Source: a virus
DNA: 41,111 nucleotides
Reading direction: 5' to 3' (one strand)
IMG/VR virus record: IMGVR_UViG_3300048784_000183
Location: 1-41,111 of that record
Under the pieces are notes generated by a model that saw only the letters and a list, made by a program, of their open reading frames with translations, was not told the origin of the DNA and did no database searches. Below, one piece after another: positions 1 to 41,111 of this stretch (position 1 is its first letter; each line of letters starts with the position of its first letter). Position numbers and translations under genes: made by a program.

Positions 1-1
1 C

Positions 2-517
2 TCTGGACTTCCGTGGGCCGCTTATGTTTATTTCGGCTATGATGGAACTTACGCCGTTGTCATGGTCAAAGAGGACGCCGAAATGCAAAGAGAGCTTTTG
101 CACCGAGCGAACATCATGCTCGAATGTATGGCTGGCAAATGCACATATGAATCTGTCGTCGAGGAATTCACAGAATGGAAAAAGCTTCCAAAGATCTTGA
201 AGCTCGATCTCAGTGCAATTGGTCAGCTTGATCTTGGACCAACGCCAGAGGCCCAGAACATCGAGGGACTTGTTGCTGAGTGCTTACTTGCCAAAGATGC
301 AAGCGAGCAAGCTGAGGCCAGATATGAGGCCTTAAAAGCGAAGCTAAAAGGAATCCTTGGCGACAAGGACAAGATGGAAGCTGGCGAGGCTGTGTTTGGT
401 TATACTGAGCGCAAAGGAAATGTGGATTATAAAAAGGTGCCGCAGCTCATCGGACTTGACCTTGAGCCATTCCGTGGTGCCGGAACCAGAGCATTTTATT
501 TCAAGAGGATTAAATAG
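2..517 (+). CDS. C-terminal part of a YqaJ/exonuclease-like recombination nuclease (5' cut by window edge)
   Basis: The frame is open from the first codon of the window, so the N-terminus lies outside it; the first internal Met is at 62. The visible part has an aromatic strand (AAYVYFGYDGTYAVVMVKED) followed by a helix, then a charged helical tail, as in the C-terminal half of phage YqaJ/lambda-exonuclease-type proteins. The PD-(D/E)XK catalytic core would be upstream, so the activity cannot be confirmed. A Sak4-like ATPase and RusA resolvases elsewhere in the window fit a recombination set. The stop codon runs into an A-type boundary repeat. Confidence 0.5.
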   Translation, partial: SGLPWAAYVYFGYDGTYAVVMVKEDAEMQRELLHRANIMLECMAGKCTYESVVEEFTEWKKLPKILKLDLSAIGQLDLGPTPEAQNIEGLVAECLLAKDASEQAEARYEALKAKLKGILGDKDKMEAGEAVFGYTERKGNVDYKKVPQLIGLDLEPFRGAGTRAFYFKRIK

Positions 518-529
518 TCGTAGGAGGAC
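517..529 (+). repeat. A-type boundary repeat (GTYGTAGGAGRAC), copy 1
   Basis: Overlaps the stop of the previous gene and supplies the TAGGAGG ribosome binding site for the next gene at 535. The same block recurs at four other gene junctions in the window. Confidence 0.75.
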
Positions 530-534
530 GGAAA

Positions 535-720
535 ATGAGTTATTTTAGAGCTTGCGATTGTTGGCACTATCCTTGCCAGCACAATCCATTGGATGAAAAA
601 ACAATCACTGAGGTAAATGCCCGACTTGATCCTTGGTTTAAAAGAGTGTTTTGGACACTGATTATTCGATTAAAGATAAAATACGGCACTCCTAATCATA
701 CTACCAAAGGTGACGAGTGA
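535..720 (+). CDS. Small hypothetical protein, 61 aa
   Basis: ATG lies 7 bases after a strong TAGGAGG. The N-terminus is Cys/His-rich (CDCWHYPCQH, residues 7-16), which could bind a metal; the rest is basic and aromatic with no recognised domain. Its stop overlaps the GTG of the next gene, so the two are translationally coupled. Its C-terminal TTKGDE partly resembles the C-type tail seen on other genes of this operon. Function unknown. Confidence 0.6.
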   Translation: MSYFRACDCWHYPCQHNPLDEKTITEVNARLDPWFKRVFWTLIIRLKIKYGTPNHTTKGDE

Positions 721-956
721 AGCCATATCCCAAATACACAGACTTCAAAATTGATGACATAATTTACGGCTGTCATGCTCCCATAGTTGGCATGGGAGTT
801 TATACACTTGATCGAAAGTTTAGCTGGCCTGATCGTGAATGCACGATGTACGACGAATATAAACGATGGGAAGAACACTTGTTAAATTGTGGATATGAAA
901 TACCAGAAGAATACAAGGACGCCTATGTGGGCAGTCCAAACGAGACTACCAAATGA
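717..956 (+). CDS. Small hypothetical protein, 79 aa
   Basis: Starts with GTG in a GTGA overlap with the upstream stop. Tyr/Asp/Glu-rich soluble protein with no recognised domain. Its last residues, SPNETTK, are encoded by a C-type boundary repeat; near-identical tails (SPDETTPK, SPDETAK) end two otherwise unrelated proteins in the window. The next gene starts inside its stop codon (ATGA). Confidence 0.65.
   Translation: MKPYPKYTDFKIDDIIYGCHAPIVGMGVYTLDRKFSWPDRECTMYDEYKRWEEHLLNCGYEIPEEYKDAYVGSPNETTK
933..950 (+). repeat. C-type boundary repeat (AGTCCARACGAGACTRCC), copy 1
   Basis: Lies at the 3' end of the 717-956 gene, encodes its SPNETT tail and abuts the start of the next gene. Close copies are at 2271-2288 and 39560-39577. 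Confidence 0.7.
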
Positions 957-1111
957 AAAAGGTCCACAAGAATAGCCGGTATCACTCACAGTTCTTTGGC
1001 TGGGTTGTAAGGCCGGAATGTCGAGTGGATAATAAGACCCTAGCATATTCAGCAAGTACGGATTGGAAAAATGTAACCTGCATCAAATGCAACGAAAAGA
1101 GGAAAAAATGA
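953..1111 (+). CDS. Small zinc-ribbon-like protein, 52 aa
   Basis: An open frame from the ATGA overlap at 953 to the ATGA overlap at 1108-1111, filling the space between two genes exactly. It is basic (starts MKKVHKNSRYHSQFF) and ends with CIKC followed by NEKRKK. With the earlier Cys24 and the histidines this could form a small zinc site. The coupling on both sides is the main evidence that it is real; function unknown. Confidence 0.6.
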   Translation: MKKVHKNSRYHSQFFGWVVRPECRVDNKTLAYSASTDWKNVTCIKCNEKRKK

Positions 1112-1461
1112 AACTGACAGCAGAAGAAATCGCGAACGTATGCCATCAGGTCAACAAAGCATATTGCATGACCCTGGGCGACCTAACTCAACCAGAATGG
1201 GAATTGGCACCTGATTGGCAGAGAGCTAGCGCCATTGCTGGCGTTAAAGCGCACATTGATTCAGGGCTAACAATGCAGCCGGAAGATTCTCATAAGTCAT
1301 GGCTTAAGCAAAAAGAAAATGAAGGTTGGGTTTATGGCGAGACCAAAGATCCGGTTAAGAAAACTCATCCTTGGATGGTTGGTTACGACAAACTTCCGCG
1401 CGAGCAGCAAACTAAAGATTTCTTGTTTCGTGAAGTTGTACACACTTTAGCAAAAACTTAA
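1108..1461 (+). CDS. RyR-domain phage protein, 117 aa
   Basis: Residues about 60-117 match the RyR (ryanodine receptor repeat) pattern common in phage early genes: GWVYGETKDPVKKTHPWM, then YDKLPREQQTKDFLF and a terminal helix. The N-terminus has CHQVNKAYCMTLGD and WQRASAIAGV, usual in this family. I chose ATG 1108 (ATGA overlap with the upstream gene) over the in-frame ATG at 1063, which would lie deep inside the 953-1111 gene. Phage RyR proteins are mostly uncharacterised; a ligand-binding role is only presumed. Confidence 0.8.
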   Translation: MKLTAEEIANVCHQVNKAYCMTLGDLTQPEWELAPDWQRASAIAGVKAHIDSGLTMQPEDSHKSWLKQKENEGWVYGETKDPVKKTHPWMVGYDKLPREQQTKDFLFREVVHTLAKT

Positions 1462-1467
1462 TTGGTA

Positions 1468-1480
1468 GTTGTAGGAGGAC
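1468..1480 (+). repeat. A-type boundary repeat, copy 2
   Basis: Intergenic block carrying TAGGAGG just upstream of the GTG start at 1487. Confidence 0.75.
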
Positions 1481-1486
1481 TGAATA

Positions 1487-1690
1487 GTGGGATACTGCGA
1501 GAATTGCAAAAAATGTGGGCGCCTATACGATACAAAATATTTCACTGAATTTTGTCCTTGGTGCTATGTTGGCTACGATGAATTGCTGACTCTTTTAAAG
1601 ATCGCGCTTCCAAATATTCCTGGAAGCATTATCACAAGACGCATACGAAAAATTTTAAAAGAAAATAGTCGTGAAGGGACTGAAAAATGA
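1487..1690 (+). CDS. Zinc-ribbon-like small protein, 67 aa
   Basis: GTG start after an A-type boundary repeat. The first 26 residues hold CENCKKCG and CPWC, so two to three CxxC knuckles that suggest a treble-clef or zinc-ribbon module; a Leu/Ile-rich helix and a basic tail follow. The C-terminal SREGTEK is encoded by a B-type boundary repeat that is also the ribosome binding site of the next gene. It may bind nucleic acid; exact role unknown. Confidence 0.65.
   Translation: MGYCENCKKCGRLYDTKYFTEFCPWCYVGYDELLTLLKIALPNIPGSIITRRIRKILKENSREGTEK
1668..1680 (+). repeat. B-type boundary repeat (GTCGTGAAGGGAC), copy 1
   Basis: Encodes the SREGT tail of the 1487-1690 gene and supplies the GAAGGGA Shine-Dalgarno of the gene at 1687. 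Exact copies are at 3453, 4339 and 40491. Confidence 0.75.
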
Positions 1691-1947
1691 ATTACTTTGG
1701 AAAAGAACCAATCTTTGATTGTCCTATTTGCAAAACTGCTCTGCACACAGACTGGGTTGACAACGGCTTTGGACCTTATGCAATCCAAGCAAGTCCATAT
1801 CATTGCGAAGATTGTAATTGGATTGAGACTTCATGTCCCCAAGAAGTTTGCATTGAGGCTAGATGTATTTCTTGGGAAACATGTCAGGGGCGAGCTATAA
1901 ATGTCGATGCGTTGGAAAAATTAGGGCCACCGCCTGAGTGGTCATGA
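1687..1947 (+). CDS. Cysteine-rich zinc-binding-like protein, 86 aa
   Basis: Starts in an ATGA overlap with the previous gene. CPIC (residues 12-15) pairs with CEDC (about 40-43) in a zinc-ribbon arrangement, followed by four more cysteines in SCPQEVCIEARCISWETC. The spacing suggests two metal sites. No catalytic motif is visible. Confidence 0.65.
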   Translation: MNYFGKEPIFDCPICKTALHTDWVDNGFGPYAIQASPYHCEDCNWIETSCPQEVCIEARCISWETCQGRAINVDALEKLGPPPEWS

Positions 1948-1956
1948 AAAGTAAAC

Positions 1957-2253
1957 AGTTGTAGGAGAACTGCCGCAAAGGATGAGAAATGAAAGTCATA
2001 GAGTTACAAATGGAGTCTGGAAAGATTTATCACATACCTCTTGAAGTTGTAGCTAAGAATCGAGCTGCCTATTATGAAAAGAAAGACAAAGATACGACAT
2101 TCAAAGAAGAAATGGATTTCGTCATGAATGACGATTATGAAGGCATTGACTGGTATCAAAACAATATGAATCCAGATGAAGTTGCAGCAGAGGCAATTTT
2201 AGCTAAGGACACGGCACCGATTCATTTTGAAGAGGAGTCGGTCGAAGAGATTA
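1957..2253 (+). repeat. 297-bp direct repeat, left copy (pairs with 39721-40017)
   Basis: By eye the two copies differ at about 8 of 297 positions, with no length change. The repeat starts at an A-type boundary repeat and ends at codon 88 of the gene it carries, after which the flanks are unrelated. Same orientation, about 37.8 kb apart. Confidence 0.9.
1958..1970 (+). repeat. A-type boundary repeat, copy 3
   Basis: Variant with GGAGAAC. It begins the 297-bp duplicated block upstream of the gene at 1989. Confidence 0.75.
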
Positions 2254-2297
2254 AAATTATTGATATTGTCAGTCCAGACGAGACTACCCCAAAGTGA
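1989..2297 (+). CDS. Acidic hypothetical protein, 102 aa (left duplicate)
   Basis: Residues 1-88 match the protein at 39753-40025 except Ala76 to Ser. Starts MKVIELQMESGKIYHIPLEV, a small beta-type opening, followed by a Glu/Asp-rich region with WYQNNMNPDEVAAEAILAKD. The C-terminus differs from the duplicate: here it runs into a C-type boundary repeat and ends SPDETTPK. No recognised domain. The next gene starts in a GTGA overlap. Confidence 0.75.
   Translation: MKVIELQMESGKIYHIPLEVVAKNRAAYYEKKDKDTTFKEEMDFVMNDDYEGIDWYQNNMNPDEVAAEAILAKDTAPIHFEEESVEEIKIIDIVSPDETTPK
2271..2288 (+). repeat. C-type boundary repeat, copy 2
   Basis: Encodes the SPDETT tail of the left duplicate and lies directly before the GTG of the sigma-like gene. 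Confidence 0.7.
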
Positions 2298-2926
2298 GAT
2301 GGGATTTAACAGATGAAGAGACCTGCAAAAAAATCAGCAAAAGAATCGAGAAATCCTATGTTAAAATCACCGGAAGGCAAGTTGGTGCAGATGATTGCGC
2401 TCAAGAAGTCATTGAATACTATCTCTCGGGTAAAGGCCAAAAGCAGACAATCGACCAAGCTGTTATCGACTATCTACGGAGAGATAGCGGTCGCAAAGGG
2501 CAACGCGGCTATTCTGACCGAATCGCTCCGAAAAAACAATTATGCGAGAATCTTGTCGCAGGAGATTCTGGACTCAATATGGAACATAGACTCGCTGTTA
2601 AGCAAATTATCGGACTGTCTCGACACTGGGAAAGAGCCGTGATGAGTCTTAAGTTTTTGGAGGGATATGGGCAAGCTGAGATCGGTGATTTCTTTGGAGT
2701 TAGTGAGTCGCGGGTTTGTCAATGGGTCGAAAGAATTTCGGGCCGCATATCAAAGAGAATTAAGAACCAGGACTCCAGGGCTGAGGCAAAGAGATCGCGA
2801 GAAATGGAAGAAATACTACCACAAGAAACAAAAGGAAACTGGGGGCAAATGGAACAAGTCTCGTTTGAAAGAATGGAGATTGGCGAATCCTGGGGCATGG
2901 CAAGCTTTAATGAAGCGAGCTTCTGA
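2294..2926 (+). CDS. Sigma-70-like transcription factor
   Basis: Residues about 30-80 (DDCAQEVIEYYLSGKGQKQT, then AVIDYLRRDSGRKG) resemble a reduced sigma region 2. Residues about 115-155 (MSLKFLEGYGQAEIGDFFGV followed by SESRVCQWVERI) are a clear region-4 helix-turn-helix. It would direct host RNA polymerase to phage promoters or act as a DNA-binding activator. GTG start in a GTGA overlap. The last 50 residues overlap another reading frame (2667-3116) and look less protein-like, so the functional protein may effectively end soon after the HTH. Confidence 0.65.
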   Translation: MRWDLTDEETCKKISKRIEKSYVKITGRQVGADDCAQEVIEYYLSGKGQKQTIDQAVIDYLRRDSGRKGQRGYSDRIAPKKQLCENLVAGDSGLNMEHRLAVKQIIGLSRHWERAVMSLKFLEGYGQAEIGDFFGVSESRVCQWVERISGRISKRIKNQDSRAEAKRSREMEEILPQETKGNWGQMEQVSFERMEIGESWGMASFNEASF

Positions 2927-3116
2927 AAACGGACTTCATAGGAGATTTTATGACAACCACAGAGAAGAACTTAATCGAAAAAAAGCAGCTATCGGTGCCA
3001 AAGCAAGACGAAAAAATCCGCTCTTTGGAGTCTGGAAAGACATCCGAAGTGGCGACATCGACCGCGTCAGTAACGCTATCAAAAAACTTGGCAGAATCAT
3101 TGATGGGACTGATTAA
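2667..3116 (+). CDS. Basic, Trp/Arg-rich hypothetical protein overlapping two other genes
   Basis: This frame overlaps the 3' end of the sigma-like gene by 260 bases and the next gene by 167. From about residue 27 it reads like a real nucleic-acid-binding or HNH-associated type protein: RDREKWKKYYHKKQ, RLKEWRLANPGAWQALMKRA, GLHRRFYDNHREELNRKKA, KNPLFGVWKDI. The ATG at 2667 has GGAGGG only 2 bases away, so the start is uncertain. A +1 frameshift out of the sigma frame would produce the same C-terminal part. No domain could be named firmly. Confidence 0.5.
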   Translation: MGKLRSVISLELVSRGFVNGSKEFRAAYQRELRTRTPGLRQRDREKWKKYYHKKQKETGGKWNKSRLKEWRLANPGAWQALMKRASENGLHRRFYDNHREELNRKKAAIGAKARRKNPLFGVWKDIRSGDIDRVSNAIKKLGRIIDGTD

Positions 3117-3231
3117 AGACGTGAACAAAGATGGTGTTACACCAGAAACTGTGAATGCGTCTAGCAACGCTGCGGCTCAGATTTATAAGATTTTGCGCTT
3201 GAATTATGACATGAAAAAAGAAGGTTTTTAA
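2950..3231 (+). CDS. Hypothetical phage protein, 93 aa
   Basis: ATG follows AGGAG. The second half (NLAESLMGLIKDVNKDGVTP, then ETVNASSNAAAQIYKILRLN) is a compact helical segment of a kind common in small phage proteins of unknown function. The first half is Ser/Thr/Lys-rich and overlaps the C-terminus of the 2667-3116 frame, which fits a gene that grew over its neighbour. Confidence 0.7.
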   Translation: MTTTEKNLIEKKQLSVPKQDEKIRSLESGKTSEVATSTASVTLSKNLAESLMGLIKDVNKDGVTPETVNASSNAAAQIYKILRLNYDMKKEGF

Positions 3232-3237
3232 TGGGCA

Positions 3238-3250
3238 CTCGTAGGAGGAC
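3238..3250 (+). repeat. A-type boundary repeat, copy 4
   Basis: Intergenic block giving TAGGAGG before the ATG at 3257. Confidence 0.75.
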
Positions 3251-3256
3251 TGACAG

Positions 3257-3472
3257 ATGAAAACGATACCGATAGGAATATTCTGGGCCCCGCGATGGGA
3301 CAAGGAAGACGCTTTATTTTATTGGGGTAAATCTTGGGAAGCGTCTGTCTGGACTCTCGACAAAACAAAAAGACTTGAGATTTATAGCACGAGAATTCAA
3401 ATAGGACCGATTCGGATTCAGCTCGGCTATTTTCCCGATGAATTTGAGGGCCGTCGTGAAGGGACTAAATGA
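3257..3472 (+). CDS. Hypothetical protein, 71 aa
   Basis: ATG follows an A-type boundary repeat with a strong Shine-Dalgarno. Trp-rich beta-type sequence (IGIFWAPRWDKEDALFYWGK), with alternating strands in IYSTRIQIGPIRIQLGYF. Its C-terminal GRREGTK is encoded by a B-type boundary repeat; the methyltransferase at 40022 and the RHH protein at 4197 share the GRREGT tail. Function unknown. Confidence 0.65.
   Translation: MKTIPIGIFWAPRWDKEDALFYWGKSWEASVWTLDKTKRLEIYSTRIQIGPIRIQLGYFPDEFEGRREGTK
3453..3465 (+). repeat. B-type boundary repeat, copy 2
   Basis: Encodes the RREGT tail of the 3257-3472 gene and provides GAAGGGA before the ATG at 3469. Confidence 0.75.
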
Positions 3473-3684
3473 TACTTGAAGACGCGAAGGTCTTTAATGT
3501 CGAAATGACAGTAAAAGAGGACGTCACTGCATTTGGAAATCGCTTTTATTTTCAAATCGAAGATTCAAGAGATGAAGACAACTCTTGGCTTCGTATCATA
3601 AAGGACAAAAGGTTTGTTGTAACATGCATAGCCGTAGAGCTGAATCAAAGCTTCGTTGCTAGTCGTTACGAGACGACCACATGA
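3469..3684 (+). CDS. Hypothetical protein, 71 aa
   Basis: ATGA overlap with the upstream gene. Likely beta-rich (FNVEMTVKEDVTAFGNRFYF, then RIIKDKRFVVTCIAVELNQS). It ends SRYETTT, a weak version of the C-type tail. The next gene also begins in its stop codon. No domain recognised. Confidence 0.65.
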   Translation: MILEDAKVFNVEMTVKEDVTAFGNRFYFQIEDSRDEDNSWLRIIKDKRFVVTCIAVELNQSFVASRYETTT

Positions 3685-3842
3685 CAGACGAATCCAAAAC
3701 AATACGAGTTTGCGTATTTACTACACTTTATGAGGCCATAACCTCAATTTTAAAAGACCAGCTTTCTATTGAAGAAATGAAAAGGATGCTTTCAGCATTA
3801 GACCGATATGTAACGGAAGAGGAGCGAAGGATGAGGAGATGA
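3681..3842 (+). CDS. Small hypothetical protein, 53 aa
   Basis: Frame from the ATGA overlap at 3681 to TGA at 3842. Mostly helical and amphipathic (TTLYEAITSILKDQLSIEEM, ending DRYVTEEERRMRR). It is the last gene of this overlap chain before the promoter at 3903. Supported by coupling only. Confidence 0.5.
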   Translation: MTDESKTIRVCVFTTLYEAITSILKDQLSIEEMKRMLSALDRYVTEEERRMRR

Positions 3843-3902
3843 GATCGAATAGGTTTAAGATGGGGGCCAATACCATTTTGAGATTTTATTTTCATTTACC
3901 TG

Positions 3903-3931
3903 TTGACTTTCGTATTACGAAAGTATATCCT
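3903..3931 (+). promoter_or_regulatory. Sigma-70-type promoter candidate with embedded operator
   Basis: TTGACT (3903-3908) is separated by 17 bases from TATCCT (3926-3931). The spacer carries a perfect palindrome. It would transcribe the broken gene at 3954 and the RHH gene at 4197. A ribosome binding site AAGGAG (3941-3946) follows. Confidence 0.55.
3908..3922. promoter_or_regulatory. Perfect palindromic operator candidate TTTCGTATTACGAAA
   Basis: Two 7-base half-sites (TTTCGTA / TACGAAA) around one central base, lying between the -35 and -10 elements. Short palindromic sites like this suit a dimeric ribbon-helix-helix repressor, and such a gene is the second one downstream. Confidence 0.6.
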
Positions 3932-3953
3932 TATATCAACAAGGAGCAATAAG

Positions 3954-4204
3954 ATGAAAATTCAAAATGTTGAAATAAAAGTAAAAGATACCAGCGCAAC
4001 AGGGTCAACAATACCAGCGCAACAGGGTCAACAATACCAGCCAATAAATATATTTTTTTAGATAAAGAAAACAAAAAATACGAATTAAATAGAATTTATG
4101 ACGGTTCTCCTCTTGTAGAGGCTTGGGGCTTATGGAATGGTTCTTATAATTTGATCTCCATTTCCGATATTTCCTCAATAATAGACGAGGGCGATCGTGA
4201 CTAA
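3954..4204 (+). pseudogene. Small gene frameshifted by a 23-bp tandem duplication
   Basis: As written, the frame from ATG 3954 stops at 4061 after 35 codons. Removing one copy of the 23-bp tandem unit at 3988-4033 gives an intact 75-residue frame ending at 4204. Its continuation (ANKYIFLDKENKKYELNRIY, then AWGLWNGSYNLISISDISSI) reads as normal protein and its stop overlaps the GTG of the next gene. This points to a real gene broken by slippage, a phase-variable repeat, or an assembly error. Function unknown. Confidence 0.65.
3988..4041 (+). repeat. 23-bp tandem repeat, two full copies plus 8 bases
   Basis: Units at 3988-4010 and 4011-4033 are identical, followed by ATACCAGC of a third. Because 23 is not a multiple of three, each added copy changes the reading frame. 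Confidence 0.95.
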
Positions 4205-4376
4205 ACAAAAAATGGGAAGACCCCGAAAAGGGTCTAAAGTTCGAGAAGTTGTCTCAATTCGACTCGAACCGAAAATCAAAAAAGAACTGACAAAACAGCA
4301 TGGTTCAATTCAAGCATGGATTGATTCGATGCTTGGCCGTCGTGAAGGGACCACCACTAAAAAGGAGAGAGAATGA
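4197..4376 (+). CDS. Ribbon-helix-helix (CopG/Arc-like) DNA-binding protein, 59 aa
   Basis: Residues 6-50: MGRPRKG basic arm, beta strand REVVSIRLEP, helix KIKKELTKQH, then GSIQAWIDSMLG, the strand-helix-helix order of RHH repressors. GTG start overlaps the stop of the restored upstream gene; GAGG lies 7 bases upstream. It probably binds as a dimer of dimers to the palindrome in its own promoter at 3908-3922 (inference). The C-terminal GRREGT is encoded by a B-type boundary repeat. Confidence 0.7.
   Translation: MTKQKMGRPRKGSKVREVVSIRLEPKIKKELTKQHGSIQAWIDSMLGRREGTTTKKERE
4339..4351 (+). repeat. B-type boundary repeat, copy 3
   Basis: Inside the 3' end of the RHH gene, encoding its RREGT tail. 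Here the next gene uses an extra AAGGAGAG further downstream. Confidence 0.7.
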
Positions 4377-4636
4377 AAAAAGAATTAGAAACACAAAGGG
4401 ATGAGCTTGCGGCGCATTTGCAGCTTACAAATCAGTTCCACGAAGCAATGGGATACAACCATTCAAAGGCTTTCAAAGACGGGTTTAATGCTTGTCACGA
4501 TAAAATGATTGAAGAAGTTGATCGAGTAAGAAAATTGCTCGCTGATCTTGTTGAATCCAAAGCCTTACAAGAAGCGCCTTTTTATAATTACTCTGAGGCC
4601 GTTGCGAATGCCAAAGAGTTTTTAGCTGTTCAATAG
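4373..4636 (+). CDS. Hypothetical helical protein, 87 aa
   Basis: ATGA overlap with the RHH gene and a strong AAGGAGAGAGA. Predicted mostly coiled-coil or helical (KKELETQRDELAAHLQLTNQ, then MIEEVDRVRKLLADLVESKA). Contains HSKAFKDGFNACHDKMIEEV, a pattern common in small phage early proteins of unknown function. Confidence 0.65.
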   Translation: MKKELETQRDELAAHLQLTNQFHEAMGYNHSKAFKDGFNACHDKMIEEVDRVRKLLADLVESKALQEAPFYNYSEAVANAKEFLAVQ

Positions 4637-4664
4637 GGTAATCTTTGTTGGACAAGGGGGAAAA

Positions 4665-4817
4665 GTGACAGTCTGGATGCATAAAGGCGGGGACATTATT
4701 ATCAGGCATACACACCAATATCACAAGGGATGGCATGACTGTGAATGGGCTAACGGTACTGATTTTCATCGAGTGTTCTTCTTCAAAGAACACTGCGTTT
4801 ACATTGGGCGCTTTTAG
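4665..4817 (+). CDS. Small His/Trp-rich protein, 50 aa
   Basis: GTG start after GGGGGAAAA; an ATG four codons in is an alternative. Short protein dense in His and aromatic residues (HTHQYHKGWHDCEWANGTDF, then HRVFFFKEHCVYIGRF), possibly metal-binding. Not overlapped by its neighbours. No homologue recognised. Confidence 0.45.
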   Translation: MTVWMHKGGDIIIRHTHQYHKGWHDCEWANGTDFHRVFFFKEHCVYIGRF

Positions 4818-4863
4818 TATTTTTTGTTTTGGTAAATAAATAGTCTGTTATAGAGGATCAATC

Positions 4864-4977
4864 ATGCGTTTTATAATATTATCAATAATTCTAAGCCAGT
4901 CTATACTTTGGTCTGCCATTGCCTTTAGCTATGAAATACAGCAGTATTATTTGAGCCATGAAAATAAAACCAGATGA
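4864..4977 (+). CDS. Small membrane or exported peptide, 37 aa
   Basis: GAGG lies 7 bases before the ATG. Residues 2-22 form one hydrophobic segment (RFIILSIILSQSILWSAIAF) that could be a membrane anchor or a signal peptide, followed by a short polar tail. Overlaps the next gene by 20 bases. Confidence 0.4.
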   Translation: MRFIILSIILSQSILWSAIAFSYEIQQYYLSHENKTR

Positions 4978-5386
4978 TCCAAATCTTATTCAGTTATTTT
5001 TGAACCACTGTAAGCAGGGATGGTCCCCTAATACCTTCTCCGCAAAACTTAAATATAACATAAGAACTTATTCTATGCTCAAACGAACTAATCCTGATTT
5101 TAAAAGAATTCATGATATATATCTGCAAACGGCTAGACGCAGATACAATACGCTTTATGCCAAATTTACCAATGATTTTATTCTACCAACTGAACCAGAT
5201 TACTTCGACGAAGCTCCACCCACGCTAAAATCTCAAGGTGTGGCAGCTCAGGAAATGGAGAACCGGGTCTTCCCAACCATGAAATCCAAGCCGGTAAAGC
5301 CGGTGCCAAAACGGAATTATACCATTCAACAGGATAAATGTCTTCCTTTCCTGGTACCAGGACAAATGAATCAAAAGCGCAGTTAA
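4958..5386 (+). CDS. HTH-type DNA-binding protein, 142 aa, tail overlapping the endolysin gene
   Basis: Residues 8-70 (NLIQLFLNHCKQGWSPNTFS, then YSMLKRTNPDFKRIHDIYLQ and ARRRY) resemble the N-terminal HTH of small-terminase or Tc-type helix-turn-helix proteins (G-W-S ... T-Y ... NP-F). The last 70 residues lie antisense to the 3' end of the endolysin and look like composition imposed by that gene. The recognisable TerS is elsewhere (30707-31108), so this is more likely a regulator. Confidence 0.55.
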   Translation: MKIKPDDPNLIQLFLNHCKQGWSPNTFSAKLKYNIRTYSMLKRTNPDFKRIHDIYLQTARRRYNTLYAKFTNDFILPTEPDYFDEAPPTLKSQGVAAQEMENRVFPTMKSKPVKPVPKRNYTIQQDKCLPFLVPGQMNQKRS

Positions 5387-5624
5387 AATTATGCGCTGAA
5401 TGGCCCCAACTGGCCTTTGTAGCGTGTCTAGCAAACAAGGCATTCTGATCTATCTTACCACGACCGGCGCAGCTCATATGGAATTCTGGATGCAATTTCT
5501 GGAAGTCTGAAAACCATACCCAAAGTGGAGCATTAAACCCAGGATATGTGTCTCGAATAGTTATGCACTTTGGACAAGCGCCATTATTGAGGTGTTGCAC
5601 AGGCAGCTTGTGCGTCTCTGGCAT
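5178..5624 (-). CDS. Endolysin, M15-type zinc peptidase (L-alanyl-D-glutamate endopeptidase-like)
   Basis: The signature SAHNFNCAFD (residues 76-85) and ELPHLE (126-131) give the usual zinc ligands H78, D85 and H129. SCAGRGKIDQNALFARHATK precedes them, as in phage T5-like and VanY/M15 endolysins. Length about 148 aa from ATG 5624, close to the family. The open frame extends upstream to 5816, but that part overlaps the lipoprotein gene and is out of character. It cleaves peptidoglycan stem peptides. The last 209 bases overlap the plus-strand gene 4958-5386. Confidence 0.75.
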   Translation of the reverse strand: MPETHKLPVQHLNNGACPKCITIRDTYPGFNAPLWVWFSDFQKLHPEFHMSCAGRGKIDQNALFARHATKASWGHSAHNFNCAFDSFVLVPGKEDIYPVEWYNSVLAPALPAWISWLGRPGSPFPELPHLEILAWVELRRSNLVQLVE

Positions 5625-5874
5625 ATTGCAAGAGCTGAGGGAATTGATTGCTGGGCAAGGCCCAACCGCCGTTGACATCGGAACAGGGTTGGAGGGAGTC
5701 GAATTGGAAGGATAGCGTGGTCTGATCCACCAGCTTATAGCGCGGACACATGCCATTCGCATCTGGTTGTACCAAGTAAGGAGTAATTGCCGGGAAATCT
5801 TCTTTACACCCGACAAGACTAAGACCCGCCGCTGTTATCCAAAGAATTAGCACCAGCGTTTTCAACTGTTTGTT
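5584..5874 (-). CDS. Lipoprotein, spanin (Rz1-like) candidate, 96 aa
   Basis: Starts MNKQLK with a hydrophobic signal and lipobox LVGC (Cys24), so a type II signal peptide and an outer-membrane lipoprotein. Its place between a small membrane protein and the endolysin suggests an outer-membrane spanin. It is longer than lambda Rz1 and not proline-rich throughout. The mature part has four Cys, counting the lipidated one and CPRYK, PCSDVNGGW and AACATPQ. Starts inside the upstream gene (56-base overlap). Confidence 0.6.
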   Translation of the reverse strand, partial: NKQLKTLVLILWITAAGLSLVGCKEDFPAITPYLVQPDANGMCPRYKLVDQTTLSFQFDSLQPCSDVNGGWALPSNQFPQLLQYARDAQAACATPQ

Positions 5875-6040
5875 CATTGCCTGATTTCTCCGCTGTTTGA
5901 AGTGCGGCTTGATTAGCAGCAAGAGCAGCAGAGGACTTCCTTGCCGCTGCCCACTGTTTATAGTCTAATGATAATACGGCGAACAACTTCGAGAGAAGCC
6001 ATTCGCCGATTGTCGCTGCTAATCCAGCTAAAAAAGTCAT
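5819..6040 (-). CDS. Small membrane protein of the lysis cassette, 73 aa
   Basis: N-terminal hydrophobic segment FLAGLAATIGEWLLSKLF (residues 3-20), then a basic, Ala/Gln-rich helix and a Gly/Ser/Asn tail. One membrane segment plus a periplasmic-type helix, overlapped by the lipoprotein gene, is consistent with an inner-membrane spanin partner or an accessory holin. Not assigned further. Confidence 0.55.
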   Translation of the reverse strand: MTFLAGLAATIGEWLLSKLFAVLSLDYKQWAAARKSSAALAANQAALQTAEKSGNEQTVENAGANSLDNSGGS

Positions 6041-6046
6041 AATTAA

Positions 6047-6256
6047 TTAAAACTCAACTTTTGCTGCAAGAGATACCAATGCGGCTTGAATCATAGGATT
6101 GAAAGGCACTTCCAATGCTCCTAATTCAACAGCTGCACCTGGAAACAAGACTGCTATCTCATCTTCGATCGCGGGCACCAATTCAGTTACCAACACTTGT
6201 AAGTCAGCAGCACCGATGTCTTTTAAAATCTGTAATAGTTTTGGGGACAATGCCAT
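6047..6256 (-). CDS. Hypothetical small protein of the lysis cassette, 69 aa
   Basis: AAGGAG 6 bases before the ATG. Moderately hydrophobic and acidic (LLQILKDIGAADLQVLVTEL, then PFNPMIQAALVSLAAKVEF). No clear membrane span and no motif recognised. Located between the XhlA-like holin and the spanin candidates. Confidence 0.6.
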   Translation of the reverse strand: MALSPKLLQILKDIGAADLQVLVTELVPAIEDEIAVLFPGAAVELGALEVPFNPMIQAALVSLAAKVEF

Positions 6257-6269
6257 AAAAACTCCTTGG

Positions 6270-6437
6270 TTATTTTGATTGAATTAAAGCTAACACAATT
6301 TGAAACAATCCTGTCAATATCAAACTTGCAAGTATTGTCCCGCCAACAATCTTCCATTTAAATTCTAACAACTTATCAACCTTAGTCTCTAATTTGTCGA
6401 ACCTATCGAAAATCATCTGAAGGACTACTTTATCCAT
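6270..6437 (-). CDS. XhlA-like holin or holin-associated protein, 55 aa
   Basis: Starts in a TAATG overlap with the upstream gene. N-terminal amphipathic helix (MIFDRFDKLETKVDKLLEF, residues 8-26) followed by one membrane segment (IVGGTILASLILTGLFQIVL, about 30-49) and a short basic tail. This order, coiled coil then C-terminal membrane anchor, is that of XhlA-type holins. It would act in the inner membrane to control lysis. Confidence 0.65.
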   Translation of the reverse strand: MDKVVLQMIFDRFDKLETKVDKLLEFKWKIVGGTILASLILTGLFQIVLALIQSK

Positions 6438-6913
6438 TAAGCCTCATAGCCATATGCATATATGGTGCCGTCAAACGCAGCAGCGCCGTTGTCAAAGAAG
6501 GCATAAGTCCCGGATGCGACTGGGAAGAAAATTCCCCCCAATTCTGAATTGGTTTGAGCTATAGCAAGATTTCCCACGTTGCCAGTAGACGAAGAAGGAG
6601 TAATTCCACCAACATAGATTGGACTTACCGGAGCTGTGCTAGAGATTATACCTTGATCATTATTAGCTTGCCCAAGGAATTGGCAATCTCCAGCTGCTGA
6701 ACTTTGCACAAGAAATCTTAATGCGTATATCGTGAGAGTTTTCCCAGCGGTCACCTGATAACCGGAAGAAGCCCCTGGCAATCTGAATGTTCCATACCGA
6801 CCCCCAGCTCCTTCAACAGCAGTTACCAAGACTATCAATCCAGGGACAGTCATAATCACTCCACCAACATTAACTGTTGGAATAGTCCCTAAAGTTCCAA
6901 TTGGTGTAGCCAT
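6437..6913 (-). CDS. Virion structural protein, 158 aa
   Basis: Beta-rich, Gly/Ala/Ser/Thr-rich (GGVIMTVPGLIVLVTAVEGA, then GRYGTFRLPGASSGYQVTAG, ending DGTIYAYGYEA), like small receptor-side or decoration proteins. It follows the second tail fibre directly, so it may be a fibre cap, a distal tail component or an adhesin. No chaperone or enzyme motif. Confidence 0.6.
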   Translation of the reverse strand: MATPIGTLGTIPTVNVGGVIMTVPGLIVLVTAVEGAGGRYGTFRLPGASSGYQVTAGKTLTIYALRFLVQSSAAGDCQFLGQANNDQGIISSTAPVSPIYVGGITPSSSTGNVGNLAIAQTNSELGGIFFPVASGTYAFFDNGAAAFDGTIYAYGYEA

Positions 6914-6916
6914 TTT

Positions 6917-8911
6917 TTACTCCTGCATTCCCTGGATATAATCTCCAGTTCCATTATCTGTTATTGTTTGTCCACTTGCATTCCAAAAAGATACTAACTG
7001 AATTTCACTAACTCCAGCATCAATAGTTATACCACTAGCAACTTTGACCATTTGCACCAAGCTATCATTTGATCCAGTGGCAAACTCCAGTGACCCATTT
7101 ATTACAACCCCGCGTCCAGATCCAGTGATATTTAATTGCTTATTAATAACTACATTTTCTGTATAAGTCCCAGTTTGAATAAAAATACTTTGTCCAGCAG
7201 TCGCTGCAGTTATCGCCGCAGAAATTGTTGTATAAGTCTGAGTCGGACCAACTACGAAGTCGTAAAGACCTGAGGATGGGCCAGGGGGTGCTCCGAATTC
7301 AGTAAACACAAGAGGATTGGTTCCAATAGTATTTACTTGAGCAGTTTCAACCCACAGAGTTGTTCCATTCACAGTTCCATTTATAACAGGGATGGCCCCA
7401 GTATTATTTATATCCGATGGAGTATCATAATCAAGGGCCCTGGTCAAAATCACTGGCAAAAGTGATGTCTGCAATTGAGTTACAGAGTAGACACCATTGA
7501 ATGCTCCAGATGGAGTTTGGGTATCATTTTTAACCAATAATCTTTGTCCGATAGCTGTAAAGGTATATCCATCAACTACTAATGGGGTATTTATCACGCT
7601 ATTTGTTAAGGTAGCGCCAACTCCGGAGACACCATTATTATATGTAAATCCAGATGTATTTGCTGCAGATGTAGTAGCAGCTTGAACGGCGACCGCTGGG
7701 TTTATCCCAGCCACAGCGTTAGCAACAGCAGTATCAACATAAGCAGTTGATGCGGCGACAGTGCTATCATTGCCTTGGGCTTGAGTCCCAACAATTGGAT
7801 TAGATAGAGTTGGTGTCATCGCTAACACCACGGAACCGGAGCCCGTTGCCGGCGCAGCAGAAATTGCCGTTCCATCACCCTGCAAAATACCAGTGACCGT
7901 AGTTGACAATGTTAAGGCGGGCGTTGTCCCACTACTAGAAGTTCCAGCCAAGCCATTAGCTGTAACCACGGAAATAGCGGTGATATATCCAGCGGCGGCG
8001 AGGTCATCTAACGCTACCGAAACATTAGGCGGGACAACTGGCCAATCACTTGGTGTTGCAGGGAAATATGGAACCTGAACTGCATCTCCACCATAAAATA
8101 TGGTCCCTCCAGAATTAGTCACACTTGAGGCGGCCGGTAGTGTGCCCATCTGAGCTTCCATTAAACAATTTACATCGGCAAGGCTTACGGTGCCGAAAAC
8201 TGAGCCACTGACCAAAAGAAGTATGGCACGCCCAGTTGATGTCGTGCTTAAGTTTACTGCACCAAAATAAGTGCTTGTGGTTGAGTAGACTATGCTATCG
8301 ACAGCCCCGGTAGACATTATCGTCATACCGTCGTTTTGATTAAAATATTCAGCAACCAAGGCAAAACAATCCGTCAACTGCAGCGACCCTTTATTCTGAA
8401 TAGCGCCGTTGATGTTAAAGGTAGTTTGATTTCCTGAGTTTTCAGACACTAGATTCAATGGCAAGTTACCAGGCATTGCAACATTGCTAAAATAGAATGC
8501 GCTAATTCCAGTGATTGAACTAAAGTCAAAAGAAAGCGCAGACACAGACCCGGAGCTGGTCATACCAAGATTGGTAACACCGCCGATATTGGTTCCAGCT
8601 TGGTTCCAACTCGTATCAATGGTTATCCCAGCGTTTCCAAAATCAAGCACTGTAGATGCAGGGTCTGGGCCTTGAATAAACACATTCACTCGAAGCACCA
8701 AGCCATCGACAGAATAAATCCCTGGATTTTGTATTTGAATTAAACTTAAAGTTGCTGGATTTGTAATTGAGGCCATCGCTCCGGCGACAGTTAAAAACGG
8801 TTTATTCGGATAACCGAGTTTTCCAGTTGAATCATTACCCCCAGTGCTAACAAAAGCGGTGTTAGCCTGAACTATCTTAAATGGTGGTGATCCAAAAGGT
8901 AATAATGCCAT
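6917..8911 (-). CDS. Tail fibre/tailspike-like protein with beta-helix domains, 664 aa
   Basis: Residues about 15-290 start with NDSTGKLGYPNKPFLTVAGA, typical of pectate-lyase-like right-handed beta-helix fibres, followed by repetitive short-strand sequence. The middle (about 315-500) is Ala/Thr/Ser/Gly-rich fibre shaft. The last 110 residues (TYTTISAAITAATAGQSIFI, TGTYTENVVINKQLNITGSG, FWNASG, ending YIQGMQE) are shared with the fibre at 19573-20565. Likely a host-receptor-binding virion protein. Confidence 0.7.
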   Translation of the reverse strand: MALLPFGSPPFKIVQANTAFVSTGGNDSTGKLGYPNKPFLTVAGAMASITNPATLSLIQIQNPGIYSVDGLVLRVNVFIQGPDPASTVLDFGNAGITIDTSWNQAGTNIGGVTNLGMTSSGSVSALSFDFSSITGISAFYFSNVAMPGNLPLNLVSENSGNQTTFNINGAIQNKGSLQLTDCFALVAEYFNQNDGMTIMSTGAVDSIVYSTTSTYFGAVNLSTTSTGRAILLLVSGSVFGTVSLADVNCLMEAQMGTLPAASSVTNSGGTIFYGGDAVQVPYFPATPSDWPVVPPNVSVALDDLAAAGYITAISVVTANGLAGTSSSGTTPALTLSTTVTGILQGDGTAISAAPATGSGSVVLAMTPTLSNPIVGTQAQGNDSTVAASTAYVDTAVANAVAGINPAVAVQAATTSAANTSGFTYNNGVSGVGATLTNSVINTPLVVDGYTFTAIGQRLLVKNDTQTPSGAFNGVYSVTQLQTSLLPVILTRALDYDTPSDINNTGAIPVINGTVNGTTLWVETAQVNTIGTNPLVFTEFGAPPGPSSGLYDFVVGPTQTYTTISAAITAATAGQSIFIQTGTYTENVVINKQLNITGSGRGVVINGSLEFATGSNDSLVQMVKVASGITIDAGVSEIQLVSFWNASGQTITDNGTGDYIQGMQE

Positions 8912-9145
8912 CTATGACCCCAAAACAGCTGTTTTTATTTTCAACAATGTAGGCACATCTGTAGCTGCGAGTGCGGTTGGACCAATTATATATTCCTTAT
9001 GAATTACACGAGTACTTTTCCCATAAGACACTGTTGTTGTTCCATGGAAAATTTTCCATCCTTTTGGAAGATCTGCCGAAACGACTGGCTTTTCTTTAGG
9101 ATCAAAATCACATTCCCACGTAATTGTTGAAGATACTTTTTTCAT
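8912..9145 (-). CDS. Small virion-module protein, 77 aa
   Basis: I chose MKKVSSTITW (ATG in a TGATG overlap with the upstream gene) over an earlier in-frame ATG at 9163. Contains WECDFDPKEKPVVSADLPKG and a basic beta segment; soluble, no motif recognised. It sits between two fibre-type genes and may be a fibre assembly or attachment protein. Confidence 0.55.
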   Translation of the reverse strand: MKKVSSTITWECDFDPKEKPVVSADLPKGWKIFHGTTTVSYGKSTRVIHKEYIIGPTALAATDVPTLLKIKTAVLGS

Positions 9146-9879
9146 CAAGACCCCACATAGCAAATACCATCACCGCTTGTGACAGAGATTACATACACTG
9201 AATTCAGATTACTAACTGCCATACTCGTTGCTTGCCCAGGCTGTAACTCAAATCCAGTGGAAGATGAGACACCAGCTGATCCAATATAAACACTAGATGA
9301 ATTTGTGGACAAGGCTTGGACAATGACTCCGTTGATCAATGGTTGAGATGCTGCAATTGGCATAGCAGTCCCAGTAGAAACCATTTGCCCGGTAAACGGA
9401 GATGCCGATGTAGTAGTTGGGAAATTTGAAACTTGAGTTATCTGTAGGCCATTCGTTTGGTTTAGTGCCGTAGCAGTTCCAGGAGCTAGCGGAGAATCAC
9501 TAGATAAAATTACTCTCTGAGTCCCAGCATTGGATGCTCCAGCACCGACAGGAGTCGCAACACCCGCTACTTGGACTAGATTTACAGGGCCAATAACGGC
9601 TAGATCCGGAGCTGTGATTAAACTCCCAGCCGCATTTGTTCGAAACGGCTGTAATGCCCCACTTGGATTTATACCACCAACCTCAGTTGAGGATAATGGT
9701 GCTGGATTTACACCGTTCAATCCAATGGATGGATTTGAGACTGATATGGATCCTGAGATTTTAAGATTTCCAAGAGCATCGAATTGAAGTGGAATTCCTA
9801 TACCAGAAGGTAGGACACCACCCACATTTGTATAGGCCCTTGGGGCTGGTAGACCTGTTGTACCGATACTTCCAGACAT
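9145..9879 (-). CDS. Virion structural protein, fibre-like, 244 aa
   Basis: Start MSGSIGTTGLPAPRAYTNVG at 9879, preceded by GGAG at 8 bases; an in-frame ATG at 9942 lies in the control region and is unlikely. Low-complexity Gly/Ser/Thr/Asn/Val beta sequence throughout, with turns such as GGVLPSG and GGINPSG, ending ISVTSGDGICYVGS. Typical of phage structural adhesins or baseplate/fibre proteins; no enzyme motif. Confidence 0.6.
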   Translation of the reverse strand: MSGSIGTTGLPAPRAYTNVGGVLPSGIGIPLQFDALGNLKISGSISVSNPSIGLNGVNPAPLSSTEVGGINPSGALQPFRTNAAGSLITAPDLAVIGPVNLVQVAGVATPVGAGASNAGTQRVILSSDSPLAPGTATALNQTNGLQITQVSNFPTTTSASPFTGQMVSTGTAMPIAASQPLINGVIVQALSTNSSSVYIGSAGVSSSTGFELQPGQATSMAVSNLNSVYVISVTSGDGICYVGS

Positions 9880-9933
9880 GTAAAAACTCCAATTTGTCTC
9901 ATTTTGAGACGAATATTGTATCAATATGGTCAT

Positions 9934-9951
9934 CGATGGCACTTGCCATCG
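9934..9951. promoter_or_regulatory. 18-bp palindrome between divergent genes
   Basis: CGATGGCA (9934-9941) and TGCCATCG (9944-9951) are perfect 8-base arms with a 2-base centre. It lies between the minus-strand gene starting at 9879 and the plus-strand secreted gene starting at 9972, so it may be an operator for one or both. Confidence 0.6.
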
Positions 9952-9959
9952 AAATGTGC

Positions 9960-9965
9960 TATTAT
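9960..9965 (+). promoter_or_regulatory. -10-like TATTAT close to the start codon of the secreted gene
   Basis: TATTAT lies only 6 bases before ATG 9972 with no Shine-Dalgarno between, which would give a leaderless or nearly leaderless mRNA. No good -35 is visible; the palindrome occupies that position, as for an activator or operator site. Confidence 0.3.
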
Positions 9966-9971
9966 TTAAGA

Positions 9972-10286
9972 ATGAAAATACTACTTTTTATTATGTTAAA
10001 TGTAGCGAGCGCTCTGGCATTAGCCGATAACAGATGGTTTTGTACTGAAGAGTCCAGTCAAGTGATGTCCGATGAAGTACGGGCCTGTGGTGTCGCTTAC
10101 AATAAGACTGAGGATGAAGCTAGGGAGAATGCTCTAGGTGGAGCAGTTATCGAATTCAAAGCTATATGCCAAATATCCGATGACTGCAGAAATAGAAAGT
10201 TCAATGCAATTCCATCTAGAACTGAATGCTATCCATTCAAAAATGGGTACAAATGCTATAGAATGATAAGATTCATCCTCAAATAA
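9972..10286 (+). CDS. Secreted cysteine-rich protein on the opposite strand (moron candidate), 104 aa
   Basis: Start MKILLFIMLNVASALALADN: a clear Sec signal peptide with cleavage predicted after ALA (about residue 16). The mature part has six cysteines (C23, C39, C64, C71, C85, C93), enough for three disulfides, and an acidic-basic mix; no domain recognised. It is the only plus-strand gene inside the minus-strand late module and ends directly against the next gene (stop codons abut at 10286/10287). Expression from its own promoter, as in lysogenic-conversion or exclusion genes, is inferred. Confidence 0.65.
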   Translation: MKILLFIMLNVASALALADNRWFCTEESSQVMSDEVRACGVAYNKTEDEARENALGGAVIEFKAICQISDDCRNRKFNAIPSRTECYPFKNGYKCYRMIRFILK

Positions 10287-13175
10287 TTATCGCTCTTCGA
10301 TCTGTCTCGATTGAGCTGCTTGATCTTGGGTTTGATAATTTTTCGACATTTCCCCCATTTTACCAGTGCTTTTTTTGGCTTTCATTGGAGGTGCTTGTTG
10401 AGATGCTTTTTGCTTCATGAATACCGACTGAGCTGCTTGGATATTTTGTGGCATGAATGTGCTATCCATAGGTGCTCCTAAAAATAAGCTCAAGCCCTGT
10501 CTTGTCGCATAATTCGGTCGCTCTTCCTTCATCTGATTTTCTGAAATCTTAGCGGTCAATTGTTTCGATAAATGCTTATAAAGCTCCGGGTACATGCTAG
10601 TCATATGTTTCATATCATTAATTGTAAGACTTCCATCTTTAACTTGATTAAGGATGGACAATGGCTGATTGGATAAATCGATGGCATGATCATATTTTTT
10701 TGTAGCTTCCTTAGTATCAGGTGCTTCATCAAATGGTAATTTATTAGGATTTTCCTGAGGCTTGAGTGACTGAAGGTAATTGAATACTCGACCCTTCGCC
10801 TGATTCAGCATAAAATTGTGTTGTGGATATACTGCACCTAGATTTCCAACTTCTGACTGAACATCAGGCTGTACGGTATGCACTTCTCCACCTTCAGCAA
10901 ATTTTGGAGGGCCTGTTGGAGCTGTTCGCTGCTTCGGTGCCTGCATTTGATTTTGAATCTGTTGATTAACTCCACCCTGGTCTATGAACTTTTTAACCTT
11001 ATTTCTGGCACTCTCATTAGCCACATAATCCACAGCTTTAGGCACACCGATTTTGAAGATATTATCCAGCCCGGTGTTTATTTTTTGGGCACCACGCTCC
11101 ACCTTGTCCGCGTAGTTTAGCGCGGTCCCCATACTCTCTGGAGCATTTTCAGATAGGGCCTTTGTTGCGGCAGCAGCGTTAATATCTGAATTACTCTTAC
11201 CAAGAGCCCGCAATATCTTAGGGCTCATATCTTCACCGACGATGAATTTTTTAATGGCAAAATCTCTAGCACTCCCTACTGACATACCCTTTGGAGATTC
11301 AAAAAAACTTCTAAAGGCATCCATATGATTAGTCCCAGATGGATTAAAGCTCTTAGGGAATGACCGAATATATGTTTGAATGTCGTTAACCTTAGATAGA
11401 TCATCAGGATTAAAAATACTCTGTTTAATTTCAGGTTCCATGGAATTGATTTTGTTGAAAAAAATCTTTGGGCTAAATTCTCCAGTAGGAGATGACGCCT
11501 TTCTAAGGGCACTCTTCTGATAATCCTGCATGACTTTAAATTGATCTGGAAACTCTTGGGCAAACCAACCTCTAAACTGAGAGTTATCTTTTTTAACCAG
11601 TTTATTTGTCACCTGTTCAAAGTCTAAATTTTTAATGAAATCCAAGGCATCTTGAGGGCCATGAATTTTACCTTTACCGAGCTCATCAGATAGTTTTGCT
11701 ACTTTCTGAATAAACGGGGCGTATTCACCCTTAGCTTGCTGCATTTTTGGCAAAAGATTGTTTATTTTATCCGATACATCCTTAAAAATTCCCTGCTCTT
11801 CTGGAGTTGATTTTGCTAAATTTTCATTAAGACTTGTGGCATATCTTGTGATTGTATTTGTTTCCCAATCGCTGAGCTTATCACCAATAATTGCTGCCAT
11901 CCTTCTTTCCCCAGGAATGGTGCTATTGGCCATGTCTTTTAGTGCTTTTCTCTGAAAGGAAATATCTTCTACGCTGGTCGCATTCTGAATATTCTCAGCC
12001 ACAGATCTTGCAAATCTGGCCATTGGGGAATTAGGAGTCTGAGTTACTTCAGGCATATTTAGAATATTTCTGGCAATTGCGGGAGCACTCATTTTTGACA
12101 AAGGTATATTCGGAGTTACCTCATGGATTGCATCATACATCTCTTGAATTGGAGCGTATTCAGATGAAATCTGTTTTGTGATACCATCCTGGATAGATTG
12201 CCCAGCTTGAGCCTTAGTGATTTCAGCCGATGGTGCGACATCATCAAGGGCAGTCATCGCTCCTTGATAAGCATTGTTATAAAGACTTTGTCTGCCCCGC
12301 GCTGTTGGGGACGGTGGTCCATGCAATAGAGCATCTTCCCCCATTTGGACTGCTTTATCTCCAGAGACCATACCATTCATAATAGGGAGATTAAGCCTAT
12401 CGGCCGCGTCCATTACTTCCCCTGCTTCAGGTTTAAGATTAGGCAATGCTTTTGATGCCATCGTCTCAGCAGTCATATCGGCTTCTGATGGCAGAGACAT
12501 CCGGCTTCCAAGATCTTCTAATGTTTGTCCTGCAAGTTTTGCTGCTTTTGTTGCGGCAATCTTCTCAAGTCCTACTCCAATAGTTCCAAATATTCCACCG
12601 GCCGCACCACCAAACAAAGCAGCTGCGCCCATATGGGCCAATGCAGAAGATACCGGACCATCTGGATCACCCTGTCCAAGCATGGATTTACTGATTTCAT
12701 TTCCACCCTCCATGACTCCGGTCTCAATGGCGCCTTTTAGCATATGAGCACCAACACGTTGAAGTACCGGAAGGCCCTTTATGGCAGCATTCACTCCGGT
12801 CAGAGCCTCAGCTCCCATCAGTCCTGCTGTTGATCCAAGGACATTTCCGACCATTGAAGCGCCTGGATTTTGTTCTTCTAGATTTTTTATGTCCTCTGCT
12901 TTTTCAGGCGGCAAAACGACACCAAAGCCCTGCTCTTGAGCCCATTTATCGGATTGACCTAAGGTCAAGCCACGAGCAAACCCTTTAAAACCGGCCTCTA
13001 ATGAGGTGCCGAAATCCTCACCGAATTCTTGATTATCATCAGATTGGAATTGCGAATCCGGTACAAAATCAGGCGCTGAACCGGATTGGGCAGCTTGTGG
13101 AGCTGGTGCCTGGGGTTGAGCCTCAGCATCTGGAGTAAACTGTGTGTCAGGGACAAAATCTTGAGGCGCATCCAT
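10287..13175 (-). CDS. Large internal virion (ejection-type) protein, 962 aa
   Basis: Pro/Gln/Asp-rich N-terminus (FVPDTQFTPDAEAQPQAPAP and a repeat FVPDSQFQSDD), then hydrophobic Gly/Ala segments (MGAAALFGGAAGGIFGTIGV, about 185-205), then long helical sequence. Length, position after the nozzle-like gene and low complexity fit the internal core/ejection proteins of podoviruses that cross the envelope during DNA delivery. It carries the motif KFAEGGEV shared with neighbouring virion proteins. Starts in a TAATG overlap. Confidence 0.65.
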   Translation of the reverse strand: MDAPQDFVPDTQFTPDAEAQPQAPAPQAAQSGSAPDFVPDSQFQSDDNQEFGEDFGTSLEAGFKGFARGLTLGQSDKWAQEQGFGVVLPPEKAEDIKNLEEQNPGASMVGNVLGSTAGLMGAEALTGVNAAIKGLPVLQRVGAHMLKGAIETGVMEGGNEISKSMLGQGDPDGPVSSALAHMGAAALFGGAAGGIFGTIGVGLEKIAATKAAKLAGQTLEDLGSRMSLPSEADMTAETMASKALPNLKPEAGEVMDAADRLNLPIMNGMVSGDKAVQMGEDALLHGPPSPTARGRQSLYNNAYQGAMTALDDVAPSAEITKAQAGQSIQDGITKQISSEYAPIQEMYDAIHEVTPNIPLSKMSAPAIARNILNMPEVTQTPNSPMARFARSVAENIQNATSVEDISFQRKALKDMANSTIPGERRMAAIIGDKLSDWETNTITRYATSLNENLAKSTPEEQGIFKDVSDKINNLLPKMQQAKGEYAPFIQKVAKLSDELGKGKIHGPQDALDFIKNLDFEQVTNKLVKKDNSQFRGWFAQEFPDQFKVMQDYQKSALRKASSPTGEFSPKIFFNKINSMEPEIKQSIFNPDDLSKVNDIQTYIRSFPKSFNPSGTNHMDAFRSFFESPKGMSVGSARDFAIKKFIVGEDMSPKILRALGKSNSDINAAAATKALSENAPESMGTALNYADKVERGAQKINTGLDNIFKIGVPKAVDYVANESARNKVKKFIDQGGVNQQIQNQMQAPKQRTAPTGPPKFAEGGEVHTVQPDVQSEVGNLGAVYPQHNFMLNQAKGRVFNYLQSLKPQENPNKLPFDEAPDTKEATKKYDHAIDLSNQPLSILNQVKDGSLTINDMKHMTSMYPELYKHLSKQLTAKISENQMKEERPNYATRQGLSLFLGAPMDSTFMPQNIQAAQSVFMKQKASQQAPPMKAKKSTGKMGEMSKNYQTQDQAAQSRQIEER

Positions 13176-14890
13176 TATTGAACCCGTTTCCAGCCACCCT
13201 GCACTTTTTGATATTGAACACCATTCATTGATTTAGTTTCAGCCTGAGGTTGGTCTTTGTAACCACCATCATATCCCGAAAATCCCTTAGATTTAACCAA
13301 CTGATTCACTCTTGAATTATTTTCCTGGGCAATTGCCTTTAATTGAGGCATCACCCGAATTGAATTGAAAAATTTAGTGGGCTCTGAAGCAACCAGTTTC
13401 GATATGAAGTTTTGTTCGCCTTCTTTATAAACACCACCATTTGTAGCTTGACGGTAGGACCCTTGAAGCTCTGCCGCCAAAGCCTCACCCTTATTTCTAT
13501 CTGAAATACTTAGGTCGCCGGAATGGTCTTGAGTCCAATCCATGAATCTATGCAGTTTTTGATCAAACTCAATACCACTATTGATAGAACTTCTATCGTC
13601 ACCGGATAATGGAACTGAGGCTTGTCCTTTGAGACCTGGAAAGTGCTTGTCCTCAGCATTTTTAGCCATAGTCTCACCCTGAGGTCCAAGCATTCTACGC
13701 ATGTTATTTTGCTTTTGGAACTGCTCTTCTCCAGATTCTCCACCAGGCTGACCTCCCATTAGCATTTTCATAAATGCGCCCTTAGACGCAGCTTGATCTG
13801 CCAAATTAGAGTTCATTGAATCAACGCCGTTGGAAATCATACCGAGTTGTTGTTCAGCATTCTGTCTTTCTGGACTTCCAGGAGGTAATTTATTAACCAT
13901 ATCTACCATAGAATGAAGAGCTGCTCTATTTGCCTGCATGTGAGCTAGAGTATCAGCTTTAATATTAGCTTCAGCCTTGGTCGCAGTAGTTTGAGCTCCA
14001 GCGAGTCCAGCTTGAGCCTGCTGTACTTGGTGTTGATTATTCATACTGATAAAATTTTGGGCATTTGACTTACTTTGTTTCTGAGCCTCTAAATCCCTAC
14101 TAATTTCGTTATTCATCATTTCTAAAAGAGCATTTGGCTGATGAGATAACCCGGCACCAGCACCGCTTATCATTAGACCAAAAATAGAACCAATCTTTCC
14201 GAGAGTACTTTTTTTGGCAAAAAGATCTCCATACGTCTCTGGAGTAATATGCCCATTCTTAAGATCCTGTGCCCACGCAGCATCTTCGTTTTTAAGATCA
14301 CTTGAGACATTCATTTTATTAGCAGTGAATTCATCCTGAGGAGGAGCTGCCTGTTGCTGATCTTGAGATGGCTGAGCCTGAGGTTGGCTGGCACCAGATT
14401 GATCTACTTGATCATTGGAAGGCATTGGTGCTACAGCCTGCTGGTCTTGTTGTGCAGATTGGCTCTGAACAGGTGCTTGATCAGGCTGAGCCTGAGGTTG
14501 TGAATAGGCATTAGATCCACTTGGCATTAAAGCATTAGGAGTTCCACTCGGAGCATTTCCGGTGACTGGCTGTTGTGGTTGAGATTGTGGACCACCGACG
14601 TTAATAACGACTGGGGTCTGAGCTTTTTGAGATGAATCATCAGAAGAAACATCATTATTGGTTTGAACATCGCCCTGCTCTGCAAACTTCTGGACACTAC
14701 CTCCGCCTGCATATTTAACTGATCCACCACTGCAATCTTTTTGTGTTGAGAGTTTTTCAAGATCACTTCTCATCTTATCAGTCAAAGCACCATGAGCAAT
14801 TTTTAGCTCATGGCCGTTTTTATGACGCAAAGTAGTGGTATTCTTGTCAGAAGAAATCTTTTTGAAGTTTTTAAAATCAATTCCACTCAT
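13175..14890 (-). CDS. Internal virion protein, 571 aa
   Basis: N-terminal basic region, then KYAGGGSVQKFAEQGDVQTN (about 59-78), a long Gln/Pro/Ser-rich linker (about 80-190) and helical Ala/Gln/Met-rich sequence with a hydrophobic Gly segment (IGSIFGLMISGAGAGLSHQP). Not enzymatic. Likely packaged with the two adjacent internal proteins and ejected with DNA (inference from position and composition). Confidence 0.6.
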   Translation of the reverse strand: MSGIDFKNFKKISSDKNTTTLRHKNGHELKIAHGALTDKMRSDLEKLSTQKDCSGGSVKYAGGGSVQKFAEQGDVQTNNDVSSDDSSQKAQTPVVINVGGPQSQPQQPVTGNAPSGTPNALMPSGSNAYSQPQAQPDQAPVQSQSAQQDQQAVAPMPSNDQVDQSGASQPQAQPSQDQQQAAPPQDEFTANKMNVSSDLKNEDAAWAQDLKNGHITPETYGDLFAKKSTLGKIGSIFGLMISGAGAGLSHQPNALLEMMNNEISRDLEAQKQSKSNAQNFISMNNQHQVQQAQAGLAGAQTTATKAEANIKADTLAHMQANRAALHSMVDMVNKLPPGSPERQNAEQQLGMISNGVDSMNSNLADQAASKGAFMKMLMGGQPGGESGEEQFQKQNNMRRMLGPQGETMAKNAEDKHFPGLKGQASVPLSGDDRSSINSGIEFDQKLHRFMDWTQDHSGDLSISDRNKGEALAAELQGSYRQATNGGVYKEGEQNFISKLVASEPTKFFNSIRVMPQLKAIAQENNSRVNQLVKSKGFSGYDGGYKDQPQAETKSMNGVQYQKVQGGWKRVQ

Positions 14891-14891
14891 G

Positions 14892-16154
14892 TTAATGCCT
14901 TACCTTGCGTTTTGCGACTACAGATTGCACAAATTTATAAGCCTCATGTGCTGGGTCTGCTGACTGCATGACTGCATTTGGTATAACGACTCCACCTTCT
15001 TTGAGATTTTTTGGTACAACATCGTTTCTATAGTCATTCCCCGGATATTTTGGTTTTCCTGGTATTTTCTCCCCTTCTTTAAGAGGATTTTTACCGCCCT
15101 TAACAACCCTATCTACTTTTTCTGGTGGAAGATAAGTCTCGCCCTTTGATACAAGGGCTGGGACCATTCCACCACGCGCAGCTGCCATAATTGATGTATT
15201 TTGTGATCCAGGATTGTCCATTGGTCCACCAGCAATTTGAGTAGGTGCCGGAGATGAAGGAGTTAATGCATTTGCAATTCCTTGAACTAGGTTAGAAGAC
15301 CCCTGTTTAAGTTGTTGCTCTGAAGTCATGGGTTGACTTGAATCAGCATCAGTTGATGGCATATTTTGAGACGTGGAACTTTTAAGAAATTGTCCGAACT
15401 TACTTATCGGAGCTGCTCCAAATGCTGCACCACCATCGGCAAATTTTCTAACCTGACCACCCTCTGCGCCCATTACAGCGCCGAGACCGTTCATCACACC
15501 CCCAAGCATTCCAGCCTGATTCTTCATAGTTTCACTAGCAAGAGCTGCATTAGCTGTATTTTGGCTAGCCTGAGATGCCACCTGATTCGCATTATAACCG
15601 GCCTGAGCACCCAGAAGAGCACCCTGTTCGGATTGCTGGGCCTGAGTGTTAGCATTCGTTTGTCCAACCAAATTTGAAGCCTGTGTATTGGCCATAGACC
15701 CGGCTTGGCCAAGAGCATTTAATGACTGATTCGCCTGAAGTGTCGCTGCTTGCCCTGCCGCATTCTGCTGATTAGCCCCGCCTTGCATTGCTGCTTGTCT
15801 GGCCATAAGGCCAACATTTGATCCAGCTCCACGTTGACCAGCCATCAAAGCCGCTTGATTCGCGCTATTAGCCCCTGTGGCTTGTGCAAGCTGTGCTTGT
15901 GCAGGATTAGGTCCAGTACCATTAACCACACCCTGCAGCTGACTATAGACTTGATTTTGATTATTTAAACCATTTTGTCCCTGAAGAGCAGACAATAAAG
16001 AATTCTGTTGTTGTAATGAATTCTGAGCACCAGTGTAAGCAGTACCTATTTGCTGAGCATTAGTCGGATTAGTAATATTTGCTGCTGCTGGACCAGAAAA
16101 ACCAGTACCACCAGCACCACCAGACAAACCTAACATTCCCCCAACGGCACCCAT
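14892..16154 (-). CDS. Internal virion protein with GGxV / NDxVP motifs, 420 aa
   Basis: Gly-rich opening, then an extremely Gln/Ala/Asn-rich helical region (about 30-220). Then GGQVRKFADGGAAFG and AARGGMVPALVSKGETYLPP, and DYRNDVVPKNLKEGGVVIPN, a motif (ND-VP---EGG-VIP) common in phage internal and tape-measure-like proteins. TGATG overlap with the GNAT gene upstream. Probably a DNA-ejection component. Confidence 0.6.
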   Translation of the reverse strand: MGAVGGMLGLSGGAGGTGFSGPAAANITNPTNAQQIGTAYTGAQNSLQQQNSLLSALQGQNGLNNQNQVYSQLQGVVNGTGPNPAQAQLAQATGANSANQAALMAGQRGAGSNVGLMARQAAMQGGANQQNAAGQAATLQANQSLNALGQAGSMANTQASNLVGQTNANTQAQQSEQGALLGAQAGYNANQVASQASQNTANAALASETMKNQAGMLGGVMNGLGAVMGAEGGQVRKFADGGAAFGAAPISKFGQFLKSSTSQNMPSTDADSSQPMTSEQQLKQGSSNLVQGIANALTPSSPAPTQIAGGPMDNPGSQNTSIMAAARGGMVPALVSKGETYLPPEKVDRVVKGGKNPLKEGEKIPGKPKYPGNDYRNDVVPKNLKEGGVVIPNAVMQSADPAHEAYKFVQSVVAKRKVRH

Positions 16155-16486
16155 CAGATGTCCTTTCTAAATAAGATCAGATCTTGAGATGAGCTATATA
16201 AACTCATTCCATATCCCAATAAAACCCTGAGGCTATCTGTGCTATTTTTTGAAGATGGAACAACTGTCCCTAAAAGCTCAGAACAGCCAATTTTTTTTGC
16301 CTCACCAACAATTAAGTCGGCCATGGCACTTGCAGATCCATGTTTTCTAGCAGAGGATAAAATATAAATATCAATAATATATACTGACTTTCCATCGTTT
16401 AAATATCGATATGAAGCAAATCCATGCTCATTTTCTATGATTTGATCATTAGATTTTTCTCTTAAATAATCAGCGTACATACTCAT
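16154..16486 (-). CDS. GNAT-fold acetyltransferase-like protein, 110 aa
   Basis: Contains the GNAT motif A order: strand VYIIDIYI, then SSARKHGSASAMADLIVGEA in place of R/Q-x-x-G-x-G/A, followed by a beta strand and LLGYGMSLYSSSQDLILFRK. It is short but covers the core. Positioned between nozzle and internal protein genes, as in several podovirus genomes; the substrate is unknown. ATGA overlap with the nozzle-like gene. Confidence 0.6.
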   Translation of the reverse strand: MSMYADYLREKSNDQIIENEHGFASYRYLNDGKSVYIIDIYILSSARKHGSASAMADLIVGEAKKIGCSELLGTVVPSSKNSTDSLRVLLGYGMSLYSSSQDLILFRKDI

Positions 16487-19400
16487 GAGCCGGAACCTCC
16501 AGCGTCAGTAGCAGCAGAATTACTTCTCCAAGCTCTTTTCATTCCAACAATCAAGTTAAGGCCAGACAAAGTAAATCCAGCACCGGCCGGTGCTCCAATG
16601 GAATAGTCATAAGCCTCAGTCAGTGTTATCTGGAAGGCCTGACATCTTTGGCGGTCTAGAAATACGCGCCACTGCTCTATATCTGAATTTCCACCATATG
16701 GAGATTCTTGGCCATAAGGACCAATCTCACCATAGGGTGGATTATAATTATTAGGAGCAATAATTGTGCTTTGAGATGGAGCAGAATTATAGTCATAAGC
16801 AATCTGTAAAATCAATTTGTGAGGGCTATAATATTTCCCAAGCAAAAAGAAGAAATAGCTTCTGATGTACCCCTGGAGTCCAGCAGGATTTATCCAACCA
16901 GTGGTAAATGATAAAAGAACTGGGCTAGATCCATCCAAGTATAGTCCGGGAGTTTCTTGAAATGTTCTTCCAAAGCTATCTATGAATGAATGGAGGCCAT
17001 TATATAATGTTGAAGATATCCCATTAATCCCAATGAATGTACCCCATTGACCAAAATAATAATCATACATGAGAGTGATACCGCTATCCATTGTGAATCT
17101 GATTTGATTTGTGGCTGGGACATTCACTGCACTAAGAGCTGTGCTATTAGTGGTGAATGCTTCTACCGGAGCACCCAAATATTGAGTTGACATATCTCGG
17201 CCCAATAGCCAAATGCCCTTATCCGATTGGAACATCAGCCCTTGAGGCATAAACACAATTGAATTTTGATTAGCACACCCAACCGTGGAGGTAACAAATA
17301 TCGGTTGAGAATACTGAGAATTAGCCCCAGTGTTGTCAGGGCCAGTGCCGTTCACGTAATAAATTGCATTGTTTTTAAATATAACGATCTTATCGTCCAG
17401 CGGAGCAATCGCGGTTATGTTACCAGTAGATCCCTGAGCCGCCGTGCTTGGAGCGATATACATAGTCAGTAGATCTGACATCTCTACAGGAGTTGACTCG
17501 ATGACTTGCTTTGAATACCAAAGGAGATTTGGATCTTCTGCATCTACTAGCCAAAGCCTATCATCGAAAAGTGTTAATAAATTACTTGCAGGACCAGACA
17601 CATCCTCAATCACACCACCATTTGTGTAGATAATATTATTGCCCAATATTTGAGCATCAGACATGGAGTCAACTATCGCCACAGAATCAGCTGTTGTATT
17701 ATTTAGGATTGGCTGAGTTATTGAGGTAACTTGATAATAAATCTGCTGAGCCTGGGACCACCTATAGACGACTATCTTAACTGGAGAATTTACTTTATAT
17801 GTTAGCCGTAAGTATGGGACATCTATAGTGTTTGTTGACGCACCAGTGGTAGTTGTTATTGAAACTGGAATGCTTGGAGCTGATCTAAAGGCATTTCCTT
17901 GATTATCGGTCCACTCATAAGTGACTTGATAGAAATATTCCTGAGCAATTAAACCACCAGATCCTGTTGCCGTGGTTACTTCGACATTGTCTGGATATAA
18001 AAAGAAGTTGTTTTCTACTGGTGTGACACCGTCAAACCCCCATAGAAATCCACCGGACAGATTTAAGTTCAATCCAATTTCGGTGGTTGATAGATTCGCC
18101 GATGTTAAATTAAATGTGATCAGGTTCACGCCTAATTGAGAATAGATACCATTTACCTGGGTTCCAGCCGCAAGATTTGTACCCTTATTCACTGCCGCGA
18201 TTAAATCCTTAAATAAATAAGAGACCATGGCAGTGGTTCCGTTGACCAATACGCTTGGCAATCCCGCAGTCAAATAACCAACACCATTTTCATAAGCGAA
18301 CTTAGACACCACCACAGGCATTGACTCTAAACTCTCTGTGGCATTGATTAAGAAATATGTCGGTTGATATGAGCTTTGATATGAAGCTAAAAAGTAAATC
18401 ACTGCATCTATAATAAAAGCCTTGCTGGCTAATCCCACAGATCTTGCAATGGTCGTCGTGGATGATACTACTCCAGCCTGAGTTACATTTACAGAGTTCA
18501 CATAGTTGGTAGGAACTACAGAATCATAAGAATATGAATTAGAGACCTCATAGTAAACATAACAAATGCCATTCTGTGCTGCGCTGGTAATGTTTAAGAC
18601 GGTGCCTGATGTAATAGTCTCAGTCGGTGGTAGCAATACTCCCAATACGGAGTTTACTGCAAAGGAATGTCCTATCGATGAGGTCGAGTCATAATAAGAC
18701 GCCCAGATAACTGGAGATGCTGGAATTGTTGAATCTACAATGAGGCTCATTATAGTCGCCTTTTGACCAGGGAAAGTGACATCAGCTATCGGTGATCCAC
18801 CAACAGAGGCCTTGTAAAGCGGCAAAGCTGTAATTTGCACGGACTGTCCACCAGAAGTCGTGTCATATGCTACATAAAGGCTATTGCCAGACACTACCCC
18901 ATCCCAGGACAGGGCCATTGTAGGCGCGTAGTTAGATGTAATATCAGCATTCGTAGTCACGTTTGCAGGGTTTAGAATGCTAACTGAAATATATTGTAAG
19001 TGATGTACTCCAGTTATCGTATTTGTGAAAACAATAACAAAGTAATTTCCTAACAAAAACACTCTGGGCGAACCGCTGATTGTCCCCGCACTCACAGGAA
19101 TTAAAGACGGCGCTACGATATTCTGTCCAGTATTTGAATCAGAGATGATGTACTTATAATCAGTGGTTGATCCATTATATTCTGTGTAGACAGTGCAAAC
19201 TATTCCACCAGAAGAAGTTGTCGAATCACACTGACTTTGGTTTAAATTGTTTCTAACCAATGGCATGACATTAAGAGAAACTGGTTGGATCTGTCCTTTG
19301 TTGATCCACGTTTGCGTCCCTGCACTGTAAGAAGCTAGATTACTACCTATTGCGGTTAGCCCATCATTGAATGTGGTCAAATATGTAAAACTCTTGTCCG

Positions 19401-19572
19401 GCAATGCAGGTAGATTACCAAATCCATTTCTTTTCTGAAGCATTCCACCTTTTTGGAATATGGAATTCTGCAAGGCTTGAAACTTCCCGATAGGTACTTG
19501 AAAAGGGTCTGTTTTTGTGTCCAGTCCTTGACTGAAATTAATGGGAATAGACTGCTTAACTGGTACTGCCAT
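16483..19572 (-). CDS. Nozzle / tail tubular-like protein, 1029 aa
   Basis: The opening INFSQGLDTKTDPFQVPIGK, then FQALQNSIFQKGGMLQKRNG, is the usual start of podovirus tail nozzle / stabilisation-type proteins. The rest is beta-rich. A segment near residue 640 (DDRLWLVDAEDPNLLWYSKQ) and GSTGNITAIAPLDDKIVIFK suggest beta-propeller-like repeats. Larger than T7 gp12, so extra domains are likely. Placed between a fibre gene and the internal proteins. Confidence 0.65.
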   Translation of the reverse strand: MAVPVKQSIPINFSQGLDTKTDPFQVPIGKFQALQNSIFQKGGMLQKRNGFGNLPALPDKSFTYLTTFNDGLTAIGSNLASYSAGTQTWINKGQIQPVSLNVMPLVRNNLNQSQCDSTTSSGGIVCTVYTEYNGSTTDYKYIISDSNTGQNIVAPSLIPVSAGTISGSPRVFLLGNYFVIVFTNTITGVHHLQYISVSILNPANVTTNADITSNYAPTMALSWDGVVSGNSLYVAYDTTSGGQSVQITALPLYKASVGGSPIADVTFPGQKATIMSLIVDSTIPASPVIWASYYDSTSSIGHSFAVNSVLGVLLPPTETITSGTVLNITSAAQNGICYVYYEVSNSYSYDSVVPTNYVNSVNVTQAGVVSSTTTIARSVGLASKAFIIDAVIYFLASYQSSYQPTYFLINATESLESMPVVVSKFAYENGVGYLTAGLPSVLVNGTTAMVSYLFKDLIAAVNKGTNLAAGTQVNGIYSQLGVNLITFNLTSANLSTTEIGLNLNLSGGFLWGFDGVTPVENNFFLYPDNVEVTTATGSGGLIAQEYFYQVTYEWTDNQGNAFRSAPSIPVSITTTTGASTNTIDVPYLRLTYKVNSPVKIVVYRWSQAQQIYYQVTSITQPILNNTTADSVAIVDSMSDAQILGNNIIYTNGGVIEDVSGPASNLLTLFDDRLWLVDAEDPNLLWYSKQVIESTPVEMSDLLTMYIAPSTAAQGSTGNITAIAPLDDKIVIFKNNAIYYVNGTGPDNTGANSQYSQPIFVTSTVGCANQNSIVFMPQGLMFQSDKGIWLLGRDMSTQYLGAPVEAFTTNSTALSAVNVPATNQIRFTMDSGITLMYDYYFGQWGTFIGINGISSTLYNGLHSFIDSFGRTFQETPGLYLDGSSPVLLSFTTGWINPAGLQGYIRSYFFFLLGKYYSPHKLILQIAYDYNSAPSQSTIIAPNNYNPPYGEIGPYGQESPYGGNSDIEQWRVFLDRQRCQAFQITLTEAYDYSIGAPAGAGFTLSGLNLIVGMKRAWRSNSAATDAGGSGS

Positions 19573-20565
19573 TTATTCTTGCATTCCTTGTATGAAAGAC
19601 CCAGACCCATTATCTATAACTTTAAATCCAGAAGCATTCCAGAATGAGATAACTGATGCTTCAACCACACCAGAATCTATGGTTATCCCACTTGCACTAA
19701 AATCCTGCATTAAACTATCACTAGATCCAACTGCGAATTCGACAGAGCCATTAACGACGGTTCCGACGCCAAGGCCAGTGATGGTCAATAATTTATTGAT
19801 AACCACGTTTTCGGTATAAGTTCCGGTCATAATTAAAATACTCTGCCCAGCAGTCGCCGCCGAGATTGCCGCCGAGATTGTGGCATAATCACCAACACCA
19901 CCAGATCCAAGGTTTGAATTAACGACAATATCCCACACCAATTGCCGCTGAGTTTTCATGTTTCCAGCGTTGTCTATTGTCACTGGCTCTTGTTGCGATG
20001 GAAGTAATGGCAATGTGACGCTATAATCACCAGGCAAACTATTCGGAGCCTGTAGAGTGATACCGTTTCCACCAGCAGTTTCATCACGAATGATAACGCT
20101 CCCAGCATCAAGTGTGGCTGGGAGATTGGTCGCTGATTCAAAGACAAATGTGCCCGCAGCATAACTAGCAGAGGCCGTCCCTGATGGAAGTCCAGTAATT
20201 GTGCCCGTAGCACCAGTGACTGTACCGCCTTGGGTAATTCTAATCACATTTCCGGCACCATCATTGTAATAAAGATCGACACCGACTTCATACAATTGGC
20301 CTACATCTGCTGGAGTAACCAAGGCCGTCCCCTGAGGGCTAAATCTTACCGCGCGAAACTCAGTGCCGTTGTTATCATTAAAAACTAGATCTGCATTGAT
20401 GTTGATACCATCTGGATTAATTTGTATACCAGTCCCAAGGGCATGGTTATGTCCGTCGATTATCGACAAGCAGGCATTTATATTGTTAGCCCAGTCAGGA
20501 CCTGGATCTACCCCCACATTTGGGACCGGCATATTCATATTAGGGCTTGGAGATGTATTGCTCAT
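19573..20565 (-). CDS. Tail fibre / virion adhesin sharing a C-terminal domain with the 6917-8911 fibre, 330 aa
   Basis: N-terminus PVPNVGVDPGPDWANNINAC, then DGHNHALGTGIQINPDGINI, is a common phage fibre or structural opening. Residues about 215-330 (YATISAAISAATAGQSILIM, TGTYTENVVINKLLTITGLG, FWNASG, ending FIQGMQE) are close to the last 110 residues of the larger fibre. TAATG overlap with the next upstream gene; AGGAG precedes the start. Confidence 0.65.
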   Translation of the reverse strand: MSNTSPSPNMNMPVPNVGVDPGPDWANNINACLSIIDGHNHALGTGIQINPDGININADLVFNDNNGTEFRAVRFSPQGTALVTPADVGQLYEVGVDLYYNDGAGNVIRITQGGTVTGATGTITGLPSGTASASYAAGTFVFESATNLPATLDAGSVIIRDETAGGNGITLQAPNSLPGDYSVTLPLLPSQQEPVTIDNAGNMKTQRQLVWDIVVNSNLGSGGVGDYATISAAISAATAGQSILIMTGTYTENVVINKLLTITGLGVGTVVNGSVEFAVGSSDSLMQDFSASGITIDSGVVEASVISFWNASGFKVIDNGSGSFIQGMQE

Positions 20566-20849
20566 TAGTAAACTCCTAGAGTTACGTTAACTGAGGCATT
20601 GCTAGTAAGAGTCAATGTGGTGTCATTAAGAGGGGCTGATCTATAATATATGGCAGCACCATCTATATCCAACTGCACAAAGCCTTGTTGTTTTCTGCCG
20701 AGTAGATGGTTGATAACTGTTACCCCATTGTTCAATTTTACATTAGGCAAAACGAGCATGGAGTTTAATGGATTGCCAAGAATAGGATCCAATATGCCTT
20801 TCCACTGAGACTGCATTTGACTTAAAGGGAGATTAAGCGGTAATTGCAT
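20565..20849 (-). CDS. Small structural protein, 94 aa
   Basis: Start MQLPLNLPLSQMQSQWKGIL at 20849, overlapping the adaptor gene's stop; the in-frame ATG at 20885 would lie inside that gene. Sequence QWKGILDPILGN, NGVTVINHLLGRKQQGFVQL is a common small podovirus virion protein of unknown function, normally next to head-tail connector genes. Confidence 0.65.
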   Translation of the reverse strand: MQLPLNLPLSQMQSQWKGILDPILGNPLNSMLVLPNVKLNNGVTVINHLLGRKQQGFVQLDIDGAAIYYRSAPLNDTTLTLTSNASVNVTLGVY

Positions 20850-21907
20850 TACCAACCACCGCCCGATGGTGATCCACCGGCCCATCCAGTTCCACCATAA
20901 ATACTGTCTGATCTAGTTTCGCTGATGGTATCAGGTATTCCAGCATCCCTGTTTTGCGAAGCCTGCTCAATCCTAGTTTTCAAGAATAAAATCTCAGTGT
21001 CTAGTTTAGAAGTATCGGTGCCCTCTTCTTTATCTAAAGCATACTTCGCCGCGCGAACAATCACATAGTCAAGCCATCCTGATACCCCAATTGTGGTAAT
21101 GTCGGTGTCCTGCAAAAGTCCTTTAAGCCTTGGCGAATACCAGGCAATCAAATTCTGACCACCAGCGGGGACCGGTATGATGTTTATATTATTACCCATA
21201 ATTCGGTATCGCATATTGTAGACACCATAAATTGTAGAGGTAGAATTAGGGTACACGTATTGATTTCTCTTTATGAAATCAAATCTGAGCAAACTGACTC
21301 GACTTGGAGTTATGGTACTCGTGTTAACATTCAAATCCATTCCTGCTAACTTGTAAAAAGCAGGTGCTGGTGTTCCGCTTGTACCTGTATATGAACCACC
21401 GAGATAGTTTGTAGCACCATCAGGCAGTGGATAGTTTTGTGTCGTTCCATTAGTTTGTATGGTCACATAAGAAGATGCAAACCAATCTTCATAAGAAGTC
21501 ATCAATATGTCGTACAATTCATACATGGCTAAACGGATAAAGTAATTCCATTCGCTATTGACAACAAAGTTTGAGTTTACTCTGTCTGCCCTCTGTTGGC
21601 ATCTGAGTCTGAGCTCACCCAAAGACATCTCGCTAGGTTGAGCTGCGACCATGCTGACGATGGAGCTGTAAACGCTTGTCCCCGAAAGATTAACACCAGC
21701 GACTTGATAAAAATACTGGATGCCAATTCCTGGATATGAATCAACGTATTGTCCATTTGTAGAAACGGCAAGATCTGTAAAATTGACCCCGTCAGTACTT
21801 CTTTGTATTTGATACGTGGTAGATCCTAAGGAGCCATTCCAGCTTAATAGGATATTACCATCACTCTGTTGGGCAGTTAAATTCTGTGGTTGATATGGGA
21901 TAGCCAT
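20849..21907 (-). CDS. Head-tail adaptor with N-terminal fibronectin III domain, 352 aa
   Basis: Residues 1-92 (PYQPQNLTAQQSDGNILLSW, then TTYQIQRSTDGVNFTDLAVS, YFYQVAGVNLSG) form an FN3 fold. The remaining part (ELRLRCQQRADRVNSNFVVN, then EWNYFIRLAMYELYDILMTS) resembles the P22 gp4 / T7 gp11-type adaptor that docks under the portal. The fusion is unusual for an adaptor; the FN3 part could face outward. Hydrophobic WYSPRLKGLL and YVIVRAAKYA near the end are typical. Confidence 0.65.
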   Translation of the reverse strand: MAIPYQPQNLTAQQSDGNILLSWNGSLGSTTYQIQRSTDGVNFTDLAVSTNGQYVDSYPGIGIQYFYQVAGVNLSGTSVYSSIVSMVAAQPSEMSLGELRLRCQQRADRVNSNFVVNSEWNYFIRLAMYELYDILMTSYEDWFASSYVTIQTNGTTQNYPLPDGATNYLGGSYTGTSGTPAPAFYKLAGMDLNVNTSTITPSRVSLLRFDFIKRNQYVYPNSTSTIYGVYNMRYRIMGNNINIIPVPAGGQNLIAWYSPRLKGLLQDTDITTIGVSGWLDYVIVRAAKYALDKEEGTDTSKLDTEILFLKTRIEQASQNRDAGIPDTISETRSDSIYGGTGWAGGSPSGGGW

Positions 21908-21923
21908 AACGTCCTTTAAAATT

Positions 21924-21958
21924 GTCCCCTAGGGCGCATTTTAAGCACCTCAGGGGAC
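21924..21958 (-). terminator. Intrinsic-terminator-like hairpin (minus strand)
   Basis: On the minus strand the arms GTCCCCTGAGGTGC and GCGCCCTAGGGGAC form a 14-bp stem with two GU pairs and one mismatch, 7-base loop. The following AATTTTAAAG is only a weak U-tract. Placed between the capsid-accessory gene (end 21966) and the adaptor gene (start 21907). Confidence 0.5.
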
Positions 21959-21965
21959 GTTAAAA

Positions 21966-22691
21966 TTAAAGACCACCAGATCCTGGAGAATTAGAAGGTC
22001 CACCATCTGGAATAGATACGCTTGATCCATCAAATCTAAATCGAAGTGCAATCACAGAACCATTTGCTGGAGCTGTTGCTGCTAAAGTCGAGCCAGACAA
22101 GAATCTGATCATGACCCAAGCTCCGCCATTGGTGAAAATATTAGAATTGTTAATCATAGCATTAGGGTCACCAATAATATCGATTGTGGAAATTCCAGAT
22201 CCTGTAGCCAATGGGACTTCAACAGCCGCACTTCCACCGATAGCGCCAGAGCTTGTTGCTACAAATGTTCCACCAACAACGGGTGTGAATCCTTGTGGAT
22301 ATCCGACAGCTTGCCACTGAGCTAAGGTCGCAGTACCGAGAGAGACGATGGTATATACGCCATTTGCAGTCACTGAAGTCAGCGGTGTCCCAGATACAGG
22401 AGATACGATAGAATTTGAGCCAGATAATGCATAATTGAAGTTATTTTTGAACTGAATCCATGCGAATCCCACTGGAGGATTTGGATTCACCAATCCATCC
22501 ATACCAGCTCCCGGAGTTGCCGAAGTATGCATGAATACTTGTCGCACATATCCATTTGATTTGATTGATCTGACGCCCAAACCGTTTCCGTTTGTACTAT
22601 CAACCGTGAAATTCATCTCGATTTCTTTAACTTCCGTGATATTTGCTTTTAGTTTTGTGCCGTTTTGGCTAAAACCACGCGCATAAGACAT
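21966..22691 (-). CDS. Virion protein next to the capsid gene (decoration candidate), 241 aa
   Basis: Beta-rich, Gly/Ser/Thr/Val/Asn-rich throughout (IEMNFTVDSTNGNGLGVRSI, SGIST, AWVMIRFLSGSTLAATAPAN), starts MSYARGFSQNGTKLKANITE. Its position directly downstream of the capsid gene, separated by terminators, suggests an abundant head-decoration or head-completion protein. No similarity recognised by eye. Confidence 0.55.
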   Translation of the reverse strand: MSYARGFSQNGTKLKANITEVKEIEMNFTVDSTNGNGLGVRSIKSNGYVRQVFMHTSATPGAGMDGLVNPNPPVGFAWIQFKNNFNYALSGSNSIVSPVSGTPLTSVTANGVYTIVSLGTATLAQWQAVGYPQGFTPVVGGTFVATSSGAIGGSAAVEVPLATGSGISTIDIIGDPNAMINNSNIFTNGGAWVMIRFLSGSTLAATAPANGSVIALRFRFDGSSVSIPDGGPSNSPGSGGL

Positions 22692-22811
22692 AGAACTTCC
22701 TTTAAACCGACAATGTCTCTCTGGAGGGCGTCGGCCTCTAACCTTGTCCAGCAGTGCGTTGATTAAATTATTTCAACCAACCTCAAATATGTCTGGTGTG
22801 GCACTTAAACT

Positions 22812-22838
22812 AAAAAGGCCCTGGTTTTACCCAAGGCC
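22812..22838 (-). terminator. Rho-independent terminator after the capsid gene (minus strand)
   Basis: On the minus strand GGCCTTGG and CCAGGGCC form an 8-bp stem (one GU) around a 6-base loop, followed directly by TTTTT. It lies 29 bases after the capsid stop codon. Confidence 0.8.
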
Positions 22839-22866
22839 CGCGTCGTTTGAAAGGATGAACTATAGA

Positions 22867-24168
22867 TTAAGCGGACAGAGCCACATTCATTTGATAGCCT
22901 GGCGCTGAACAAATATCGTTGCCGTAATAAGCAATGCGAATTTCAAGGGCATCAGCATTACCAACTCGCAGACCTTCCAAACCTTCCATACCATAAGTAA
23001 GGATGTGTGGAGCTTTCCCGAGAGTACGTAATTTCCAAGAATCAGTTGTCAGGCACCATGCACCTTGTGCTTGTGCTGACCTGTCAGCTAATACTGGGAT
23101 TTTACCATAAGCACTATGGAAGTGAATTGCCTCAAAGGCTACTTCAACTTCATCATGCTCAAGTTGTACGTACTGAACTTTAGCACCCAATTCATTAATC
23201 AAAGTCGTGTATGAAACGAAGTCGATTATGATCAAATCATGCGCTGCACCTTCTCGGTTTGCCAAGCCCAATGCATTTGTCAGTCCTTCAGAAATACTGA
23301 AACTGGTCGCATTGAACCGGAGGCCCCCGAGGCGAGTGACATCAGCAGAGCGATTAACACCCCAGAAATTATCTGTGCTCGGAGGATCAACAAACGGAAC
23401 CCACGCTGCCAAGCCAGAAAGACCCAACATCCCTGCAATAGTCGAAGCTCCACCGATACCGATGTCACCTAATACTTGCAAGAAATCTCCAGCTACCCAT
23501 GCAGGAGCACCCTGGACAACAGTCGCTGTGATAAGACCTGTTCCACGGTTTACTGCGATTACCTGTACTGCATCAATGGTACCAGGAGTGGATTGCAATG
23601 CTGCTCCACCATCAGTTGTTGATGCCTGCAATGTCATACCAACTTCGAACTGAACAACCGATTGGCTGTTAGCAAGTAAGAATGTCATTGTAGTTCCAAC
23701 AATAGTAATACCACCTGCACCGATTACACCGCGAGAAGCGGTACCACCTGCGAAGTGCTCAAATGCCATATTGTTGGACAAATTTCTAAATCCATTATCC
23801 AGAGTTCGCGATGCTTCATCGACGAATGCTCCAGCATTGGACTTGGTTTGCTCCATCAACAGGTTAGTGATTGTAACCAATTGGTAGTCTTGCACTGCAT
23901 AGACGAAGTAAGAAACAACATCCGAAGCGGTTTGTTGATTCTGTGCATTCGCGAACACGTGAGATCGACCTTGAGGATTGCCGTACTCTAAGGGAACTGG
24001 AATATATTTCCCTGCAAAGCCGTCAGGACTCTCATTCTTAGGTACCATGGACATCCATGGATTTTTAGCATAGACCACATTTTTCATGTAATCTTTGTCA
24101 TCGACCACGAGCTCTTTTAAAGCCGCAATCTGGTTTGAACTATTTGCATATACTGGTGAAATAGCCAT
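22867..24168 (-). CDS. Major capsid protein (HK97-fold type), 433 aa
   Basis: MAISPVYANSSNQIAALKEL and VYAKNPWMSMVPKNESPDGF, GKYIPVPLEYGNPQGR are the usual N-terminal pattern of podovirus major capsid proteins. The rest carries the long helix (TLDNGFRNLSNNMAFEHFAG) and the final beta strands (IRIAYYGNDICSAPGYQMNV). Position between scaffold and the 241-residue virion protein, and the terminator right after it, fit a highly expressed coat gene. Confidence 0.85.
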   Translation of the reverse strand: MAISPVYANSSNQIAALKELVVDDKDYMKNVVYAKNPWMSMVPKNESPDGFAGKYIPVPLEYGNPQGRSHVFANAQNQQTASDVVSYFVYAVQDYQLVTITNLLMEQTKSNAGAFVDEASRTLDNGFRNLSNNMAFEHFAGGTASRGVIGAGGITIVGTTMTFLLANSQSVVQFEVGMTLQASTTDGGAALQSTPGTIDAVQVIAVNRGTGLITATVVQGAPAWVAGDFLQVLGDIGIGGASTIAGMLGLSGLAAWVPFVDPPSTDNFWGVNRSADVTRLGGLRFNATSFSISEGLTNALGLANREGAAHDLIIIDFVSYTTLINELGAKVQYVQLEHDEVEVAFEAIHFHSAYGKIPVLADRSAQAQGAWCLTTDSWKLRTLGKAPHILTYGMEGLEGLRVGNADALEIRIAYYGNDICSAPGYQMNVALSA

Positions 24169-24177
24169 TTTTTACTC

Positions 24178-25152
24178 CTATTTTCTTAGTGTGCCGTTGA
24201 ATGCAGCAAGTGCTCTGGCCCTCGCTGAGAGGGGAGCAGATGCTGTGTCACGGTTAGTTAGTGTTCGAATTCCTTGTCTCTGTTGAACTTGAGGTGGTGC
24301 TTGAATTGGAGTTAACTTACTCTGCACTTTCTTAAGGCCTGCAATTTTTACGGCGTCATTTAATAGATCAGTCTCAATTAAATCAGCAGCTTCTGAAACG
24401 TCTAATATCTCACCTGTAGATTTCCATGTTCGATGAATTAGCTCGGTGATCTTAGGCTCCATTCTTTGGGTCTTGATCATCTCATAAGTATCATCCCGAC
24501 CAATTAGAGCTTTTGCCTCTCTCTGAAGTTCAGAAAGAACTTGTTGCTCTGCTTGTGAGTCACGCTCTGATAACCTTGTGTCTAAACCTTTTTCAAGGGC
24601 TTGGACTTGTGCTTTCAAAGCTTGAATATCTGGATTAACTCCGTCTCGATCTGCCAAAATAGCTTGAGTCAATTGATCATAAGTAACGCCATGCTCTTGC
24701 AGTACACTCAATGGATTGGACTTAAGCTTAGCTATGTCAAGCGAACCTGTCGCCTGATCTGCCAAAGCTTTTTCACGAGCCGCAATCTCACTCTCTTTTA
24801 CTTGGAGTGCCCGCCGTTGTCTTGCAATGGCAGCGAGTTGAGGGCTGATAGGCGCTGTTACTTCAGGCACTGGATCAGCTGGTGGTGCTACCTCTGGTAC
24901 AACTGCGTCAATTGTGGCACTTTCTGTCAACACATCATCCCTATTTGTATTAAAATTAGTCCGCATCTTGATTTTTCTGACACTCTCTTGAGCTCTGGCT
25001 ACTTGTGGATCTGCCTGAGTGTCCGATGGAACTTCTCTATTCACAGATTGCCCGAGATAAGCTTGTTTTGCTGCCTCTCTTCTATCTGCACTTACTGTTG
25101 GACCTTGAGTTGATTGGACCGAGTTTGGCCCGGCGACCGGAGTGATTTTCAT
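24178..25152 (-). CDS. Scaffolding protein, 324 aa
   Basis: I chose MKITPVAGPNSVQSTQ at 25152, after GAAAGGAAG, over an upstream in-frame ATG at 25170. Pro/Ala/Val linker (about 75-100), then a helical coiled-coil core (ALQVKESEIAAREKALADQA) and Gln/Lys-rich helices. The C-terminal basic helix (SARARALAAFNGTLRK) is a usual capsid-binding end. Acts inside the procapsid and exits or is cleaved; the position between portal and capsid fits. Confidence 0.75.
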   Translation of the reverse strand: MKITPVAGPNSVQSTQGPTVSADRREAAKQAYLGQSVNREVPSDTQADPQVARAQESVRKIKMRTNFNTNRDDVLTESATIDAVVPEVAPPADPVPEVTAPISPQLAAIARQRRALQVKESEIAAREKALADQATGSLDIAKLKSNPLSVLQEHGVTYDQLTQAILADRDGVNPDIQALKAQVQALEKGLDTRLSERDSQAEQQVLSELQREAKALIGRDDTYEMIKTQRMEPKITELIHRTWKSTGEILDVSEAADLIETDLLNDAVKIAGLKKVQSKLTPIQAPPQVQQRQGIRTLTNRDTASAPLSARARALAAFNGTLRK

Positions 25153-25188
25153 ATGCTTCCTTTCTCCCATAACTTTAGGAGGGTTAGG

Positions 25189-27108
25189 TTATTGTTGTGG
25201 AACTGCGTTTGGAACCATAGGTGATGTTGGCAATGGAGCAGCATTGGCCTGAGGTGTAGGACCTCCAGGTGCTGCCATTGGTGGTGGTTGAGCCGCAGCA
25301 ATAAGAGCTTGAACTTGTTGAAAGAAGCGTCTTAACATATCCGCTTTTTTCTCTTCAAGCTTCGCTGCCATATATAAATTGTAGTATTGAACAACCAAAG
25401 TCAGGGCTAATTGAAGATCCATGAATGGATCAGGAGGAGTGTAATCCCCATCCTCCACAATCTTATCCAGAATCTGAAATATTCTCTCTTCACTGGCATT
25501 ATCCAACTGCTCATTCTGCTCCAAGTCCTGAGGAGACCGCATAAGTCTGCGACCTTCTTTAACGGTAAGCATACCGGCTTGAACCTGCTCAGTGACCCAC
25601 TGCATACGACCTGCAGGAGTTCTAGGCAAACTAGACTCAGAAAAGCACTGAATAACAAATGGATCTTTCAAGAATTTCATCGCTGGGAGGTCAATTTCCT
25701 TTGTTCCATCCTTGTTCGGATAAACGGTTTGATATTCCCCTGTCTCTTCCACAATATCCATAGCGCAGTCTGTGATTAGATAAGCACCTTCGATATGAGC
25801 ATCATCGAACTTCTTAGACAATGATGCGAATCTATCAGTGGAAATGTCATCATAAGACCTAATCGCCGCACCAGAATTTAAGCCCTCAGGCTTCTGGCTG
25901 GTCGCCTGCATGGCAGATACTCCGCACTGCTGGAAACCATACTGAATCAGCTTGTCGCGCTCTGCATACAGCTCTGGAGCGTTGCACGGTGCTACCTCAT
26001 AAGACGGTTTTGTACCGCTGTATGTTACAATTACACCAATCTCGTTATTGTTATGGGCCTTAACTACTTTCGAAGATTGTTCAATGAACACTCTTGGCAC
26101 GCCAACCAGGGTGATAGACCTGGCAATAGTATAAAGAATACGGTTCAGCGTTAATTGAGTGCCAAATAATTGTGTAGCCAATCCTTGACCAAAGAATCCT
26201 CTAAAAGGATCAGAGTACATAAGGAATACAAACGGGAATTTAATCTTATGATACGGCTCTTGATCTAAAACTCCACCAATTGTGGCTATGACATGACGCC
26301 CAGAAAGATATCCAGGTTCTTCTTTACTAGGACCAGAGGCTAATCTCCAGCCCTCAACTATCATGATCTGGTCACTAGTTGTTCGGCCGGACTCTTTAGA
26401 ATTATCGGGATAACTGTTTGGAACCTTCTCAAGCAATGCTCTGGACTTTGGCCATGCAGCGATAGCCTTGTCGCGGTCCATTAGCTTCAACTGAATCAAT
26501 TGCTGTGGAGTTCCATTCAACGAATCATTGTCATCAACATATAAATCTGTGGGCATCACTCGGTCAACGCAGACCTTATGGTTTTCCCCTGCATAGATTT
26601 TAAGACATCCGGTGCCCATAACAACAGCATCGCGCAGCATTTTGGCTGACTTCTCATAGAATTTAGTCTGGTAGAATTCACCTAAAATGAACTGATTAAG
26701 TCTTTGAGCTAAGTGTCTCTGCTTGTAATCAGCGTTGTCTGTAAGGAATTTTGGCTGTGGTTTATTCTGACTAATGCGACTAACAAGGGTGTCCGTACAA
26801 GCCTGAATGAGATTAAAAGTAGGTCTATCATCTGGAAGCGTTTTAGTACGGTCCATCTTGGAGACGTTGGATCCGGCATAAGAATAGATACTAAGCCCGC
26901 AATAAAGCCTGACATCAACAGCAAGCTGACGCATACGATATGTCTGCTCAGTTTTAAGATAAGCAGCGGTGCCACATAAATCCATAGCCAATTTGTCATC
27001 ATCTTTATTTTTCCACCATTCAGCTAATACGGACATCGCGCTATCAACGGATGGCCTTGTTTTCATTACTATCTTTTCTACTGGACCTTTAGATTTGGAT
27101 ATTTTCAT
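25189..27108 (-). CDS. Portal protein, 639 aa
   Basis: Early helices (SAMSVLAEWWKNKDDDKLAM, then TYRMRQLAVDVRLYCGLSIY) followed by DDRPTFNLIQACTDTLVSRI, then MLRDAVVMGTGCLKIYAG with FNLI..TLVSR and GTG typical of P22-like portals, then YSDPFRGFFGQGLATQLFG. A Pro/Ala/Gln-rich tail closes the protein. It is the ring at the unique vertex for packaging and ejection. ATGA overlap with the upstream small gene. Confidence 0.85.
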   Translation of the reverse strand: MKISKSKGPVEKIVMKTRPSVDSAMSVLAEWWKNKDDDKLAMDLCGTAAYLKTEQTYRMRQLAVDVRLYCGLSIYSYAGSNVSKMDRTKTLPDDRPTFNLIQACTDTLVSRISQNKPQPKFLTDNADYKQRHLAQRLNQFILGEFYQTKFYEKSAKMLRDAVVMGTGCLKIYAGENHKVCVDRVMPTDLYVDDNDSLNGTPQQLIQLKLMDRDKAIAAWPKSRALLEKVPNSYPDNSKESGRTTSDQIMIVEGWRLASGPSKEEPGYLSGRHVIATIGGVLDQEPYHKIKFPFVFLMYSDPFRGFFGQGLATQLFGTQLTLNRILYTIARSITLVGVPRVFIEQSSKVVKAHNNNEIGVIVTYSGTKPSYEVAPCNAPELYAERDKLIQYGFQQCGVSAMQATSQKPEGLNSGAAIRSYDDISTDRFASLSKKFDDAHIEGAYLITDCAMDIVEETGEYQTVYPNKDGTKEIDLPAMKFLKDPFVIQCFSESSLPRTPAGRMQWVTEQVQAGMLTVKEGRRLMRSPQDLEQNEQLDNASEERIFQILDKIVEDGDYTPPDPFMDLQLALTLVVQYYNLYMAAKLEEKKADMLRRFFQQVQALIAAAQPPPMAAPGGPTPQANAAPLPTSPMVPNAVPQQ

Positions 27109-27368
27109 TGTTCAGCCCTAAAAGGATCATCTTCTGGAGTTCCGCCGGCACTATAGAAGGCGGCCTGCTCAGGTGTTAGAATCCCCGTAGGGAAATTAGC
27201 AAAAGGATCCTCGTCATCAGTTTCGGTTTGATCTTGAACCGAACTAGACTTTGGTCCAGTCGGCATATCTCCAAGCTTAAACTCCACGGTATCAAGCTTG
27301 ATCTCAGTTACTCCCTGAGACCGGCATAGCTTAAGCAGTGATTTCAAATCTTTTAAGTCATTGATCAT
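27105..27368 (-). CDS. Small portal-adjacent protein, 87 aa
   Basis: MINDLKDLKSLLKLCRSQGV helix, then an acidic Gln/Thr/Asp linker, then FPTGILTPEQAAFYSAGGTP and DDPFRAEQ, a recurring small-protein pattern next to phage portals. ATGA overlaps on both sides couple it to its neighbours. Function unknown; likely a packaged or portal-associated factor. Confidence 0.65.
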   Translation of the reverse strand: MINDLKDLKSLLKLCRSQGVTEIKLDTVEFKLGDMPTGPKSSSVQDQTETDDEDPFANFPTGILTPEQAAFYSAGGTPEDDPFRAEQ

Positions 27369-28225
27369 CTTGGGTTTGGAAGCCTGTCTTTTTTAGCGCG
27401 TGACTTCATAATCCGAGACACAATGTCATTCTGGTCCGCATCCTCTTGGGCATTACCGATCTCATCACCTGAGTTAGCCACGGTATAACTAGACTCGAGA
27501 TTGTCTCTCAACACCAGGTCATCAAACTCATTCGGCAAGAACCCTGCTAGCTTCGACTGATCCTCACCGTGGTCCGCATTGGCAATACGTCCACCCTCAG
27601 AGTACATGTGTTGACGCATCTTCATAATGCGACCGACCATGTCATCTTCATGTGATTCAGATTGGTAGTTGTCTGCTGAGTTACCTGGATTTCCCATATA
27701 TGACTCACCATGGAAACCTTGACCACCGGATTGTGGGCCTTCTTCATACTCCCCATGCTGATTCAGCATTCGGTCATCTTCTTCTACTGAGCCGCCTTCA
27801 GCCATTGGGAGGTTTGGTTTTGGCATTGATTGAAGTTCAGACAACTTCTCTGCATGTTTTGTTTTTGCATAATCCAGAGATTGGGCAGCATGTACCGGGT
27901 TTTTGTGTTTTCCAGCCCATTCTGCATTAATACCAGCAGCACTTCTTCCTTTTAGTTCTCCTTCTCCATCTCCACCTTTGTGGACACCATATTCTCTGTT
28001 GGAACTAGCAGGAGCATACTTCATTTCATGAGAAGCTTCGCGTTCATCAACTTCTCCACCTTTGGCCTTAACGATAACGGCTCCCCAACCTTTGTCTGGT
28101 CTGGAACCACCCATGGTTTGTTGTGGATTTTGAGAAGATGGGTTCATACCATCAGAATTAGCATCTCCACCATCAGCCATTTTCTTTCTTCGTTTCATGG
28201 AATAAGCGATAGGGAAGCTGCTCAT
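27365..28225 (-). CDS. Virion protein with repeated xGGxV motifs, 286 aa
   Basis: Start MSSFPIAYSMKRRKKMADGG (28225) after the upstream stop, in place of a longer in-frame ATG. Basic N-terminus, then four Gly-Gly motifs (MADGGDA, AKGGEV, AEGGSVEEDD, SEGGRI) in a Met/Ser/Asp/Gln-rich, poorly ordered sequence. Similar motifs occur in three internal proteins, so it may be packaged with them. Placed between decoration-type genes and the portal. Confidence 0.55.
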   Translation of the reverse strand: MSSFPIAYSMKRRKKMADGGDANSDGMNPSSQNPQQTMGGSRPDKGWGAVIVKAKGGEVDEREASHEMKYAPASSNREYGVHKGGDGEGELKGRSAAGINAEWAGKHKNPVHAAQSLDYAKTKHAEKLSELQSMPKPNLPMAEGGSVEEDDRMLNQHGEYEEGPQSGGQGFHGESYMGNPGNSADNYQSESHEDDMVGRIMKMRQHMYSEGGRIANADHGEDQSKLAGFLPNEFDDLVLRDNLESSYTVANSGDEIGNAQEDADQNDIVSRIMKSRAKKDRLPNPR

Positions 28226-28226
28226 A

Positions 28227-28544
28227 TTATTGCCCCGCGCCAATTGCAATTACACTCTTAATCACATTGAGACCCTGATCAGCAGGTGCGCTTGAGGTGA
28301 ATGCAACAGTGATAGAGTCATTAGCAGCGCAGTTCATAGACACATAAAAACCCTCAGCTCCCGCTGGACCCGTATAAACGACTGTAGAATTCTGAGTGAC
28401 AGTACATACAACGCTTGATTGTCCACCACCGTTTGTCAGCGTAGGCACACTTAGCTTGCCTTTAGCGAATGCTGGCCCCGCTTGAGGTGCATAAGTGACC
28501 AATGAGCTAAGACCCACTGCTGTAAAATTCTGGTTCCATGACAT
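28227..28544 (-). CDS. Small beta-sandwich-like virion protein, 105 aa
   Basis: Start MSWNQNFTAVGL, AAGGAG 7 bases upstream. Ends SAPADQGLNVIKSVIAIGAG, nearly the same end as the neighbour (SAIDSGLNNVKSTITIGQG). Both also share VTQNSTVVYT / IKQNGSTIFT-type strands. Two tandem paralogues, likely head decoration or virion-accessory proteins. Confidence 0.6.
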   Translation of the reverse strand: MSWNQNFTAVGLSSLVTYAPQAGPAFAKGKLSVPTLTNGGGQSSVVCTVTQNSTVVYTGPAGAEGFYVSMNCAANDSITVAFTSSAPADQGLNVIKSVIAIGAGQ

Positions 28545-28545
28545 G

Positions 28546-28878
28546 TTAGACTCCTTGTCCAATAGTAATAGTTGATTTCACGTTATTAAGCCCAGAATCG
28601 ATAGCTGATGCAGATGCCAGCACTACGGTGATGACATCATTAACAGCCCCGACAATGGGGGAATATTTAAACTGCTGAGCTACTTGAGTCGGTGTTAACA
28701 CCGGTGAAGTAAATATCGTCGATCCATTCTGCTTGATCACCACGCTCAATCCTGAGGGTGGAATTTCAGTTATCTGAGCGCGCACATTATAAAGACTAGC
28801 TGTTGCAATTGTATAAGTTAAAGTGCCAAGACCGACAAATGGCTGTGGCTTATCTAGAATCAAGATTGGATTAGACAT
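28546..28878 (-). CDS. Small beta-sandwich-like virion protein, paralogue of the 28227 gene, 110 aa
   Basis: MSNPILILDKPQPFVGLGTL, strands LYNVRAQI and SVVIKQNGSTIFTSPV, ending GLNNVKSTITIGQGV. The last 15 residues match the neighbour at most positions. Together the pair looks like a tandem duplication. Overlaps the previous gene by a few bases. Confidence 0.6.
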   Translation of the reverse strand: MSNPILILDKPQPFVGLGTLTYTIATASLYNVRAQITEIPPSGLSVVIKQNGSTIFTSPVLTPTQVAQQFKYSPIVGAVNDVITVVLASASAIDSGLNNVKSTITIGQGV

Positions 28879-29098
28879 GTGGTCCTTCTTTATGTGGTTG
28901 AGAGTCTACAAATTCAAAACAACTTCTGAAGATCTCAGCAGCTTCTTTATATCGCTTCGCCATTAAAGCACTGTGGAGCTCTTCCATGCAGGACTCTAAA
29001 GCGTCCGGCTCTTTACCTTCATCAGGTTTTCGCCGCTCTATATTAGTCGGGGTAGACACAGTTGATTCTTTGATTTCGCTTAAGAACGGTAAAGGCAT
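28871..29098 (-). CDS. Small helical protein of the packaging cluster, 75 aa
   Basis: ATG 29098 is preceded by AGGGGA; an earlier TTG at 29137 is possible. Acidic linker followed by two helices (ALESCMEELHSALMAKRYKE, then AAEIFRSCFEFVDSQPHKEG), a form often found beside terminase in phage. Function unknown. Confidence 0.6.
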   Translation of the reverse strand: MPLPFLSEIKESTVSTPTNIERRKPDEGKEPDALESCMEELHSALMAKRYKEAAEIFRSCFEFVDSQPHKEGPHV

Positions 29099-29155
29099 AT
29101 TTGAGATTTCCCCTAAAAGTGATGGAATAACCTTCAAATATTGTCGGTTGTGGCA

Positions 29156-29186
29156 CTTAAATTGACCAAAATTGACTAAATTTGAC
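29156..29186 (-). repeat. Three short direct repeats GTCAAWTTT after the terL stop
   Basis: On the minus strand GTCAAATTT, GTCAATTTT and GTCAATTTA follow one another at about 10-base spacing, with the first overlapping the terL stop region. Too short to interpret; possibly a protein-binding site or chance in AT-rich sequence. Confidence 0.4.
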
Positions 29187-30627
29187 TAAATCCAGACCCA
29201 TCATCAGATGGCCATAGATTCTCACCGCCTTGTTGGCGCTCCAAGAATTCTCTCTCTCTCTCCCACTGATTATCAGCCTGCAGCTCATACCAACGCTTAG
29301 AACCCTTTACTATCTTCTCAGCCTCAGGCTCAGCCAACCATTGGTAACAAAATCTCCATGCATATAATAGTGCATCGCATAAATGGTTTGGTAAATTAGG
29401 GTGTTCTTTGCGTGGGAATTTAATCTTGTCGCCTTCGGTGACCCAGACTAGTCCCATCAGTTCTTGAGTTATCGCAGTGAGAGATTGCTTAATCTTGATC
29501 TTACCCTGAATGAGCTCAGCATTCATAATCTCAATAAAGTCTGACTTGCCTGTTTTATCAGCAGGTTCAAGAGCTATATGATGTCGATGCTGAATCTCCT
29601 CTACGGCTTGCTTATTAGCACCGTCGATAATAACTTTCGAGACAGGGTAGTCTTTGTCGTCTCTAAATTCTTTAATTTTGTTTGCCACGTCGGTGATATC
29701 CATGTGCTTTTTGTTAAAGGTTTTAAGAACAAACAGGGTTTTATCGTTATCGTGAAACGCACAGAGTACAAAGGCAGTGTCATCCTCATAACCAAGATCG
29801 ACACCGAGAATATAGGTCCACCCCATTGGGGATAAAGACTTAGGTGTTTCTTTGTAACTGTTGCGGGCAAAATCATACTTATAGACAAGCTTGTCAGTGT
29901 CCACCACCCACTCATTGAGATACCACTGCTTGTATAGAGGCGTGTCCTTAAAGAGAGGACGGAGCCTATCAATTTCTTCAAGCTCTTCGGCCCACTGTCT
30001 GGCAATAAAAGGATTATCAAAGGCCGACCAGCGATGAAGTGCCCAACCTGGTTCTTTACCTGTTGTAATGTCATAAAATAAACCCCTTGTGAAGTTAGAC
30101 GACGTCCCCATTAAGCAAATACTGCCGCGCTGATCTGTAATAGCTGGCTTCAGAATACCGTAAACAAGCTTGTGCATATCGATTGTGTACATGGATGCTT
30201 CGTCGATACAGACCAAACGATATTTCTTACCCAGCAGCTTGTTCATTTCATCTTCATCAACATCAACCCCAGTGACATAAATCACAGATCCATTCGGGAA
30301 TGTTGCAACAAGAGATGACTCATTGAAACTAATGCCCAGCCCTTGGCTTATATTCATAGTCTTTAGGATATCTTTCCAGATAATCCCCTTAGCTGAAGCT
30401 CTTGTCAGCCCTATGAACAGACAATTGCATCCAGGATTGTTCATAGCCTCATGAATCATATAGACACCGGCCGTATATGATTTAGCTGCCCTACGAGTGC
30501 AGAATAGAACCTTGAGCCTTGCTGGGTCTCTGATGAAGTCTAGCTGTTGCTTGAAGGTGTGCTGCAGGACATTTGGACGCTTTGATAACCTGATGGCTTC
30601 ATTAACAATCTCATCAAAATCAGTCAT
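29176..30627 (-). CDS. terL: Terminase large subunit, 483 aa
   Basis: ATPase N-terminal half: Walker-A-like CTRRAAKSYTAG (44-55; Ala in place of the usual Gly before KS), Walker B RLVCIDEAS (137-145), coupling motif CLMGTSS (171-177). Nuclease half: GVDLGYEDDT (275-284), VIIDGANK (332-339) and HLCDALLYAWR (415-425), giving the RNase-H-like acidic triad. It cuts concatemers and drives packaging into the portal. Confidence 0.9.
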   Translation of the reverse strand: MTDFDEIVNEAIRLSKRPNVLQHTFKQQLDFIRDPARLKVLFCTRRAAKSYTAGVYMIHEAMNNPGCNCLFIGLTRASAKGIIWKDILKTMNISQGLGISFNESSLVATFPNGSVIYVTGVDVDEDEMNKLLGKKYRLVCIDEASMYTIDMHKLVYGILKPAITDQRGSICLMGTSSNFTRGLFYDITTGKEPGWALHRWSAFDNPFIARQWAEELEEIDRLRPLFKDTPLYKQWYLNEWVVDTDKLVYKYDFARNSYKETPKSLSPMGWTYILGVDLGYEDDTAFVLCAFHDNDKTLFVLKTFNKKHMDITDVANKIKEFRDDKDYPVSKVIIDGANKQAVEEIQHRHHIALEPADKTGKSDFIEIMNAELIQGKIKIKQSLTAITQELMGLVWVTEGDKIKFPRKEHPNLPNHLCDALLYAWRFCYQWLAEPEAEKIVKGSKRWYELQADNQWEREREFLERQQGGENLWPSDDGSGFSQI

Positions 30628-30640
30628 TCAATCCTTAAAT

Positions 30641-30716
30641 TGGCTGGGAGGGATGGGCTCGAACCACCGATATCTGCATTAACAGTGCAGCGCTTTACCA
30701 GCTAAGCTACTTCCCA
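30641..30716 (-). tRNA. tRNA-Asn (anticodon GUU), 76 nt with encoded CCA
   Basis: The minus strand folds into a complete cloverleaf: D arm GCTT...AAGC with AGCTGGTA loop; anticodon arm CTGCA-CTGTTAA-TGCAG (anticodon GTT); T arm GGTGG-TTCGAGC-CCATC (one GU); acceptor TGGGAAG/CCTCCCA with one A-C mismatch; discriminator G, then CCA. Its 5' end overlaps the last codons and stop of the TerS gene. It would be released from the late transcript by host RNases. Confidence 0.9.
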
Positions 30717-31108
30717 ACATCGATTAAATTAGGCTCACTATTACTCTTCTCGACTTCATCTTCAAGCATCTTTATCGCTTGCCTCATTGCTTCTAACTTC
30801 TCTCTTGGAGTCATGTTGTCCAAGGGATTTTCTTTCTTAAATTCAACGCTGCTTAGTTTTGGATAAACGTATGGGGCCATTTTATCAGCAGCAAGCAACA
30901 TCTGTGCATTAGCCGTGGCCTTCATTGCTGGATCTAGAGCCGTATCGAACAAATGCTTGGCATTATTATAGGCCTCTATTAGCCCCTTGGCTGGATCAAA
31001 TCCTGCCTTAATCATAACATCAGCGAACTGTAGCGAGCGCCTGCTGATGGAGTCCTTAGGACGCCCAGGACCTGGTGCCTGGCCTTTCTTAAAGAGGTGT
31101 TTTGCCAT
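30707..31108 (-). CDS. terS: Terminase small subunit-like protein, 133 aa
   Basis: FKKGQAPGPGRPKDSISRRS (about 5-25) is the typical basic entry of small terminases. The rest (FADVMIKAGFDPAKGLIEAY, then ADKMAPYVYPKLSSVEFKKE) is the GF-P---LI / YPKLS-VE pattern. ATG 31108 after AAGGAA is preferred over a GTG one codon earlier. It recognises the packaging site and recruits TerL. The tRNA-Asn gene begins inside its stop region. Confidence 0.7.
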   Translation of the reverse strand: MAKHLFKKGQAPGPGRPKDSISRRSLQFADVMIKAGFDPAKGLIEAYNNAKHLFDTALDPAMKATANAQMLLAADKMAPYVYPKLSSVEFKKENPLDNMTPREKLEAMRQAIKMLEDEVEKSNSEPNLIDVGK

Positions 31109-31161
31109 CACTTTCCTTCAGTTATCAAAACCTCAAGTAACACTTTAACTATTTCCCATAA

Positions 31162-31491
31162 CTAGAACTTCCTTGGTTGAGTTCTTCCTTTTTCAGGTTG
31201 ACCACTAATCGCTTGAGATATTGCTTGTTGTCTTGAGGCCAAGGCCATCGCCGCCTGTGGTGTTTGAGCTATGTGAACTGGAATTGGCAATGATTTGCCT
31301 TCTTCAGCCATTTCATCTAGAATCTTCTGAGTTGACGCAGATTGTCCAGTTGGTGATATAGCTCTTGTTGTTGAAACACCTACTCTTGGTGCCGTCTCAA
31401 TCTCCTTGATTCTCTCTTTGATGAGTCCCTTAACTTCTCTGTTGAGTTTTTGGTCCAAGAGTAGCGATAAGAGAAAGCTAAGTTCAGTCAT
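31162..31491 (-). CDS. Hypothetical packaging-cluster protein, 109 aa
   Basis: Start MTELSFLLSLLLDQKLNREV at 31491 (overlaps the upstream stop). Hydrophobic helix followed by charged helix (KGLIKERIKEIE), then a Ser/Thr/Ala/Gln-rich disordered tail (TPQAAMALASRQQAISQAIS) ending basic. Similar small proteins lie beside TerS in related phages; function unknown. Confidence 0.6.
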   Translation of the reverse strand: MTELSFLLSLLLDQKLNREVKGLIKERIKEIETAPRVGVSTTRAISPTGQSASTQKILDEMAEEGKSLPIPVHIAQTPQAAMALASRQQAISQAISGQPEKGRTQPRKF

Positions 31492-32122
31492 TTTTAGCCT
31501 TGTATGCGTCACGCCAAGAGACGTTATGGATCTCTGCATGCTTAGCTCCATCTGAGCTAAATAATTTATCTAGCCATGATCTTTTATTTGGTTTCGGCTT
31601 CTCTGGGATTGGCCCAGTATACTCTGTAATCTTATTCATTTCCGTTAGCTTTGACTCTTGTCCCTTTGTTAATTCTGCTGGTGGAGTATAACTATAGGCC
31701 TGCCGGGCTAGCTCCTTAGTCTCCTCGCTGAACGCGGATCCACCCATGCTTATTGCATCACCCTGAGTGTTCTTTGATTCGCGTCTTAATCCTTCTGAGA
31801 CTATTGTAGAGTGAATTCTAGACGGTGTCGTCAATGCTAATTGAGCTGCGATTAGCTCAGCATCAGTCTCTCGCTTCCAATTTTCTTTCTCCGGAAGCGG
31901 TCTGTTTTGGTATGCTGCGACCTCTTCGTCACTCATTTCTCTTAAGGTATTTTTTTCGCTATCCCACAATTGAGATATAGATGATGCCTGAATTTTACTG
32001 ACTGGTCTCTTTGGTATGTTCAGTGATTTAATATGGTCAGACATTTGATTGGCATACTCTTCATGCTGCTTACTTCTATGAAGAACCGGGCGAACTACCC
32101 ATCCTCTATCCTCAATTGCCAT
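31484..32122 (-). CDS. Hypothetical protein, 212 aa
   Basis: No recognised domain. Basic N-terminus, mid region rich in charged and Gln/Ser residues (LREMSDEEVAAYQNRPLPEK), conserved-looking HAEIHNVSWRDAYKAKND at the end. Overlaps its downstream gene by 8 bases and follows the previous gene at 1 base, so it belongs to the same operon. Probably an accessory virion or packaging protein. Confidence 0.6.
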   Translation of the reverse strand: MAIEDRGWVVRPVLHRSKQHEEYANQMSDHIKSLNIPKRPVSKIQASSISQLWDSEKNTLREMSDEEVAAYQNRPLPEKENWKRETDAELIAAQLALTTPSRIHSTIVSEGLRRESKNTQGDAISMGGSAFSEETKELARQAYSYTPPAELTKGQESKLTEMNKITEYTGPIPEKPKPNKRSWLDKLFSSDGAKHAEIHNVSWRDAYKAKND

Positions 32123-32123
32123 G

Positions 32124-32396
32124 TTATCCCCTTATCACATTGGTTATTTTGATTCTCTCTTCGAAATCTGGATCAAAGATGTCTGGCAGTGATCCATACC
32201 TTTCTTCATAGAGTTTCATCTCATCTTCAGTTAGATTCTCTGGCCACGCCACCACAGCTTCTCCTGCCATGACTAATCCTGGATAAAAGAAATTAGGCAA
32301 TGAGGATGGCAGCTTAATGAACTGACATCCATGGCCCATGGTCTCGCACAACTTAGAATATTTTTCTAATGAAACTTTTCTGGTCCTCATCCTCAT
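32124..32396 (-). CDS. Hypothetical protein, 90 aa
   Basis: ATGA overlap with the upstream gene. Mixed hydrophobic-acidic (EKYSKLCETMGHGCQFIKLP, then YPGLVMAGEAVVAWPENLTE). No domain; likely soluble. In the packaging operon. Confidence 0.6.
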   Translation of the reverse strand: MRMRTRKVSLEKYSKLCETMGHGCQFIKLPSSLPNFFYPGLVMAGEAVVAWPENLTEDEMKLYEERYGSLPDIFDPDFEERIKITNVIRG

Positions 32397-32761
32397 TGCT
32401 TAACACTTCTCCTGGTCGGCGGGTTTTGCACCTGCTCGTGTGGTACAGATACTTGTGCTTTGATGGGTCCTGGATTAGTAATAGTTGGTAGTGCTTTAAC
32501 TGGCTTCTCGCTTGCTAGTAAACCCAGCTCAGCATCGTTAATAACATCTGCGTAGTTCAATGGCTCCCAGGATGCTACTGTAGCTGAGTTTAATATTCTT
32601 AAGTTACCTTTGTATTTTAGGTAGAGTTTGTCCTCGATAATATCATAAGACAGATTGATATCGGGTGTGGCTACGTGCCACGTATCTGATTTGAAATTTT
32701 TCCCAGCACAAAAGATTGTCGAATGAGACATAAATCCTTTTAATTGTATTCTACCTGTCAT
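32393..32761 (-). CDS. Hypothetical protein, 122 aa
   Basis: AGGAGA precedes ATG 32761. Beta-rich N-terminal part (ITKSDTWHVATPDINLSYD-type strands, YLKYKGNLRI), Pro-rich basic tail. An ATG ten codons later is an alternative start. No recognised fold. Confidence 0.55.
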   Translation of the reverse strand: MTGRIQLKGFMSHSTIFCAGKNFKSDTWHVATPDINLSYDIIEDKLYLKYKGNLRILNSATVASWEPLNYADVINDAELGLLASEKPVKALPTITNPGPIKAQVSVPHEQVQNPPTRRSVKQ

Positions 32762-32769
32762 ATTTTCTC

Positions 32770-33237
32770 CTAAATGAACGGGTTAAAAGTTACTTTTTGA
32801 TACTTTTTTGGCCAAATTTCAAGCCAATGTTTTGTTATATGTGAACAACTGGTCGTTTCCTTTGGAATAAGTAGTGTCGATATTCCTTTGGATCTGTATA
32901 ATTCTTGCACATGAACATAATGAAGCGTTGTTTTCTCATTAACGCTCCACCCAAAGACCACGTCTTGATCATCAGCTAATACTGCAAGCTTTATGAATGC
33001 ATTCGGGCGAGTGAGAATGTTCTTTATATATTTCTCGTAATGCTCAAAATAGGGTTTTTGGTCGATGAGCCTGAAGTAGTCATTCAAGTGTCTGAGAGAC
33101 CTAAGCCATCTAGCTATTATAACATTATGATACGTAGATGGAAGTGTGATTGCTGGATATGAGATGATGTTGATTAGGTCTTTTTGTGGATCACTTGTGA
33201 CCTTAGTTGGCTCGGCTTCCACTTGATTATCTTCCAT
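32770..33237 (-). CDS. GNAT-like protein of the packaging cluster, 155 aa
   Basis: Middle region (YHNVIIARWLRSLRHLNDYF, FIKLAVLADDQDVVFGWSVN, then LHYVHVQELYRSKGISTLLI) follows the beta-strand then R-S-K-G-I GNAT motif A; WLEIWPKKYQ and VTFNPF close it. Small phage proteins of this type are annotated as N-acetyltransferases, but activity is untested. Overlaps the next upstream gene by 64 bases. Confidence 0.6.
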   Translation of the reverse strand: MEDNQVEAEPTKVTSDPQKDLINIISYPAITLPSTYHNVIIARWLRSLRHLNDYFRLIDQKPYFEHYEKYIKNILTRPNAFIKLAVLADDQDVVFGWSVNEKTTLHYVHVQELYRSKGISTLLIPKETTSCSHITKHWLEIWPKKYQKVTFNPFI

Positions 33238-33593
33238 CTATTCTCGTACTTCCTACGTATGAACATAACTGTTTTACGGTGCCTGGAGTGTCCGAAACTA
33301 TCCAACAATTGGCATATTGCTTTATTTGTGAGGCCCTCTGCGAATCTCTGCATGACAAATAAATCCATACCATTATCGAAATTGGTATTATCATCATTTA
33401 CAAATTGATCGAGAAGCAAGAAATATTCTAGCTTATTTTCCCTGATTATCGGCTGTGCTTGTCTATATGCATTCGGAGAATTCTGTTTTAGTTCTTCATG
33501 GATGGTCTCAATATCATTGAAGCCATCCTCTGCTGCTTTTTTGTACCAGTAGTCTTGTTCTTTTTTAAATTCAGGTTTTTCCCAAAACGACAT
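33174..33593 (-). CDS. Hypothetical HTH-like protein, 139 aa
   Basis: Start MSFWEKPEFKKEQDYWYKKA at 33593; an in-frame ATG 12 bases upstream is possible. The region FAEGLTNKAICQLLDSFGHS, RKTVMFIRRKYENRWK resembles a helix-turn-helix followed by a basic helix. It may bind DNA at packaging or late-gene control sites; a remote guess. Overlaps both neighbours. Confidence 0.55.
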   Translation of the reverse strand: MSFWEKPEFKKEQDYWYKKAAEDGFNDIETIHEELKQNSPNAYRQAQPIIRENKLEYFLLLDQFVNDDNTNFDNGMDLFVMQRFAEGLTNKAICQLLDSFGHSRHRKTVMFIRRKYENRWKIIKWKPSQLRSQVIHKKT

Positions 33594-33960
33594 TAGGTGC
33601 ACCATCTTTTGCTGGTGTCACTTCACTCGTTTGTTGAACAGGTTGACTTACCTGCTTTTGTTTCTCGGCTTCATCAGAAAGTCTTGCCTTAACCTTAGCT
33701 CTAATCTGATCCATTTGTGCCAGAGCTATCTGATCAGCAGCCCCTTTATGCAGGGCTTTAATGAAGAACAGATCTTCCTTGTCGCATTCAGTTTTGCCAA
33801 GGGTATTGATCATTGAGGCTAGTGCGAATTTTTGGGAGTCCGGAGTAGCTGTAAGACCCGTAAGCTGAATAATTCGGTCAGACCATACATCAAACTCAGT
33901 CATACCTGTTGGCAGTAGCTTCTTTACTGATAGAGGATCGATTTTTTTACTTAGAAACAT
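33571..33960 (-). CDS. Hypothetical protein, 129 aa
   Basis: GGGAG precedes the ATG. LPTGMTEFDVWSDRIIQLTG, then TECDKEDLFFIKALHKGAAD is a compact helical fold with a Gln/Pro/Val-rich basic tail. This type of protein is frequent in podovirus late operons; function unknown. Confidence 0.6.
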   Translation of the reverse strand: MFLSKKIDPLSVKKLLPTGMTEFDVWSDRIIQLTGLTATPDSQKFALASMINTLGKTECDKEDLFFIKALHKGAADQIALAQMDQIRAKVKARLSDEAEKQKQVSQPVQQTSEVTPAKDGAPNVVLGKT

Positions 33961-34144
33961 CGGGAGCTCCCTGCTTCTGCATTTCCATAATCATGGATGT
34001 TTTTTCTTTTATGAGTGATTCAATTTTAAAATAGACTGCGTCTAGATCTTTTTTTAAAGCCAGAATTCGGATATTAAGGTCACCTGAGGCAGCACACAAA
34101 TTGGCGTATTCTTGATCAAGCTGTTTTGATTTTTCTTCAGACAA
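33947..34144 (-). CDS. Coiled-coil protein, 65 aa
   Basis: TTG start preceded by AAGGAG at 8 bases, the 3' arm of a hairpin (34150-34172). Heptad-like helix (LDQEYANLCAASGDLNIRIL, ALKKDLDAVYFKIESLIKEK). Small operon member, function unknown. Confidence 0.55.
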   Translation of the reverse strand: MSEEKSKQLDQEYANLCAASGDLNIRILALKKDLDAVYFKIESLIKEKTSMIMEMQKQGAPDVSK

Positions 34145-34149
34145 TGGAA

Positions 34150-34172
34150 ACTCCTTGTTTTATAAAAGGAGT
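34150..34172 (-). promoter_or_regulatory. Hairpin that hides the ribosome binding site of the 34144 gene
   Basis: On the minus strand ACTCCTT and AAGGAGT are perfect 7-base arms around a 9-base loop; the second arm contains the AAGGAG Shine-Dalgarno. The structure could hold down translation until a helper or ribosome opens it. Confidence 0.5.
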
Positions 34173-34184
34173 AAATTGAAAAAA

Positions 34185-34319
34185 TTACAAAGAGTCAAAC
34201 TCTAATTCAATGGATCTGACCATTTCTAGGTATTTAAAGATGTCAATCAAACCTAGACTAAAGGCTAGTCGAGCATTTTCTAGTCTTGTCTTTTTTAAGA
34301 TCAGATCTGCTTTGCTCAT
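34185..34319 (-). CDS. First gene of the late operon, 44 aa
   Basis: Runs from ATG 34319 to TAA 34185: MSKADLILKKTRLENARLAF, then SLGLIDIFKYLEMVRSIELE and FDSL. Helical, no recognised domain. No Shine-Dalgarno upstream; the ATG is 6 bases after a -10-like TATGAT, so a leaderless transcript is possible. Confidence 0.5.
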   Translation of the reverse strand: MSKADLILKKTRLENARLAFSLGLIDIFKYLEMVRSIELEFDSL

Positions 34320-34325
34320 AAATTA

Positions 34326-34353
34326 ATCATAACACAATAAATCTTATTTGCCA
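34326..34353 (-). promoter_or_regulatory. Late promoter candidate (minus strand)
   Basis: On the minus strand TGGCAA (34353-34348) is 16 bases from TATGAT (34331-34326), immediately before ATG 34319 of the first late gene. It would drive the whole minus-strand module. Whether host sigma-70 or the phage sigma-like factor uses it is unknown. Confidence 0.5.
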
Positions 34354-34420
34354 CGACTAGTCACCAATTGCAATATGGTTCATTTGAATGTTTAAGATTT
34401 CTCAATTTGAGACAAAAAGA

Positions 34421-34445
34421 AACCCCAGCTCTGGAAACTGGGGTT
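34421..34445 (-). terminator. Terminator-like hairpin in the divergent control region
   Basis: AACCCCAG and CTGGGGTT form a perfect 8-bp stem; on the minus strand TCTTTTTG follows directly. On the plus strand a T-run starts only 12 bases later. It could insulate the late promoter from minus-strand read-through. Confidence 0.5.
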
Positions 34446-34474
34446 ATATAGGAATTTTTTTTGGATAAAACAAT

Positions 34475-34489
34475 TCTCTATATAAGAGA
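34475..34489. repeat. Short palindrome TCTCTATATAAGAGA
   Basis: Arms TCTCT / AGAGA around ATATA, in the control region upstream of the structured RNA. Possibly an operator; nothing else supports this. Confidence 0.4.
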
Positions 34490-34520
34490 CACCAAAGTCA
34501 AATTCTTTTTTCACAAATTT

Positions 34521-34549
34521 TTGAAATAGTTAATCGACCGTTAAAAATA
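34521..34549 (+). promoter_or_regulatory. Weak promoter candidate for the structured RNA
   Basis: TTGAAA at 34521-34526 with an A-rich -10 region (TTAAAAATAC) at about 34541-34550. No consensus -10, so this is only a proposal. Confidence 0.25.
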
Positions 34550-34839
34550 CCCATATGCCTGCAAAGGTAACTGGGGGATGGAGTCAACCGGCGAGCAGCT
34601 GATGACTTCTAGGGAATGAATGCCCTAGCGGAAGGCGAAGAACTACTTCTAACCATAAAGGTCCAAGGATCCATGCCATTCATCTGTGGCTAACCTAACT
34701 TGGAGTCCTCTAGAAAAAATCATCACAGATGGTAGCTAGAGGTTTGTCCAGAGTATGGATTTAATTGTATCTGTGGAAGCAAACCTCGCGCACTACCGTT
34801 TGCGTCCTGACGAAGAGTACTTCGTCCAGGGGGGTTTTT
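34545..34839 (+). ncRNA. Large structured noncoding RNA candidate (about 290 nt) ending in a terminator
   Basis: No long open frame, but many complementary pairs: 34580-34586/34603-34609 (GGAGTCA), 34610-34614/34623-34627 (TAGGG), 34660-34667/34699-34708 (GGTCCAAG, 2-base bulge), 34681-34688/34724-34731 (CATCTGTG), 34707-34713/34736-34742 (CCTCTAG, crossing the last one: a pseudoknot), 34739-34746/34780-34787 (GAGGTTTG), and 34779-34784/34798-34803. Several share bases, so alternative folds are possible. A strong plus-strand terminator closes it. Not recognised as tmRNA, RNase P or a known riboswitch. Confidence 0.6.
34806..34839 (+). terminator. Intrinsic terminator at the end of the structured RNA
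   Basis: CCTGACGAAG and CTTCGTCCAGG pair with one bulged G around an AGTA loop, followed by GGGG and TTTTT. Orientation is plus strand only. Confidence 0.7.
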
Positions 34840-34867
34840 AAAGAGCGAGTTTTACAACTCTTTAAAA
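34836..34867. repeat. 10-bp inverted repeat next to the terminator
   Basis: TTTTAAAGAG (34836-34845) and CTCTTTAAAA (34858-34867) are perfect arms with a 12-base spacer. It lies 23 bases before a TTGACA (34891) and may be an operator or a backup terminator. Confidence 0.5.
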
Positions 34868-34929
34868 GAAATTCAAAAACAAAAAAGAATTTGACAACGT
34901 AAAGCCCATTCGTTAACTCCCTACCTGAT

Positions 34930-34959
34930 TTGGATATCAAACTTTAATTAAATTATAAT
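34930..34959 (+). promoter_or_regulatory. Early promoter candidate of the right arm
   Basis: TTGGAT (34930-34935), 18-base AT-rich spacer, consensus TATAAT (34954-34959). Transcription would start about 34965. An alternative -35 TTGACA at 34891 has no good -10. Confidence 0.6.
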
Positions 34960-34964
34960 CTTTT

Positions 34965-35011
34965 GCAGTGGGCCCTAAGAACCCTAGTCCAAATCCCTTG
35001 GGGTCCACTGC
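34965..35011 (+). promoter_or_regulatory. 15-bp leader hairpin at the predicted mRNA 5' end
   Basis: GCAGTGGGCCCTAAG (34965-34979) pairs fully with CTTGGGGTCCACTGC (34997-35011) with two GU pairs and a 17-base loop. It begins at the predicted start of transcription, ahead of AGGAG and ATG 35034. No U-tract follows, so it is a leader structure rather than a terminator. Confidence 0.65.
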
Positions 35012-35033
35012 TTGAGATGTTTATGAGGAGAAT

Positions 35034-35630
35034 ATGCAGGCATTTCATAATGATAAGAAGATTCAAGATAAATATCTAGGTAGAGTCCGTGCTCACGCCA
35101 AGGCTGATGAAATTATTAAAGGTCAGCATTGGCAAGATGGTAAAGGGTGCGCAGTGGGATGTACAATCCATTCTGGAAATCACCTTGCATATGAAACAGA
35201 ACTCGGCATTCCACAGTGGTTAGCAAAATTGGAAGATAGAATATTTGATGGTTTGCCAAACGAGATGGCCAAAGAGTTTCCTATTGAATTTATAGAAGCA
35301 ATAAATATTGGTGCTGATTTAAATAAGATTAAGATCCCAATGCTGATATTTATAGTTGAATCGGCTCTGGAAAAAACAAATAATGTAGAGGCACTGTCAG
35401 TTATTGACGGCGTACTAATATCTCTACGCCGAGATGTTTTAGATATAACAAAACTACGCGAAGCGCATGCTATCGATGCTGCTGCTGCTGCTGCTCTGGC
35501 CGCTGCTGCCGCTGCTGCTGGTGCTGTTACTCATGCTGCCGCTGCTGCTATAGCTGCTGGTGCTAGGGAAGATGAATATAAAAAATTCGCCGACAAATTA
35601 TTGCAATTAATTCGAGGTTGCAATGGCTAA
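35034..35630 (+). CDS. Phage early protein with a poly-alanine segment, 198 aa
   Basis: Starts MQAFHNDKKIQDKYLGRVRA, then GQHWQDGKGCAVGCTIHSGN and YETELGIPQWLAKLEDRIFD: a recurring phage early protein family whose function is unknown. Residues 149-177 are almost only Ala, encoded by GCT-rich repeats (35478-35564). The last residues are basic-helical. First gene of the right arm, downstream of a consensus promoter and leader hairpin. AGGAG precedes the ATG. Confidence 0.7.
   Translation: MQAFHNDKKIQDKYLGRVRAHAKADEIIKGQHWQDGKGCAVGCTIHSGNHLAYETELGIPQWLAKLEDRIFDGLPNEMAKEFPIEFIEAINIGADLNKIKIPMLIFIVESALEKTNNVEALSVIDGVLISLRRDVLDITKLREAHAIDAAAAAALAAAAAAAGAVTHAAAAAIAAGAREDEYKKFADKLLQLIRGCNG
35478..35564 (+). 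repeat. GCT/GCC triplet-rich run encoding poly-alanine
   Basis: Low-complexity run of GCTGCTGCT-type triplets with scattered changes. Length changes by slippage would stay in frame. Confidence 0.8.
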
Positions 35631-35832
35631 GGAAGATTTCGCCAACTATGATCAAGCAGAAGAGTTTAGATATCAATCTCAGTTCGGTCGTGATCCTAGA
35701 GCTTACGATAAGTTTAATGAATTGATGGCAGAGATAGACATGGAGCGAGATTACGAGTCATTGTCTCATATGCCTGGCTATCATCCGGTTAAGATCGATG
35801 AATATACAACAGAATGGGTGAGAGATGTTTAA
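35623..35832 (+). CDS. Hypothetical acidic protein, 69 aa
   Basis: Starts 8 bases before the upstream stop. MAKEDFANYDQAEEFRYQSQ, then AYDKFNELMAEIDMERDYES; acidic and aromatic, no domain. Overlaps the ATPase gene start, so it is coupled to it. Confidence 0.6.
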   Translation: MAKEDFANYDQAEEFRYQSQFGRDPRAYDKFNELMAEIDMERDYESLSHMPGYHPVKIDEYTTEWVRDV

Positions 35833-36850
35833 AAAGGCAGTCCGAAAATCGGTAAAACTCAAACTTGCAATCACTGGTCCCACTGGATCTGGTAAAACTT
35901 ATTCAGCATTAAGATTAGCAAAAGGTCTTAGTGGTAAGGTCGCTGTTATCGATACAGAGAATGGTTCAGCCAGTCTTTATTCCGACAAATTTGAATTTGA
36001 TGTAATGGACATGACTCCGCCATTCACGACTGAAAAATATATTGAGGCTATTAACTTTGCTGAGAAAAATGGATATGACACAATAATCATAGATTCATTG
36101 ACTCATGCGTGGGCTGGTGAGGGTGGATTGCTTGAACAAAAAGCACTCTTAGACCGTCCGGGGACCAATCAATGGGCGAACTGGAAACCCATCGATAAAA
36201 AAGACAATGAATTAAAAAACGCATTCCTGCATTCCAGTTGTCATATAATTGCTACGATGCGCTCTAAAATGGAATATATGCAGACCGAGGACAATGGAAA
36301 AAAGAAGGTCGAGAAGGTAGGCCTTGCCCCGGTCCAGCGTGATGGTCTGACTTATGATTTCACAATTGTATTTGATGTTGCCATGGATCATTTGACCCAA
36401 GTATCAAAAGATAGAACTGGCATTTTTGCCGACAAGATTTTCAAAATAAGTGAGGACACTGGTGAAACCATTAAAAAATGGATCGAAAGTGGTGCGGCAA
36501 ACGAGCTTGAACGCAGCAATGCAGGATCTCTACCTGGACCGCCAACCGCGGTGGCAGGAATATCCGAACCTGCTGCTAACCCAGGAAATAGAACAGCTGA
36601 AAAAACAATTGAAATCAAGCCGCCTAATGAACGCCCGGTTAAGGAAACTTCTTCTGTCGTCGAAGAAAAGATAAAAACGCCGATAACTCAAGAAATGGTC
36701 AACGCCCTTATGACCAAACTTGAAATGAAGGGTAAATGTGGATCCAATTTCTATGCTTGGATGAATAAAGAATACGGGACTAGATTTCCGATTAACCTTA
36801 AGACTTGGCAGTATGTGGAAATCATGGATATCTTGGACGGGAATAGATAG
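35825..36850 (+). CDS. Sak4/RecA-like phage ATPase (single-strand annealing or recombination), 341 aa
   Basis: Walker A GPTGSGKT (18-25), then VAVIDTENGSASLYSD and Walker B DTIIIDSLTHAW (85-96), the usual sequence of phage AAA/RecA-type ATPases annotated Sak4-like. Residues about 240-290 form a Pro/Glu/Lys-rich linker, then a small C-terminal domain (MVNALMTKLEMKGKCGSNFY). It would load on DNA during recombination together with the exonuclease and RusA. Confidence 0.75.
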   Translation: MFKKAVRKSVKLKLAITGPTGSGKTYSALRLAKGLSGKVAVIDTENGSASLYSDKFEFDVMDMTPPFTTEKYIEAINFAEKNGYDTIIIDSLTHAWAGEGGLLEQKALLDRPGTNQWANWKPIDKKDNELKNAFLHSSCHIIATMRSKMEYMQTEDNGKKKVEKVGLAPVQRDGLTYDFTIVFDVAMDHLTQVSKDRTGIFADKIFKISEDTGETIKKWIESGAANELERSNAGSLPGPPTAVAGISEPAANPGNRTAEKTIEIKPPNERPVKETSSVVEEKIKTPITQEMVNALMTKLEMKGKCGSNFYAWMNKEYGTRFPINLKTWQYVEIMDILDGNR

Positions 36851-37216
36851 ATGTATCATGCCAAACTTAGGATTGATTTACTACCAATGACGGCTAACAA
36901 AATGTGTGGCATGGGATGGCGAGCACGTCATAAGCACGCGTTAGAAGTAAAGCGAATAGTCCATGCTGAGCTATTGTCCCTTCGAGTAATCCCAGAAAAG
37001 CCAATAAAGAAAGCAAAACTTAAGCTCACCAGGTGCTCATCTAAGCGTCCTGATTACGACGGCACCGTTAGTAGCTTTAAATGGGTAATCGATGGTCTGG
37101 TGAGGGCTGGGGTGCTGTACGATGACAATATCGATGTTATCGGCGAACCTGAATATAAATGGGAGTCGGCCGGACAACACTGTGGACATATCAAAATAGA
37201 AATAACGGAGATTTGA
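36851..37216 (+). CDS. RusA-like Holliday junction resolvase, 121 aa
   Basis: Motif KRPDYDGTVSSFKWVIDGLV (65-84) followed by LYDDN (89-93). The acidic residues D68, D70, D91 and the Lys at 77 correspond to those of E. coli RusA (D70, D72, D91, K76). It acts as a dimer cutting four-way junctions symmetrically. It directly follows the ATPase. Canonical DN at the second position is DG here. Confidence 0.75.
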   Translation: MYHAKLRIDLLPMTANKMCGMGWRARHKHALEVKRIVHAELLSLRVIPEKPIKKAKLKLTRCSSKRPDYDGTVSSFKWVIDGLVRAGVLYDDNIDVIGEPEYKWESAGQHCGHIKIEITEI

Positions 37217-37320
37217 TGAGGAAAATACTAAGGCATTGGGAAGAAGTTTTCGCAGCATTTGCGATAATGTTCATCGTTTGCGGGTCACTATGGGTAGCGT
37301 ATCTATGGAACTGGCAATAA
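37216..37320 (+). CDS. Small membrane peptide, 34 aa
   Basis: TGATG overlap with the RusA gene. Single hydrophobic segment (VFAAFAIMFIVCGSLWVAYL, residues 11-30) with basic N-terminus and Trp-rich end: a one-span membrane peptide. No family recognised. Confidence 0.45.
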   Translation: MRKILRHWEEVFAAFAIMFIVCGSLWVAYLWNWQ

Positions 37321-37323
37321 ATA

Positions 37324-37563
37324 ATGATTACGGTAAAACATAAGAGGCGCGGCAGGCCTTCAAGAAAGAACAAAAAGTCACTCATATATCTGAAGGCTTT
37401 TCTTGAACTAAACGGGAGTGAATTAGAAAAATGTGCCGTGGATATGTATCGTCATGCCATTGTTTATGGCTCTGTCGACGAATACTGGTTTAAGCATTAC
37501 ATGGAAATGCACGGTTTAATTAAGCCTATATCGACCGTAAAGAAGCGTGGGGGGATTGAATGA
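37324..37563 (+). CDS. Basic hypothetical protein, 79 aa
   Basis: KHKRRGRPSRKNKK (5-18) is an AT-hook-like basic segment suggesting DNA binding; the remainder is a helical domain (LIYLKAFLELNGSELEKCAV, DEYWFKHYMEMHGLIKPIST). Candidate regulator of unknown role. ATGA overlap with the next gene. Confidence 0.55.
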   Translation: MITVKHKRRGRPSRKNKKSLIYLKAFLELNGSELEKCAVDMYRHAIVYGSVDEYWFKHYMEMHGLIKPISTVKKRGGIE

Positions 37564-38348
37564 AATGGCTAAAAGACGATAACGGAAACAAATGCTCAGT
37601 AGAATATTTCGGCAGTATTGAAGCGGCTCAAAAAGCGTTGGACAGTTTAAAGAACTGTAAAAATTGCACGAACTGCTCTGACTGCTCTCACTGCTCTCGC
37701 TGCTCTCGCTGCTCTGGCTGCTCTGGCTGCTTTGACTGCTCTGGCTGCTCTGGCTGCTTTGACTGCTCTGGCTGCTTTGACTGCTCTGACTGCTCTGACT
37801 GCTCTGACTGCTTTGACTGCTTTGGCTGCTCTGGCTGCTATCGCTGCTCTGGCTGCTCTGGCTGCTCTGACTGCTCTGGCTGCTTTGACTGCTCTGACTG
37901 CTCTGACTGCTCTGGCTGCTATCGCTGCTCTGGCTGCTCTGGCTGCTATCGCTGCTTTGACTTAAAAAATCAAAAGCCAACCGAAACAAAACCGCTAGAA
38001 ATTCCAAAGATAGAAAATATCCACACAAGAATTTTAGAGGCTGTTTCAAATACCGATGCGCTGAACATGAAAGATTGGCACACTTGTGAGACGACTCATT
38101 GTCGAGCTGGCTGGGTAGTTACTCTAGCCGGAAAAGAAGGCGCAGCACTCGAGGCATTCCACAACACTCCGCTCGCAGCGCATTTGATCTACAAGGCTAG
38201 CTCGCCTCACAAGGTTAGCATGGCTAGGTTCTATGAATCGAATACTGAAGCTATGGCGGATATAAAGCGAATGGCTGAGCTTGAGGCTGAGGGATCCAAG
38301 GCCCTCGAAGATCACGGCGCTCTGTTCAAGGATGAGGTGGTAAAATGA
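37560..38348 (+). CDS. Cysteine-triplet repeat protein with a C-terminal conserved domain, 262 aa
   Basis: Residues 33-132 have Cys at every third position, 34 in a row, with Ser/Asp/Gly/Phe/Tyr/Arg between (CSGCFDCSDC-type). This is consistent with a solenoid/beta-helix like pentapeptide-type repeats, or a very rich metal-binding array. Residues about 152-262 (IHTRILEAVSNTDALNMKDW, then HTCETTHCRAGWVV and AAHLIYKASSPHKV) form a separate domain seen on phage repeat proteins. ATGA overlaps at both ends. Function unknown. Confidence 0.65.
   Translation: MKWLKDDNGNKCSVEYFGSIEAAQKALDSLKNCKNCTNCSDCSHCSRCSRCSGCSGCFDCSGCSGCFDCSGCFDCSDCSDCSDCFDCFGCSGCYRCSGCSGCSDCSGCFDCSDCSDCSGCYRCSGCSGCYRCFDLKNQKPTETKPLEIPKIENIHTRILEAVSNTDALNMKDWHTCETTHCRAGWVVTLAGKEGAALEAFHNTPLAAHLIYKASSPHKVSMARFYESNTEAMADIKRMAELEAEGSKALEDHGALFKDEVVK
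37656..37955 (+). repeat. CTG-rich tandem trinucleotide/nonanucleotide array in the cysteine-repeat gene
   Basis: About 300 bases of TGCTCTGGC/TGCTTTGAC/TGCTATCGC-type units. The array is open in several frames and on both strands, which explains a long SSQ-type open frame on the minus strand and an ALAALTAL-type open frame on the plus strand. Confidence 0.9.
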
Positions 38349-38590
38349 TTCAACGAAAGCTGAGACCTGGTCAGGTTGAAGCCAGTGTTTTTGATTTCCT
38401 TATGATAAATGCAAATCAACATCCTGCGTTTTGGATGGCCAAACCTTCAGCGGTCTTTGATGGGATGTCGGGATTCGATTTTGTAGAGGCGCTTATTAAA
38501 GCAGGTCAAACAGAAGATCAGGCATGGAAAGAAGTTTATTCGATTGCCTTTCGCATATACGGCGGCAGTATTTCGGGGGTGGTAAAATGA
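38345..38590 (+). CDS. Hypothetical protein, 81 aa
   Basis: ATGA overlap with the cysteine-repeat gene and with the next micro-gene. Contains QVEASVFDFLMINANQHPAF and FDFVEALIKAGQTEDQAWKE, a small helical fold of unknown role. Confidence 0.6.
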   Translation: MIQRKLRPGQVEASVFDFLMINANQHPAFWMAKPSAVFDGMSGFDFVEALIKAGQTEDQAWKEVYSIAFRIYGGSISGVVK

Positions 38591-38661
38591 AATGGATCTG
38601 CGAATTCTGCAAGGCGATAAATCCACAGTTTAGTTATCAGTGCCATGGATGTGGGAAATGA
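38587..38661 (+). CDS. 24-residue zinc-ribbon micro-protein
   Basis: ATG 38587 and TGA 38661 both lie in ATGA overlaps. MKWICEFCKAINPQFSYQCH, then GCGK: two CxxC knuckles with 13 residues between, the minimum for a zinc ribbon. Too short for usual gene callers; evidence is coupling plus the CxxC...CxxC pattern. Confidence 0.6.
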   Translation: MKWICEFCKAINPQFSYQCHGCGK

Positions 38662-38837
38662 AAAAACAAGACATAGGCGCGATGCATGACAGAGATTTGC
38701 TTAGGGCAATTGACAAGCATACAGACCCGAAGTCAGAGCATGATGAAGAAGATGAAGACCCTACCCCTTATTGCACCTGGTGCGGAGCTAAGTCATCTAA
38801 GCATTGTAAATGCCCACCGCGAGCTGAGAATGATTAA
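38658..38837 (+). CDS. Acidic protein with C-terminal zinc-binding cysteines, 59 aa
   Basis: I chose ATG 38658 (ATGA overlap with the micro-protein) over an earlier in-frame ATG at 38640. Acidic linker (SEHDEEDEDPTP) followed by YCTWCGAKSSKHCKCPPRAE with CxxC and CxC knuckles. Confidence 0.6.
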   Translation: MKKQDIGAMHDRDLLRAIDKHTDPKSEHDEEDEDPTPYCTWCGAKSSKHCKCPPRAEND

Positions 38838-38863
38838 ATTTAGTCATCAAAGGACTCGCACTC

Positions 38864-39106
38864 ATGAATAAATATTTAAGTGGTTGGGGAAAAGGACTTC
38901 GGGCAAATCAAATCCGTATGGATTTGAATGGTGCATTGGGCGTCATCATTGGCTTTACTGTTGAGGCCATAATGCTTCAAAGAAGTGAAAGACAAGTTGA
39001 GTTTATTCCGATGTCTGATTTCGATGAGTTTTATCAGACCACGTTTTCATTGGGACAGCTTGATGATGGCACTACTAATCAGACTGCCGGAGATAAAGAT
39101 GAGTGA
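38864..39106 (+). CDS. Hypothetical protein, 80 aa
   Basis: MNKYLSGWGKGLRANQIRMD, NGALGVIIGFTVEAIMLQRS: a moderately hydrophobic centre but no convincing membrane span. Acidic Gln/Thr tail. No family recognised. Confidence 0.55.
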   Translation: MNKYLSGWGKGLRANQIRMDLNGALGVIIGFTVEAIMLQRSERQVEFIPMSDFDEFYQTTFSLGQLDDGTTNQTAGDKDE

Positions 39107-39350
39107 ATATAAAAAAATCGACAATGATGAGTTGATTAGCCTTCTTCGGATTGAAATTGGTTACCTTAACAGTGAATGTGAGCGCTATAAAGCAGCGCTG
39201 ATTGCAATTCGAGATGAGTCTTATATGAAATACTGGAATCATACCAGTGACGGGCAGCAAGTAAACGAATGGCCAGCTTGGGCACGAAAGACTGCCCACG
39301 ATGCAGTTAAATGCAGTCCAGATCAGACGGACAATAAGAGGGATAAGTAA
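39099..39350 (+). CDS. Hypothetical protein, 83 aa
   Basis: Start MSEYKKIDNDELISLLRIEI at 39099, overlapping the preceding stop by 8 bases; an earlier in-frame ATG at 38985 would read through the neighbour in another frame. Helical and charged (YLNSECERYKAALIAIRDES), ending DQTDNKRDK. Confidence 0.6.
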   Translation: MSEYKKIDNDELISLLRIEIGYLNSECERYKAALIAIRDESYMKYWNHTSDGQQVNEWPAWARKTAHDAVKCSPDQTDNKRDK

Positions 39351-39583
39351 TGGAAAAGCGTGAATTAAAAATGGGTGACGTTGTTCAATTGAATGAAAAA
39401 ACTAAAAACTACAAATTCGTCGGTGCTCTAGCTATGGTTGACAAGGCTAAGCCATGGGGTGCCCAAGTCGGTGTAAATTGTCTCAATGGAGGACACGCAT
39501 ATTATCGAGCTAGTTGGGAAGAAATGGATTATATCGGCGAAGCTCCGTTGAAACCATTTAGTCCAGACGAGACTGCCAAATGA
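39350..39583 (+). CDS. Hypothetical protein with SH3-like opening, 77 aa
   Basis: TAATG overlap. MEKRELKMGDVVQLNEKTKN, then FVGALAMVDKAKPWGAQVGV reads like a small beta-barrel. Its last residues SPDETAK come from a C-type boundary repeat. Next gene starts in an ATGA overlap. Confidence 0.65.
   Translation: MEKRELKMGDVVQLNEKTKNYKFVGALAMVDKAKPWGAQVGVNCLNGGHAYYRASWEEMDYIGEAPLKPFSPDETAK
39560..39577 (+). repeat. C-type boundary repeat, copy 3
   Basis: Encodes the SPDETA tail of the 39350-39583 gene, just before the ATG at 39580. One base different from the copy at 2271. Confidence 0.7.
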
Positions 39584-39756
39584 TTGGACGGCTTCAATTC
39601 GTTTGGTGGTTTTGGGATTGGCAAGGGTTGAAAATACACGACTGGAAAGATCCTCATAATGTATTGCCATTCCGTTACAGCGTTATACTGGGTTGGCTAG
39701 AAATAAGAGTTTGGAAAAATAGTCGTAGGAGAACTGCCGCAAAGGAGGCTAAATGA
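39580..39756 (+). CDS. Trp-rich small protein, 58 aa
   Basis: ATGA overlaps at both ends. QFVWWFWDWQGLKIHDWKDP, then SVILGWLEIRVWKNSRRRTA; eight Trp residues, basic end. The C-terminal SRRRTAAKEAK is encoded by the A-type boundary block, which in the left arm is noncoding. Confidence 0.55.
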   Translation: MIGRLQFVWWFWDWQGLKIHDWKDPHNVLPFRYSVILGWLEIRVWKNSRRRTAAKEAK

Positions 39757-40017
39757 AAGTCATAGAGTTACAAATGGAGTCTGGAAAGATTTATCACATA
39801 CCTCTTGAAGTTGTAGCTAAGAATCGAGCTGCCTATTATGAAAAGAAAGACAAAGATACGACATTCAAAGAAGAAATGGATTTCGTCATGAATGACGATT
39901 ATGAAGGCATTGACTGGTATCAAAACAATATGAATCCAGATGAAGTTGCAGCAGAGGCAATTCTAGCTAAGGACACGTCACCGATTCATTTTGAAGAAGA
40001 GTCGGTCGAGGAGATTA
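39721..40017 (+). repeat. 297-bp direct repeat, right copy (pairs with 1957-2253)
   Basis: See the left copy: about 8 differences by eye over 297 bases, no indels. Ends at codon 88 of the duplicated gene. Confidence 0.9.
39722..39734 (+). repeat. A-type boundary repeat, copy 5
   Basis: GTCGTAGGAGAAC, starting the duplicated block; here it lies inside the coding frame of the 39580 gene and still precedes the ATG at 39753. Confidence 0.75.
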
Positions 40018-40025
40018 CCAAGTGA
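39753..40025 (+). CDS. Acidic hypothetical protein, 90 aa (right duplicate)
   Basis: Residues 1-88 equal the left duplicate at 1989 except Ser76 for Ala, then TK in place of the longer SPDETTPK-type tail. GGAGG-type site (AAAGGAGGC) upstream. GTGA overlap with the methyltransferase. Confidence 0.75.
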   Translation: MKVIELQMESGKIYHIPLEVVAKNRAAYYEKKDKDTTFKEEMDFVMNDDYEGIDWYQNNMNPDEVAAEAILAKDTSPIHFEEESVEEITK

Positions 40026-40516
40026 AAACAATCCTAGACGCTTGCTGCGGATCCCGAATGTTTTGGTTTGATAAAAAGCATCCTTCCGTGGTGTTCGCAG
40101 ATATTCGTCGTGAGGACTTGGACCTAAACCACGGCAATCGCACTTGCCATATTCGGCCGGACATCCTGCAGGACTTCCGCAAAATGGACTTTCCAGACAA
40201 TACTTTTTATCACGTAGTCTTTGACCCGCCACATTTGAAGGGCGCTGGTAAAACAGGTTACATGGCAAAGAAGTACGGAATCCTTGATAAGAATTGGCGC
40301 GATGACCTGAAATCTGGGTTTGATGAGTGCATGAGGGTTTTGCGGCCGCATGGGACTTTGATTTTCAAATGGAACGAAAGCTCGATCAAGGTATCAGAGA
40401 TTCTTAAGGTGTTCGGATCCGAACCGCTTTATGGACACAAGACCTTGCAAACGAGTAAAACAATATGGCTGGCTTTTATGAAGCCCGGCCGTCGTGAAGG
40501 GACCAGCAATGATTAA
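40022..40516 (+). CDS. SAM-dependent DNA methyltransferase-like protein, 164 aa
   Basis: Motif I-like DACCGSR (6-12), then VVFADIRRED and motif IV FDPPHL (67-72). The DPPH form is frequent in phage orphan methyltransferases; base specificity (N6A or N4C) is unclear. Short, so no separate recognition domain. GTG start in a GTGA overlap; the GRREGTSND tail comes from a B-type boundary repeat. Confidence 0.7.
   Translation: MKTILDACCGSRMFWFDKKHPSVVFADIRREDLDLNHGNRTCHIRPDILQDFRKMDFPDNTFYHVVFDPPHLKGAGKTGYMAKKYGILDKNWRDDLKSGFDECMRVLRPHGTLIFKWNESSIKVSEILKVFGSEPLYGHKTLQTSKTIWLAFMKPGRREGTSND
40491..40503 (+). repeat. B-type boundary repeat, copy 4
   Basis: Encodes the RREGT tail of the methyltransferase and supplies GAAGGGA before ATG 40509. 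Confidence 0.75.
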
Positions 40517-40793
40517 GATTTACAAGATGAATGACTGCGACTACGTTGCGGCTGAAAATATTGATGATGCCAAGAAGGCTTTAGAAGAGACGCTTGGTTA
40601 TGAGCAAGATCCTGAAGACATGCCATTCGTTTTGACCGAAAAAGAAATGGAAAAGCTAAAGTTTCTTGATTGTGAACCTGGATCTGAGGAGTCGAAAGAT
40701 CCTAAGAACAAGCGGTCATTTAAGGCACAGCTTGAAAAAATGGTTGTAGAGGGCGAGAAGTTCCCATGCTTTTTCGCCAGCTCTGAATTTTAG
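40509..40793 (+). CDS. Hypothetical protein, 94 aa
   Basis: Start MIKIYKMNDCDYVAAENIDD at 40509 after the B-type repeat; an in-frame ATG at 40494 lies inside the repeat. Contains FVLTEKEMEKLKFLDCEPGS and a Lys/Arg-rich end; resembles small regulator-type phage proteins of unknown function. Faces the truncated RusA gene. Confidence 0.6.
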   Translation: MIKIYKMNDCDYVAAENIDDAKKALEETLGYEQDPEDMPFVLTEKEMEKLKFLDCEPGSEESKDPKNKRSFKAQLEKMVVEGEKFPCFFASSEF

Positions 40794-40814
40794 GGTAGCC
40801 TTGTTGGACGCCGC

Positions 40815-41111
40815 TCAAACAAACCGACGCAAAATAATTTCCAAGTAATAATTTGAACCTTCGACAGCCTCACGGCGAGAGCCGTCATGCGAGCAAATAA
40901 GAGTGTCGTTTTTTATGATGCCCATATCTTGCATGACATCTTGTGGAAGCTCATAAAGATTCGACAGATCTGGAAGCTTCGCAGAACGATCACCTTTTTT
41001 TGTATAGTAAACACTCTCGGGAAAATAGAATGTGAACTGTGCATGGATGTCGCAATCGATTGGATCGTCGATTCGTTGCTTGAGCTTTTCAATGGCAAGC
41101 TTTGATTCCAT
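40815..41111 (-). CDS. RusA-like resolvase, N-terminus cut off by the window edge
   Basis: The frame reads in from the right edge; the Met at 41111 may be internal. Motif KLPDLSNLYELPQDVMQDMG (about 43-62), then IIKNDT and SHDGSRREAVEGSNYYLEII follow the RusA C-terminal pattern, in the DLSNLYEL variant form where the second Asp of D-x-D is Ser. It faces the early operon on the opposite strand and is a second, distinct resolvase from the one at 36851. Confidence 0.6.
   Translation of the reverse strand: MESKLAIEKLKQRIDDPIDCDIHAQFTFYFPESVYYTKKGDRSAKLPDLSNLYELPQDVMQDMGIIKNDTLICSHDGSRREAVEGSNYYLEIILRRFV

Follow-up and report, generated by a model that had tools for sequence, protein, structure and literature searches.

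The packaging RNA of phage phi29 is a structured phage RNA of about 174 nt. Large structured phage RNAs without an assigned role also form a known kind, represented by GOLLD and ROOL, which are phage-encoded, non-coding and elaborately folded with pseudoknots (PMC12286853). The putRNA of phage HK022, which is located near early promoters, consists of two stem-loops and is ~70 nt long (PMC9378689). For most of the large structured phage RNAs a role is still lacking. A compact RNA located where two divergent gene blocks meet, which shows compensatory changes from one phage to another and of which a further phage carries only the 3' module, provides a starting point from which the active part and the target can be tested.

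The RNA candidate considered here is located at 34545-34839 (+) of the window, i.e., the whole 41,111-nt stretch of the IMG/VR virus record IMGVR_UViG_3300048784_000183 that was analysed. Its site in this uncultured phage is intergenic, between the divergent leftward (terminase/structural) and rightward (recombination) blocks. It resembles GOLLD and ROOL in being a predicted non-coding phage RNA with an elaborate fold, of which a P1/PX pseudoknot is a candidate part, but it is only ~300 nt long, whereas many GOLLD RNAs exceed 800 nt, and it lies away from the phage tRNA (30641-30716). The Rfam covariance models for GOLLD and ROOL did not match it at the gathering threshold or at E values up to 10, and in Rfam as a whole no family matched at the gathering threshold and none credibly at E up to 10. 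With the phi29 packaging RNA it shares its phage origin, its structured character and a length between one and a few hundred nt, but that RNA comes from another type of phage. A search of the window with ARAGORN for tmRNA found only the tRNA-Asn at 30641-30716, and a reading of the peptide ALAEG as a tmRNA-like tag was rejected. Scans of selected ORFs against Pfam and PHROGs revealed no IscB, TnpB or Cas nuclease that a guide RNA would serve. Judged by these comparisons, the RNA is outside every family tested, shorter than GOLLD and ROOL, and has two core members so far.

When the piece 34545-34842 (298 nt) was folded, its + strand gave -109.7 kcal/mol, compared with -83.3 +/- 5.1 in dinucleotide shuffles (z -5.24, 0/200), whereas the complementary strand folded less well (z -2.73). 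Six perfect complementary arms of at least 7 nt are present, as against a mean of 1.65 and a maximum of 5 in 60 dinucleotide shuffles; arms of at least 8 nt number two versus 0.55 expected. As an 8-nt match is expected in about every second shuffle, no single arm pair is remarkable by itself, and the pairs quoted in the preliminary description, all of whose named segments were found in the sequence where it had placed them, required an evolutionary test. Its observation of a large structured RNA is confirmed by the strength of the fold and the excess of arms, and it was also right that no real coding frame exists, since ORFs fully within 34545-34839 encode only ~25-31 aa.

Relatives were gathered by means of the terminase, which yielded 16 in IMG/VR and, in a MAG assigned to the Burkholderiales, one contig. 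Binning errors are frequent in MAGs, and the latter contig is hence only a weak hint of the host. Synteny of genes in the leftward block was seen in L005, L018, L012, L007, L008, and L013, and among these six the RNA core is present only in L005, whose terminase is 80% identical to that of the window. In L005 the homologue occupies the corresponding position, 5' of the syntenic late genes; the similarity to the window is 72% over 163 nt, including ~45 nt located 5' of the RNA, and continues as structure-guided similarity to the 3' end. Folded singly, the L005 RNA gave a z of only -2.3. A covariance model (R1, 170 positions), which was built from both of these sequences, scored 166 bits for L005 and 152 bits for the window. 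In the other terminase relatives and their whole records R1 found nothing above noise, and it had no match in 300 Burkholderiales and 398 Pseudomonadota genomes, a result that says little as a bacterial positive control was absent. The relatives of Sak4 and of a neighbouring 198-aa protein (L002-L004) do not have the RNA, and blastn searches of INPHARED and plasmids revealed no homologue, the L005 query retrieving only a 33-nt match to staphylococcal phages (E 0.03). When IMG/VR was scanned with four exact patterns, L005's own contig was returned and otherwise coding or random matches. The parts of the RNA region, compared between the window and L005 unless stated otherwise, are as follows.

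34499-34551 (+): AT-rich block with a promoter-like site, TTGAAA-16-AAAAAT (34521-34548); the block is also conserved in L005, where CGACCGTTAAAAATA is identical.
34557-34568 (+): P2, hairpin with a GNRA tetraloop (GCCU-GCAA-AGGU; L005 CCCA-GCGA-UGGG); 2/4 pairs changed on both sides.
34575-34579 with 34705-34709 (+): P1, GGGAU/GUCCU, invariant in both phages.
34580-34609 (+): P3, two-part hairpin (GGAGUCA/UGACUUC and CGGC/GCUG); 4/11 pairs changed on both sides.
34610-34627 (+): P4, hairpin UAGGG-AAUGAAUG-CCCUA (L005 UAAGG-AAUGAAAG-CCUUA) with a near-invariant loop; 1/5 pairs compensatory.
34634-34639 with 34743-34748 (+): PX, GGCGAA/UUUGUC (L005 GGCGUA/UGCGUC), proposed by RNAalifold and crossing P1.
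34637-34649 (+): P5, hairpin GAAG-AACUA-CUUC; one both-sided and one one-sided change, one pair broken in L005.
34663-34703 (+): P6, CCAAG/CUUGG, in the hand alignment and A4; five pairs, all invariant.
34709-34740 (+): P7, UCUAG/CUAGA, with inner P7b, AUCAUC-ACA-GAUGGU (in L005 AUCAAU/AUUGGU); 3/6 and 2/6 pairs changed on both sides.
34741-34785 (+): P8, GGUUUG/CAAACC (L005 GGUG/CACC only); one compensatory pair in the hand alignment.
34788-34803 (+): P9, hairpin GCGCAC-UACC-GUUUGC; 2/5 pairs changed on both sides in four sequences.
34804-34839 (+): P10, hairpin with an RGUA loop, followed by a G-run and a T-run, the candidate 3' end and a possible terminator; 5/6 pairs changed on both sides in four sequences.

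In a structure-guided hand alignment of the two RNAs, 56 of the 59 consensus pairs are standard in both and 19 have changed on both sides, and these both-sided changes fall to 0-1 when the 3' partners are slid by 1-3 columns. An ungapped alignment of the core (A4) contains 13 both-sided changes among 45 pairs, where shuffles gave 6.6 (0/500) and sliding left 0-1. Both alignments were fitted to the structure, with letters trimmed from loops and bulges, and the core is present in two sequences only; P1 was entered in A4 with a shift of one column, an error that can lower its score but not raise it. RNAalifold was also run on A1, a plain MAFFT alignment made without fitting to the structure; it gave an energy z of -4.46 (0/200 column shuffles), and its 11 compensatory pairs are inside the shuffled range (mean 6.9, maximum 14). 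The thermodynamic minimum differs from the consensus fold in both phages (-110.2 vs -95.0 constrained for the window, -90.9 vs -61.1 for L005). The pairs retained and the changes on both sides leave us highly confident that this is a conserved structured RNA of the + strand. By the same comparison, a multi-helix fold consisting of P2, P3, P4, P7/P7b, P9, and P10 is conserved, and P6 is conserved without variation, whereas P1, being invariant in both phages, offers no covariation to test. The preliminary description had named covariation in relatives as a point on which its proposal could fail; such covariation is present in L005 and the proposal is not refuted on it.

The strand that folds is indicated by the hand alignment, where the + strand has 12 G-U cells and 0 A-C cells. 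This asymmetry and the conservation of loops speak against the possibility that the hairpins act as DNA, in an origin, an operator or a small mobile element with inverted repeats. Such an element would fit with the bracketing of the region by a 15-bp perfect inverted repeat (34497-34511/34881-34895), and with hairpins like P9-P10 that are antisense to genes in the microvirus-like contig L052, but a 3' copy of the bracketing repeat was not seen in L005, and we regard a DNA element as improbable. No inverted repeat as long was found in 60 shuffles; each of its copies reads outward AAAAAAGAATTTGAC (promoter-like TTGAC), and they are perhaps divergent promoters or an operator.

The near-invariant P4 loop contains a start codon (window MNALAEGEELLL..., L005 MKALAEGVKLFL...), and the conserved region could in principle be the leader or mRNA of a small peptide, as the N-terminal parts of a 25-aa ORF in the window (34616-34693) and a 20-aa ORF in L005 are alike. 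However, among 13 alignable codons there are, by eye, ~5 non-synonymous versus 3 synonymous changes, the C termini are unalignable and the Shine-Dalgarno-like bases abut the ATG. A peptide is for these reasons very improbable, the least credible of the explanations considered, and the similarity of the 25-aa ORF is probably a by-product of RNA conservation. Directly after P4, both phages also have an invariant GCGGAAGGCG.

The specific pairings that had been proposed fared differently from the RNA itself. The pairs CATCTGTG (34681-34688)/CACAGATG (34724-34731) and CCTCTAG (34707-34713)/CTAGAGG (34736-34742) do cross in the sequence, as had been noted. However, CATCTGTG lies within an insertion (34668-34698) in the P6 loop, which has 31 nt in the window versus 13 nt in L005, and as the segment is absent from L005 this pseudoknot is unconserved; CACAGATG belongs instead to the covarying local hairpin P7b (34719-34724/34728-34733). 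The second claim, of mutually exclusive stems, concerned CTAGAGG and the pair GAGGTTTG (34739-34746)/CAAACCTC (34780-34787). These pairings have GAGG in common, and CCTCTAG/CTAGAGG corresponds to P7, the inner part of which covaries with three compensatory pairs, but the exclusivity is not needed: when GTCC (34705-34708) is paired upstream with GGGAT, P7 and P8 abut, the clash disappears and one fold holds both. Thus, a switch between the P7 and P8 pairings does not appear to be required by the data. Refolding between alternative pairings is possible but unproven; PX competes with P5 and P8, and the minimum-energy fold of the window contains a 10-bp pairing, CAGAUGGUAG/CUACCGUUUG, which by eye is shorter and weaker in L005. 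Rfam aptamer families were not matched, the best score being a 10.6-bit fluoride match, far under its cut-off of 34.

An alternative pseudoknot, in which P1 is crossed by PX, is possible on the comparison of the two phages. All six PX pairs stand in both of them, but with one both-sided and one one-sided change this helix supports the crossing weakly. The order of the strands (5' P1, 5' PX, 3' P1, a hairpin, 3' PX) is reminiscent of the crossing P3 and P7 helices of group I introns, and with P1/PX as its core the RNA might be a ribozyme or a self-processing RNA. In contrast to group I introns, there is a long insert between the strands (~65 nt separate the 5' strand of PX from the 3' strand of P1), the site is intergenic without exons and no gene is interrupted. 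In addition, neither the Rfam group I model (P3-P9 core) nor any other Rfam ribozyme or intron matched at E up to 10, and we consider catalysis highly unlikely.

The two hairpins at the 3' end have a wider distribution than the core. P9 has the consensus NCGCRC-UAYC-GYUUGN, with an invariant G-U pair and a C-U mismatch, while the P10 stem is variable and its loop is RGUA. In L018 (4661-4728, - strand; hairpins at 4688-4728) P9-P10 occur without the core, just upstream of an early-side ORF that by eye is methyltransferase-like, and the copy is likely a natural deletion variant; at this site no promoter passed the scan and no terminator was called. Since the pair stands alone in L018, it is probably a separable module with a putative binding function. 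A scan of IMG/VR with a P9-P10 pattern gave 47 matches, including L005, L018, and a plausible one in L052, most of the others being coding repeats or random. L052 is a gokushovirus-like microvirus contig, in which the tandem hairpins (1184-1262) are located antisense to genes, between the gene for a putative Rep and the ORF that follows it. That L052 is homologous is likely but short of proof, because the search pattern demanded part of the motif and L052 was then used to build the model R2, which in 398 genomes gave weak matches at chance level. Over the four sequences, with spacers trimmed to a common length, 7 of the 11 pairs have changed on both sides. A broader proposal, that the RNA typifies a new class whose core is pseudoknotted and whose two-hairpin 3' module is separable, is common to other phages, even a gokushovirus-like microvirus, and would direct phage transcription through the binding of a shared host factor, is in our view speculative and rather unlikely.

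In layout, P9-P10 are comparable to the HK022 putRNA, which has two tandem stem-loops within ~70 nt and is located near early promoters (PMC9378689). This likeness leads to the strongest rival explanation, that the region is a cis-acting leader of the rightward operon, in which P9-P10 would be a put-type antiterminator or the whole RNA a terminator/antiterminator switch on read-through into 35034 and beyond. The window RNA is upstream of this operon on the same strand and points toward it, and the position of the L018 hairpins, just 5' of an early-side ORF and without a called terminator, and the overlapping pairings (P7/P8, PX/P5/P8 and the 10-bp pairing) are also as a leader would have them. 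Unlike putRNA, however, the hairpins in the window and L005 form the 3' end of a longer RNA with a ~230-nt core before them. Further, the ORFs next downstream in L005, at 4065-4439 and 4343-4747, are encoded by the other strand, rightward genes resuming only below 3897, so that no co-directional neighbouring gene is available there, and in the window the rightward operon has its own promoter-like site (34931-34959, 10/12). The P7/P8 overlap, as indicated above, fits one fold. A leader of this kind is thus unlikely, though less so than the other rivals. A switch-like terminator acting on the rightward operon is disfavoured by the same arrangement in L005. Of the terminator with a T-run, the hairpin (GACGAAG/CTTCGTC, 34809-34826), the G-run and the five T are present, but the structure is non-canonical, as the Gs part the stem from the T-run, and a terminator scan was silent.

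These arrangements, together with the conserved promoter-like block, point to an independent RNA gene in preference to a leader, and we consider such a gene probable. The similarity to L005 begins at the AT-rich block, which is probably the promoter and 5' end of the gene, as inferred from its conservation; its site is weak in the window scan (9/12 sigma70-like match), and the scan of L005 did not call an equivalent. Transcription would start from this block, and the RNA would end with P10 and the T-run or a little beyond them. The RNA may then act in trans, its GNRA hairpin, its P4 loop together with GCGGAAGGCG, and its two hairpins P9-P10 being offered to a partner from the host or the phage, and the downstream operon would not be switched by it; this putative binding role is the most likely mode of action but falls a little short of an even chance. 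With the next gene in L005 on the opposite strand, a free-standing trans-acting RNA gene is preferred to a switch or a terminator that serves the right operon. The full statement, viz. a free-standing ~300-nt phage noncoding RNA gene on the + strand that acts in trans as a folded molecule, we regard as evenly balanced. The claim of a new phage ncRNA is well supported, whereas the particular pseudoknot and switch had to be altered. Antisense action against the phage's own gene starts was rejected, the best duplex (-46.0 kcal/mol) being of a strength that shuffled RNAs also reach (minimum -48.2).

Other features were observed around this locus. A perfect 10-bp AT-rich hairpin (TTTTAAAGAG/CTCTTTAAAA, 34836-34867) overlaps the T-run and extends past it, and a strong leftward terminator-like hairpin (34421-34445, - strand; 11 pairs and a T-run) lies immediately to the left of the RNA region. 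L007 has, in the corresponding part of its genome, a long noncoding stretch (1585-1903, - strand) bounded by a 12-nt inverted repeat (92%) whose copies are 295 nt apart, with a fold no better than shuffles (z -0.7) and no Rfam match. The window also encodes a phage protein with sigma-70 region 4 (2294-2926; Pfam PF04545, E 6.7e-7), which could recognise the phage's own promoters. The 198-aa protein at 35034-35630 has an Ala-rich tract near its C terminus (GCN repeats, ~35470-35560), and relatives of its N-terminal part occur in L002 and L004.
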